This document shows, in pieces, positions 1 through 64,000 of a stretch of DNA of 64,000 nucleotides (positions are counted from its first letter, which is position 1; each line of letters opens with the position of its first letter). The stretch comes from Peltaster fructicola. Lineage: Eukaryota > Ascomycota > Dothideomycetes. The DNA lies in NCBI GenBank assembly GCA_001592805.2, contig CP051143.1, positions 2,170,001-2,234,000 on the forward strand. Reading direction: 5' to 3'. A model generated the notes under the pieces. That model was not told the origin of the DNA. It worked only from the letters and a program-made list of their open reading frames with translations, and did not search any database. The translations under genes and the position numbers were made by a program.

Positions 1-122
1 GAACAAGTATACCGAAGGCCTCTCTGGCTGGTCTCGCCGTTGCCTATAATACATTAGGCACCACCAAGAAGAAGCTGCTGCTACAGCTTGTCCGCCAACA
101 ACAATCTCTCAACATCTCAATC

Positions 123-788
123 ATGGCCGGATGCATGCTGTTCTGCGTCTCAGAGGAGGCGAAATCTGTATGTGACGTTCGAGGAAAGCATTGCGAGATG
201 TATCACTGACGATGGACTAAGGCGACTCGACAAGCTCTCAACATCAAGCACGAGAAATACGATGTAGGACACTTCTTCCTCGTCGAATCTCGAGGAGGTC
301 CAACACGAAGCGAACGCTTTCGGATGGCGCTGGAGGAGAACGACTCCTTTGACACCGACTTCATTGGTGCGACTCCCGAAGACTGTCAAGCATGGGCGCT
401 CGAGAGACAACGCCACGACAACAAGGTCGATCAAGATCTGATCGCTATTGTCGATGCTCGCAGCGCGAAAGACGGCACTCTGCTGGTACAGAAGTACTAC
501 ACACTGCCAGAGGACTGCGACGCCTTGACATTTGGAGGATATGGCGCCCTACCACCAGAGAGAAACGTCTGGTATGACTTCCGAGTCGATCATCGGTATG
601 CTGGGAAAGTCATCGCAGCATTGACGGAAGTCAGCCCAGAGGTTGCCTACCCGATATACTACGGCAACAAGGATAGATTCACCAACTCGGATGGCGTGTT
701 CGACGTGCAGGAGGCGGATCGCTTTTGTCGAGCAGAGGATGCGGATGTGAAACGGTCTGATATCTATAGACGCAAGTTCGAGACTTGA
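123..788 (+). CDS. Hypothetical protein, 203 aa, two exons
   Basis: Two exons, 123-167 and 222-788, joined across a 54-nt intron that starts GTATGT, has a CTGAC branch site at 207-211 and ends AAG. Exon 1 gives 15 residues (MAGCMLFCVSEEAKS); the next exon continues in frame 34 codons upstream of the ATG at 324, so the protein is longer than an intronless reading would give. The product is soluble, acidic and without a signal peptide or membrane segment. It contains a YYTLPEDCDALTFGG stretch and a WYDFRVDH stretch but no domain I recognise. No function is proposed. The splice model is well supported by frame and consensus; the existence of the gene is likely but unproven. Confidence 0.6.
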
Positions 789-1718
789 GGATTCGAAATG
801 GGCGATATCGTGATATCAGTACTCAAGCTTATGACCAATCTCACATCTTTCTGGAATGCTCCCTTTCGCTCTGACAATGGAATCAGTATGACTCTCTATC
901 TTCGCATCGTGCATCCGATGTATGCAGCATGATTTGGTCCAGCTTGGAAGATCTTCTGTTGACTCGTCAGCGTCATGTTATCGGCCCACCCGTCGACATT
1001 GCATTAGCAGCAGAACTCAGAGTTATTCGCGGTCGATCAACTGCTCTGTGTCGGACCGAACAGTTAACCCTGCCGCGCGCAGTCATAAGCCAAGCCGTCA
1101 AAAACAACCAGAGGATCAGTGAAAGGGCAGGAACCTCTTCTGCGCCGTCCTGGTCGCCTTGCATGAGATGTCACTGGACTCTCCGGCTTCGATCAGCAAT
1201 CCTCTACGTGCATGCAGCATTATCCACAGGTTCATGTCGCAATCGCAGTTGAGCGCATACGCCGCAGTGTTGCAAGGCTTGCTGGGATCCACAAAATGCG
1301 CGTGCTGTGAGCTTCTGGCTGGCAAGCATCGTCTGATCCACTCACTTTTCTCGCGCGTACTTTACGCTGCCACGCTTATCGAGAGCAGCCTCCGTGGTGC
1401 TTCCGGTCGCGATGAGTCAATACATGTAGGGCACAGCCTTGTGGTTGGACAACCGTCATAGGCGAGGACAATGGAGCTCTCCTGCACTGTCTCACACTTT
1501 CACTCAAGACGAAAGGTAAGCACCTTCAAAGACGCAACTGCTAGCAAAACACCACTGCCCAGACGTCATTCCTGGCGGAGTAATCACTTCTCTCAAGCAC
1601 CAATTTCTCATCTCTTATCGTTCCCTAACATCCTATGCTCTTTGGAAAGAGTGATCATCCTCCAGGAGAACATCGCCTGAGCCGAAACATCCTTAAACGA
1701 GTGTCGAAGAAGACCAAG
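789..1718. other. Intergenic region, no gene seen
   Basis: Nothing with coding character or an RNA-gene signature was seen here. The last 100 bases or so, upstream of the phosphatase gene, are pyrimidine-rich and are probably its promoter and 5' UTR. Confidence 0.5.
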
Positions 1719-2530
1719 ATGGCACCTACTATTCATTGCGTTCGCCACGCACAAGGCTTCCACAACCTCAGCGTTGCTAATCATTCGATGCAAGACCCTC
1801 TACTCACGGAGTTCGGCCAACAGCAGTGCGCTCAGCTGCAGAAGGACTTCCCATTCCATGACAAGGTCGATCTCATCGTGGCGAGTCCTCTGAAAAGGAC
1901 GATTTACACCGCACTCCTCGGCTTTTCGAAAGATATACATGAGAAAGAGCTGGAGATCATTGGTCTGCCTGAGCTACAAGAGACGAGTGATTTGCCGTGT
2001 GACACAGGATCAGCACCAGCTGAGGTTGCAAAAGAGTTTGCAGGAAAGCCGGTCGATCTGAGCTTGGTCGCACAGGGCTGGAACAACAAGCAGGGACGTT
2101 GGGCAGCAGAGGCGGATGCCATCAATCGCAGGGCAAGAGATGCGAGGAAATGGCTCATGGCAAGACCTGAGAAGGACATTGTCGTTGTGACCCACGGTGA
2201 GCAGGTTTATGGCTTCGTATCTGGCCGGACTGACGTTGTATAGGTGGCTTCTTACACTACTTCACGGAAGACTGGACGGGTAGTGACAAGTTCGCTGGGA
2301 CCGGCTGGGCGAACACGGAGTTCAGATCGTATACTTTCGACATGAGCAAACCCGAGGAGGCACATCTGATCGAGACACCAGAATCACGAAAACGACGAGC
2401 TGGCGATCATAAGCCATTGGATCAAAGTGAGAAGTCGAATTTGTCAAGGACGATGTCACAAGAGGCAAAGGATAGAGCACATCGTGATGCCATCAACGCT
2501 GCTGGAGTGCATACAAAGGTACCGAGTTGA
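1719..2530 (+). CDS. Histidine phosphatase (phosphoglycerate mutase-like), 254 aa
   Basis: Exons 1719-2196 and 2244-2530, with a 47-nt intron (GTGAGC...TAG). The start is the ATG of MAPTIHCVRHAQG, which places the catalytic RH motif at residues 8-9, as usual for fungal members of this superfamily. Other visible signatures are SPLKRTIYTA (substrate-side arginine) and, created only by splicing, VTHGGFLHYFTEDW, which carries the second catalytic histidine. Family knowledge says the reaction goes through a phosphohistidine intermediate. The true substrate cannot be read from sequence, and many fungal paralogues are cytosolic phosphatases of unknown substrate rather than glycolytic mutases. The C-terminal 60 residues are charged and probably disordered. 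Confidence 0.88.
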
Positions 2531-3309
2531 AGATAGATGGTGCTTGGAGCTGACTGCGTGTTCTTCTGCATAGTTGACCTCGAGTCGAAGAGATGACATT
2601 GGTGCCTGGACATGATAGAACAGAAAAGTAGATATAGAGTCATGCATTACGCCCTTCCTACTCGCTGTTTGTCAGGAAACCTTCGCCGATTGACCAATCC
2701 AGCTTATGCTGCTTTGTCTGGATGTTCGTGCATAGCGAACGTCTCTACCAGACTCGACTGAGCTGACATTGAAATTGCAGTGAGTACAGTACCAAAGCAC
2801 TGATGGCCTCTACAGCACTTCACATAGCGTTTTCTCGACCAGACTGTAGTAGTTTGAGGTATCGTCAGCCATTGGGTGATTACATCAATGGCTTTGCAGC
2901 AAGGTTTAGTCTGCCGTCTGAGCGTGCAGCTTCATCGTCATTGGATCGAGACGATGATGAAGGATCACATACTCAAGTCTGTATTGCGAGACAACTCCTG
3001 AACACTGCACTTCGCATATCACCCATTGCTTGTTCCAATCACTCACTTCGGAGCTGTACATAGTCACGCGCGCATTCACATCTTGTCTCAAGCCCTCGCC
3101 TTCCGACTGTGTGGCTCGCCCGAGCTGCTCCAGCTAGTGCGGTTTTGCTCGACCACCATCAACAAAGCTTGACACCTCATACTGCGACATTATTCAGCTT
3201 CCAAGCCCGTTCGACCTCGCGACTTAGCTCACATATCCACGTGGATACGATCTCGCGAACCATTGCAGTACCATCATCTTCCCAAAGCACTGGCAGACGA
3301 GCATTGCAC
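2531..3309. other. Intergenic region before MAM3
   Basis: No gene recognised. The reading frame of MAM3 is open back to a GTG at 3109, so an upstream start cannot be excluded, but no ATG lies in that frame between 3109 and 3310. Confidence 0.45.
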
Positions 3310-5543
3310 ATGTCGGAAGCGCGGCGAGGACAACCTCAAAGCTACCAACCACGAGGCAGCATTGTCTCGACACGCCCAAACAGCTATGCATACAGTGCGG
3401 TAACCTTACGACCAGCAGTGCTGGGACTGGCGAAGCTAGCACTCATACCTTTGGTCAGCGCTGCACCTACAGCTCTACTCACCACGCGTGGCCACAACCA
3501 TGGCGAAGATGGCATGGACTCCGAGGATCCTGACCTCTGGATATACCTGAGCATAGCCATAGCGCTCGTACTACTGGGTGGAGCGTTCGCCGGCTTGACG
3601 ATTGCTTTGATGGGTCAAGACGAGACATACCTGCAGGTTATTGCTTCGAGTGGTGAGGGCAAGGAGAGGAAGAATGCCAAGACGGTGCTGGATCTGCTGG
3701 GAAAGGGCAAGCACTGGGTGCTGGTGACGCTGTTGCTCTCCAACGTCATCACAAACGAGACGCTGCCAATTGTGCTTGATCGAAGTCTTGGCGGAGGATG
3801 GCCGGCCGTCGTTAGTAGTACGGTGCTGATTGGTGAGCAAGCCATCATCTAAGCTGCAAGGATACTAACGTTACAGTTATCTTCGGTGAGATTGTCCCAC
3901 AGTCGATCTGTGTGCGCTATGGCTTGTCGATTGGTGCTTGGATGGCACCGCTCGTCCTAGGACTGATGTATATCATGTGCATCGTTGCATGGCCTACTGC
4001 AAAGCTGCTTGACTACCTTCTGGGCGAAGACCATGGCACTTCTTACAACAAACCTGGACTCAAGACACTCGTACAGCTGCACAAGACTCTGGGTACGACA
4101 CCATCAGACCGCTTGACCGAGGACGAAGTGACAATCATCAACAGCGTTCTCGATCTCAAGGTCAAGCCCGTTGGCGACATCATGACACCTATGGGCGATG
4201 TCTTCACAATGAGCGCCGACACTGTACTGGACGAGAAGATGATGGACACTGTTTTGTCTCAGGGCTACTCACGCATTCCCATCCACGCACCTAACAACAA
4301 TCGCGACTTCATCGGCATGCTCCTTGTCAAGATCCTGATCACCTACGACCCCGAGGACTCCAAGCGAGTCAGAGATTTTGCGCTGGCCACACTGCCTGAG
4401 ACACTTCCTAACACGTCGTGCTTAGACATCATCAACTTCTTCCAGGAGGGCAAGTCACATATGGTGCTTGTGTCGGACTTCCCAGGTACCGACAAGGGCG
4501 CAATGGGTGTTGTGACCTTGGAGGATGTCATTGAAGAACTCATCGGCGAGGAGATCATCGATGAATCTGATGTGTTCGTTGATGTGCACAAGGCTATTCG
4601 ACGCATGGCACCTGCTCCACGCACACGCTACAGCAAGCAGTTCTTGAACGAGGAGAACCCAGACAAAGAGCCCAACGAATCAGATTCGCTGCTACCCAAG
4701 GAAGAGAACAACGAGAGGCCTCGCAAGGCAGGCGTACCCAATGGCACAAACACGACGTTGATGATGCGCCGCAAGAGCAGTAATGCTTCAGACTCGACCC
4801 GAGACACGGTCAAGCCAATTCGCAGCAATGCAACAGATCTTCGCCAGCATCTGAAGCATCTCGGTCCTAGCAACGCTGCATCCAAGCCTCGCTCTACGAA
4901 ATACACGTCCGTCAAGATCAAACCCGGCGTTGGCACTATACCAGAGATGACAGCAGCCGACAGCAGCCATTACCACAGTGATGCTCTCGACATACTCAAC
5001 CCTGGACCTGACGGAGGTGAAGGAGCTGGTCTGCTCAGGAACGCCGGTCTCGACGCACGAGACGGGGTTTCTGCGATCTCGGCTGGCTATGGTACGATCC
5101 CAGAGCTTCATACACGACCTCGAACGCCTGCTAGAGACGAGGACTCAATGTCAGCCAAGGAAGCGAGCGAGATGGCGAACAAACATGTCCAATCACCACG
5201 CGATGGCAGCACGAACGGAAGCTTTCCCAGCCGCATGACGAACAACAAGCTTGTCATTGGCGATGTGGAAGAGTACGACGAGAACGACACCGTGGGTGAT
5301 ATGGAAGGTCCTTCTCGCGATAAGTCTGCGCGACGCACCGCGCGGTCTGGATCGATCACTGAGACGACTGTTGACCTCAATGGCATGCAGAAGGTCGTGT
5401 TGGAAACTACTAGCAGTAGTGAGAACATGAACGAAGATGCCGAGAAGGATAGTCCCAAGAGTGAGGAGGGAGAGAGCTTCTTTGGTGGTTCAAAGAAGAA
5501 AAAGCGAAGAGGCAAGAAGTCTCGCGACGACAGTGCTAGTTGA
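3310..5543 (+). CDS. MAM3: CNNM/MAM3-type membrane protein (DUF21 + CBS pair), 729 aa
   Basis: Exons 3310-3832 and 3877-5543 flank a 44-nt intron (GTGAGC, perfect TACTAAC branch site, ACAG). The start chosen is the first ATG in frame ([10 protein letters not shown]). A DUF21 membrane domain spans about residues 75-250 and includes [11 protein letters not shown] and FGEIVPQS, both hallmarks of the CNNM/CorC family. It is followed by a CBS-domain pair at about 270-395 ([47 protein letters not shown]). The remaining 330 residues are acidic, Ser-rich, probably disordered, and end in a Lys-rich cluster. Yeast Mam3 is a vacuolar membrane protein affecting divalent metal homeostasis; a similar role is inferred. 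Identification is strong and the gene looks intact. Confidence 0.93.
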
Positions 5544-8500
5544 TGGCGGCATACTGAAAGTCTTGTAACATTGTGCAGTGATAGCATCATTAGGCAGTCT
5601 TGTATTGATTGCTGCCGGCCTGAGGCCTCCATGTGAGCAACATCTCTCCATCTAAGCGAGCATCTCTTCTCGATTCCTACAAGGCAGCACATCATGAGGC
5701 CTCGCTGCTCCAGGCCTCCATGGCAAAGACGTTTCTTCCCACCAAGTGTGGACAACCTTTGATATCTACAACGCATCACATCGAGGAAGCGCTGCTCGTG
5801 TCGACTCCCACGACGCATCACATCACGAGACCTCACCACTCATCACAACATTGCCAACACATCCACGCCTCATAGATGTCGGACCTCGCCTGCATCACAA
5901 TCTAGATATTGTCGCCCCCTCGACTTGCTACCCAACTGATCTTCATCGAACAACACCACGAGAGCCGCACCACGTGGTATACAAGCCTCCTCAGAGGACC
6001 ACAAGTGGGATGACAAAGAGTGGGATGGTCAGTTGCGTGTCGACAGAGCAGTTCCAGATCTCCCACGGCCAGCAATGACACGATCTCGTACACATCTGTC
6101 GTTCAAGCAGTGAGAAGAGCATCCCGCGCAGCATGTCAGCCTGCAAGATGATGATCTGACAACGCTCATGCAGATGATTCCAGCAGGGAACGCGCAACCA
6201 TAGGCAGCGGCATCGCGCATCTTCTCAATTAGTCCTCAAGAAGCGAGGACTCATCCGCGCTGCGAGATGCATATCCATACGACGTGCGCGCAATCGACGG
6301 CATGAGACATCTCCGAGGTCATGATGAACAACCACGATTCTCTTCCTGCCAACCCATGAGGTACGATGTGACGAGACTCGAGGTACCTCCGTCACTCTCC
6401 AAATCCGGATGGTACGTGTGACGATGGCTGAAAGGACGGCCGAGCAATATACCACAGCATATCCGACTATATTGTGCGATTGTCCCAACCAGGCTCAACT
6501 CTGGGCTGTCCTGTACGCTGTGATACACAGGGCCGCACGCTCCCACTCTATGGATCAGTTCAATTGTCACTGGATCAGCGGTTGATGCATCCCCGAGTGC
6601 CCGGTAAAACGAGGCGCGAACTCTCCAGACAGCCGGCATTGGGTGGCGCGGATGCTTCATTGTGTCTCAGAAGCCTATCTCATAGACGGGACGTGATCGC
6701 TGAGCATCCAGCATATCGAAAGAGCGGTGATGGAAATGTGATCAGCACGGCGAGCAGTGAGACAGACTCCAAGCAAGGACCGAGCAGACGAGTAGTGCTT
6801 GTCCTACATACCGCATTCTGACAGCCCTTTCCCATTCTCCCCGGACCCAGCGATATGGTACGACATGCGTGCTTGGCCCCAGTGAGTCCGAACAGCTACG
6901 AAGGGATCTGATGTGGTGTAGTGAAACCCTGGGATCATCGGAAGCGCATCCCCGAACTAGCTTCTGCAACTCCTGTGCACCAGGCTATAATGATCGCAAA
7001 TCGGCCTGCAGTTCAGTTCAGTAATCGACACCCGTGCTGTGATGATGCGCGCAGAAGCCATGTATCAATAGCTATCCTTACACCAACGCCAAGCTGGTCC
7101 CGTCTCGAAGGCATCAGGAGCGCGGGTCACCTCCTGTCACACAAGCAGCGGTCTGTACATAACACCCAGTGCATGGCAACGCTGCGTGCAGGTGGTCAGC
7201 ATGACGCATGTACAGAATCCAGGACGCAGACAAGATGAACTTGGTGTAATCTGGAGAAGTAATGCCTCCCAGTGCCCAGGATCGAGAAGACCATCACAGA
7301 TCTCATGGCTGGTCGCAGACTCTGTTGCAAACTCGTGGCTAGTGGGATCACTGTCCAAACACACGTTGCGTGGCCACAGAGCGGAGTGACGAAGGCGTCG
7401 TCACATGTCATCCGGACAATTCTCTGGCTGAAGGGAGGCGTCAGCTACTGAATTCTCATGTAAGGCTGGTCCAGATGCAGTGCTCCAGCCGTCCTGGTCA
7501 TGACGAACACCTGCTGTTACCAACAATGACAAGCAAGGACGTGGAATGAGTGTCAAACAATAAGAGCTGGCGCAAGGTCAGCCTAGGCGTCGAGACTCTC
7601 TATGTTGTCCAGGAGCAGTGCACGTCCGATGTGGAGGAGTCCTCCACGAAAAGGAATCGCGGGATCTTGTGGTACGCACAGGTATGTGCTAACATTGAGC
7701 AGATGACCTGTTGGAGGATTTGCTCAGCAGAAGCTTGACGCCTTTGTGGGATACGTCGCTGCGATCGACATTCCAAGTGCCGACAGCGAGGAACCTTGTT
7801 GCTGTGCTTACAAGTCATCATGACAACAGTCGAGACACCATGATATAGCACCGAGAGAACGGATAGGTGCTATAACGAACGAATTCCAGGCTTAAAACGA
7901 TCCAGCCAGTGCTACACTACCGGCCAGCTGGAGATGTGCTTGTGACCAGTCGAGAATTTGCAAACCCTCGCGGTTGCGTCTGATCAATAGGCGACTGAGA
8001 AAACAAATGCCGCCTGCTGGAATTGTGGTTGGTCGGGTCGTCCTGCAAGCAGATGGACTGCCGCGACAGTAGGCGGGAAATGACGGCTGATGCGCAAATC
8101 AGATGCTGCCGACCGTCCACGCGACCACGCCTGCAATACGGTCGTAACTGTTGGAGCTGAAGAGAATCAGCTATTGCTTACTAGACCGAGGTAGCACGTA
8201 TATCAGATGATGTGATGGAAAAGACGAAAATGTGAGAGGGGAAAAGACGACACGGTTGGTCACGCTGACCGAAAGGACTCGTAGCGCATCATTAGCAAAA
8301 GTGCCGAGTAGGAAAATAGGACCGGTGGGTGTCAGCAATCTCACGGCGACCTGCATGTAGAGATGTGTTCCACGATCCTAATGACTGGAAGTCACCCGTC
8401 CCATCTTTGAGCAATCCTTCTCCTCCCCACGCAGCAGTGAGTAGAGATCATCGTGCAGAGTTGCTTGTGCTGCAGCAGGGGCCGTGGGGAGCAAGGATCC

Positions 8501-9469
8501 GTCTGCCGTAAAAAGGCCTACGGTAAGTGTTCGGTAAAAGGTTATACGGGTGATGGTGGTTGTGTAGTCTGAAGCATGTGCAAGCCCTGTGCTCCGATGG
8601 AGGAGAGAGAAGCATGATCCATGCTGTGGCTTTTGGCTGTGCTTCCGGTAAGGTTTTCTTCCTTCTCTGTTCTAGCCTATCGACGCAGTCTCGCTCTCTG
8701 TTTCGAAGCTATACCGGGAAAAGGACCTTGAGCGTGGGCTCCCTTAAACGGTGCACTGATAGACGCCACCTGCATCGTCGCCGTTGTCTTGTGTTGAGCA
8801 GTGGACAGGTTCGTGTCATTCACATGCGAGTCTTTGCAGTAGCGTGCCCTTTGCTCCTCCTTCCGCAGGGTTTCCTTTATGTATGTCGTCTCGCCCGTCC
8901 AGTGAAAAGGTTCTCGTCTCGCCCACACACTACTTTCAACAGCGTAGCCAGGACTTGTACCAGCAATAGTCGATATAACTCAGCCAGCAGACCAGCCGTC
9001 TGGTAATCGTCAGCTCGTCGTGTCGGGCCACTATTGTCGGGTTGCTTCGTTTGCAGCAGAGGACACCAGGTGTCAGATGATCAGCGGCTCGAAGGACGAA
9101 AGAAGAAGAATTGGAATCAACAACAACACTCCGAAATACCTTGCCAGCAAGGCAGCGGACCTGTTCACGGATAGCACAGCAAATCCAAAGAACTGGGATA
9201 GCTCGAAAGATCTCCGATTTGCTTTGGGTACCTTTGTCTCCGCATATCGCACACCTGACGCCATCAGCCGAAGGCAGGCAGTGCCAGCGCAATCGCGCTT
9301 GCTGCTCCAGCGTGCGCCGCCCAACACTCTGAAAACAGCCAATACCTAAGCACGCATTGCTTCTGGACTCGTCACACCAGCGACTCCAAATATACATACA
9401 CCTTTGTGGAGTCGCCTCTCTGCTCACCTCTTCCTCACTCTCGGTTTGGACTCTCTTCACATTCACAAG
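5544..9469. other. 3.9-kb stretch without recognisable gene
   Basis: This is one of the longest gaps in the window. Short open frames occur on both strands, but none has a conserved motif, plausible splice partners or consistent coding character. No inverted or direct terminal repeats were noticed by eye. The distal part (about 8.9-9.47 kb) is likely promoter and 5' UTR of the GATA_AreA-type regulator downstream; long leaders are common for such genes. A non-coding transcript or a fast-evolving gene cannot be excluded. Confidence 0.4.
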
Positions 9470-11137
9470 ATGCCTTTCTCGCCCGAGCGAAGTCTCTTGC
9501 GAGTCGAGGTGCCCGCTCTGCATACGATCGACACAACCTCAGTTGAGAACCTCTTTGGCATGGTACGTCAAGGCACGATCTTGAGATTGTCACAAGCATT
9601 TAACAAACAAACACAGTGGTCGGTCTTCTCAAAGACATCACATGCAATGGAGGATGGCAAACGCCTTGAAAACCTCAGTTGGCGACTCTGGAACCGCGAG
9701 ACATTCTGCTGCGCACGACCTACGACGACGACGAAAGCACCACGACAGCGACAACGAGGCTCGACAAACGTCACGAGCGCGATCGCCACGCCTAGAACAG
9801 CAACGACCGACATTCCAGTGCCAGAGCTATCTTCGAGCCTGGAATCCGCCTCGTCGGAAAGCATTGTTGAGGACGACCAGAGCCTCATCGACGATGACGC
9901 ATCGACACATCTAGACAAGAGCCGTGGCCATGAGAAACATATAACGCCGATCGACTTGGAGAAGATTGTTATCTCTATAACTGAGACAAAGGATCCTAAG
10001 TCAATGGAACTGCCGAAAAGCATCTTGTCCGTCGCCGAGACAGAGGAGGCTGTCACACCACACCCATCATCTTCACATGCGACGTTGCTCGAGTCGTCGG
10101 CGTCGACAGTGCGAACCGAGGAGTCAAAGTCAACGATCGCCTCCGACGAAAGTTCGTCGACAGAGATGAGCGGACACAGTATCATTCGCGGCTTCGTGCC
10201 TGGTGGCGCTCCTTCTTCGTACCGCTCGCAAACACACCTCCCTATCGCACAACCTCGTGCCATCCTCAAGACATCAGCACACTATTCACAAAGTCCAGCC
10301 AAGAAAAAGGGCGCCATGTTCACCATCGGCACATCTTCAGGCGAAGATGAGAGCTCTCTTGACAGCCACATGCGAATGCCATCGATACAAAGCGAGCTAT
10401 CGGAGAGCCTGCGTCGTGAGGGTCGATCTGGTCTCAAGAAGACGACATCTTTCAGTGATAAAGTCACAATTGCTCGAGCTGCTGCCGCGCGACACAGCCC
10501 AGTTTTCGAATCTGACGATGAAGACGAGGAGGTTTCAGAGTCCGCGATTGAAGATGACGACGACTCTTCTGAGTGGGAGGACTCCGACGATAACAACAGC
10601 GGTCCTTCATCCATGGACGGCACATTGTTCCAACGTGTTGACTCTCGACCTAATCTCACTTCACGACGATCTCTACTGACGACTCTAATGCACGAGCCAG
10701 ATAGAGCAAAGGCACTCGCCAGCGCAGCATCACGATCGACTCCAGCAATGCGCCGATCTCGAGCCGCCTCACCAAATGGTCCTTCTCTTGCCACTACGCC
10801 AGAGGAAAGCGTCGAGGTTACCGGCACTCGGCCACAGCCCATCATCATGACCACCTCCAACACCCATCAGCAACTTGCGCTATCACCTCGAACAACCCGC
10901 CGTAATATGCTCTCTACTGAGCTAACCGAATCACTACGAAAGAACCTCCTCTGGGAACGTCAACACAAGAGCACCGGTAATCTCTCTGCTCTTAAACGAC
11001 GACACACATCTCAGAACATCAAGGATCTCAAGGAGCATCCACAACCAACCTATCCGACCAAGACAGGCACGAACATGAGCTTCAACAATGATTATTTTAA
11101 TGCAGGACTCGGAGAATATCACACCAAGGGGTGGTAA
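9470..11137 (+). CDS. GATA_AreA (DUF1752) / DUF3295 protein
   Basis: Exons 9470-9562 and 9617-11137 encode 537 aa. Splicing restores the motif ENLFGMWSVFSK followed by EDGKRLENLSWRLWNRETFCC at about residues 26-60, which is the N-terminal GATA_AreA motif found in AreA and related nitrogen/stress regulators. There is no GATA zinc finger. The rest is Ser-rich with acidic runs (near 10510-10610) and RAILK and SFSDKVT short motifs. The last 80 residues (MLSTELTESLRKNLLWERQHK ... HTKGW) look like the conserved end of DUF3295 proteins. A role as a nuclear regulatory or scaffold protein is inference. The 54-nt intron is a multiple of three and contains no stop, so a retained-intron form would carry an 18-residue insertion inside the motif. 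Confidence 0.85.
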   Translation: MPFSPERSLLRVEVPALHTIDTTSVENLFGMVRQGTILRLSQAFNKQTQWSVFSKTSHAMEDGKRLENLSWRLWNRETFCCARPTTTTKAPRQRQRGSTNVTSAIATPRTATTDIPVPELSSSLESASSESIVEDDQSLIDDDASTHLDKSRGHEKHITPIDLEKIVISITETKDPKSMELPKSILSVAETEEAVTPHPSSSHATLLESSASTVRTEESKSTIASDESSSTEMSGHSIIRGFVPGGAPSSYRSQTHLPIAQPRAILKTSAHYSQSPAKKKGAMFTIGTSSGEDESSLDSHMRMPSIQSELSESLRREGRSGLKKTTSFSDKVTIARAAAARHSPVFESDDEDEEVSESAIEDDDDSSEWEDSDDNNSGPSSMDGTLFQRVDSRPNLTSRRSLLTTLMHEPDRAKALASAASRSTPAMRRSRAASPNGPSLATTPEESVEVTGTRPQPIIMTTSNTHQQLALSPRTTRRNMLSTELTESLRKNLLWERQHKSTGNLSALKRRHTSQNIKDLKEHPQPTYPTKTGTNMSFNNDYFNAGLGEYHTKGW

Positions 11138-12793
11138 TGCCTGCATACTCTTTCCTCGACAGCGATTCAGCGATTTCCTTCTGCATGGTGTTCTGGTTGA
11201 GGCACCTATACATACGGCGATATCCTCACGGATTGCACGCGAAACGAGATCGGAAGATCTTTAATGACTCTCTCCATTTTTGCAGCGGACAGGCAAAGAC
11301 ATCCTGTAATGCCTCAGGGCGGTCTTCCAAAAGATTATTTGCTTTACAACCATGATACCAGCATCGGCATTCTTTTTTAACACGAGAGTACCACCCACCG
11401 GACACACGTCCGAGGCGGGCATGTGGTCGATACTCTTGTACATGAGACCTCCATATACATAGCCAGCAAACTACACAGTTTTCTGCGATTCCGTTTGAAC
11501 GAGGCAACCTATGACTGTATCGCTTGACACGTACAAACGCACAGCCAGACCGCTCTTTGGCACATGCCCACATCGTGCATATGCTTTGCAGAAGCGCCCG
11601 AGTCTAAAAAGGCCTTGATAGCAATATCTACTTTCTGCGCTGGCAGTGCTAGAAAGCAGATGACCTGCGTGCATAACACCGGCGGGATCACTTCGCTTAC
11701 ATCTTGTCGTTGTTCCCCTTGTTACACCAGCTTCGGAGGCAAGGCGAGGTGGACTCGAGTCATTATCATCCACAAGGCGCAAGCTTCCCATTTGTTGTTG
11801 AGCGCGGCCTTACCAGGTACTTCGATGTTCTCAACGCTCCTCATGTCAAGTGTCAAGCTACGTATCCACCACGATCTCAGCGTAGCTTATCACTTTTCCA
11901 CACCATCTGTATCACCAAGAGTGATTACGGGGCCCCTTCAGGATTGAGAGGGTCATCTCGGTCCTCGCCGCGCAGGGTGACTACGCGTGACATCGTGTAT
12001 GTAGGACAGCGCCAGAGGATCAGCCAGCTTTGCGCCCTCACATGACTGTCTGCCGAAGAGCGTCAGCAGAAGTCCCGTCAGATCCTGGCAGCCGTTCGAG
12101 GACCCGTGTTCTCGTCCGGAGCACAAACGATTCAAGGGTCTGCTACCGATGTCAGCTTGGGCGGAGCATCCATTGTCAGCTTGTCGACGTGTGCTGAACT
12201 CTCCACGGTCAGATGAGCGGCCAAATTGTGGATGTCAGCCAAACTTCTCATCGATCCTTCAAGCTACAATGGTTCTGGTGGATCAGCAGCGCGTGGCAGA
12301 TCATTCTTGTGGTAAGGCTTGTTGAGTGGAGTGTCTGCATATTGCCAAGTGTGCATCAAGCCAAGAGTTCTGTGGTCGTTCAACCGATTCCAGTATCTCC
12401 AGTAGGGTCTCATGAAGCCATGATACAATAGAAAGAGGCGTCGACGTGCTCAAAGGCGTCTTCGGGATCGTTACGCAACTTGTGGCATGCATTGTTTCGA
12501 GGACTTACAGTTGTCGCTTGTTGCTGCGCAATACTCGATACGTGGTATTGTATGTGTGCTGTCGCGGCGATTGTGGAAGGCTGAGTACAGTGAGTCACTG
12601 CTGTAGCGATGGACGTCGTTGCAGAAGTGTCCCATCGCTGTCAAGTGGTCGTCGTCGTAGTTTGAGCAGTACTGGAAGTCCTGACACTCCTGAGCAATCA
12701 AGAATGTCGGTCGAAGTCGCTCCCTGTCGCTTCAGGTAAGGACATTGCTTTGTGCCCTTGTCGTTGCAGTAGAGGTCGACCCAAGGTGCAAGA
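11138..12793. other. Intergenic region between convergent genes
   Basis: This lies between the 3' ends of the GATA_AreA-type gene and the HET gene. No gene is recognised. The longest frame, 11564-11947 on the plus strand (127 codons), shows no motif and looks like chance. Confidence 0.4.
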
Positions 12794-14506
12794 CTATTCA
12801 TCTGCAGACTCAAGACAAATGTCCAGTGCATATAAGCATCGAGGCATGTCTGGGATACGCTGTACCTCGACCGTCACTCTATGAGCTCCAACCACGTGTG
12901 TCGTGCCAGGTTTGAAAAAGACTGCATCAGACTCTGCCTTAGATGTCCATTCATGGTCAGCCTCCAAGATCTTCTTCTGAGACTCGCCATCTGTGTCTTC
13001 CAGTACAGTGAAGACTGGACCAAGCTCTTTATCGAGCAGCGGTCCTACGAAGATAGTGATCAGACTTGAGGTTTCCGGTGCGTAGCCGAATGTCAGCTTC
13101 ATTGACAGTGTTCTTGGCTTGGAAGAGAGATCAGCTTGGCTTCCCCTGGGCCCGAGGAATGGATACTCTTCTAAAGGTAGTAGGCTGACACCAGGTCCAG
13201 AGTATGTTGATCGAGTACGCGCGCTCAGTAGGAGATATTCAGGACTCAATACCAACTTGCGCAGCACAAGACAGCGAGGTGTGCCTCCGTCGATGGTGAA
13301 GTCGTTCACATCCTGGCGCACATACACTAAAGTAGGATCTTGCTCGAAGCCAACGTAAGGCCAGCCGCTGATAAGCTGGTTACAACACACTCGTGCGTAT
13401 TGCTGCACATCGTAGCCAAGCTTTTGTAATAGGAAACCGGTAGGATGTAAGTTGTCATCTTCATCGTGGTGTGCCACATCAGGTAGTAAGGCATGGAAGA
13501 GGTTATGCTGGCCCTGCACTGGATGCAGTTCCAGATGAATGCTCAACCCTCTGTTGGTGATATGGTAAGACTCTTGATCTTGGTGCAGCTTCTCTGTGTC
13601 CGATAGACGAACGTTTCCGAATGCGCTTGGGTGGTCGGCCATCAGGCCATGATATGCAGATGGCGATGCGTCTGACTGTGTCCATGCAAAGATAGATTGA
13701 TCTGTTGATCGCAGCATGATGTGTTCTTGCAGTCGATGGAATGCTTTGACGGCTCCTTCGCCATACAGGAGAGCCATGTTGACATCAAATAGGCCCATGA
13801 GACAATATGCTATATCCTCAGCTTTGGTAACCTCGCGAGAAGCAGCCCATGACATCCTCTGTGCAATGCTCAGCGATGACAGCGATCGTGAAGGGACGTC
13901 TAACAGCATGCTTTCCGGAATACGAGTGAAATGGCTTATGATCTGTCGTTGCCCTTGTCGAGTGCCGATAAGGGACCAGTGTTTGTCATAGAGACTTAGG
14001 CGCTTTGGAGCGAGCAGCTCTTGCAAAGTCCAACCTTGATCATGTTAGTTGAAGTCTCACCAGCAAGATCATGCCACTCGCAAGTGAGTAAATTGTCATG
14101 TTAGAGCTTGCCGCAGCATTCACTTACCTCTCGCGAACCACGTCGACTTTTGTTTGCCTTCCAGGAAGACAGTCTTGTCCTGATCATAGATGTATGCGTA
14201 ACACACCTTGGCCGCTGCGTACCAGGCGTACATGGAATTGATCGACTCGCTCAAAGCTGCGCTGCTCGTCTTGTCGATGCAGTAGGTATCGCACCAGATC
14301 CATTGGAGGCCCTCCTGCTTCACCAGCGCACTGCAGGCCTTCAATTTAGCGAACCCGGTCGTCTTTGCAGCTGCACGGCCACTCTGGATGTCACTGTATA
14401 GAACCTCATCATTCGTCCAGCGGTGTGACAATATGGCATAATCTGGGCGGGCGCGAGCGTCTGAGAACTCTGTCAAGGTGTGACTGTACACATTAAGCAG
14501 TATCAT
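12794..14506 (-). CDS. HET-domain (heterokaryon incompatibility) protein, 539 aa
   Basis: Minus strand, exons 14506-14128 and 14034-12794, with a 93-nt intron (GTAAGT, CTAAC branch site, AAG). The N terminus MILLNVYSHTLTEF...YAILSHRW is the classic HET start. The other HET blocks are WIWCDTYCIDK with SESINSMYAWYAAAKVCYAYI, and FARGWTLQELLAP, the last formed across the splice junction, which confirms the intron. A long C-terminal region (about residues 200-539) has no NACHT, ankyrin or WD domain that I can see. Family knowledge: HET domains act in allorecognition and programmed cell death of fused hyphae, often as effectors. Which partner it senses cannot be inferred. The gene looks full-length. 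Confidence 0.92.
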
Positions 14507-15205
14507 GCTGCTGGTCCGCGTGTGCGGTCGTCAGACTCGTGGTATGATAATCTCGACACCATATGATAAGGTGGACGCCACTATGTGAGATGTGGCTGTG
14601 CAGCCGCATCGTTATGCATCCTTTTCACGACCTAGAGGAACAGCACTTCTGACTGGACTCATCAACACTTCGAGATCTATTGCGCGAGCCATCAGTGAGC
14701 TGCGGGTCGATATGCTGAAGATCTTGGCCCTCATTATAGTGGCGTCTCTGAGCGAGGTACGAGCTGGAGGAGCTGCTCATATAACAGAGTAAACCGGACC
14801 ACGATCGTACAGTACAGCGATTTGGAGGGCACAGAGCGAGCATGGCGAATCTTGTGATTGACCGTGACCTGGCGGAGTACTGCTTGTCGGTGGATGTGTA
14901 CTCTCTGAGATGGTGCCAAGGCTCCTGTTCGTATCGCCTGTATACCACGACGACAATCAGCGGATTGCGGACGAGAAGCTTTTGGCCCCTGCATCATCGA
15001 CATGTTCGACGAAGCCACGGACTTCAGCCAGTCGAGTTGGTGACCCTGCTTTCTTTTTCGTCTGCATTTCACAGGAGCGAATCCTGGGACGCGCTGTTGA
15101 CGTCAATACACGCGACGAGAAGGTCTTTGCACCCGAGCTCAGAATTCCGGAGAAGCAGGAGCCTGGGAGCCCATCTCAGACCTCTTTGCACACATCAACT
15201 CAGAC
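14507..15205. other. Intergenic region upstream of HET gene
   Basis: Probable promoter region of the HET gene at its left edge. No other feature is supported. Confidence 0.4.
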
Positions 15206-15498
15206 ATGTCTCTTACACACACCCAAACCAGTCCCATCGATCAGCAGCCGTCGAGACGGCGAGACCATTTCAGCGACCATCAAACGCGTACCATCTTCAC
15301 GCGCCAGCGCCAGCGTAATGCTCATCTTATTGACCAGCTTCTGGGCCGCAAGATGCAACGAGGTACAAGAGAAGCTGGTCAGACACGCACAAATCCCGTC
15401 CTCAAAACAATACAGAAGCGCGTTTTCAGCTACGGCTAACATGGGAAAGCCTTGTAGAGGAGCGAGCTCGATTGGCCGCCGCAGAACAATCTCATTAA
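15206..15498 (+). CDS. Candidate small protein, 65 aa, two exons
   Basis: Proposed exons are 15206-15362 and 15458-15498. The 95-nt intron starts GTACAA, has a consensus GCTAAC branch site at 15435-15440 and ends TTGTAG 17 nt later. The joined product starts MSLTHTQTSPIDQQ, contains RQRQRNAHLIDQLLGRKMQREE and ends ARLAAAEQSH: a basic, probably helical mini-protein. Without splicing, the first frame runs to a stop at 15437-15439. I do not recognise a family. Support rests on the good 3' splice site and the helix-like composition on both sides of the junction; chance is a real alternative. Confidence 0.33.
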
Positions 15499-15981
15499 GG
15501 TTGCTACAAGCCCCAGTTCGTCTGCTTGGGAGTACCCTTGTATGATCGCGTCCTAGAGGAAGTAATCCCATATGGGCTCACGCGTTTGTCCAGGTAAGTA
15601 CTGCACAAGCTATTTGCTCTGGATCACTTTCCTTCAGAACTCTGTTATCATAATCCCTCCGCAAGACCAAGATTGCTGGAATCCCGCGAGTAGGACGTCA
15701 GCGTGTCGCACAGCAGGGTCCCACAAACGCTCAGCGATCCGTCCGAGAGACCGATTTGTACTACGCATAACGTGCCTGGTATACCCATGTTCGACAAATG
15801 CAGACGACCATACACGCCTTCTAAGGCTGCCGCCGCCCATCTTTGGTTTTCTTCCACGCATTGTCCAGCCACTTTCTCTGTCAAACTCACGCATCACACT
15901 CGCTCAGATCGAAAGTCATTCGCTACGAATATGAGAGCGATCGTTTCGAATGGTTCTGGTCTATGACTTATCTGCAACACA
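15499..15981. other. Intergenic region
   Basis: Includes a potential GTAAGT at 15594-15599 and several short frames, but nothing that can be assembled into a gene with confidence. The right end is the probable promoter of the four-TM gene. Confidence 0.35.
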
Positions 15982-17244
15982 ATGGAGATCCGGAACATCA
16001 TACTACACTTCGCTGCCGTGCTCAGTGCTCTGACGCAAGCAGCACTGTTCGGGATCGTCATCACCATCGCTGTGGTTGAGTTGCCAATCGAGCGATTACG
16101 ACCGTTCGTACTGGCCTCATCGACACTCAATGGTCTTCTCCTCCTGGCTCTGCTCATCATACTCGCTAGGATACTCGGCGACCTGAGGACGACGTCATTT
16201 GGGCATTGGTTCTGCTCACTTTCGTTCACCTTGTCCACCACTGCTTTAGCACTATCTTTCTACGTTCTCGCCAGCGTCTGGAGCATCTACAAGTTCAAAT
16301 CATCGGATCTGAATACATCTGTCACAGCTTGCCTTGTCGTCACAGGCATAGTCCTCTGCTCTCTCACATTAATCACCCAATTCATCACGCATCTATTACT
16401 ACTTTTTCCAGGACAAGAGGATACTGACGAGCGATCGCCCACTCCCTCGCCAAAACGTCTCTCGGCTACTCTGAAGTCACTGACTTCACCTTTGACGCCG
16501 AGCAGGACTCAGCCTGCTCCATACACCCGTCTATCAACTCGCTACACAGTCTCAAGTCGTCGAGGCAAGGCTCGGTGAATCACGTTTTGGTCCCCTAGGC
16601 TCGAAGACAAGGCTTCTTATCACGCATTCCTCCACCCTGTCGATTCACAGACTCAACTATCGAAACGCGAGCCGTCACTTGAGATTGCCTGCCGTGGAGA
16701 GATCGCCGAGATGATCGACACTTCAGAGCCATACGAATTATCCTCGAGTCCGCCTTTGCGGATGAACCTCACACGGACTATGCTCGAGACCATTCCTGGA
16801 AGCCGACCAGTATCTCCTGCGAAACCTCTCGAGCCTTATCTTTGGGAAGAGGTTATGCCAGAAGACTTCCCACTGCCAGATTCGCCCTCGCTGTCTCGTG
16901 CAGCATCTCCAGTCAACTCAACGTCGCCGACAGATCACCACTTCCTCCCATTCCCTCCTATGATCGGCGAGTTCGCAAGCTCGTCACAAACACATATACA
17001 TCCACTTTTCCGATCTGACAGTCCTGGACCTCCCCCATCCACGTCACCAGGGACGAAAGTCACTGCTTCACCATATGCTGGCCAGGTGGTGGGCTCTGAT
17101 CACGCTTTGGCAAAGCGACTCAAGCCATCGTCCACGCCTGCTCGCTCACCTAATCCGTCAGTGGAACAGATGGAGATTGTGCCCAACTTCTCAAGGCCTG
17201 GCGCTTCGAGTCGGAATGGCTCTCGGCCTGCAGATATGTTTTGA
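15982..17244 (+). CDS. Four-TM membrane protein with Ser/Pro-rich tail; internal frame change
   Basis: Residues 1-145 hold four hydrophobic segments (around 5-27, 45-63, 75-98 and 113-137). The C-terminal part, in the same frame from 16651 to 17244, has LETIPGSRPVSPAKPLEP and an IHPLFRSDSPGPPP...TPG-like block that I recall from a family of ascomycete four-TM hypothetical proteins. Between them the plausible coding text (SEVTDFTFDAEQDS, INSLHSLKSSRQGS) sits in another frame, 16428-16574. That frame joins the C-terminal frame exactly through a 76-nt intron, 16575-16650 (GTGAAT...CACAG). The step from the TM frame into it, somewhere at 16400-16480, has no usable intron and looks like one missing base, perhaps in the A-run at 16452-16455. 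Function unknown; plasma-membrane location inferred. Confidence 0.55.
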
Positions 17245-17563
17245 ACGATAATGATGCTATGAAACGGCGTTCACTGGAAGTAATGGACTTGGAATGATGC
17301 ATCAAACGATTGCATCAGTGTATATGAACTACATAGCTTTTACTATAGCTGAAGATATCAAGGTGTGTGACAGGACGATCATCAGCCTGTGAGTGCTATC
17401 TTCGAATTCCATCATCGGGCAGGGACCACAGCATATTTCAAGCACGCGAGCGGCGCATGTGCTTCTTGTCTGACACACCGCTTCCTACAACCATGCTAGA
17501 TAGATTCGTTCTTTTAACATCGATGGCATCGATGCGGGACAGGTCTAGCATCATTCTATCCTC
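17245..17563. other. Short intergenic region before DUG2
   Basis: No feature beyond the probable terminator of the four-TM gene and the promoter of DUG2. Confidence 0.4.
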
Positions 17564-20389
17564 ATGTCGCGTCTTTCAAATGGCAATTTTCGAGGTGTAG
17601 CAGCTTCGCTAACACAATCCAACCATGACAGTTTAACCAGCAGGTCAAGCGATCTTTCCATATCACCTCCTTACTCCTTGGCCAGACAGATCAGTCACGA
17701 TGTAGGTGAAGATGAGACGCCGTCACTGGCACATCGACTACGTCACACGAGCTCAATCCTGGTGATCGCTATCAGCGATAAAGAGATATTCGCTGGTACA
17801 CAAGCTGGAGAGATAGTTGTCTATGGCCTGGACACCTACGAGAGAAGAGCTGTAGTAGAAGGGCACAAAGGGAGTGTACTCGGTCTCTGTCTCTCGCCAG
17901 ACGAGAAGCTGTTGTTCTCGAGTGCCGGAGACAGGATTGTCAATGTGTGGCATACTACGTCCTTGACAAGAGCGTGTTCGCTATACTCGCCGTTCGACGT
18001 TGGCGACGTCTTCTGTGTGACATACTCTGCATCGACGCAGACAGCCTATATCGGTGCTCAGAACACAACAATCTCATGGTGTCCATTGAGCGGCGACGAG
18101 CACCATTCCGTCATACACCCCTCACTACGAGATCACAACTTCTTTGATTCGACCGGACCTGGAGGCGTTAGGACACCTCGACCGGTAGAGGCGGATGTAA
18201 GAGCCAGACATGCAGTGGGTGGTAGAGTGCTGGAGATCGCCAAAGAAGATGTCAAACATTTTGCACACTATGGATATGTCTACTGTATGCTCTTGGCCGC
18301 ACTTGGCGTGCCAGAAGCAACGGGACAGGAGGTCCTGATTACAGGTGGCGGTGATGGTGCCATAAAGCTCTGGAAGCTCAACACGCAACGCAGAGGAGCC
18401 ATCGAGGAGTTTGCTGTGCTTGACGATGGTCGCGAGGAGGGCCATCCTATCCTGAGCATTGCCCTCGACGGCACATTCATCTTCTCTGGCCGTTGTGGAG
18501 GCGAGGTGGACGTCTGGGATCTAGAAACACGACAACTTGTCCGCAATATTCGAGCACACAACGACGATGTGCTCAGCATCTGCGTAGGAGGTGGTATGCT
18601 CTTCAGTGCTGCCGTCACCGGATATGTTCGGAAATTCGACAGGCAATACGGGCTGAAAGCGAGATACAGAGCACATGATGGACGTGTGCTTGCCTCGGCC
18701 TTCTCGTACAATCATGGCAAGCCAGTCTATGTCACAGGTGGCAGCGACTCGACATTGGCAATCTGGGACATGGCAGAGTGTATTACATCACCTGTGACTA
18801 CTGGACGAACAACAAATGAGCAACTTCTCGACTACCTTAAGAAGTTCATTGCCCATCGGACTGTATCGTCAAATCCTTCCTACCAAGCTGACTGTCGGCG
18901 TGGTGCATCGTACCTGCGTAGCGTCTTCAAGAACTTTGGCGCCACTACAGAGATGCTCACTACTGGGACACACAATCCCGTTATTCTAGCACGCTTTCGT
19001 GGGAACCCTGCAACGGCAAAGGACAGAAAAAAGATCCTCTTCTATGGTCATTACGATGTCGTGGATGCTAGGCGCGATAAATGGTCTATGGGGGACCCTT
19101 TCGCCATGCAAGGTGTGGACGGCTATCTATATGGTCGTGGTGTCAGCGACAACAAAGGCCCAGTCATGGCTGCCATCTTTGCCTGTGCTGAGTTGATGTC
19201 CGAGCAAGCACTCGATAGCGACATCATCTTCCTGATTGAAGGAGAGGAAGAGTGTGGCTCACGTGGATTCCAGGAAGCCGTACAGGCTGCGAAGGAGCGC
19301 ATAGGACCTGTCGATTGGATTCTGCTTGCCAACAGCTACTGGCTTGATGACCGTGTTCCATGTTTGACATATGGTCTGAGAGGAGTTATTCATGCTACCG
19401 TATCTGTGGAGTCGGAGTATCCTGATTTGCACTCTGGCGTGGACGGGTCTCGTCAGCTCGATGAGAGTCTGAAGGATCTGGTTATGCTGCTCTCGACACT
19501 CACTGGAAAGAACGGCGAGGTCAAGATTCCGGGCTTCTATGATCCAATACCTGAGCTGTCCGATGCAGAGAGAGCGCTCTACACTGACATTACTACAACA
19601 CTGGTGCAACGGAATCCGTCCTTGGGATCAGCCATGGACCTTGCTGAGAGCTTGATGCGTCGTTGGCGTGACCCTAGTCTGACAATACATCGCTTTCAGA
19701 CGAGTGGTCCCGACAATGCAACAATCATTCCCAGACTGGCCAAAGCTGCGCTGAGCTTAAGACTTGTGCCGAATCAGGAGGCATCGACGGTGGCCTCGTC
19801 ACTGAAGCAGTATCTTCAACACGAGTTCGCCAAGCTTGAAAGCAATAACACTCTGACCGTCACTATCGATCATCAAGCTGAGCCCTGGCTTGGCGACTGG
19901 ACGAACGGCATCTTCAAGTGTCTTGAGGAAGGTATCATCGAAGTCTGGACGGCTGCGGCTGCCTCTGACGAGACAACACGACAGCAAAGACGAGCCGCGC
20001 TCGGTGACAGACACAAGCTGGGCCACAAGAACCAGAAGAGCTGCGACGATTCGTACTTCAGCAAAAAGCTTAGTGCAACTACAAGCACTGTCCTCGCAAA
20101 CGGCAGTGTAGCTACGCCGAACCCCATCGAGCCTATCGACGAGCTCGACAAGCGGCTCGAGCAGCTTGTAGCATCTACGCACAGGACGAAGCCATTGTAT
20201 ATCCGCGAAGGAGGGTCAATCCCGGCAATCAGGTTCTTGGAGAAGGAGTTCGGGGCTCCTGCTGCACACTTTCCCGTCGGACAGGCTAGTGATTCGGCGC
20301 ATTTGGATGATGAAAGATTGAGGCTGGTGAATCTTTACATGGGAAGGGATATCATGAAGAAGGTCTTCTCTCGGTTGCCTGAACGATAG
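17564..20389 (+). CDS. DUG2: DUG2-like WD40 + M20 metallopeptidase, 941 aa
   Basis: Single exon. A WD40 propeller occupies about residues 60-430 (repeats ending DRIVNVWH, GAIKLWKL, GEVDVWDL, STLAIWDM). It is followed at about 465-935 by an M20-family peptidase fold. Metal-site residues are visible in order: YGHYDVVDA (His, Asp), GRGVSDNKGP (bridging Asp), EGEEECGS (catalytic Glu and metal Glu), and the late GQASDSAHLDDERLR histidine. In yeast, Dug2 with Dug3 forms an alternative gamma-glutamyl-cleaving complex that degrades glutathione. DUG3 is not in this window. The WD40-M20 order and length match the family well. No frameshift or intron is seen. Confidence 0.93.
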   Translation: MSRLSNGNFRGVAASLTQSNHDSLTSRSSDLSISPPYSLARQISHDVGEDETPSLAHRLRHTSSILVIAISDKEIFAGTQAGEIVVYGLDTYERRAVVEGHKGSVLGLCLSPDEKLLFSSAGDRIVNVWHTTSLTRACSLYSPFDVGDVFCVTYSASTQTAYIGAQNTTISWCPLSGDEHHSVIHPSLRDHNFFDSTGPGGVRTPRPVEADVRARHAVGGRVLEIAKEDVKHFAHYGYVYCMLLAALGVPEATGQEVLITGGGDGAIKLWKLNTQRRGAIEEFAVLDDGREEGHPILSIALDGTFIFSGRCGGEVDVWDLETRQLVRNIRAHNDDVLSICVGGGMLFSAAVTGYVRKFDRQYGLKARYRAHDGRVLASAFSYNHGKPVYVTGGSDSTLAIWDMAECITSPVTTGRTTNEQLLDYLKKFIAHRTVSSNPSYQADCRRGASYLRSVFKNFGATTEMLTTGTHNPVILARFRGNPATAKDRKKILFYGHYDVVDARRDKWSMGDPFAMQGVDGYLYGRGVSDNKGPVMAAIFACAELMSEQALDSDIIFLIEGEEECGSRGFQEAVQAAKERIGPVDWILLANSYWLDDRVPCLTYGLRGVIHATVSVESEYPDLHSGVDGSRQLDESLKDLVMLLSTLTGKNGEVKIPGFYDPIPELSDAERALYTDITTTLVQRNPSLGSAMDLAESLMRRWRDPSLTIHRFQTSGPDNATIIPRLAKAALSLRLVPNQEASTVASSLKQYLQHEFAKLESNNTLTVTIDHQAEPWLGDWTNGIFKCLEEGIIEVWTAAAASDETTRQQRRAALGDRHKLGHKNQKSCDDSYFSKKLSATTSTVLANGSVATPNPIEPIDELDKRLEQLVASTHRTKPLYIREGGSIPAIRFLEKEFGAPAAHFPVGQASDSAHLDDERLRLVNLYMGRDIMKKVFSRLPER

Positions 20390-20523
20390 GACTGTAGGAC
20401 TATGGCTGCATTGGTCGGCGTTCACATCATATACAATGGGTATCTAGAATGCGTTGCAACATCATCTCGTCTTAGATGTCTATAGTGCTCGATGGTGTTC
20501 CCCTTGCCGGCATTGGGAGAATG

Positions 20524-22290
20524 TCATTTTGTCTCGCCTTCAAGTAAGATCTCATGTCCATCTCCTTCTTTGACCCATCGACCTGCAATGGCGCCAGTAA
20601 CTGCTACACCACACATACACCACCAGGCAAGCCCTATGACACCAATCTTCAGACCTTGACCGTAACCCCAGCCAGCCAGAAGCGGTCCGATCGTGCGTGT
20701 TGCTGCGCTAACACTCTGTGCAATCCCATGCATGGATCCAAGCACACTGGGGTGAGGACAAGCGTTATTGACAAGGATCGCTGTTGCTGGGAGAGCAAAC
20801 GTTCGGGCTGTGACTTGCACGGATAGTACCAGGACGATTGCAATCCATACAAGAGGGCCATTCGCTTGATGTGGTGGTGAGGATGTGGATGGGATCACTG
20901 CTAGGAATGGTGTGAGGAAGTAGGTCAAAGGGAAGAGCAGTAATGACGATCTGTACGAGCTGATCGTGCCAAGTGCGAAGGACACTCGCGGATACAGAAG
21001 CAACTGCATCGCTATTCCGATGACGCCTAGGATCGCCAGAGCAGTTCCAATGCTAGGAGGAGGAAGAGCGAGTCCACCGGTAAAGCTGAACGGTAGATGC
21101 TGTTGGTAGCCCGTCGGAACGATCAGTGTGCTGTTGCCGTCCGCGCTGTACCGTGGCGTCGACAAGAAGACAAACCAGAGGTTGTTGAATGTGCCAACAT
21201 GGGATGCCACAAGACCGTGAGCAAGCAGTGTGATTAGCACATTGGCTGTCCATATCCTGCGGAATGGCAGTCTGCGTTTCAGAGACTCCGGTCTCTCAGG
21301 CTTGACCTCGCTGTCTATCTCCATCTCGAAATCCTCCGAAGGATGTGCTGAGTGGCCAAGTGGTGCGTATTCATGTTGTCGGCCTTTGAAGACAACTCTA
21401 CCAATCCATTTCGTCAGTCTGAGGCCATAATCCGGCTTATCTTTGAGTGATTCCAAGGTCTCTTTGAGTCCTAGAGCCACGCCCAGTACGCTCATGGTCA
21501 GGAATGCTGCTGTGACAACATTAGGGAGTGCGTATGGCCAGCGAGTCAACCACCAGACCCCTTCATCTCCACCAAGCGCGCTTCCAGGTCCAAACAACCA
21601 GGGATAGCTGGTAACTGGATCTGCTAGAAGTCCTCCCAAAAGTGGACCGATGATGACTCCGATATTGAATGTCATTGGCATCAGCAAGAAGGCTCTGCTT
21701 TGGAAACGCTTCTCTCTAACGATCTCAGATATCATGGTACGCATGACGCCCACGTTGCCATTGAGCATACCTCCGACACATCGCCAGAAGACTGCTTGAG
21801 CGAAGCTTGACGAGAAGCCGAAGCCTAGACTGCCAATTGCTGTACCAAGGAGACCGATGAGGATGACCTTCTTCCGACCAAGCCAGGAATCTGCTGCTCG
21901 TCCCCAGGCAATAGCAGTCAAGAATTGTGCTCCAGTGAAGGCTGCCGCGAGAATACCTACTTGTTGTGAGACCACATCATCTGTCGGGGTCTCGCCGGTC
22001 GCCGTTTTGAACGACTTCAGTTGATAGTACATGTAGGCCGCCAGTGAGGTCTGCGTCAATGGCTCTGACAGACGACATATCGTCAAAATGGCAAGTTGCG
22101 ATTTGTGAGGCAAAGAGGACCATGTCACCGGCGTTGGCTGAGCTGGAGGCTCAGTTTCTGGCTGGGTAGCAGCTGCTTGTGGATTGTTGAGTACGTCTGT
22201 GTCCTTTGCGAGTGTGTTCTGTGTCGTCAGAGTGTCGTTTTCATCGTCGGTATGATCATGCACTGCATGATAAGAATTGTTATCGGTCAT
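20524..22290 (-). CDS. MFS transporter (ZIFL / YCR023C-like), 588 aa
   Basis: Single exon with ATG at 22290. A hydrophilic, acidic N terminus of about 55 residues precedes the membrane domain. Motif A between TM2 and TM3 reads GRAADSWLGRKKV, and the following FWRCVGGMLNGNVGVMRTMISEI is typical of the zinc-induced-facilitator-like branch (yeast YCR023C). About 12 membrane segments are separated by a long central cytoplasmic loop at about residues 285-345 (KGRQHEYAPLGHSAHPSEDF). The substrate is not predictable; relatives have been linked to metal-chelate or organic ion export. It is convergent with DUG2 (134-nt gap) and shows no sign of decay. Confidence 0.85.
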   Translation of the reverse strand: MTDNNSYHAVHDHTDDENDTLTTQNTLAKDTDVLNNPQAAATQPETEPPAQPTPVTWSSLPHKSQLAILTICRLSEPLTQTSLAAYMYYQLKSFKTATGETPTDDVVSQQVGILAAAFTGAQFLTAIAWGRAADSWLGRKKVILIGLLGTAIGSLGFGFSSSFAQAVFWRCVGGMLNGNVGVMRTMISEIVREKRFQSRAFLLMPMTFNIGVIIGPLLGGLLADPVTSYPWLFGPGSALGGDEGVWWLTRWPYALPNVVTAAFLTMSVLGVALGLKETLESLKDKPDYGLRLTKWIGRVVFKGRQHEYAPLGHSAHPSEDFEMEIDSEVKPERPESLKRRLPFRRIWTANVLITLLAHGLVASHVGTFNNLWFVFLSTPRYSADGNSTLIVPTGYQQHLPFSFTGGLALPPPSIGTALAILGVIGIAMQLLLYPRVSFALGTISSYRSSLLLFPLTYFLTPFLAVIPSTSSPPHQANGPLVWIAIVLVLSVQVTARTFALPATAILVNNACPHPSVLGSMHGIAQSVSAATRTIGPLLAGWGYGQGLKIGVIGLAWWCMCGVAVTGAIAGRWVKEGDGHEILLEGETK

Positions 22291-22535
22291 TCACGATCGG
22301 AAGTGGTGTTGATGTCATGCGGAGATAGATATCGAGTGTTGGTCCTCGTCAAAACAATAACTGCAATGGTGACGATGTCTGAAGACTGCTTAAGACGTAT
22401 GTACAGGTAAATGTGTAGGGAATGATGCGTAGAAAGTCTGTTCACCACTGCAGTCGAAATGGACATAAAACGAAGCATTTGCGGCGCTATCGGCAGGTAG
22501 TTCTAGGTATGCCGAATTATCCGGATGCTGCGCTC

Positions 22536-23589
22536 TCACACTCTCCATGTGCCATCCACGAGTCTTGCATATCTTGGGATCTGTTGTTGTGGTATATTTG
22601 CGTCTCGCGGTTGCTCTGCGAGGTATCTGCGCCATGTTAAATGTGCCTGACCGCTGTGCGCATTGCAACTTACAGATGCTGTACGAACCATGCGCACATG
22701 CGTCGAGGACAGCGATTGCAAAGCGTCTCGACATCGTGGTATGACATATGCCCATCAGTCCAGCGAATGTTGGTCATCCAGCCGATCGTTGATCGTCGAT
22801 GGGTTGCTGCATCCATGCTCTCGCAATCGTAGACTACCTTGCCAATACTGACAATCAGCTCTTCCCAGCTAACATCTGGGTACGTTCGAAGAGATCCGTC
22901 CAGCTGTAGTAGTGTTGTTGGCGATGTGATCTCTGTCAGAGATCGATTCACAGCTAGTGCTCTAGATGTGGTTGCGTGGCCAGCACGGCGATTTGTCCTC
23001 CTGAGGTTCACTGATGGTGTTGAGACATTGCTCTTCGAGCACGCCTTCACCTTGAAACTCTGATCCGCATATTTCACTCGTGGTCTGCCTGGTTTCTTCC
23101 GCACAGGCTTCTTGTTGTGGTCACCGAAGCCTGGGACAAATCCAAGATGAATGTGGTAAGCCATTAGATCTTCTTGCACATTGTTTCTGAGCTCGTTCAG
23201 CGCGCTGTAACATGTCGAACTGGCGGTGACATACAAAGTGTCTTCGTACTCCCAGGTATGATCCTTGGGTTCTTCAAACCCCCTCCACTTCACCAAATAC
23301 TGGAGCACATTGTGTTCATCGTATCTATGTGCGACAATCTCGTCGACAAAGTGGTAATGTTCAGACTCATCCTCTGAACTGGACTGAGCGAGTTCGGCAT
23401 CTTCATCTGCACAAGAGCTGCAAGTGCAGTTAGTTGGGTTCGTGTTAGACTGTGCGATGACAAGTGAGCACTCTTTATGCCACGCGATCAACGCGAATGT
23501 GGCCCGTGCGACAACTTTTTGAAGCTGCTCATGTGCGGCAGTGTTTAGATTGAAAATTGTACTCACTTTCGTTCTCTTTCATAAGACAT
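22536..23589 (-). CDS. HP1-type chromodomain / chromoshadow protein
   Basis: Minus strand, exons 23589-23567, 23417-22674 and 22626-22536 (285 aa). Intron 1 is 149 nt (GTGAGT, CTAAC, TTGCAG); intron 2 is 47 nt (GTAAGT, TTAAC, GCGCAG). An acidic N terminus leads into a chromodomain, FVDEIVAHRYDEHNVLQYLV then KWRGF...DHTWEYEDTL, keeping the Trp and an aromatic (Phe) of the methyl-lysine cage. A basic hinge carries KKPGRPRVK, an AT-hook-like motif. The C-terminal WEELIVSIGKVVY...TNIRWTDGHMSYH...CNRCPRRMCAWFVQHL is a chromoshadow domain. This order marks heterochromatin protein 1, which binds H3K9-methylated nucleosomes. An alternative acceptor at 22616 would extend the C terminus to 22390. Confidence 0.85.
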
Positions 23590-23700
23590 CTTCGCTGCTT
23601 GACGTACTGTGGCGTGTCACAAGTGAAAGAACGAGATCCAAACCAAGTGGAAGTAAGGTCGAGATATACCTGTCACCTCCTGTGAGGGAAGGCACGAACG
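23590..23700. promoter_or_regulatory. 111-bp bidirectional intergenic region HP1 / CCT5
   Basis: The start codons of the HP1 gene (minus) and CCT5 (plus) face away from each other across only 111 bp, so both must share this core promoter or start within each other's leaders. No TATA box is evident. Confidence 0.6.
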
Positions 23701-25488
23701 ATGGCGGGTCCTATGCGTATGTTCGCTCATCCGATTGTTGACACACGCTGACTCTCGCAGAACTCGATCTTAGCAATGGTACGAGCATTCGACTGACTCT
23801 ATTCAAGCACTAACGGTCACAGCTCAAGTTGCAAAGGACGAGAACGGCAGACCTTTCATAATCGTCCGAGATCAAGGCAGAAAGAAGCGTACACATGGCA
23901 CAGATGCAGTCAAATCGCATATCCTCGCAGCACGAACAGTCGCCAACATTGTCAAGACATCACTCGGTCCTCGCGGGCTCGACAAGATCCTCATTTCGCC
24001 CGATGGCGACATCACAATCACGAACGATGGAGCTACGATCCTGGGACAAATGGAGATCACAAACCATATTGCACAACTACTCGTGAGTCTGTCGCAATCG
24101 CAAGATGCAGAGATAGGTGACGGAACAACCGGTGTGGTGGTGTTGGCCGGAGCATTGCTTGAGCAGGCGGCGGCTTTGATCGACAAGGGTATCCATCCTA
24201 TACGGATAGCTGATGGCTACGATGCTGCTTGTGAGGCTGCTGTCGCCGAGCTGGATCGAATCAGCGATGTCATTCCATTCTCGCGGACGAACACAGAGAA
24301 CCTCCATCGTGTGGCCAGGACGTCTCTTGGCTCGAAAATTGTGTCGAAAGCACATGACCAGTTTGCAAAGATTGCTGTGGATGCAGTTCTTTCTGTCGCC
24401 GATCTGGAGCGTAAGGATGTGGACTTCGAACTGATCAAGGTAGATGGTAAGGTAGGAGGCGCACTTGAGGATACCGTTCTGGTGCATGGTGTCATCGTCG
24501 ACAAGGACTTCTCACATCCACAGATGCCCTCAGAAGTTCGAGACGCTAAGTTGGCCATCCTGACCTGTGCATTCGAGCCACCGAAGCCAAAGACAAAGCA
24601 CAAGCTGGACATCACGTCCGTCGCCGAGTTCAAAGAGTTGCAGAAGTACGAGCGAAGCAAATTCGAGGAGATGATCAAGCAGATCAAGGACACAGGCGCG
24701 AACGTCGTCATCTGTCAATGGGGCTTCGACGACGAGGCAAACCATCTCTTGCTGACGAACCAGCTGCCTGCAGTGCGTTGGGTTGGTGGACCTGAAATTG
24801 AGCTCATCGCGATTGCCACGAACGGCAGAATCGTGCCTCGATTTGAGGATCTTTCTGCTGCAAAGCTTGGCAAGGCCGGTATTGTCAGAGAGATGTCCTT
24901 CGGCACGACACGTGAGAAGATGCTTGTCATCGAGGAGTGTGCCAATTCGAGAGCAGTCACTGTCTTCGTACGTGGCAGCAACAAGATGATCATCGATGAG
25001 GCAAAACGATCGCTGCACGATGCATTGTGTGTCGTCCGAAACCTAGTCAAGGACAACAGGATTGTGTATGGTGGTGGTGCTGCGGAGATTGCTTGCAGTA
25101 TCGCTGTTGAGAAAGCTGCGCTGGAAACAAGGAGTCTGGATCAATATGCAATGCGTGCCTTTGCAGAGGCGCTTGATGCCGTACCGATGGCACTGGCTGA
25201 GAACAGCGGTCTGTCAAGCATTGAGACACTCTCCGACCTCAAGTCGAGACAAGGGAAGGGTGAGGGTAGAGGCATACTTGGTGTTGATTGCATGCAGACT
25301 GGCAGCAATGGTTAGTCAAACCGTTTCGTCAATGATTCCGCTAACACATCACAGATATGAAGCAGCACTTTGTCATCGATCCACTGATCTCGAAGAGACA
25401 GCAACTTCTGTTGGCGACGCAGTTGTGCAGGATGGTCTTGAAGGTCAACAATGTGATCGTTGCAGGAAGCGATGAGAACGACTTCTAG
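23701..25488 (+). CDS. CCT5: TCP-1 / CCT chaperonin subunit epsilon, 551 aa
   Basis: Four exons: 23701-23716, 23761-23778 (an 18-nt microexon), 23823-25310 and 25355-25488. All three introns are exactly 44 nt (GTATGT...GCAG; GTACGA, CTAAC, CACAG; GTTAGT, GCTAAC, CACAG). The spliced N terminus reads [20 protein letters not shown], which matches the usual start of fungal CCT5. Group II chaperonin signatures are present: [31 protein letters not shown], and [16 protein letters not shown] (ATPase aspartate). The last exon supplies [24 protein letters not shown]. The protein is one subunit of the cytosolic eight-subunit ring that folds actin and tubulin. Length is as expected and the gene is intact. 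Confidence 0.96.
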
Positions 25489-25820
25489 ACTGGCAGAGGT
25501 ATACCACACTGCTGTCCCTGCAGACGAACATCGATATATGTTAGACTCACTGTAATCACACGCTCTGCACAGCTGTCAAAAGCTAGAATGTCTACGCCGC
25601 GAGCGAACTTTGAGATGGATATAGTCACCAATGCTGACCAAGCGGTCAATAACGGAAATTGCCAGAAATCCTCCATCAGCAACGACTTCACTCCTCCTTG
25701 TCCATCAAAGCAGGCATGTCTGAAACACAACACACGTGTCCAACGCGAAGTAAGGCCATGGTTACAGCTCCGATAGATGCAATGTACTCGTTGTATCGTT
25801 ATATGTGCTAAGTCTACACT
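25489..25820. other. Intergenic region between convergent genes
   Basis: A 332-bp gap between the 3' ends of CCT5 and the flavin oxidoreductase. No feature is seen. Confidence 0.4.
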
Positions 25821-29146
<3,326 letters not shown>

Positions 29147-30607
29147 ATGCGGTCACTTTTCGTGGTGGCCATAGCAGCCACAGCCACAGCGTTACCACGC
29201 CTACAGACGAGAGCGACTGATTTCTGTAAGAACCAAGACTTCACCATCGACGCCTGGAAAGACAACGACATGGACAACTTCGTGCGAATTGAAGGCATCG
29301 ACAAGATCTACCCGACCTTGACAAACACGACTCTGATGGACGCGTGGTCAGCTAAGCTTCCTGGTTGGACACCCACCAAGTGGCACTGTAACGGCGATAG
29401 CACAAGTGACGACTGCTCTGCATCCGCACTTCTCCAGTTCTGCTCTGGTAATCCTAAGTGGACTTTTGTCCTCGCCAGTCTGGGAACATACATCCAGTAC
29501 ATGCTGTACGTGCAGCGTTCGGTCAACAGTATGATCGCTACCGTGTCAATGGAGTACCCAAAGTTCCCTGCCACCTTCTACCCCGACAGCGTCCTCAAAC
29601 CACCAAAGGGAGATACGGCAAACGGGGCGGCCATTGCAGGCAATGTGCTGAGCTTCATGAGTGCCATTATGTCCGTCATACCCGGCGTAGGGGCTGTCAA
29701 GTCAGTCACGGGTGTTGTCAAAAGCACCATTACCGTCGTCAATGCTGGCCTGGCCGCAAGCAGTGACGCTATCAGCAAAGACGAAGGCAAGCTGGACTTG
29801 CAATTCGCTAGCTTTGCGGAGATCTCGGATGGCCTGGCCACTATCAAGAAGGCTATGGACAACGCTGTCAAGCAGAAGATCGACACGGTCGTTGCGAATA
29901 TCCCGAAAGCACAGTCAGATATCAACTGGGTTTGGGAAAATCTGCAGGGCGGCCCTTTTGCTGGCCAGATCAAACCTAAGAGCCAAATTGAGAACGACAA
30001 GACTTTACATGCTACCATGGCTGCGCCTGGAATCAACACTCTGTGGAATTATGCTGGTGTTGTCATTGCCAAGTGCAACAAGAAGGACTTCGAGAAGCTC
30101 GGCTATAGCGACCTCGACGTATGCTCTGGCGACACTCTATTTAAGAAGGGCACAAAGTACTGCGACAAGGACGGCTCCATGTTCGTGCTGCAGAAGCTGC
30201 CAAAAGACAAGTGGGACATCCAGAACCAGGGCACTTATGATGTGCCTGGAATCAATGATCTGGACAAGTACGGTCTGAGCCCTGAGATCGTCATGAAGTC
30301 CGCATGGAGGAATCAGAAACTGTATGGTATTGGAGGCGCTGGTCCGTCTCCAAACCAACTTATCGATACGATCAAGGGTTCCACAACTACAGACATTCCT
30401 CGAGAAAACCTTGCCTTCTTCAACACACCTGTCTGCGACTTCGCAAGCATACCGGTCGATGCCAGCCAGAAACTCTTCGCCAAAGGTGCTTGTGATAAAG
30501 GTGATAAGCAGACGAAGGATGTGTGCTACTTCTACACAATGATGTTGCATTGCAAAGACATCCCGGACTTCAACAAGGGTAACGTGAAGTGGCCGTTCAA
30601 TGGTTGA
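29147..30607 (+). CDS. Secreted protein with hydrophobic hairpin, 486 aa
   Basis: Single exon. A clear signal peptide (MRSLFVVAIAATATALPRL) is followed by a mature protein with about 11 cysteines. Residues around 164-207 form two consecutive hydrophobic, glycine/alanine-rich segments (GAAIAGNVLSFMSAIMSVIPGVG, then SVTGVVKSTITVVNAGLAA). After them comes a charged helical stretch (SDGLATIKKAMDNAVKQKI). The C-terminal half is soluble and Lys/Asp-rich. I do not recognise a characterised family. The layout (secreted, Cys-containing, internal hydrophobic hairpin) could mean membrane interaction or a packed helical core; both are speculation. Codon use and an uninterrupted frame support a real, expressed gene. 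Confidence 0.8.
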   Translation: MRSLFVVAIAATATALPRLQTRATDFCKNQDFTIDAWKDNDMDNFVRIEGIDKIYPTLTNTTLMDAWSAKLPGWTPTKWHCNGDSTSDDCSASALLQFCSGNPKWTFVLASLGTYIQYMLYVQRSVNSMIATVSMEYPKFPATFYPDSVLKPPKGDTANGAAIAGNVLSFMSAIMSVIPGVGAVKSVTGVVKSTITVVNAGLAASSDAISKDEGKLDLQFASFAEISDGLATIKKAMDNAVKQKIDTVVANIPKAQSDINWVWENLQGGPFAGQIKPKSQIENDKTLHATMAAPGINTLWNYAGVVIAKCNKKDFEKLGYSDLDVCSGDTLFKKGTKYCDKDGSMFVLQKLPKDKWDIQNQGTYDVPGINDLDKYGLSPEIVMKSAWRNQKLYGIGGAGPSPNQLIDTIKGSTTTDIPRENLAFFNTPVCDFASIPVDASQKLFAKGACDKGDKQTKDVCYFYTMMLHCKDIPDFNKGNVKWPFNG

Positions 30608-30832
30608 TGAGAGTCGTCTCTATAGTGTGGCATCAACATTCTCAGGGGCTGTAGAGGAGGCACTGTCTGCAAATATCAGCGCTCTTCACAGACATTTACA
30701 TCATCTGGGACCCATCTCCATCGCGGAAGTGGACGATCAGCAGACCTAGCTTCGAAGCAAGTGTGAAAATGACCGGACAGAAAGTCTCCTGGTTATGTAC
30801 ATCATGAAGTTTATTGATCATATTCTATTCAA

Positions 30833-33607
30833 TCATGATACTCTTCTCGAGTAAAACACGATATATGCTTCCTCGTTATTCAATGCAGCATTCCGACCAA
30901 GATCGCTTGGCTGGAAATCGCCGACTCTCGTATCGTTGAACATCCTCCAAGTCCCTCTTACCCGATCTTTCGATGCACAAATGTAGTGTCCAGACGTTAG
31001 GGTCGTGCCAATATGCCTGATTACGGCGTAAGCATCGTAGAGGTACGGCGCGGAATTCATCTCGGGCCTGACAGAGTACTTCTCAAAGAGCTCAGGTGGT
31101 GTAGGCGGTAGCATGTATGGCTCCAAATCTAATCCAGTGAGTGGGAAGTCGATGGGAGTGCGAACCTTCCGTGTGCTGCTACCAGTGGATGCGAAGCGCT
31201 TGAAGTGCACCACCAAGTTTTGTGGTGCTCTTGTCAGTATGATCTGCTTGGTAGCCTCTCTTTCGCGTCTACAGCGGACACATTTCCAGACCTCATCACC
31301 ACTCAACATCTCTTCAGCGCAGTAGCTTCTCAGACATTCGTCTAGTGTAGGCTTGACCTCGACGCTCAGTGAGTAGAACGCCTCGTATGTGGTGCTGGTA
31401 AAGCCGCAGGTTGTGCATTTCAGTCTCGATGCATGCTGTCCGGCGAATAGCCTGGTAAGGTAGGACTCCTCCCTATACAGATATCTGTCCCATTCGAAGC
31501 GCGATACCACACCCTTAGGCATAGCCTCTCGTCGCTGTTCTTCTGCCTCGGTGAGTGCCTTGGCAGGCTGCCTGCTCCAATTGCCGTTCAGATCTTCGTG
31601 AAGACAATCGACAAGGAAGTCAAAGAACTCCTTGGCATCCTGCTGTCGGTCAAGCGTCCACTCTCGGTTGAGTCTGCCACAGAAATTTCTGAACGTGGTT
31701 GGCTTTATACTCTCGACATCACCAGCCCACAGACTGCGGATTAAGGTGCTGTAGAGCTCTGGCATAACACCCTTCGAGCCTTTCCAGTTGTCTCTTTGCA
31801 CAGATTTCCTGAACTGGTCGTCCAGAAAGAATACTGACAAAGGCACAGTAGCTGACAGCGCTTGTAGCGTTGCATTCATGTAGCAAGTAACTCCGAAGTT
31901 GACGAGACCAGTCTTTGGCAATCGCAGATTGGCCGAAGCATACTTTGGTGGCACATAAGGAGCAAGAGAGGCTGTGCGTAGAGGAGGCGGGACAGCACGA
32001 TCTGATACTCCGTTGTAGCTCATACGAGGAGCTGCAGGGCTTGGCCGTGCTGGTGGTTGTGGTGCTCGAGGATATTCGACAATCTTGGACGGAATCTTCG
32101 GAGGTTCGACTTCAGGAAATCTCTGGAGGAACTCCTCGATTACTGAGTTGCCATCGTCGAGTATGGGCGGCTTGGGTGCGGAGAGACTCTCCTGACGAGC
32201 TCGCTCCAGCCAACTGCGCTCCTCCTCCTGATCAAGCGGGTTATAGTCTCGAAGTCTTCGTTTCGGCACACGCAGGTCGCTTCTTCCGGCCGGCCGCCGC
32301 TGTGGTAGTCGTCTAATGGTCGTACTCGAGGCCAGTGATTGAGAGCCAGCAATGTCACACCATGCGTCGAGCCCACCAATCAGTAATTTGGGAGCAGCTT
32401 TCAGAGGCTTCTCTTGGTTGAACTCCCACAGCGCATCGTGAAGGTACTTCTGTTCACCACCTGCCTGATCGTAGTATACAATCAGATCAAACATATGTCT
32501 GTCGTCCCATAGCAGCTGTTCTCGATCAGGGCTCAGCACCAAAGTCTCGTAGACCTCTTCCGCACTCATGCCATGTCGCAGTGTCATGGGTTCAATACAC
32601 ATGATGTTTCTCGTAAAGATGTGACCTTGGTCGAAGTCTGCTCGCGCTCTGACATCGATGAGCAGTACTGAGAACCGCTGCAGATAGTCGTATAGTCGTT
32701 CAGCATCGATTCGAAGATCATCATGATGGGTGGAACGTTTCCTTCGTGGAGCGGAACCAAGTATGGCCTCGGTCCGACTGCTCGCAAGACTTCTGGCGGT
32801 ATGTCGTGGCGGAGCAAAGCCACCATTCGTGTCCATGTTCCGAGCTGGGCTATACGTCGGACTGGGAGGCTTCGGTAAGTCCAGTGGCAGCTTGGCAGGT
32901 CGATGTGGTGCCATGTCAATTGGTGTCTCTGAGTAGGACAGTGCTGAATCTGGCTCACTTGTCGGGCTTGTGACAGTGCTCAAGCGAAGTCTGTTGAATC
33001 GATTCGTCAAGTCTTGCTGTGGCTGTTCAGATAATGGCCGTCCATGTAGTGCCTGAGGCTTGGGAGGCTTCATCACTCCATTCATATGTGCGGGCGTCCC
33101 ATTGCTCTGTGATTGTGCTCCATCCCTCCTTGACATATCGATGCTGTTTCGTCCTGGTAAGAGACTGGATGGAACGCTGTTCCTCTGGACGCCATTCCTC
33201 AGATTATCACTTTCGATGATGCTTTTAATATTCATATATTGCTCATGCTGCGCGAACAGCTTCCTATTCAACACTTTCAACCGATGTTCGCCATTCTTGT
33301 CATCGTGTATCAAGTCGATATATCCGGTGTGTCTTGGTATTACGTTTGTCGCCAGCTCATGTGCTCGCATGTACTCCACGAACGCAAGGTCTGGCCGTCT
33401 GAAACTGATTTGTGAGTTCGCTGTCGCCAAACATCGATCTGCAATATCTGTGAGGACTTTTATCGATGAAGATGAGTTGTAGCCCGTCAAAGCCTGCGCT
33501 TGCAGATCTTGTATATGTGCGAAGACTCGCTCTTTCGCGGCGAAGCCTCCATTTGAGGACGGTGGTGCGGACGGTATATTAGGAGGAGGAAGAGCGGCAG
33601 CGCTCAT
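30833..33607 (-). CDS. Ubiquitin-specific protease with rhodanese domain (Doa4/USP8-like), 924 aa
   Basis: Single exon. The first real ATG is at 33607; the frame upstream begins only with GTG. The N-terminal 120 residues resemble the helical USP8/Doa4-type dimerisation region (RPDLAFVEYMRAHELATNVI). A rhodanese-like domain lies at about 295-420 (LLIDVRARADFDQGHI). After a Pro-rich linker the USP catalytic domain begins: TGLVNFGVTCYMNATLQAL with nucleophile Cys575, CysX2Cys zinc ligands (LKCTTCGF, WKCVRC), and SGHYICASKD with the catalytic His874, then WRMFNDTRV. This architecture matches yeast Doa4/Ubp5 and human USP8, which deubiquitylate endosomal cargo before it enters multivesicular bodies. 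It is divergent from VPS27, a partner pathway. It appears intact. Confidence 0.93.
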   Translation of the reverse strand: MSAAALPPPNIPSAPPSSNGGFAAKERVFAHIQDLQAQALTGYNSSSSIKVLTDIADRCLATANSQISFRRPDLAFVEYMRAHELATNVIPRHTGYIDLIHDDKNGEHRLKVLNRKLFAQHEQYMNIKSIIESDNLRNGVQRNSVPSSLLPGRNSIDMSRRDGAQSQSNGTPAHMNGVMKPPKPQALHGRPLSEQPQQDLTNRFNRLRLSTVTSPTSEPDSALSYSETPIDMAPHRPAKLPLDLPKPPSPTYSPARNMDTNGGFAPPRHTARSLASSRTEAILGSAPRRKRSTHHDDLRIDAERLYDYLQRFSVLLIDVRARADFDQGHIFTRNIMCIEPMTLRHGMSAEEVYETLVLSPDREQLLWDDRHMFDLIVYYDQAGGEQKYLHDALWEFNQEKPLKAAPKLLIGGLDAWCDIAGSQSLASSTTIRRLPQRRPAGRSDLRVPKRRLRDYNPLDQEEERSWLERARQESLSAPKPPILDDGNSVIEEFLQRFPEVEPPKIPSKIVEYPRAPQPPARPSPAAPRMSYNGVSDRAVPPPLRTASLAPYVPPKYASANLRLPKTGLVNFGVTCYMNATLQALSATVPLSVFFLDDQFRKSVQRDNWKGSKGVMPELYSTLIRSLWAGDVESIKPTTFRNFCGRLNREWTLDRQQDAKEFFDFLVDCLHEDLNGNWSRQPAKALTEAEEQRREAMPKGVVSRFEWDRYLYREESYLTRLFAGQHASRLKCTTCGFTSTTYEAFYSLSVEVKPTLDECLRSYCAEEMLSGDEVWKCVRCRREREATKQIILTRAPQNLVVHFKRFASTGSSTRKVRTPIDFPLTGLDLEPYMLPPTPPELFEKYSVRPEMNSAPYLYDAYAVIRHIGTTLTSGHYICASKDRVRGTWRMFNDTRVGDFQPSDLGRNAALNNEEAYIVFYSRRVS

Positions 33608-34276
33608 GGTTGTGGTTATGCTGCGATCATGGCGCTGAGATCGTCTCGCTGATGTCGAAGTGGCGGCCACTCGCTAATAATGGTGGTGGTGAGTGATACG
33701 ATCAGTTTGTGGCTGATTATGCTAGGAGCACAGCGCAGACGCGCTGGTGGCAATGTGTCGTGTAGCTGCTGCGCAGATAATGTCACCGCGACTTGGCTGC
33801 ACTCGTTGGCCGGCGTGATGTCTCGGTCGTGATAATCAGGTTGCTAGAACAATCGAGAGAAGTGAAGTCATCAATGTCCGTGCATGGAGTGATCTTTCCA
33901 GCGATCATCCTCCACTGCCGCCCTAATTGTGGCTGACGCCTACAGCTTGAGCCTCAGGTTTATTCCATACAGTAACACGTCACATTCCAACACATCCGCT
34001 TTACGATCTTAGAGAAGCTCATCAACCTTGTATCAACACAGGAGAAGGCGATCTTCGCTGGCTTGTCCACTGTCTACGACCACGACAGATCCCTCAAACG
34101 GCGATCCGGATCTATAACGATATCCTTGCCCGAGCTCTAAGCATCGTCTTCGACAGAGAGATACTAGTCGTAGCCTCAAGCTTGACACAGCTACACCCTG
34201 TCCCGCCATAGGCAAGCTGTCCAAGCACGCCTGATAGTCTACCGAGACACGACAGCATCCCTCATAATCTGTGATC
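33608..34276. promoter_or_regulatory. 669-bp divergent intergenic region USP / VPS27
   Basis: Separates the start codons of two endosomal ubiquitin-pathway genes transcribed away from each other. No specific operator was identified. Confidence 0.45.
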
Positions 34277-36057
34277 ATGGCGTCCTGGTTTGGAGGGTCT
34301 AGCAATAGCGAGTTCGATGCCCAGGTCGAGCGAGCAACCTCATCCTCACTGGAGGACATCGCACTCAACCTTGAGATCACAGATACTATCCGAAGCAAAA
34401 CGGTACCGGCCAAAGAAGCTATGCGAAGCTTGAAACGACGGATAGGCAACAAGAATCCCAATATCCAGATAGCTGCCTTGAATCTGACGGACACCTGCGT
34501 GAAGAATGGAGGCGCCCATTTCATACAAGAGATAGCGAGCAGAGAATTCATGGACAACCTAGTCAGCATGGTGAGAACATACACCGGTACGGACTGGACG
34601 AAACCAGAAGTCAGAGCAAAGATCTTGGAGCTCATACAGAACTGGAGCGCCGCAGCACAAGGACGAGAGTATATAGGCTATATTGTCGAGGTATATCGCA
34701 TGCTGCAGCACGAGAAGTTCGATTTTCCGCCTCGACAGGAAGTCGCCAGCAGCATGTTCGATTCGAGCGCGCCGCCAGAATGGACCGACTCCGACATCTG
34801 CATGCGATGTAGGAGAAGTTCACCACATTCAACAGGAAACACCACTGTAGGAACTGCGGCGGCATCTTCTGCGGAGCTTGTTCGTCAAAGACTCTGGCCT
34901 TACCACATCTTGGTATCATGACACCAGTCAGAGTCGACGACGGGTGCTATGCGAAGCTTACAGCCAACAAGGCTAGCGATGTTCCGGAACCACGAAGCTT
35001 GTACCAAGGCAGCATGCAACCTCGAGAAGCAAGAGCAGACGACGGATTCGATGCAGATCTAAGGAAAGCCCTCGAGATGAGCTTGGAAGATAGCAAAGGA
35101 CATTCTGGAGCAGGATATGTGCCACAGAAGTCGCAGACTCTACCACAGACGAATGGAAAGAAGGACGAAGAGGAGGATGCGGATCTCAAGGCTGCTATAG
35201 CAGCTTCACTCGCAGATATGGAAGAAGAGAAGAAGGCGAGTGCTGTCCAGCTGAAGCAGCAACCAACACGACCGGCGCCAGTCCAGAGTCAATTCGAGCT
35301 GTCGCCTCTCGAAGCCGAGAACATCAATCTCTTTGCGACACTTGTCGACCGACTACAACATCAACCGCCTGGTACTATCCTACGAGAACCTCAGATTCAA
35401 GAACTGTATGAAGGTATAGGCACTCTTCGACCAAAGCTTGCGAGGACGTACGGCGAAACCATGGCCAAACATGATACCCTGCTGGATCTTCACTCCAAGA
35501 TAGCAACTGTAGTGCGCTACTACGACCGCATGCTCGAGGAGCGACTCAACAGCACATACACAAGCAGATACGGCGGAGCATACCCCTCACACAATGCAGA
35601 AAACTACTACACGGCTTCGAGTGCGCCTGTAGAGCAGTATGCTGCACGACCTGCATTCACAAATTACCCTCCAGCACAAGCACCTTATCCAGAACCATAC
35701 CCAGACATTGGCGCAGGACGGATACCACCGTCATTCCCTACACAGACAGAACAACCATACTACAACCAGTATCAGCAGCCACAGCAATACCCCCAGCAGC
35801 AATATGCTGCGAAACAGAACCAATACCCAACACTCCCAACCCAAACAGCGCCATCCCAAACTTCACAGACCTCGAGCGGTCCACCCGGCGCGGTCAGTCC
35901 GTCGCTGGAACCTGCTTCGAGTTACTACTATGCAGATCAGGGCCATGTACACCACCAGCATGTGCCACCAAGTCCTGAAGTTCATCATCAACCATTTCCG
36001 CAGCTCAATGCGCCTGTACCAACGGCACCAAAAGAGGACAGCTTGATAGAGCTTTGA
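34277..36057 (+). CDS. VPS27: ESCRT-0 subunit Vps27 (VHS-FYVE-UIM); one-base frame break
   Basis: Starts [14 protein letters not shown]. The VHS domain covers residues 1-150. A FYVE finger follows from [10 protein letters not shown] at about 168; its remainder ([32 protein letters not shown]) is in the next frame, so one base is missing near 34811-34815 in the sequence given. No intron can explain it, because splicing there would delete the zinc ligands. Downstream are two ubiquitin-interacting motifs ([30 protein letters not shown]), a GAT-like helical region and a Gln/Pro/Tyr-rich tail ending DSLIEL, a likely clathrin box. The protein binds PI3P and ubiquitylated cargo on endosomes. Everything else is conserved, so an assembly error is the likeliest cause. 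Confidence 0.9.
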
Positions 36058-36492
36058 TACTCCTGTATGATGCTATGATGCATGTATGATCAAGTAGAAT
36101 GTGCTTTCGTTGCGTGCTGCTGTGTTGCTGTATATCAGTGTCATGATTCATCTCGAACGTCATGAAGGAGAAGTCATTACAACGAGCATGCCAGAGATCG
36201 GACCAGATTGCAGCTGTGTCTGCTGGGCTGGCATTGATCTCGAAAGAACAGTTCAGCCTGGTCTAGAACAGCGTATCATGAACGTTTTGTGGTGGTCTCA
36301 ACATCCGGGTTACTCCAGCTCATTCTATTATAGTGAAGTCGTGGTAGTGTAGGTCAGAAATTCATCAGCTTAGGCTCGACGATTTCAAACACTCCATCTC
36401 TGAACCAAACCAGAACGTGCAGCACATCTCGGAAGCATCGATGCTAGTCCTTTGGCCCAGGTGACAGCACAGTATTCTGTACATCAGATAAT
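36058..36492. other. Intergenic region
   Basis: An 83-codon open frame at 36101-36352 has no motif and is probably chance. The rest is promoter of the MFS gene. Confidence 0.4.
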
Positions 36493-38197
36493 ATGCCTTC
36501 GAAGAATATCTTGCAAGAAGTTCCTCCAGAGCCAGTCGACGAGAACACACCCCTTCTGAGAGGTGACGAAGATGCTCTTGAAGCACAAGCACAACAAGAA
36601 CGACGGGAACATGATGTCAACTCTGTCCCGATCGCAGACGAGCCGAGTACACTCACGCTGCTGCTCACCATGAGCAGTCTATGGCTCAGCACTTTCTTTG
36701 CAGCATTAGGTAGCGCAGACAATCTACAGGCTGCAACTCACACTGACATCCTTAGACACCACTGTGGTAGCTACATTGTCGAAGCCAATATCCGATAGCT
36801 TCAACTCATTCACACTCTTCTCGTGGCTCGCATCAGCATACTTGATCACGAACGCTGCCTTCCAACCACTATCCGGCAAGCTCACAGATATCTATGGCAG
36901 ACGGGCCGGTCTTGTCTTTGCAACCACATTCTTCGCTGCAGGCACTCTGCTCTGCGGTCTTGCTCAGGATCAATGGGTCATCGTACTCGGCAGACTTATC
37001 GCCGGTGCCGGTGGCGGTTGTCTTAATACTATTTCGACATTCGTGGCCTCTGATCTGATACCACTACGCAAGCGCGGCGTATGGCAAGGCATGGGCAACA
37101 TCGTCTTTGGCACAGGCATGGGGCTTGGCGGTGTCTTTGGAGGCTACATCAACGATCGGCTCGGATGGCGCTATGCATTTTACATCCAGGTGCCATTCAT
37201 CGTGCTCGCCGGCATCCTTGCGGTCATCTTCGTCAAGGTCCCCATCAAGGAGACCGAAACGAACAAACTGCAGCGAGTGGACTTCCTAGGAGCCATCGCT
37301 CTCTCGGTAGCACTTGTGCTCTTACTCCTAGGACTCAACTCTGGAGGTAACATCGTCCCGTGGAATCATCCCCTTGTCTACGTGTCTATCCCACTTAGCG
37401 GAGTCGCACTGGTCATATTCGCATACATCGAGGATCGAGTGGCAGAGCCCATCATTCCAGTGCGTCTCCTTCTGGACCGCAGTGTAGCAGCTGCATGTCT
37501 CACGAACTGGTTTGAAACGATCAGTGTCTTTGGACTTCTATACTACGGTCCGGTCTACTTCCAGGCAGTTCTTGGAGCGACAGCGACTCAATCTGGAGTA
37601 CGATTGATACCACAATCTGTTGGAACCGCAATAGGTTCGCTGGGCTCAGGCTTGATCATGCGAGCCACAGGAAACTATATCTACCTCAACATATTCATGC
37701 AGTCGTTGTCAATAGCAGGCGCCGCAGCGATCCTAGGAACGTTCAATGCAACTGTTCAGCCAGCACTGCCGTTCATATTTCTGCTCATGAGTGGTATCGC
37801 ATATGGCAGTATGCTCACCATCACTCTGATATCACTCATCGCTGCGGTCGACCACAAACATCAAGCTGTCATCACGTCAGCGAGCTATGCCTTCAGATCG
37901 ACAGGCAGCACAATTGGTATTGCCATCAGCTCGGCAGTATTGCAGAATCTGCTCAAGCAGGGACTGTGGTCGAGGTTTGGCTCTGAGCCAGATGCAGCAG
38001 AGCGGATCTCTAAGATCAGAAACTCTGTCGACGAGATACACAGACTACCTGAAAGCTGGCATGATGGAGTGATAGAAGCATATGTGAATGCTTTGAGAGG
38101 TGTCTGGGTAGTAGTGCTTGGCTTTGCTATCATTGCTGCGATTGCTAGCTTCTGCATCCGACAGCAGAAGCTATACTCCAATCTAGAGAGGTCGTAG
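36493..38197 (+). CDS. MFS transporter, DHA2-like vacuolar type (Vba/Fnx), 552 aa
   Basis: Exons 36493-36709 and 36756-38197, with a 46-nt intron (GTAGCG, CTGAC, TTAG). Splicing creates FFAALDTTVVATL, motif D1 of the DHA2 family in TM1. Motif A is GKLTDIYGRRAG and motif C in TM5 is GTGMGLGGVFGGYI. The cytoplasmic N terminus has ENTPLL, an acidic dileucine signal that in yeast routes membrane proteins to the vacuole through AP-3. Together with overall resemblance to Vba and Fnx proteins, this suggests a vacuolar basic amino acid or drug carrier. Substrate assignment is inference. Twelve to fourteen hydrophobic segments are present and the frame is intact. Confidence 0.9.
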
Positions 38198-38208
38198 GTA
38201 GACTCATG

Positions 38209-38222
38209 TATATATATATATA
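38209..38222. repeat. (TA)7 microsatellite
   Basis: Seven TA dinucleotides directly after the MFS stop codon, in its 3' UTR. Confidence 0.9.
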
Positions 38223-38422
38223 TGTCACAATGACAAGCCTGGCAATCCGACATGATAGTATAGCACACTAAGTTGAAGCCATACTTCTGTGTTCACGTTT
38301 TGACAATGCACGAATGGCTCTGATCGAGATCTTAACGGATGATGTAAGTGTTCATTGACTGTACTCGCTGTGAGCAGTACATATAGTACAAGGCTCTTCT
38401 GTCTAACAATGCCCATGTGAGT

Positions 38423-40327
38423 CTAGTACTCCTTCAGCATCTTGCCGAGACCACCAGTTTGATCTTCAGCCTTTCGTTTGCCTAGACTGGAGTCTGGCGT
38501 CCGGCTAGTATCCCTCTGTCCACTCAACGCAGCCAATGCCTCCGCGAGCGACTTCTGTGTAGATGCAGTTGGTGCTACTGACTGGGTCTGCATGCCCGGA
38601 TTGACCTCGGCCAAGCAAGTTGCGTGTACGATCTTCCCGTTGTTGGTGACAGCATTCAGGAAAACCCAGTCTTGTATCTGCTCCATGTACGAAGACTTCA
38701 TGGTCTCGAAGCAAATCGAGCATGTAGTCGAGGACACACCAGGCGGCGTCTTGATGTACGGCTGCTCTTCAACCTTCTGTATCTTGGCAGCGGTCACAGT
38801 CTCTGCAGTCACTGTGGATTGGTCGAACTCATCTAGTTTCATCCATTCATGCTCATTGATATACCAGTTTCGATAGTGTCCTCGAGCACTATCTGCGATA
38901 CGCTGGTTGACTCGGAAATGCCAGTCGAGGTGCAACTGCTTCTTCTTCGAGCCGTCGGCAGTGCTGGCAAATCGTCGACCACACTGTGGACATTGTTGGG
39001 GCTGATCTTGAAGAAGCTGCTGTACGAGCTCAGGTCTGAATGTCTCCAGGGAGGCCTTGTTTGTGAGGTCAATCTTCGGCTGGGGTGCTGCTCTGCTCAA
39101 AGAGCCAAGCAATGCAGCAAGATTTGCCTGTACGGGATTGACAGGCGGAGCTGGTGCAGCAGTCTTCATGAGCCCAGCTTTTGTCAAAGCCGCAAGGAGG
39201 TCCGATCCATTCGAAGGCACTGTCGATGCTTGTGCTTGGATGGCATTGACCTGTGCATGTGGAGCATTTTGCAAGGATGGCACTGCAGCTCGTACCTGTG
39301 GAGTGCTTGGCTTTGGTATATTGTTCAGCAAAGCAGCGAGTCCATTCAGCTGAGTTTGTGGTATTGCCATAGGTGGTTGTGCGACAGGTAGTGGTGGCTG
39401 CCACTGCGGTGTAGAGACGACAGGTGGTGTAGGCTGCGGTCTCGGAAGCATAGCAACACTCATGGCATGTACCTGTCCAGCTATGACACCAAACTCAGCA
39501 GCACCCAGTTGCCTTGTATGCAGTATCGTGTTCAGATCATGCAAGGCTTTCAGCTTGGTTTGTGTTACAGCATTATACATGTCTCGGCTCAGATCTTGTT
39601 CAACGGTACGAATGAGCGACATCAGATCACGTTTCAGACTTTCAAGGTCGCCATGTGCTGGCGCCTGATATTGTGGTTGCTGGACAGGCACAGATTGGAA
39701 GCCTGGCTGGAAGTACTGCTCCGGTGGTTGTGCGTAGCCATTGTATCCAGGCGGCGGTGCGTACCCCTGGTGTTGTGGTGGTGTCTGCATGTAAGGATAT
39801 CCTTGATGCATTGGTCGTTGATGTTGCAGTGCTGCTGTGCGAGCTTTGTTGAGAGCGTTCTCGATAGGACGTACAAGCTCAGGCGTGAATACAGGTCGAG
39901 GATCGCCTGAGCCAAGGACCGGCTCTTTCCATGTCTTCAACATAGCTTCCATAGCCTTCCTAGTCTGTCCATCAACAAGACTATATGCTTCCATGAATGT
40001 GCCGAAGAGGTTTCGACCTAGGTAAACTGTGTAGGGTGTGCCGACATTCTTGACAATTGAGTCAAGCACATAAAGTGCAGGCAATTTTCGCTGTGGCTGT
40101 ATCTGTGAATATGTCAGTATGCACCTTTACAACAACGAAGCACCACCTACAGTCTTGATGTGTTTCACTAACGCTTCTGACAGCTCCTGCGCACAGAACG
40201 TAGCCTCCTTCGCAACCAGTGTGAGGTTCTGAATGGCGAAGCGATCGTTACCGACGAGATCGGATCGCAGACTATCAGTGAAGTCCATGACAATCTCAGC
40301 AGACGATGGTTCTGATGGAGAGCTCAT
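38423..40327 (-). CDS. PCF11: Pcf11, cleavage/polyadenylation factor IA subunit, 618 aa
   Basis: Minus strand, exons 40327-40151 and 40102-38423, with a 48-nt intron (GTAGGT, CTGAC, ACAG). An RNA polymerase II CTD-interacting domain fills residues 1-140 (ALVKHIKT joined to IQPQRKLPALYVLDSIVKNV, then FMEAYSLVDGQTRKAMEAML). A Pro/Gln-rich middle follows. The C-terminal third has two zinc fingers flanking the Clp1-binding region: CPQCGRRFA...HLDWHFRVN, and CSICFE...HATCL. RGHYRNWYINEHEW between them is typical of Pcf11. The protein couples polymerase II to 3'-end processing and termination in the nucleus. Start is the first ATG in frame. Intact. Confidence 0.94.
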
Positions 40328-41002
40328 GATGGGCGAGAGGTTCGAGTACGTCAGCACTCGCGCGACAGAACTTTTCGCTATATAGTCTTGCAGAAGTACA
40401 AAAGCAAGCAGTTGGAGGTAGGAATAAGTATTTTGATGAGATCACTTCGACCGCAAGTAGCGCCTGAGCGCGCAGTCCAACAATGTGAGATTGAGCAGTG
40501 ATGACAAGTGAATGTGATATTTTCCAGCCTCACGATGGCCGCTTCAACGGCTCAGTCTCCTCCAAGTGCTGCTAATGCCTCAATCAACGGTATGATCCTT
40601 GCTCTTGCGCCGGATACGCCACTCCTTCGTAACGATGAGTCGGTGGAGGTGATGTGCTCGTTGGAGAAGTGGTGATGGTTGGTAGGCAATCTTGTGAGAG
40701 TCCTGGCGTGCGCAACTGTAGAGGCACGACTAATGCTACGCGCAATGCCTTAGCGGTGTTGCAGAAGCACAAGAGTGGCATGCACTGAAGCTGACAAGGC
40801 CGAATTCTGGCAGCTGTCGTTGTGAGGTCATGTACATGTATGAAGTCTTGATGGGTGTGTCCATCTCAAGTGGCATTGCCTGTGGTCAGAGGTGCGCTAG
40901 TACTGTTCCAGTCGCTTACATCATCGCATATAATAGAGGCGTCTTCATGCTTTATCGACACCAAGACAACCACCTAGCAAACATACCATTCAGACGACGA
41001 AA
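40328..41002. other. Intergenic region PCF11 / I9 inhibitor
   Basis: Divergent promoter region. It contains an ATG at 40535 with a short open stretch and a possible GTATGA donor, but no gene model could be completed convincingly. Its right end holds a TATA box (listed separately). Confidence 0.4.
40928..40934 (+). promoter_or_regulatory. TATA box of the I9 inhibitor gene
   Basis: TATAATA 75 bp upstream of the ATG, followed by a C/A-rich leader with few G residues, typical of strongly expressed fungal genes. Confidence 0.5.
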
Positions 41003-41400
41003 ATGAAGCTCTCAGCCATCTCACTGCTCGCTGTGGCTGCGCCATTAGCTGCTAATGCTCTGACGACCGAGCAAAAGCCGGTGATCGTGTCATACAATAG
41101 CCCGGTTGCCCCAGGCGTTCTTGAGGAGGCCAAGGCCGCTATTATCAAGGCAGTGAGTATAAAACCGATATGCAACGAACGGCATACTGACATACAAGGG
41201 TGGCGTCATCACACACGAGGTAGGTGATGAAGTACGCAGCTTGTGCGCTGAAGCTAACAGATCTTGCAACACAGTTCGCACTCATCCAGGGCTTTGCTGC
41301 CAAGGCATCTGAAGACATCCTTAGCCAGATTCAGGCCATGGAAGCACATAGCGGTATCTTGATAGAGGAAGACACAGTCGTCGGAATCAATGGATCTTAA
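41003..41400 (+). CDS. Secreted I9-type protease inhibitor (PBI2-like), 98 aa
   Basis: Three exons: 41003-41152, 41199-41219 (21-nt microexon) and 41275-41400. Introns are 46 nt (GTGAGT, CTGAC, CAAG) and 55 nt (GTAGGT, GCTAAC, ACAG). The first 19 residues (MKLSAISLLAVAAPLAANA) form a signal peptide. The mature 79 residues carry the inhibitor I9 / subtilisin-propeptide pattern: KPVIVSYNS, a helix, GGVITHEF (encoded by the microexon plus one codon), FALIQGFAAKA and IEEDTVVGI. Yeast Pbi2 inhibits vacuolar proteinase B and is cytosolic; the signal peptide here implies secretion or vacuolar routing. The protein is a stand-alone inhibitor with no protease domain attached. Confidence 0.88.
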
Positions 41401-41446
41401 GTGGTGTTCCTTGCACATTCAAATACTGAGAACGACATTGTACGAG

Positions 41447-42859
41447 TTATGCTTCGTCCCTGAACAGCCACTGTCCACCTTCTCGCATCGCTTCATGATG
41501 TCTCTCAGCAATCCTGCGCTTCTCTTGCTCAGCTGCCTCGTCCTTATATGCCTGCAGCTCTTGCGTTGATGGCATGTCAGTCCGCCAGAGACCAGGCGGT
41601 GTCGGAGGTCTGATAGTGTGTTTGGAATGCACTCCTGACTGTCGAGCGAAGCTCAGAGCGTGAGCTTGGTTCACAAAGTCTTTGCGCCTCTCAACAGGAT
41701 ATGCCTCGTATATCTCTTTCCAGTTGGCGCCAAAGTAGTCCTCGAGGACTTCGGCATTGGTCTTGCCTGTGACTTGAGCTCCACCAATCTCGATTGCCCT
41801 GCGCCACTTGTCACCGCAGCATGCAGCTCGAGTACATGTCGGTAAGCATGTTCGAGTCGTGTCAGGGTTGAGGGGCTTGTAGAATGTCATAGCAGGGCCA
41901 GTGTAGTACGGGTTGGGACAAAAGTCTCGAAGCTCCAGCTCCTCAAGAGGTTTGGATCTGAGAGCTGTATATTCGAGAGGCGGCTTCTTCCCATTATCAG
42001 GCAGTGTTTTGCTCTTTGCACTTCGAACATTGTTACTGATGTCTCCTAGTGGTCTCCGTGCGCCTGGCAAGGCCTTCTTCTTCACGACCTTCCCAGTCCG
42101 AGGTCTAGGCGTTGTAGTAGCAACATTAGCTAGTTCTGCTTCCTTGAAGCCATCGAGGTCTGACATCTCAGGCTCTATACGTCTCGTCTGAGGTATATCT
42201 GGTTCATCTGAAGCAACGACAAAGGGTCTCAGAGACGTGGATCCTTCTTGTTTGATGCGTGGCGATCGATTTGTGTCGAGTCGTCTCCGCTTCAGTCGCC
42301 GCTCAGAAACCAGCACCGGCTCGTCGTCGTCGTCATCATATCGGGACAACTCTGGTTCAAGTTCTGGCTCGCAGATTGTCGTTTGACTTGAGGTAGTCTG
42401 TGGTATGGCGGTCTTCTTCGAGCCTTCATGCGGAGCACTTGGTGACATGGATGGCGATACCTTAGCTAAGTCGAAGGCCGCCAGCTCAGGCTCTCCATCT
42501 GTGGTATGCGCATCAGTCTTCGACTTGACCCTGGCTTTGAGATTTTGTGCGTAATCACGCCACTCGTAGACTCTCTTTTTGGCCGTTGCATACTTGTCAT
42601 TCAAGTTCCATAGTTGTCGTTCAGTCCGCCCATGCTCTGCTTGCAATGCGTCGTATATGCGTCTCAGGTATTGGTAGTCTTGTATCGGAACGTCGCGATG
42701 ATGCAATGCTACGTGCTGCGGTCGCTCTCGAGATGCTGCTATTTGAGCCTTCAGATCGTTGTTTTCAGCTTCGAGCTCCGCGATCCTGAGCGTGTGTTGT
42801 CCTAGTAGATGCAGGAGGCGATCCTCCGAGCGTGCTGTTGAAACAGGAGTCGATGCCAT
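41447..42859 (-). CDS. Sae2/CtIP/Ctp1 DNA end-resection factor, 470 aa
   Basis: Single exon. An N-terminal coiled coil (RLLHLLGQHTLRIAELEAEN) is the expected tetramerisation region. A long acidic, basic and Ser-rich middle includes DDDDDEPVLVSERRLKRRR. The conserved Sae2 C-terminal domain starts near LRDFCPNPYY and contains CLPTCTRAACCG, followed by YFGANWKEIYEAYPVERRKDF and the C-terminal SKHTIRPPTPPGLWR block that corresponds to the family's RHR...P..P..FW motif. The protein activates Mre11-complex nuclease at double-strand breaks and hairpins in the nucleus. It is divergent from the F-box gene (288 bp). No frame break. Confidence 0.9.
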   Translation of the reverse strand: MASTPVSTARSEDRLLHLLGQHTLRIAELEAENNDLKAQIAASRERPQHVALHHRDVPIQDYQYLRRIYDALQAEHGRTERQLWNLNDKYATAKKRVYEWRDYAQNLKARVKSKTDAHTTDGEPELAAFDLAKVSPSMSPSAPHEGSKKTAIPQTTSSQTTICEPELEPELSRYDDDDDEPVLVSERRLKRRRLDTNRSPRIKQEGSTSLRPFVVASDEPDIPQTRRIEPEMSDLDGFKEAELANVATTTPRPRTGKVVKKKALPGARRPLGDISNNVRSAKSKTLPDNGKKPPLEYTALRSKPLEELELRDFCPNPYYTGPAMTFYKPLNPDTTRTCLPTCTRAACCGDKWRRAIEIGGAQVTGKTNAEVLEDYFGANWKEIYEAYPVERRKDFVNQAHALSFARQSGVHSKHTIRPPTPPGLWRTDMPSTQELQAYKDEAAEQEKRRIAERHHEAMREGGQWLFRDEA

Positions 42860-43147
42860 GGATGCGCTGCTGTCAAGTCACTCGTGTTCCATCAGGAAGA
42901 CTGCTTGTAGCCCCTCATGGGCCACTGCATTTATGATCGCAAGGTAGTGTAAATACTGAGGTTCGCGGCCACGCGACGCGCTCAAAGCCAGTGGCGGATG
43001 ACGGAAAGTGGAAAGTCGTCCCGAGCTTGATCTGAGCGAGTCTAGGACAGACCGCATGTCATGGACTTATCGACCTACAGACACTGCTGAGCCTGCTCCA
43101 GGTGGCGATAGCACTCTGCTTGCTGTCAATAGCCTTCTGAAGCGAAC

Positions 43148-44744
43148 ATGAAGCGGCGAGCCGACGATGAGGTCGGCGAGCAGGTCGAAAAGCGACAGCG
43201 ACTGAGTCGTCCGGATCGTTTGTCAAGCCTGAGCGATGAGCTCGTTCTGCGCATCCTCACAGCTTTGGATCCATCGCAGGTCTGTGTGTGTCAAAGGTGT
43301 GTCCATCAACGGCTGCCGTAGACGCACCAGCTGACTGTCTCAGGCTTTCTCACAGATTCAGCAGACTAGCATCCGACTCATCCATATGGCGAACGCACTA
43401 TTTCGAACGATTTGTGCAGCCCAGATCTTCTCGATTACCAGGACTGAAGACAGCGAGAGGCACTCACTTCGCCACAACTCCGTCGAAGTGGCTGGACGAA
43501 CAGCACCTGCTTGAAAGAGATGCGAAGACTGATTGGAAGAAGCAGTACAAGCTGAGACATAACTGGAGTCGTGGGACCTGCGGTGTCGACGAGATAACTG
43601 TCGCGGAACGGCCGCATGTTCCTCAATCGTCGTACAGATGCACAAGGGAGTCATCTTTACTGCTGACCTGCAGAATGGCCTACGAGCATGGCCCGCTAGG
43701 GGTCAAAGGAGACTGCTGGCGCAAGTGGCTCTCAACATGGTCTCACCGCCAACAACAATGACTGTTGGAGATGACCAGAGCGACAATCTGGTTGTTGCTG
43801 TAGGCTTCGAAGACGGCACCTATCATGTATATCGACTTGCCAAGGATTTTAGTGTCCTCCATCGACAAGCGAGCTCAGATGGTGGCGTCCTTACCTCTTT
43901 AGCGATGTCCTGGCCATATCTTCTCACAATGTCAGCAACGCAGCGGCTCACCTTGTATGGGCTGACAGATCATGAACCCAAGCAGGTGCATTCACTGAAG
44001 GCACATAACGTTTGGACTCCTTTGTCGGTGTCTCTGAGACATACTGACGGCCTGGTGATCTCGATCGCATACGCATTGCCAACATACCTTTCGGGGTGGA
44101 CAGTTGGAGTACAAGAGATCCGCCTGTCGATCGAAGGCGAATATTTGTCTTCCCGTACAGCATCTGCTATTGATCAGCATTATCGGCCACTCGCGCTCAC
44201 GGCTCCTCCTATGCTATCCCACCTACGTACTGGTCGTCCAGGACTTCACGATGCTGCTGAGCTCCGTCACATCCATTCCAAGCCCAACTCACTCTCATAC
44301 ACGCACCCATATCTCCTGGTCTCGCATCCCGATAACACACTTACGCTCTATCTTGTCTTCTCCTCTGTGGAAGAACTGACCATCAGCCCAGGGAGCAGGC
44401 TGTGGGGACACACGTCTTCTGTGTCTGGCGCTCACGTTGGTGGCCGTGGCAAGGCTGTCTCAATCAGCCGACGCGGTGATGAGCTGCGAATATGGGAGCT
44501 CGAAGGTGGGTTTTCCTCGGACACTGCTCGTAAAAGGCTTGCTTCGCGAGAGCTAAGTGTTCGTGTCAAGCCTGCTCTCTCGTCAGCCCAGAGTGGTCTT
44601 GACGTGGAACAAGTTGATGCTGTGGACGAACAAGATGAGTTGACCATCACACGCGGATGGATTGGTTTCGATGCTGAGAACGTCGCTGTCCTACGTGAGG
44701 AAAGCAGTGGTAAGCAAGCTCTGGTGGTATATGATTTCACTTGA
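43148..44744 (+). CDS. F-box protein with C-terminal propeller-like region; one-base frame break
   Basis: Exons 43148-43296 and 43344-44744, with a 47-nt intron (GTGTGT, CTGAC, CTCAG). The F-box is LSSLSDELVLRILTALDPSQ continuing across the splice site into CQRLSHRFSRLASDSSIWR, so the protein should be a substrate adaptor of an SCF ubiquitin ligase. After DWKKQYKLRHNWSRG and DEITVAERP, the coding text moves to another frame (VVQMHKGVIFTADLQNGLRAW onward). The gap of about 30 bases (43596-43625) is too short for an intron, so one base appears missing in the sequence given. The second frame is open to 44744 and holds WD-like strands (GRGKAVSISRRGDELRIWEL). Substrates are unknown. Confidence 0.8.
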
Positions 44745-45470
44745 GTTCGTTGCCAATTTTCGTTGTCCCTTGGTAGGCTTATGGTCGTGCTGGCTTGCCT
44801 AGCATTCACGCACTGTATGCCACTTGCTGTTGGTGTGGTCGCCGTGGCCTAAACTGCTGCTCAGTCGCGTGTAGAGTCTATCGCTCGCAGTGCAGTAAGT
44901 CAGGTGAAGGACGCTTGGAGGTCGCTGTAAGTGTCAGCTCTGCTCTGTGAGCCTGGAACAAATCGCTAACAGGTCTGAGCAGTGCAGTCTGCTGGGCTCA
45001 CAGCACTCACGCGTTCTGCAGGTGTTTTGCAGCTTGTGAGAATATATATCGAGGCGAAAGTACAACATACCAGTCCCGCTGCCGACATCGAACAGCACTG
45101 TGCTCACGCCTGCCAGCCAGCTATCGCAACCTCGTCACCCAAGAGAGGACCACAGAGGGATATGCGTCTGGATGAGCTGCACATCAACGACTGCTGGCTC
45201 CTGGCCAGTGTCACAGGTGAGCGCTGGGCTCGAACACGTCTTGGCATGCCCTCACCCATGAGGCACGCATACAGCCTCCGCGTACCTTCTCTCCAGAGCA
45301 CCGCAATGACGTTTCTCACAACAACAGTCACCGTGGACAACAGGTCTTGGCCGGTCCGTGCAGCCCACTGGCCTGTGATATATAAACAGCTCCCTTTCCT
45401 CTGCAACAACTCACCAAAAACACTATCAAACACTTCTTCCACTACAAACAAAACTTTTTACTACTACAAC
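44745..45470. other. Intergenic region with strong-looking promoter
   Basis: The frame of the knuckle gene is open upstream to about 44982, but that part lacks coding character. The TATA box and A/C-rich leader at the right end indicate transcription starts here. Confidence 0.45.
45379..45386 (+). promoter_or_regulatory. TATA box of CCHC-knuckle gene
   Basis: TATATAAA, 92 bp upstream of the ATG, followed by a CT-rich patch and an ACAAC-rich leader (45401-45470), the layout of a highly expressed fungal gene. Confidence 0.6.
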
Positions 45471-45761
45471 ATGGCTCCTTGCACAAAGTGTACGTCGTTT
45501 CAGCCACAAGCACTCCTCGTTACTGACCCTCAAGCAGGCAATTTTGATCACATCAACACACCTTGTCCTCCTAGGGGCCCTCGTGCCTCTAGAGACCTCT
45601 GCTGCCACGCATGTGGTGTAAAAGGGCACGTCCACCGCGACTGTCCTGTGCCAAAGGCACAAATATACTGCTGGAACTGCGGTCGCTGGCACCTCCGTTT
45701 CTTCTCGGCGGCTGTGTGTGTGTACAACCTGGGGCTCCTGGTCACTGGCACACGCAATTAA
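45471..45761 (+). CDS. Small CCHC zinc-knuckle protein, 96 aa
   Basis: Starts MAPCTKCTSFQPQ, preceded by CAAC ATG G context. A perfect zinc knuckle CHACGVKGHVHRDC (C-X2-C-X4-H-X4-C) lies at about residues 45-58, flanked by CTKC at the N terminus and YCWNCG just after, so two more partial zinc-ligand sets are present. The C-terminal 25 residues are hydrophobic and aromatic (LRFFSAAVCVYNLGLLV). No reverse transcriptase, integrase or protease lies nearby, so it does not look like part of a retroelement. Knuckles usually bind single-stranded nucleic acid. An intron near the 3' end is possible. Function unknown. Confidence 0.55.
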   Translation: MAPCTKCTSFQPQALLVTDPQAGNFDHINTPCPPRGPRASRDLCCHACGVKGHVHRDCPVPKAQIYCWNCGRWHLRFFSAAVCVYNLGLLVTGTRN

Positions 45762-46461
45762 ATAGTGTCAAGTGTATGAATGACGGTCGACTCCTACATG
45801 TATCATCCTTGTGACGTTGCCTCGTGACCTCGTTGTTATGAAGCTCAGCACGACAAGTAGGACCCCGAGCCCAGTGCGGTGCTCGGTTCTGTGATGTTCG
45901 CCATCGCCTTCGACCGCCCATGCACACGGGTTGCGAGGACCAGAACGTTGTTTGTACTGTACCACTGTTGAGAGGGGCTTGATGGTCGTCACGGTGAGAC
46001 AGGCAGTGCTGACATCTTCACAAGAGAGCCGTCTACGAGAGACAAACTCGAGCGACTCTCGATCAGTACGCGTCTTAGAGGCTTCTCAAGGTCACTGAAC
46101 GCGAGCAGCTTGTCTTGTAGAGACGTTCGACATATGACACTCACGAAAGACCTCGACTGCACTCATTGCGGTGTTGTATGCTACACTTCCTTCTTTGTCA
46201 GCAGCTGGCGAACGCCGAGACGCTCTTCGACTGCTGTTGTATCAGTATGAATGAATGCCATTAGGCGGCCACGGTCACAGAGCTCGAGCGCTCTTCGACT
46301 GCGAGAACGCTGGTGAGTCCTGATCTTCTGATTTGTTGGTTTGCTCTGACAGATCTGTAGCTGATTTACATAAGCTGGTGGCACGCCAGGCCTTGGTTGA
46401 GACATATCTCGAGGGACGACAAGCAGTCTCACGAACAGGCAAACACCTCATCCTTACACCA
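45762..46461. other. Intergenic region
   Basis: Between the convergent knuckle gene and the DUF1254 gene. No feature is recognised. Confidence 0.4.
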
Positions 46462-48050
46462 TCAAGCAGTGATCTGAGAAATATTCTGGACGCGAGGATA
46501 CACGTACGAGCCATTCGTCATCGCCGGTTCTGGGTAGTACCATCGGACTGTCGACAATCAGCAAGAGCAGTGTAGCAAGACAACAACCTACGGAGCATGA
46601 AGAATGACCTCTCAGCAGGGAGCCAATTGCTTGTCCAGTTAGCAGGAGGAGGGACGTCAACAGGCTGCAAGAGAATGTGAAATGGTCCGTCTTTGGTGGC
46701 ATCCGCAGCAGGACCGTAGACAGGCGTACCGTCTTCGTATACCAGGCTGTAAGTCCTATCGCCAACCTCAAAGCGATTCAGAGGGTTCTTGATGAGGTAC
46801 TGATCGGCGCCGTACACAGAAAGACTCCAAAATCCCGGCGCCTTGACCCTAGGCTTGCCGCTGAAGGTAAACAGCCAAGAGCCGTTGGCAGAAAGAGTGT
46901 AGAAGCTGCTAAAGACTGGTCCTTGAAAGCCTGGGTATAAAGTCTGCTTGACGGTCTGTTGCTGATAGCCACCCAGAGCGACATACGCAGCGGCACTGTA
47001 GTGACTGCCATAGAAGCCTTGATATGCGACAGTCTGCAGCTGGTAGCCATCGCCCTCGTCACGGACGTGCTGTGTTATGTCAGCTGTGATGGATGCATTG
47101 GCTATGTTGGCAGCTTGTGTCAAATTGACTGCTTGAGGATGGTAATGGCCGTTGTACAGACCTGCTCGAGCAAGAATGGTAGCCACTCGATAGGTGTCCG
47201 AGCGAACGATCGGCTGGCTGTATGGTACGAGCCTGGCTGCAAATTCGAACTGCCGGGCTGGGGAGCTGATTCCCAAGAAGGAGCCGTTCAGGGCTGTGCT
47301 GGTGAGGACAGGTGCGACGGAGACTTCAGCTCGACGGACTGTTGCTAGCGAGGTGGCATTCTGGATCTTGTGAACAGCAGTGAGGTCCGACGTCGTGTTT
47401 GAGATGAGTAGAAGTCTGATAAGCATCGTTGCATAGGATCCAGGTAAGTTGACGATGCCTTGGTACTCAGCATGCTGACCATGACTCCAGGACCGCCAGC
47501 GATGCTCTCCACCGAAGGCATGTTCGCTGCGATGAGTACCGTTCTCGTAGCCTGGAAGTGCGTGGACATCATCTGCACGACGGATGAGATACTTGCCAGG
47601 CTTGTTGCCGTTCACCACACCAATCTCAGCAACGACTTGGCCGAACGGATCGTATACAGGATAGTTCCAGTAGCGTTCAGCTTCGATCTCTGGGACGGTA
47701 AGAACGACGTCTTGAGAAGAGAGGTCCAGCACTACTCGCGAGTAGAGTGTGTCAACGTTCGGCTTGACGACGCCTGGATCGTCCGGAGTGGCTAGGTTAC
47801 GCTGATGGAAGATCTCGTTGACCTGATGGTTCTTGAGCACGCTGCCTGCGAAGTTCGCGAAGATCGTCAGAGGATAGGTGTACTAGGCGCTGTAAGCAAG
47901 GTATCGAGCAATATGAAGCTCTCGTACGATCAAGGCCCATGCGGTGGCATCAAGGGTATCTTCCGGATAATCATCAACGTTGATTGTCGTTTCGCTTGCT
48001 ACTTGCGCAATGCAGATAACCAGACAGGCTAAGAGAGCTGTCGCAGACAT
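46462..48050 (-). CDS. Secreted DUF1254/DUF1214 protein, 499 aa
   Basis: Minus strand, exons 48050-47928, 47882-46592 and 46547-46462. Introns are 45 nt (GTACGA...CTAG) and 44 nt (GTAGGT, CTGAT, ACAG). Exon 1 encodes a signal peptide (MSATALLACLVICIAQVAS). The first splice removes an in-frame stop and creates WALIYTYPLTIFANFAGSVL, the normal opening of DUF1254, followed by HQRNLATPDD and VVKPNVDTLYSR. DUF1214 ends the protein (FWSLSVYGADQYLI, then NWLPAERSFFMLLRWYYPEPAMTNGSY, the last part only after the second splice). Several N-glycosylation sequons occur in the middle. The families are common in bacteria and patchy in fungi; no reaction is firmly known to me. Confidence 0.9.
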
Positions 48051-48708
48051 GAGGCCAGGCATCTCGACTTACCGGGCAAACAGCGAAGTGAGCTGAAGAA
48101 GCTTCTCTATCTTACTCTGAAGCCATGCTGAGAATCTAGATACTGGACGTCATGGTGGAGCATGGTTGGATTCGAGAGCGATGGCGCAATCGCTCTGAGC
48201 ATGAGAAGAGCGAACGAGTGTGGTAACTGGACATCAGCTTTGTTCGCAGCATCAATATTCACCCAGACAAGGATGTTGTCCGATGTCATCTCAGGGTGCG
48301 TTCGGTCCAGCGTCCTGAGCATTCCGTTCGCGCGAATTAGTGCTAACAGAGCGAGACGACTTCCTGACTGATCTTTCAGGCAGCGTTCCACGCCGTTCGT
48401 GCGCTGTGCAGCAACGGAATGGAGGCTCATCATGCTGAAGCGAACGCAAGCTCAATCTCGCTGTCAGAGAAGGGTCAACAATCGACTGGTATACAGGATG
48501 TCATGCGCTGAGGCGCAGGGATGAATGATGAAGAGGAAATTGCAGAATTTGGTTTGGCTTCCGGTGGGTCTAATATCGACCTGCTACCGGATCTCATTTA
48601 CCATTTCGGGTCTATGTACAATAAGGTTCTGACCCAGACCATTACATGAGATCGTCTGTCATAAGTTCCAACTGATCGATCATCAAAGCCGTTATGCCAT
48701 GCACTACT
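48051..48708. other. Intergenic region DUF1254 gene / HsbA
   Basis: Promoter of the DUF1254 gene and 3' flank of HsbA. No other feature is seen. Confidence 0.4.
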
Positions 48709-49218
48709 CTATGAGTAGGTATCGATTGCCTTCTGGAAGCCGGCGTCAAGAGGAGCAACAAGGTTCTGTGCAATGCTCTTGTATGCAGTTGGAACCTTGG
48801 CGATGATGGCGGAGGAGTAGGCGTCAGCCTTCGACTTGGAGTCTTGAAGAACGAGCTTGATGATACCAGTAAGGAAAAGCTTCTCGAAGTCTGCCTTCTT
48901 GTTGATGAGGTTGGTGAGGGTGATGTTTGCGTCAGCGCTCAGCTGGCTGACAGGCCCGACGAGCGCAAAGGTCTCGGTGTCTGTGAGGTTGGCTGACTTC
49001 TTGGCAGTAGTGGTGCCCTGGTCGAGGTCGTTGTTCAAGGTGTTGGTGGCTCCGAGGATTGGGAAAGTGTCGAAGAGGTTGCCGTTGAACTTCACGACGG
49101 TTGCGTTGAGTGCAGCAATGTCCTTGTCAATGGTGTTGAGGGACTTGATGATTGCTGCACCATCAGCGATGACAGTGGTGGCCAAGAAGGCCACAGCTGC
49201 GATGGACTTGAACAACAT
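48709..49218 (-). CDS. hsbA: Hydrophobic surface-binding protein A (HsbA), 169 aa
   Basis: Single exon with ATG at 49218. Signal peptide MLFKSIAAVAFLATTVIA precedes an all-helical, Ala/Asn/Thr/Lys-rich mature protein of about 150 residues without cysteine. The pattern of two long amphipathic helices (INTIDKDI-type start, here LNTIDKDIAALNATVVKFNG, and LTNLINKKADFEKLFLTG) fits the HsbA family. In Aspergillus oryzae HsbA coats hydrophobic surfaces and recruits hydrolases; relatives occur as cell-wall antigens. TATAAAG 91 bp upstream supports the start. Extracellular role inferred. Confidence 0.88.
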   Translation of the reverse strand: MLFKSIAAVAFLATTVIADGAAIIKSLNTIDKDIAALNATVVKFNGNLFDTFPILGATNTLNNDLDQGTTTAKKSANLTDTETFALVGPVSQLSADANITLTNLINKKADFEKLFLTGIIKLVLQDSKSKADAYSSAIIAKVPTAYKSIAQNLVAPLDAGFQKAIDTYS

Positions 49219-49308
49219 GGTTGTAGATATGAGGTAGTTGTGTGAGATGATTGAGAGTCTTTTGAATGGATTGGCTTGACTGTGTAGATGACCGGGTCGC
49301 AGGCGGAT

Positions 49309-49315
49309 CTTTATA
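49309..49315 (-). promoter_or_regulatory. TATA box of hsbA
   Basis: TATAAAG on the minus strand about 91 bp upstream of the HsbA start codon. Confidence 0.55.
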
Positions 49316-51973
49316 CGCACAGGCTGTAGACGTCTGGCCCCTAAAGAAGCCTGTCTCACCTTGATGCCATCATTCAGTGCCTGGTGCACATAGCGGACAC
49401 GGCGTCTGGTCTAGGGCAGATGACCTCTTCGCGAGCTGGTGTCAGGGCGTATTGCCAAGTCCGGCGAGGAGGAATGTATAGCTGCCACTTACCATCGAAC
49501 TAGAGTATACATGTGGCCAGGTACGAGCCGTAGAACATCCCCAAAGTGTCGCATTAGCATCCTGCCGACCAGCGATTGTGAGTGAAGTGTGCTGCTAGTA
49601 AGGCTCATCCGGGGTGTGGGGAAGGGTGACTTCTGTCAAAGCTGTCAGTCCAGGCCAATGCACCGCTAGCCGCGGCATCGTTAGTACCAAATTACCTTGT
49701 TCACTCAACATTCGTCGTTGCGCCCGGATCTCTCATCATTTTGTTCCCGGCCGTCCCACGTGTGGACATGCGGCTGACAGGAGATTGGCAGTCGTTCCGT
49801 TCCCTGCTGCGAACTGCTCTGTTGAGGAAGGCCTCCTGTTTCACTTGAGAAGCACAGTACCAAGTTGTGATAAAGAGCCAGGTACAGTTGTGCTCGATCA
49901 TCCTGTTCCTGCGCCAAGATGCGGTTCCACAACCGATCCTGCTTGGGTGGCGCTGCGAATTGATGATCAGAGATGAGGAGGTCTCCACCACACGCCAAAG
50001 CTTAGCGATGGTGCAAGATCGAAAGTGGTCAGGTAGCATCCAGGGCTTTGCCAAGCGAGGGCTCGTATGATGGCGTTTGGCCTCTGACGTTGTGTACCTG
50101 ATCACGCTGTCGATGCTGACAGAATTGCCGCCCGGCAAGATCTGGATGCAACAAGCTTTCAACACTGATCTGGTCATGCTGATGAGCTTGCGACGCAGGC
50201 GTCTCCGTGCTGAAGTACATTCAACATCGTGCGAGGCTCAATACCCGTATGGGAGCACGTGTGTAGGTACGAGGTACCGCGCTAAGACTTCGCCATGAGA
50301 TCTGATTGCTGACTCGTGGTACGAGGTTGTGCCAAGGAGCGACGGCTCACATCGCGGAGGTCTGGGGTTGCTCCAAGCTGATCAATCTTCATGGTGACAT
50401 GATTAATCATCGCCGCATTCCGACAAAGCTATTGGTTACTCGTTCGGGCGTATATCGAACAGACGGAAGATGGCATCAAGTGCACATGGGATGACGCTTT
50501 CAGACGTGCTAGCGAGAGACATGGCTCGTGTTCGCCGATCATGCTGCTAGTTGAGATAGCAGAGAGTGCTCCATCTTGGCCGGGTAAGAGTTGTGGCAGC
50601 TTCGAGCTATCAGTTCATTAGTGCTTCTTGACAAAGTGCCTCAGCTCATGTTGACGAGCAGGACTTGCAGCTACTGAGAGTCTCGTGATCAACACGCTGT
50701 CGCCGATTACAGCTTCTGCTCTGCAAGACACTGCTGAGTGATGTATAGCTTGAGCTCCAGTCAGATGCACAGTATCCTTTTGCCCAGCAGCTCTTGGCCA
50801 TACATTCACGTCTGCAGGCTTGTGATATAGTCGATTGTGTCATTGGCATGAGGAGACCGTCGAGGAGGAGAAGTGGTGCTTTCTTCGCGGCTGGTAAAGC
50901 GCTCGTTGATGTGCTGATGTTGTCCTTAACCTAGATGAAATGGTGTTGCGGCAGTGCGACTTCAGCTGCCGTGAGTGTGTCGTGAGGAGCATCTCCCGTT
51001 GGCAGTAATGTAGATCAACGATACAGCCGTAAAACAATCATGATGTCTCTGCGTGGTCGATGTAGAGAGGTCTGATGAGGGTGACGAAGCATTTTTGAGT
51101 ATGAATGATGTTTCAGTTGTCTCGACAGTAAGCATCAACCACGCCGCCTCCACTGTAACAGGGACCTACCTGTAGTCTGCATGTCAAGCCGAGCAATACT
51201 AGAGGCAACGGTGATCTGTTTCTCTCGACAGCGTTGTCACTTCATTGCAACTACAGCCTACTGCTGACTGCTGTTTCGATCGATGACTGTTGACTTGCAG
51301 GCAATGGCTGCAGCGTTGCTAAGAGGGTGTGTCTCAGCAGAAGACGGGTCAGAAATGCCACCGTTTGCTGCGCTCGACCGAACGTAAACCAGGCCCTCTT
51401 GTTATTGTCGTCGTGAAGAGGGAGAGCAATCGATATCGATGGCCAAACGACGTCGCTAGATCGTATAAGTCTCGCGAGACACTGCGATGGTTGGCAACGA
51501 TCACAATGTCAGACACGGCAGGTGCAGCGTGTGTCGATAGCGAATGTGATGTTAGACGACGAGAAGCAGGTCGAAACGCAAGGATACTTGTGGTGTCGTC
51601 TCCTGCGCCTGAATATATGCGCTTCGTCAAGATGTAGTCGACGAATTGGAGATGCACTTGAAATCTTGCGTTGTTTGACGTTGACAAATATATGAAGCCG
51701 CGCTAGTGCCGCATCGAGCAAATGCCAAGATATGACCACTTGTTTGCAATGCAGCCGTAACACCAGTATGTAAACCTGTGGCTACGAGATTCCTGCTGCT
51801 ATGAGCTCTCGTGGGTCATGTCAGCTTCGTGGTGGAGAGATACTGGCTGTCATGGATGGGATCGTTTCATTATTGTTACATGGTCCTCTCATATCTCAGA
51901 AGCAGTCGTCTCGATGTATGTCTTTACGTCTTTATTTACATGATACTGACCGCTCAATAGTGTCATTCTTCGC
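49316..51973. other. 2.7-kb stretch without recognisable gene
   Basis: Only short frames without motifs on either strand. No tRNA, repeat array or transposase signature was seen. Confidence 0.4.
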
Positions 51974-53758
51974 TTAGTGTCGTCCCAAGTTAGTTGCTGG
52001 CCATCTTCGGCGCCATGCTGGACCGAAAATGTACACTACTGGTAGGGCCAACGACAGACCTGCAATGAGACCTGCATAGATCAAGAAGGTGTTGAGATAA
52101 CCCATCGCTATGATCCAGTCTGCAACGTAGAAGGTAAGACCTGCGGCGGGTAAGCATTGAACAGATAGTGAGGAGTGAGGAGCAGGGAGACTTACAGAAA
52201 GCAAAGATACATCGGAAAGCAGCAATATTGACCAGAGCTGGACCAGCCAAATGTGGGTAGCACTCCAGGACGTAGACAGCACCAACAGAGTTGGCACCGA
52301 GGAAACCGAAGGCCATGAATCCAAGACCGACAAGTAATATTATCCAGTGGTACTTGCTTGGATTGTTACCAGCGATACCGAACATGACGGCACCACAGAG
52401 ACCCAGGATAGTTGGCAGGATCAAGTTGACCAACTGGTTCTCTGGCTCACGAGATCCTCGCTTCTTTGCACACCAGTTTGCGAACTTGTCTGCAACAGCA
52501 CCCGTGACAGCACCACAGATGATGGCCGAGATCAGGACTGGGACAAGACACAGACCCAAGTTCTGGAACCTCCAGGACCATGGCTTAGTGAGGAGAGCTG
52601 GTGCAGTGGTGTAAGATGCTGAGAAGGCGGTCGAAATCATAGCAGAGTTCAGGAGAGTGATGAACAAGATCTGTGGGTAGAAGAAGGTTCGTAGGGTGTC
52701 CAACAGGGCGAACAGTCCCTTGGTCATGTTGACTGGGCCGTGGAATGGCATAAGGTCGTATAGCCAGGTGCGTGGAGTGTACTCAACACCAGCATCGTCA
52801 CGAGGAATACCGTTCATTTCTGAGCGAGTGCGGTTCCATCGAGTCTCTGGGAGGAAGAAGAAGGTACCAGTAAGGAAGAAGCCACCTCCAATAGCAGTAA
52901 CGTAGTAGATCCATCTCCAGGAGAGGTTAACGACCATGTATGGAGCAGAGAAACCGATGGCGATGATGATGACTCCCTGGCATGCGAAAGCTGTGCGTTG
53001 TCAGTAAAAAAGCTTCAAGCGCACATCATCTACTCACCTGCAGAGATCCATGTGTTACGCTCGTGCACGTGAATCATGTCCTGAATGATGAAAGGAATCA
53101 GAGACTCAACAGTTCCAGCACCAAGAGCCTGCACGCAACGAGCAGCCAAGTGAGAGCCAAGACTCTCTGACTTTCCTGCCCAGACAGCTCCAGCGATGGC
53201 GATACAACCAGTAACAAGCAGAACTGGTCGGCGACCGATCGCAATGGCGAACGGAACCAAGAACAAGTTGGAGAGACCAATCATCAACACCGGCAGTGCG
53301 GCAAGAAGGAAGATCTCGACGATAGGAGGACATCCTGGGACGATCTGAAGGAAGGACAGAGAGATCGAGCCCTCTGGAAATCCGTCAGCGAAGGTTGTCC
53401 AGAGCACAGACACTGGCAATGTCGAGTAGTTGAGGGCGAAGACTGGGAGAAGAGCACCAAGGATGATCTCCGCAGATGCTGCCAGAGCGCCGAAGAACGA
53501 AAGACAGATGACGCCACCGAGTTTCCTGGAGAGTGGAAGGTTCATAGGATCCTTCGGGTCGCGCGAAGCTGCTGGCTGCAATACCAAGACACCGTTCTGG
53601 TACAGCTTGCCCTCCATAGGCTGCTCATATGTTGTCTGGAACGTCTCGATGGGCTGGAGAGTCGGCGTACGCTCCATGGCGTACTCATGCTGATGTGCGC
53701 CATAGTCGCCCACCTCTTTTCCGGCGTGGAAGAAGCCGGTTGCTGACTCGATGACCAT
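51974..53758 (-). CDS. MFS transporter (DHA1-like), 560 aa
   Basis: Minus strand, exons 53758-53038, 52990-52196 and 52140-51974. Introns are 47 nt (GTGAGT, CTGAC, ACAG) and 55 nt (GTAAGT...GCAG). A hydrophilic N terminus with SRDPKDPMNLPLSRK just before TM1 is typical of fungal DHA1/polyamine-type carriers. Also visible are AIAIGRRPVLL (motif A end), VQALGAGTVESLIPFIIQDMIHVHERNTW (TM4-5 block), NLSWRWIYYVTAI and FFFLPETRWNR (end of TM6 and start of the central loop). Twelve membrane segments are expected. The substrate is unknown. The exon joins restore TM segments exactly, so the model is reliable. It is not part of an obvious cluster. Confidence 0.9.
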
Positions 53759-54705
53759 CTTGACGGCGTATGTGGTTTGACGGCTCCTGTCGAGAAGGTG
53801 GTAAGGAGAGGGAGAGTGGGAGAGAAAGCGGCGGAGGTAGAGAACAAAGAAAACGTGAGACTTGGACGAGGGTGGTGATAAGTCAAAACTCACGCGGCTC
53901 TTAGCTAGTGACTCGGACTCGAGCTCGCATATTGCACGCAGTATTCGAAACAGCCAACTTGGCAATCTACTGGGCACCAAGACCGTGCTCATCCGTGTCG
54001 GTGCACCCTGTCAGACAGATTACAAAGTAACCTTTGGCTCGCCCCATGGGACAGCGATTATGTTACAGGCTGGCCGAGGCACTGATGGAGGACTATCCCC
54101 GCGTAGGATTGGTATGAGGCCGTTAGCCGTCCTCCAAGTAGTCATGATGTGCATGTGAGATGGATAGACTTTGGCGCCATTGGCTGAGCTATGGCTGGGG
54201 TCCGTGATGCGAAGCTTCCAGTGAAGAGCAAGATCGTCGACCCGTCTAAGTGCATACGTCCGAACTTAAATTACGACACCACGCAAAGTGATTTTCCTTT
54301 CATGAGAGCGTGATCGATCCACGTTTCTGCTAGCCAGAAGTCAAGCCACTTGGCGGACGTGACGATAGTCTCCATACTCGAAACTTTGTACCTGAGGTTC
54401 TGGGCGAGCTGATCTTGGTGTGGCACTTTCGTACTTGGCGGGACAGCTCGACTGCACGGCTGAGGCACAGCAACGAATGGGTTGTTCAGCAGAGGCTGAT
54501 GTACGAGGATACATGGCGTACGTACCTGCTTGCAGCAGCAGGGTTCGTTCCACGACAGATCGAAAAACGACGCTGCTTGCAATCTACTAGCTTTCATTGG
54601 CGAGTGCTGACGACCGCAAAGTACGTCGATCATGTTATCCGCCGCAGCCTCACATCCTTGTCTGCAGCGCCAGGTCCGAGGAGCATGTGACTGCTTGCCA
54701 CGAAG
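53759..54705. other. Intergenic region
   Basis: Promoter of the MFS gene on the left and 3' flank of the cupin gene on the right. Pyrimidine/purine-biased tract near 53780-53870 on the leader side. No gene seen. Confidence 0.4.
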
Positions 54706-55365
54706 TCAGCCCCTCGATGAGCTCCAAAGTCCACATAGTCCTGCTGAACTCTTGCCCAGCACAGGATCGTTATCAGGTACTGGTATCTCCCAGATGGCAG
54801 GCCAGGAAGTCTGACTTAGAACAGCACCGGTTTGGAAGTCCCAGTGCGAGCCCACGGGATATGCGCCAAGCATTGCAAAGCCACTCAACTCTACACTTGC
54901 CACCGCCTCACGCCGATCATCAGCTTCAATGCCTGCACCGTGACCTGGGGTAAGAAGAGCAAACTTTGCCGCAGGTGTTGTGTCATATGTTTTGTGAGAG
55001 ACGCCTGCCGGTATCACCAGGGTGTCTCCAGCAGCGACCTGGATCTCGACGCCACCATCCTCGAAGCCTCGTCCGTTTGTGCTCTCTTCAAGGTCTGGGC
55101 TAGTATCACCTGCACCTAATCGTATTGTCGCTTGGCCGCTTAGCACCGTCATGCACTCGTGGGCAGTTGAATGATAGTGCGCCTCTTGCGTGGTGCCATA
55201 ACGATAGATCCACTGCACAGTCCAGCCATTACGCTCGAGGATATCGTAGATCTCGGAAGCGGCAATGCCAGCTGACTCGAATTGACTAGGATAGTGCAGC
55301 ACAGGCAGATGTGAGTTGGGTATTCGTCTCGTGGGTTTTAGATGGTAGGTTTTAACTTTCGGCAT
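54706..55365 (-). CDS. YjlB-like cupin, 219 aa
   Basis: Single exon. The first ATG in frame is at 55365 (MPKVKTYHLKPTRRIPNS). One cupin barrel is visible: motif 1 AHYHSTAHECMTVLSG, with histidines and a glutamate positioned to bind a metal, and motif 2 AAGDTLVIPAGVSHKTYD. The ending GSHWDFQTG...IPVPDNDPVLG matches the bacterial and fungal YjlB-type family. Reaction unknown. It is divergent from the GNAT gene with 298 bp between starts. Confidence 0.85.
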   Translation of the reverse strand: MPKVKTYHLKPTRRIPNSHLPVLHYPSQFESAGIAASEIYDILERNGWTVQWIYRYGTTQEAHYHSTAHECMTVLSGQATIRLGAGDTSPDLEESTNGRGFEDGGVEIQVAAGDTLVIPAGVSHKTYDTTPAAKFALLTPGHGAGIEADDRREAVASVELSGFAMLGAYPVGSHWDFQTGAVLSQTSWPAIWEIPVPDNDPVLGKSSAGLCGLWSSSRG

Positions 55366-55663
55366 CGTGGGCTTGGTTGAGGAAGTGGGTTGTTCAGTTG
55401 AAGAAGCAACTTCACCAGAATGGAGCTTCGAATATGTACTCCATGTGGTACCTGCATGAGTGATCAGATATGGTTCTGTCACTGCGGGACGTCTTACGGA
55501 TGTGGTGGTGTTCTGTATCCTATGAGCAGAGCCTTCAACAACGTAGGCAACGCGTATAACAAGCCTTGCGCAATCGTCCCGAATTCTCCAAATGAATGAT
55601 TACATATCACTGTCCAGCAAACCCCTTTGACGCACATGCGGAGAAATGTGAGGCTTCGCCAAG

Positions 55664-56399
55664 ATGACTGATTCGAGGATAACAGTAGGTGGAGCTGAGC
55701 GTATCGCAGATACGAGCAAGATGTACCAGGGTAAGCGATACGCAACGTCGGCTGGGAATTCTAATCACCTCGACAGACGCATTCAAGGACGACCCTGCCT
55801 TTCGTTATATGCTACAGCATATGAGCGATGGTGAGCGTTACGCATACCTGTATCGTTACTTCACCAAGCTTCTGAAAGCCGCAGCTCTGAATCATGGCAT
55901 CTTTGAGGAGATCGAGTACTTCTCAAGCGCGACTGTCGTACTACCTCCTGGGAAGCGCCTTGACAATCCATTGACGTTACTCCCTGCTGGCCTCGCGAGC
56001 TTCCTATGGGAAGTCGGTCTCCGAGGTTGTGCTCGTATGCTCTTCGAGTTTCCCAGTAAGACCGGTGCGGCGAAGAAGAAAGCCTTGAAAGGTCACAAGC
56101 GATACTGGTACCTGTTCTCTATTGCGACTGCTCCTGCATGTGAGGGTCGTGGTCTAGGCTCTGCTATGCTGAAGTCCATACAAGCACGAGCTACAAAGGA
56201 AGGTCTCCCAGTCTGGCTTGAGTCGACCACGGAGAAGTCCATGAGAGTCTATCTCAAGAATGGATTCGAAGTGGTTGATACCATAATCTTCGGCAAGGGC
56301 AACACTGCTGCCGATGGTAGAGCTCAATCAAATGGCGCAGGGATCACGTTATGGGCCATGGTGTGGTGGCCACCTAGAGATAGCGAGCTGAACAAATAG
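55664..56399 (+). CDS. GNAT-family N-acetyltransferase, 229 aa
   Basis: Exons 55664-55730 and 55777-56399, with a 46-nt intron (GTAAGC...GACAG). The spliced start reads MTDSRITVGGAERIADTSKM. Acetyl-CoA motif A is YLFSIATAPACEGRGLGSAML, with the R-G-x-G-x pattern as RGLG. Motif B is LPVWLESTTEKSMRVYLKNGFEVV, as in fungal small-molecule GNATs. The acceptor substrate is unknown. Cytosolic by absence of targeting signals. The neighbouring cupin is divergent and shares the promoter region. Confidence 0.88.
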
Positions 56400-56728
56400 A
56401 GCGAAATACTGTAGGATCTAGAAGCAAATTAGACGACGAATGTACCACATTGCGAGCGATAATGTTGCGGGAAGTCAAGCCTGGCGAGCTCAACAACAGA
56501 AGCTGGACACGAGTCGATTCAAAGCCAGGGTAAGTGCCTGTATGCATACAAGGGTGTGCTTAGATGACATGTCCTGACCCTCCAAGCGATGAGCTCGTCG
56601 ATCCCTGTGATATGTCAGTGTCAACGTGACAGTCATGTATGGTCGAGCTGGGGAAGGTTGCTGTCATTTCCCAGCGGTGGAGATCTGTAAAGCTGCAGAC
56701 GCTGATTCGTACTCGTCATTGATGCGAA
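56400..56728. other. Intergenic region between convergent genes
   Basis: A 329-bp gap between the GNAT and dehydrogenase 3' ends. No feature is seen. Confidence 0.4.
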
Positions 56729-57773
56729 TCAGAGCTGGACCAGGTTCTGCGGATTGCCTGCAGCGAACGCCTCGAAGTTGGATTTGATGGTCTTCGTGGT
56801 GCCGTCCAGTGTTGCAGTACTGTACCACGCAATATGTGGTGTCAGAATCAGATTTGGGATGGTTGAGTCTATCAGTGGTGAATCTCCTGCTCCCGCTGGC
56901 TCATGCTCGAACACATCGATACCAGCTCCTGCGATCTTCTTCTCACGAAGTGCGGTAGCCAACGCTGCTTCGTTGACGATACCTCCGCGACCAACATTGA
57001 TGACAAAAGCTGTTGGGTTGATCGTCGAGAGTTCAGCGGCACCAATCATGCCTCGTGTGCTGTTATCCAGTGGCGCAACCACGATCAGCACGGTAGCTTG
57101 ACGTAGTGCGTCCTCGAACAACACTCGGCCAGGGCGAGCCTCGCTGGCTCCTTTGCGTTCGGCGACGATGACCTTCATACCCAGTGCAGTGCCAATCTTC
57201 TCAATGTTTCGACCAAGAGCACCATATCCGATGATGCAGCTGTCTTTGTCAGTATGGCTTCAGCTATCCCAGCAGCAGCTTACTGCTCAGCGTCAGCAGG
57301 GTCAAACATCAAACAATACACCATACCAGCGTCTCTTCTCCGTTTGTGCGTGTTGGAGGACCAAACTTCACATGTACCGAACGCAGTTCTGGCCAACTCT
57401 TGCCATCCATCACCAATTCGTGCATCTCAATGATCTTCCTACGCAGAGCATAGTACAGTGCAAAGGCATGTTCGCTCACACTAGCAGTGTTTTGAGCTGG
57501 GACGTGGCATAGCTTGATGCCTCGCTTCTTCAATGCTGCATGAGACACATGATCGGTGCCTGTGCCATTACAATGGACCATCTGCAAGTTTGGCGCGGCA
57601 TCAATGATCTGGTCAGTGACAGGTGTACCAGATGTCATAATCATCGTCGCAATTGCAAGCTTGTCAGCGTCAGGCGCCTGCGCGTTAGGTGTAATGGTGA
57701 CATCGTGATCGAAGTTGAACTTGGGCGGATTGACCCATGCGTCCATCGTGAGTAGGTGGTGCTTGTGAGACAT
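56729..57773 (-). CDS. D-isomer-specific 2-hydroxyacid dehydrogenase, 318 aa
   Basis: Minus strand, exons 57773-57328 and 57239-56729, interrupted by a nested intron (separate entry). The Rossmann motif IIGYGALGRNIEKIG follows directly after the junction. Catalytic residues are visible in INVGRGGIVNE (Arg), GIDVFEHEPAG (Glu) and LTPHIAWYS (His), so the active-site triad is complete. Ligand-side NGTGTDHVS and ASVSEHAFALYYALRR precede it. Length and motifs fit glycerate/hydroxypyruvate or phenylpyruvate-type reductases using NAD(P)H; the exact substrate is open. Start at MSHKHHLL, the first ATG in frame. Correct frame requires two splicing steps. Confidence 0.92.
57240..57327 (-). other. Stwintron (intron within an intron, D1,2 type)
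   Basis: On the minus strand a 44-nt intron (GTATGG, CTGAC, GAGCAG; 57326-57283) lies between the G (57327) and the U (57282) of another donor. Removing it assembles GTAAGC, and a second 44-nt intron with ACTGAC and ACAG is then excised. Exon 1 ends in phase 2 and exon 2 gives 1 base, so the reading frame is restored. A single 87-nt intron from GTATGG to ACAG would shift the frame. Confidence 0.75.
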
Positions 57774-60718
<2,945 letters not shown>

Positions 60719-61758
60719 ATTGGTTGATCTGCTGTAATCTCCACTAGTTAGAACGAAGTTATGGTATAGTTGAATAAGCTTCATTGACCAACAATGTTCA
60801 CACTCTTGAAGCTGTTCGTCCTTGGTGAAACCACATTTCTGCTCATTGTTTGCTTTCCAGCAGCTGCTCATCCTTCGAACCTCTTCTTAGAATCTTGTCT
60901 ACGATCGAGGGACCACTGTTGATCGACCACACGCTGCTTCGTCGTTCTACGTTTGTGAGCCGGGTCATGGCTGTGGTGTGAATACTTACCCTCAGAAGGC
61001 TGACTGGAGCTCTCGTCCACCTTTGCTTGCTCCACTGTCCCTGTTCCCTCGGTCAACCACAGATCAAATCGTACTGGCGGACTCACTGATGTTGCCTGCT
61101 CCACCAATGCCGAACGACCTCTTTCGCTCGACTTGTTCTGTACTCGGCATGTGATCTGAATTCATGTTGATTATGCTTGAGAGGCATTCGAACCCCGAAG
61201 AGGGATTACATATACCATTGAGAGCCCGTAATACATTAGCCTCTGACCTCATATTCGATGGCGAGTATCCTGCAGTTGGCCTCGCTTGTGACACTTCCCA
61301 TATCTCTGTCCTACCATAATCCCCGAAATTGCGAGACAGTGCGGACCATTTTGGCGGCGCTGTTCCAAGGGTAAGGCCGCTGTGCCGGTGTTGCGTCGAT
61401 CATGATAAGGCTAGTGATTTGCATTGGCCAAGCTTCTGGAAATGCATGCACTCCGCATGTTCACAAAGCTTGAAGCGATCAAGCATGGCTAGTGAATCTG
61501 ATTGTTGTTGCCGATCGATGGCAACGTTGTCGTCAGCTTCGGCTGTTATGTCGACTGCGAGAATGCAAGCTTATCGTCTTCGCTGTAATCTTGTTGTGGT
61601 CACGTTGTCCCTGTCGGCTGTGCTTAGCAATAGCCATATGCGCTGCGAAGTGATTGTTGTGAGGCCACTGGGGAGTAAGAGTCGTCGCACATAGCGACTC
61701 ATGCGTTGCGTGGTGATCATCATAAGGCTGTCGTGCTAACGCATTTAGATCTGCTGCA
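60719..61758. other. 1-kb intergenic region between convergent genes
   Basis: No gene seen. A tRNA-like stretch near 61180-61255 was examined and rejected. Confidence 0.4.
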
Positions 61759-62700
61759 TCAATGGTCGAACATTTGTCGTACATTGATGTTGATCCTCTT
61801 CCTGCTCATCCAGCCTTTCCACTCTTCGTGCTGATCACCAGGCCAGTCTTGCAGCCACTCTGGGCAAGTGTTCGCTATCACTCGCGGCACACCGTGCCAA
61901 GCATACCTGCTCTCACCACTCATCAGCACAGCATCACCAGACTTAAGCCTCAGTGTTGCTGTCTTGCTTCCGCCTTTCTCATCCTCGAGTCCGACTATGA
62001 ATATGCATTCACAGCCAATAGACAGCGAGACAAGTGGCTGATTACAATCCTCGCTCACATCACGATGCAAGCTGAGAGTGTCTCCCGGCGAGTATAAGTT
62101 GACGATCGCCGCTTCAGCCTTCATCGGAAAGGCCGTCTCAATGATTTGCTTGATATCTCCCGGGAATGGCGGAGGCGTCTCGCTCGGATATACTTTGTTG
62201 GTCCAGTCATATTGTCCACCCAGTGTCATCCATCGTAGCTTCTTGTCCAAGAATTGTCTGGCTGTGAGAGGTTTGTGACAGGATGGGTCAATTGGCGTGA
62301 AAACATCATTGTGTGTGAAGAATGACTGTCCTTGAGGAGGATTTGGAATGTGATAGTGCATATGAACATTGGTTTTGTGCTCTGGGTTTAGGAGATCACG
62401 ATGGAAGAGCTTGTCTAGAAGGAAGAGCTGAGATTGAGATGACAGAAAAGACGTATAGACGACAAGTCCTGCGATGGATTACCATGGGGTGACTCATTGT
62501 GTCCATTTCCAATTACCTGGTATATCCTTCACCTCGTAATGTAGCCCGGGGTCAGATTGCTGCTGTTGGTCGGTACTGATCATCTGGGGTCCGACATGCT
62601 CACCACCCTTCTGATGTCGCTTGTACTCATCCTTGATTGCTTGTGGTGATTTGGCGTGAGGGTTCAATGGTTCATCGTCTGCAATACGATCCGGTGGCAT
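61759..62700 (-). CDS. AlkB-family Fe(II)/2-oxoglutarate dioxygenase (ALKBH1-like), 297 aa
   Basis: Minus strand, exons 62700-62517 and 62468-61759, with a 48-nt intron (GTAATT...CGCAG). Splicing yields IPGLVVYTSFLSSQSQLFLLDKLF, a typical lead-in. Then come LRWMTLGGQYDWTNKVYP and PFPGDI, shared with ALKBH1-type proteins. The iron site is visible as LHRDVSED (His-x-Asp) and AWHGVPRV (His), and the 2-oxoglutarate arginine as RININVRQM. Members demethylate tRNA or DNA bases; human ALKBH1 acts on tRNA m1A and on mitochondrial tRNA. The exact target here is inference. Intact; divergent from SUP35. Confidence 0.92.
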
Positions 62701-63103
62701 CGTCGCGCTCGGCGAGGAGATCGATAGCCGCTCTCCAATCCGTTATACAAGCTCAGAGGCGCGTGATGTCGAGCAAGCGATGAAGCAAGCTCAATCCCGT
62801 ATAGACCTTCAAGTCACACTTAGTGGGACCACACTTCCGTCCATCATGAGATTGCCATCAAGAAGAACTTTCCACGTTAAGCACGCGTCTCACCATCTAA
62901 TCTGATCCCGACATTTAGCCGCCGCCACATCAATTCGTGGCGGGGCACCAAAATTGGTGTCGAATAACGCTGTCATATCGATTTTGAACGTTGACGACAA
63001 CAGGCATTTACCTCTACTCTTCACTGCTTCTCGAGACATCTTGCTGTGGAAGGCCAAGCTCAGAGATCAGAATATAGCCTCCACTACTCACACAACAGCA
63101 ACA
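62701..63103. promoter_or_regulatory. 403-bp divergent intergenic region AlkB / SUP35
   Basis: Holds the promoters of both genes. No defined element was recognised. Confidence 0.4.
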
Positions 63104-64000
63104 ATGGCTAACCAGCCATCCGATTCGTGGGAGGATGAGATGCGTGATGAGGATCTCGCAAACCAGACCAGGCAGAATCTGAACATGCAGAACGGTGCAC
63201 GAAACACATTCACACCAGGCGCAAACTCTTTCCAGCCTGGCGCTCAGTCTTTTCAGCCTGGTCAGCAATTCTCACAGTACGGCTATGGACAGCAATACGG
63301 AGGAGGAGCAGGATACCAGCAGTACAGCGGACAGGGCAATTACCAGCAATATGGCTATGGTGCACAGCAAGGCAACTACCAGCAGTATGGGCAGCAGAAC
63401 TACCAACAATATGGACAGCAGAGCTACAACCAGTACCAGCAAGGTCAACAGGGCCAACAAAGCCAGCAGTATCAACAACAGCAATCGCAGACATACACAC
63501 CACCAGCACAACGGACGCCCATGATTGCGAAGCGAGGAGAGGCACTTCCGACAGCAGCACCGAAGGCATCCGGCGGACCAGCACCGGTGAAGTCGCTCAG
63601 TGCAGCAGACACAGGTGCAGCACCAATCAAGACACTCAATACAGGCGCAGCGCCCGTGAAGACGCTCTCGCTGAGTGCAGCAGACACTGGAGCAGCTCCC
63701 AAGGTTGAGAAGACCGCAGGTACGAAGGTACTCACACTCAACGCAGCTCCAGCAGCGGCTCCAACAGCCAAAGCCAACGCTGACAAGGAGGCTCCTGGTG
63801 CCGGTAAGACCGTCACTGCTGCCAAAGCCATTGAGAAGACTGGCGAGCCAACATCAAAGTCCTCTCCACCAGCATCCGGCAGATCATCGCCATCAGCTCC
63901 TGATTCGAAGCCGGAAGCCCGACGAGCAGATGCAGTTGCACAAGAGCAGGCAGTAGAGGTTGACGATGAGATCGTGGCGGAAATGTATGGCAAAGAGCAT
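63104..64000 (+). CDS. SUP35: Translation release factor eRF3 (Sup35), N-terminal part, cut by window end
   Basis: 299 codons are open to the last base. Residues 1-40 are mixed. Residues 42-131 are Gln/Tyr/Gly-rich with repeated YQQYG and QQYG units and two SFQPG steps, matching the prion-like N domain of Sup35. A charged, Ala/Thr/Lys-rich M-like region follows, with internal repeats of the form APVKTLS...AADTGAAP at about 160-200. The end, DDEIVAEMYGKEH, is the conserved boundary just before the GTPase domain, which lies beyond the window. eRF3 with eRF1 terminates translation. The start is the first ATG, in CACAACAGCAACA context. 3' portion not visible. Confidence 0.93.
   Translation, partial: MANQPSDSWEDEMRDEDLANQTRQNLNMQNGARNTFTPGANSFQPGAQSFQPGQQFSQYGYGQQYGGGAGYQQYSGQGNYQQYGYGAQQGNYQQYGQQNYQQYGQQSYNQYQQGQQGQQSQQYQQQQSQTYTPPAQRTPMIAKRGEALPTAAPKASGGPAPVKSLSAADTGAAPIKTLNTGAAPVKTLSLSAADTGAAPKVEKTAGTKVLTLNAAPAAAPTAKANADKEAPGAGKTVTAAKAIEKTGEPTSKSSPPASGRSSPSAPDSKPEARRADAVAQEQAVEVDDEIVAEMYGKEH

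Follow-up and report, generated by a model that had tools for sequence, protein, structure and literature searches.

A predicted 88-nt [D1,2] stwintron in a D-2-hydroxyacid dehydrogenase gene of Peltaster fructicola

Within a 64,000-nt stretch of the Peltaster fructicola genome (the window), we identified an 88-nt interval on the minus strand, 57327-57240, that very probably is a [D1,2] stwintron in a gene for a D-2-hydroxyacid dehydrogenase. The interval parses as two nested 44-nt introns (1 + 44 + 43 nt), the inner one splitting the donor of the outer one between nucleotides 1 and 2. We favor this reading because, among the splicing options that we enumerated, only this nesting restores the spacing characteristic of the protein family. 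The genome sequence used here comprises 18,987,130 bases in five contigs, the window lying in contig 5; the published assembly is described as 18.99 Mb in five chromosomes, with a median intron of 50 bp and 1.36 introns per gene (PMC7181583).

With both introns removed, the exons encode a 318-aa protein containing the sequence TLCIIGYGALG. Pfam detects the catalytic and NAD-binding domains of the 2-Hacid_dh type with matches well above the cut-off, and the NAD-binding match (105-286) crosses the exon junction. The best match among solved structures, 5tx7, has a spacing ahead of the Rossmann glycines identical to that of the stwintron product. In exon 1, a positive coding score is confined to the dehydrogenase frame. 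Since both exons are open throughout and the Pfam matches are so clear, decay of the gene is unlikely. The other matches in the P. fructicola genome, its dehydrogenase paralogues, are at most 42% identical. Three protein searches, listing 120, 120, and 49 matches, did not include the annotated protein of P. fructicola itself among those listed; one match that is 99% identical (P0169) begins downstream of the junction and is uninformative about it.

At the motif level, each unit is complete: the inner intron combines GTATGG, GCTGAC, and CAG over 44 nt, and the outer one, once the inner is gone, combines GTAAGC, ACTGAC, and CAG over 44 nt. Splicing directly from GTATGG to the last CAG (87 nt) leaves one G, shifts the frame and reaches a stop after 12 codons, and excision of the inner intron alone exposes a TAA immediately. 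A sequence-only reading had proposed a stwintron at 57240..57327 with these lengths and motifs, a frame broken by simple splicing, a new donor formed by G and UAAGC, a frame restored ahead of TLCIIGYGALG, and a CTGAC and a CAG for each unit; every one of these points agrees with what we found. An [A2,3] stwintron would require a G right after the last acceptor and was rejected, the next base being C (57239). By intron definition, the U2 spliceosome would pair the nearest splice sites, so that the inner intron would leave first. G1 would then meet TAAGC, creating the donor GTAAGC, and a second reaction would excise the outer intron and join CT to C in the codon for Leu149, yielding the intact dehydrogenase. 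What we infer from these data is which intron leaves first, where the branch points lie, and that the relatives have the nesting too.

Table 1. Features of the interrupted dehydrogenase gene, in window coordinates.
Feature	Position	Strand	Description and basis
Exon 1, D-2-hydroxyacid (glycerate-type) dehydrogenase	57328..57773	minus	ATG at 57773, ends ACG CT; translation, coding score, homologues
G1, nucleotide 1 of the split outer donor	57327	minus	sequence
Inner intron, 44 nt	57283..57326	minus	donor GTATGG (57326-57321), acceptor CAG (57285-57283)
Putative inner branch site GCTGAC	57292..57297	minus	branch A 57293, 6 nt ahead of CAG; motif only
Outer intron remainder, 43 nt (44 with G1)	57240..57282	minus	TAAGC at 57282-57278, acceptor CAG (57242-57240)
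Putative outer branch site ACTGAC	57248..57253	minus	branch A 57249, 5 nt ahead of CAG; motif
5′ arm of a possible near-terminal 8-bp stem, GGTATGGT	57320..57327	minus	contains the inner donor; fold of the 88 nt
3′ arm of a possible near-terminal 8-bp stem, GCCATACT	57251..57258	minus	overlaps the outer branch site; fold of the 88 nt
Exon 2	56729..57239	minus	starts C TGC ATC ATC GGA (CIIGYGALG), stop codon 56731-56729; translation

The decisive comparison is between the products of the possible splicing events and the protein family. Around the site we found 16 in-frame single introns with GT-AG or GC-AG ends, all of which the sequence-only reading had passed over. None of the 16 produces EETL-C-IIG. 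The three nearest to the stwintron reading run from GTGTAT to CAG (82 nt, two residues more), from GTATTG to AAG (76 nt, four more), and from GCTGGT to CAG (91 nt, one fewer). Nested GT-AG pairs are far more numerous, with 134 in frame; five leave both ETL and IIGYG intact in the stretch compared, and the sole pair yielding EETLCIIG is the one with G1 at 57327 and two 44-nt introns, which supports the stwintron interpretation first put forward. The spacing that it restores is found in 21 of the 23 homologues readable by pattern among 120 listed matches, and in all 39 readable proteins of the 48 new ones retrieved with exon 1. The two exceptions, P0002 from Cryoendolithus antarcticus and P0003 from Rachicladosporium, carry six and three additional residues exactly at the junction. 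Against a profile built from 26 homologues, with P0002 and P0003 left out, the stwintron product scored 484.3 bits, followed by the products of the 82-nt single intron (479.9) and of two introns flanking a 2-nt exon (478.7) and by four others at 478.5 or less; the margin of 4.4 bits over the next-best product is small.

Introns were called in the window and a further 200 kb of the P. fructicola genome by coding potential and splice signals. A first filtered set (n = 54) was noisy, a reversed control yielding 12. We kept a set of 34 introns with higher scores and a length of at most 75 nt, which excludes long introns by construction; all 34 are predictions selected partly on splice-site score. 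Their median length is 50 nt and their minimum 43 nt, G5 is present in 31, and the acceptors are CAG (19), TAG (9), and AAG (6), with no GAG. CTGAC is the commonest branch motif (19 introns), and the donor GTATGG is used once. The donor of the inner unit scored above 6 of the 34 and its acceptor above 15; for the outer unit, the corresponding counts were 22 and 10. The inner branch A lies 10 nt from the intron end, inside the range of the called introns, and one called 45-nt intron ends in CTGACAAAAACAG, similar to the end of the outer unit, CTGACAAAGACAG. The two 44-nt units thus look like the introns called in the P. fructicola genome. By an early splice model, the inner unit (9.17) ranked below the single introns of 82 nt (10.45) and 87 nt (10.31), a result that counts against the stwintron reading. 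We attribute the preference of this poor model for the rivals to the noisy first intron set. When the middle of the interval was dinucleotide-shuffled with both distal ends fixed, a comparable junction of inner acceptor and outer donor together with two well-placed branch sites arose in 53 of 20,000 shuffles.

The single 82-nt intron, from GTGTAT (57321) to CAG (57240), competes best with the stwintron. It would need one splice only and keeps the frame, it comes second by profile score, and the early model placed it above the inner unit. We nevertheless consider it very unlikely: its donor lacks the G5 nearly universal among the called introns and outranks only 2 of the 34, its product (EETL-VC-CIIG) gains residues absent from 21 of 23 homologues, and the internal CAG|TAAGC junction, together with the branch site that goes with it, would become one of the rare coincidences counted in the shuffles. 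An error in the assembly is about as improbable. Were there a single true G at 57327-57326, a plain 87-nt intron (CT|GTATGG..CAG) would give the same protein; long reads underlie the assembly (PMC7181583), and one base would account for the phase conflict. A run of two G is short, however, and an intron of 87 nt is long beside the published median of 50 (PMC7181583). The internal junction would again be coincidental, and three exon-1 fragments on other contigs have a GTN codon after Leu or Met, so that a single intron preserving the family spacing is precluded in these as well.

Still smaller is the chance that one of the other two single introns is used or that the gene is decaying. The GTATTG..AAG and GCTGGT..CAG introns are both in frame, and AAG closes 6 of the 34 called introns, but the GTATTG donor outranks 1 of the 34 and the GCTGGT donor none, and the branch A of the former would lie 5 nt from the end as against a called minimum of 7; decay conflicts with the open exons and strong Pfam matches noted above. 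Least probable of all are two ordinary introns of 41 nt (ending GAG) and 44 nt separated by a 2-nt exon (CA), which the sequence-only reading had judged to be in frame but weaker than the stwintron, and rightly so: the second intron is strong (12.02), but the product (EETL-H-CIIG) has one residue too many and loses in profile score, the GAG acceptor scores below those of all 34 called introns, and 41 nt is below their minimum of 43.

The stwintron reading also accords with related proteins, which were compared as proteins alone, through gene-call fragments that run into introns. Twelve of the fetched proteins carry the Rossmann motif among residues 1-60. Four (P0025, P0031, P0032, and P0173) open with a short tail of unrelated sequence that leads into CIIGYG; on visual inspection, the remaining eight have a different motif or look bacterial in type. 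All four tails could be encoded by CTRAC, 3-9 nt, HAG, one base, and TGY, an arrangement possible at 1 of 817 Cys sites in the rest of the fetched set, and an ACTRAC-type footprint of the outer branch site fits all four as well; the tail of P0032 reads HTDFDRC where the P. fructicola sequence gives HTDKDSC. The last acceptor looks to be in phase 2 in all four. On the other side of the junction, the exon-1 fragments end in EETLV (P0121), EETLVSSA (P0123), and EETMVR (P0125). Each of the three allows a phase-0 G|GTRNG donor and none allows a single intron with the family spacing, although each also permits a phase-2 donor that would add residues. At the protein level these footprints agree with a stwintron, and single introns leaving extra residues fit them too. 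Read in this way, the phase conflict of P. fructicola appears to recur in the relatives at the corresponding codon. In two cases, the conflict probably lies inside one gene, because the contigs of P0121 and P0031 (36,214) and those of P0123 and P0032 (5,802) are equal in size.

The database protein P0173 (Cladosporium fusiforme, Q7P37_000558) begins at exon 2 (MLTFFDSCIIGYG). Exon 1 seems to have been lost from this gene model, which is what a gene caller unable to join the two exons would produce. The additional residues of P0003 come after LYVQC, readable as CTG TAT GTN CAR TGC, and judging from these residues they would represent a retained GTATGT donor; P0002 and P0003 may both be gene models distorted around a complex intron. 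Many other relatives' exon-1 and exon-2 fragments end right after GYGALG, which suggests that other species have an intron elsewhere, a few codons further downstream. Peltaster is placed in Dothideomycetes incertae sedis, and Cladosporium and Cryoendolithus belong to the Cladosporiaceae (NCBI taxonomy).

Stwintrons of the [D1,2] type are already well described, and what is new here is the compactness of the predicted element (88 nt) and its apparent conservation among relatives; we claim neither a size record nor a first report. The sequence-only reading had called twin introns known in fungi but rare. The first part stands and the second needs tempering, as more than 1500 [D1,2] stwintrons are reported from the Hypoxylaceae, including 117 in Hypoxylon sp. 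CO27-5 (PMC9024468). Like those uniquely occurring stwintrons, the P. fructicola element has an inner U2 intron between nucleotides 1 and 2 of the outer donor, with canonical donors, branch sites, and acceptors, and a one-step splice between the distal sites leaves a G behind and puts the protein out of frame. Its branch-to-acceptor gaps are likewise short, 6 nt (inner) and 5 nt (outer) against distances clustering at 7 and 6 (PMC9024468). It differs in size, the shortest of the 117 in Hypoxylon being 114 nt (PMC9024468), and in its donor-to-branch gaps of 23 and 24 nt, the primary motif of the Hypoxylaceae search having demanded at least 25 nt between the donor and branch hexamers. It also lies in a dothideomycete and in another gene, and is predicted from sequence. 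Next in length among the descriptions that we consulted comes a 140-nt complex intron of Lipomyces (PMC7138796).

Sequence-similar [D1,2] stwintrons of Xylariales share the geometry and a possible near-terminal stem that joins the distal splice sites, but they occur as repeated copies whose 10-nt elements are fully complementary, whereas P. fructicola offers one pair of 8-nt arms with two G-U pairs (PMC12403724). The [D5,6] stwintrons of a reticulon-like gene are also donor-disrupted and occur in Dothideomycetes, having been confirmed in Helminthosporium solani; in contrast to the P. fructicola element, their inner intron lies between donor nucleotides 5 and 6, the gene is a different one, and they are experimentally confirmed (PMC6616335). 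A [D2,3] stwintron is described from Botryosphaeriales, again Dothideomycetes (PMC5639578). Among the open-access papers searched, none mentions a stwintron together with Peltaster. The words "hydroxyacid" and "glycerate" are absent from the main texts of PMC9024468 and PMC12403724, and "hydroxyacid dehydrogenase" is absent from that of PMC5639578.

If transcripts confirm the prediction, P. fructicola would possess a stwintron whose two introns are close to the shortest in use in this compact genome, and which is probably near the lower size limit, and the published motif search, with its donor-to-branch minimum of 25 nt, would miss compact stwintrons in streamlined genomes. The age of the stwintron could be traced at the junction codon through the Dothideomycetes, and the element may account for database proteins that look odd or truncated at the junction, such as P0173, P0002, and P0003.

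When the 88 nt were folded alone, the first 8 nt paired with GCCAUACU over the outer branch site and the central CAG|UA was placed inside a hairpin; adding 10-nt flanks altered the terminal pairing. None of four folds exceeded its shuffles in stability (z = -0.56, -0.14, 0.22, and 0.84), and pairing of all eight nucleotides, at least six of them by Watson-Crick pairs, to the last 30 nt occurred in 155 of 20,000 shuffles. The near-terminal stem is weak evidence. Conceivably, an ancient [D1,2] stwintron has been retained at a single codon in Peltaster, Cladosporiaceae, and other relatives and serves as a splicing switch for the dehydrogenase, the near-terminal stem and the CAG|UAAG hairpin balancing two-step splicing against an unproductive 87-nt excision with a premature stop, an idea that we hold to be unlikely.

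Genome-wide, the motif of an inner intron followed by an outer donor was not enriched, with 20 matches against 31 in a backwards control, and neither were two further stwintron patterns (9 against 25 and 33 against 42). We saw no sign of many stwintrons in the P. fructicola genome. As the motif by itself is not enriched and proves nothing, the case for the dehydrogenase rests on frame and homology. Among the 20 scored matches of the first pattern, the coding score was positive for a simple intron in eight and for a stwintron in four, and two combined a positive stwintron score with a negative simple score. The dehydrogenase locus (L028) was one of these and had the top stwintron score of the 20 (6.6, against -24.7 for simple splicing and -68.0 for read-through). 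A further match, L015, was rejected as a candidate, inspection suggesting an ordinary intron with a stop codon immediately after it. The other of the two, L016 (G000:C2:3407626-3407683, minus, and ~60 nt downstream), is a second candidate [D1,2] stwintron, with GGTATGA..ACTGACAG forming a 52-nt inner intron and TAAGT..CTAAC..AAG continuing a 62-nt outer one. It scored 2.1 as a stwintron and -41.8 by simple splicing; visual inspection suggests that in-frame single introns are possible there, and Pfam gave no match for the product.

The dehydrogenase gene is flanked by two genes on the plus strand, a GNAT acetyltransferase gene at 55689-56399 and, at 58496-60718, a gene of the peroxidase family, which we take to be catalase-peroxidase-like.
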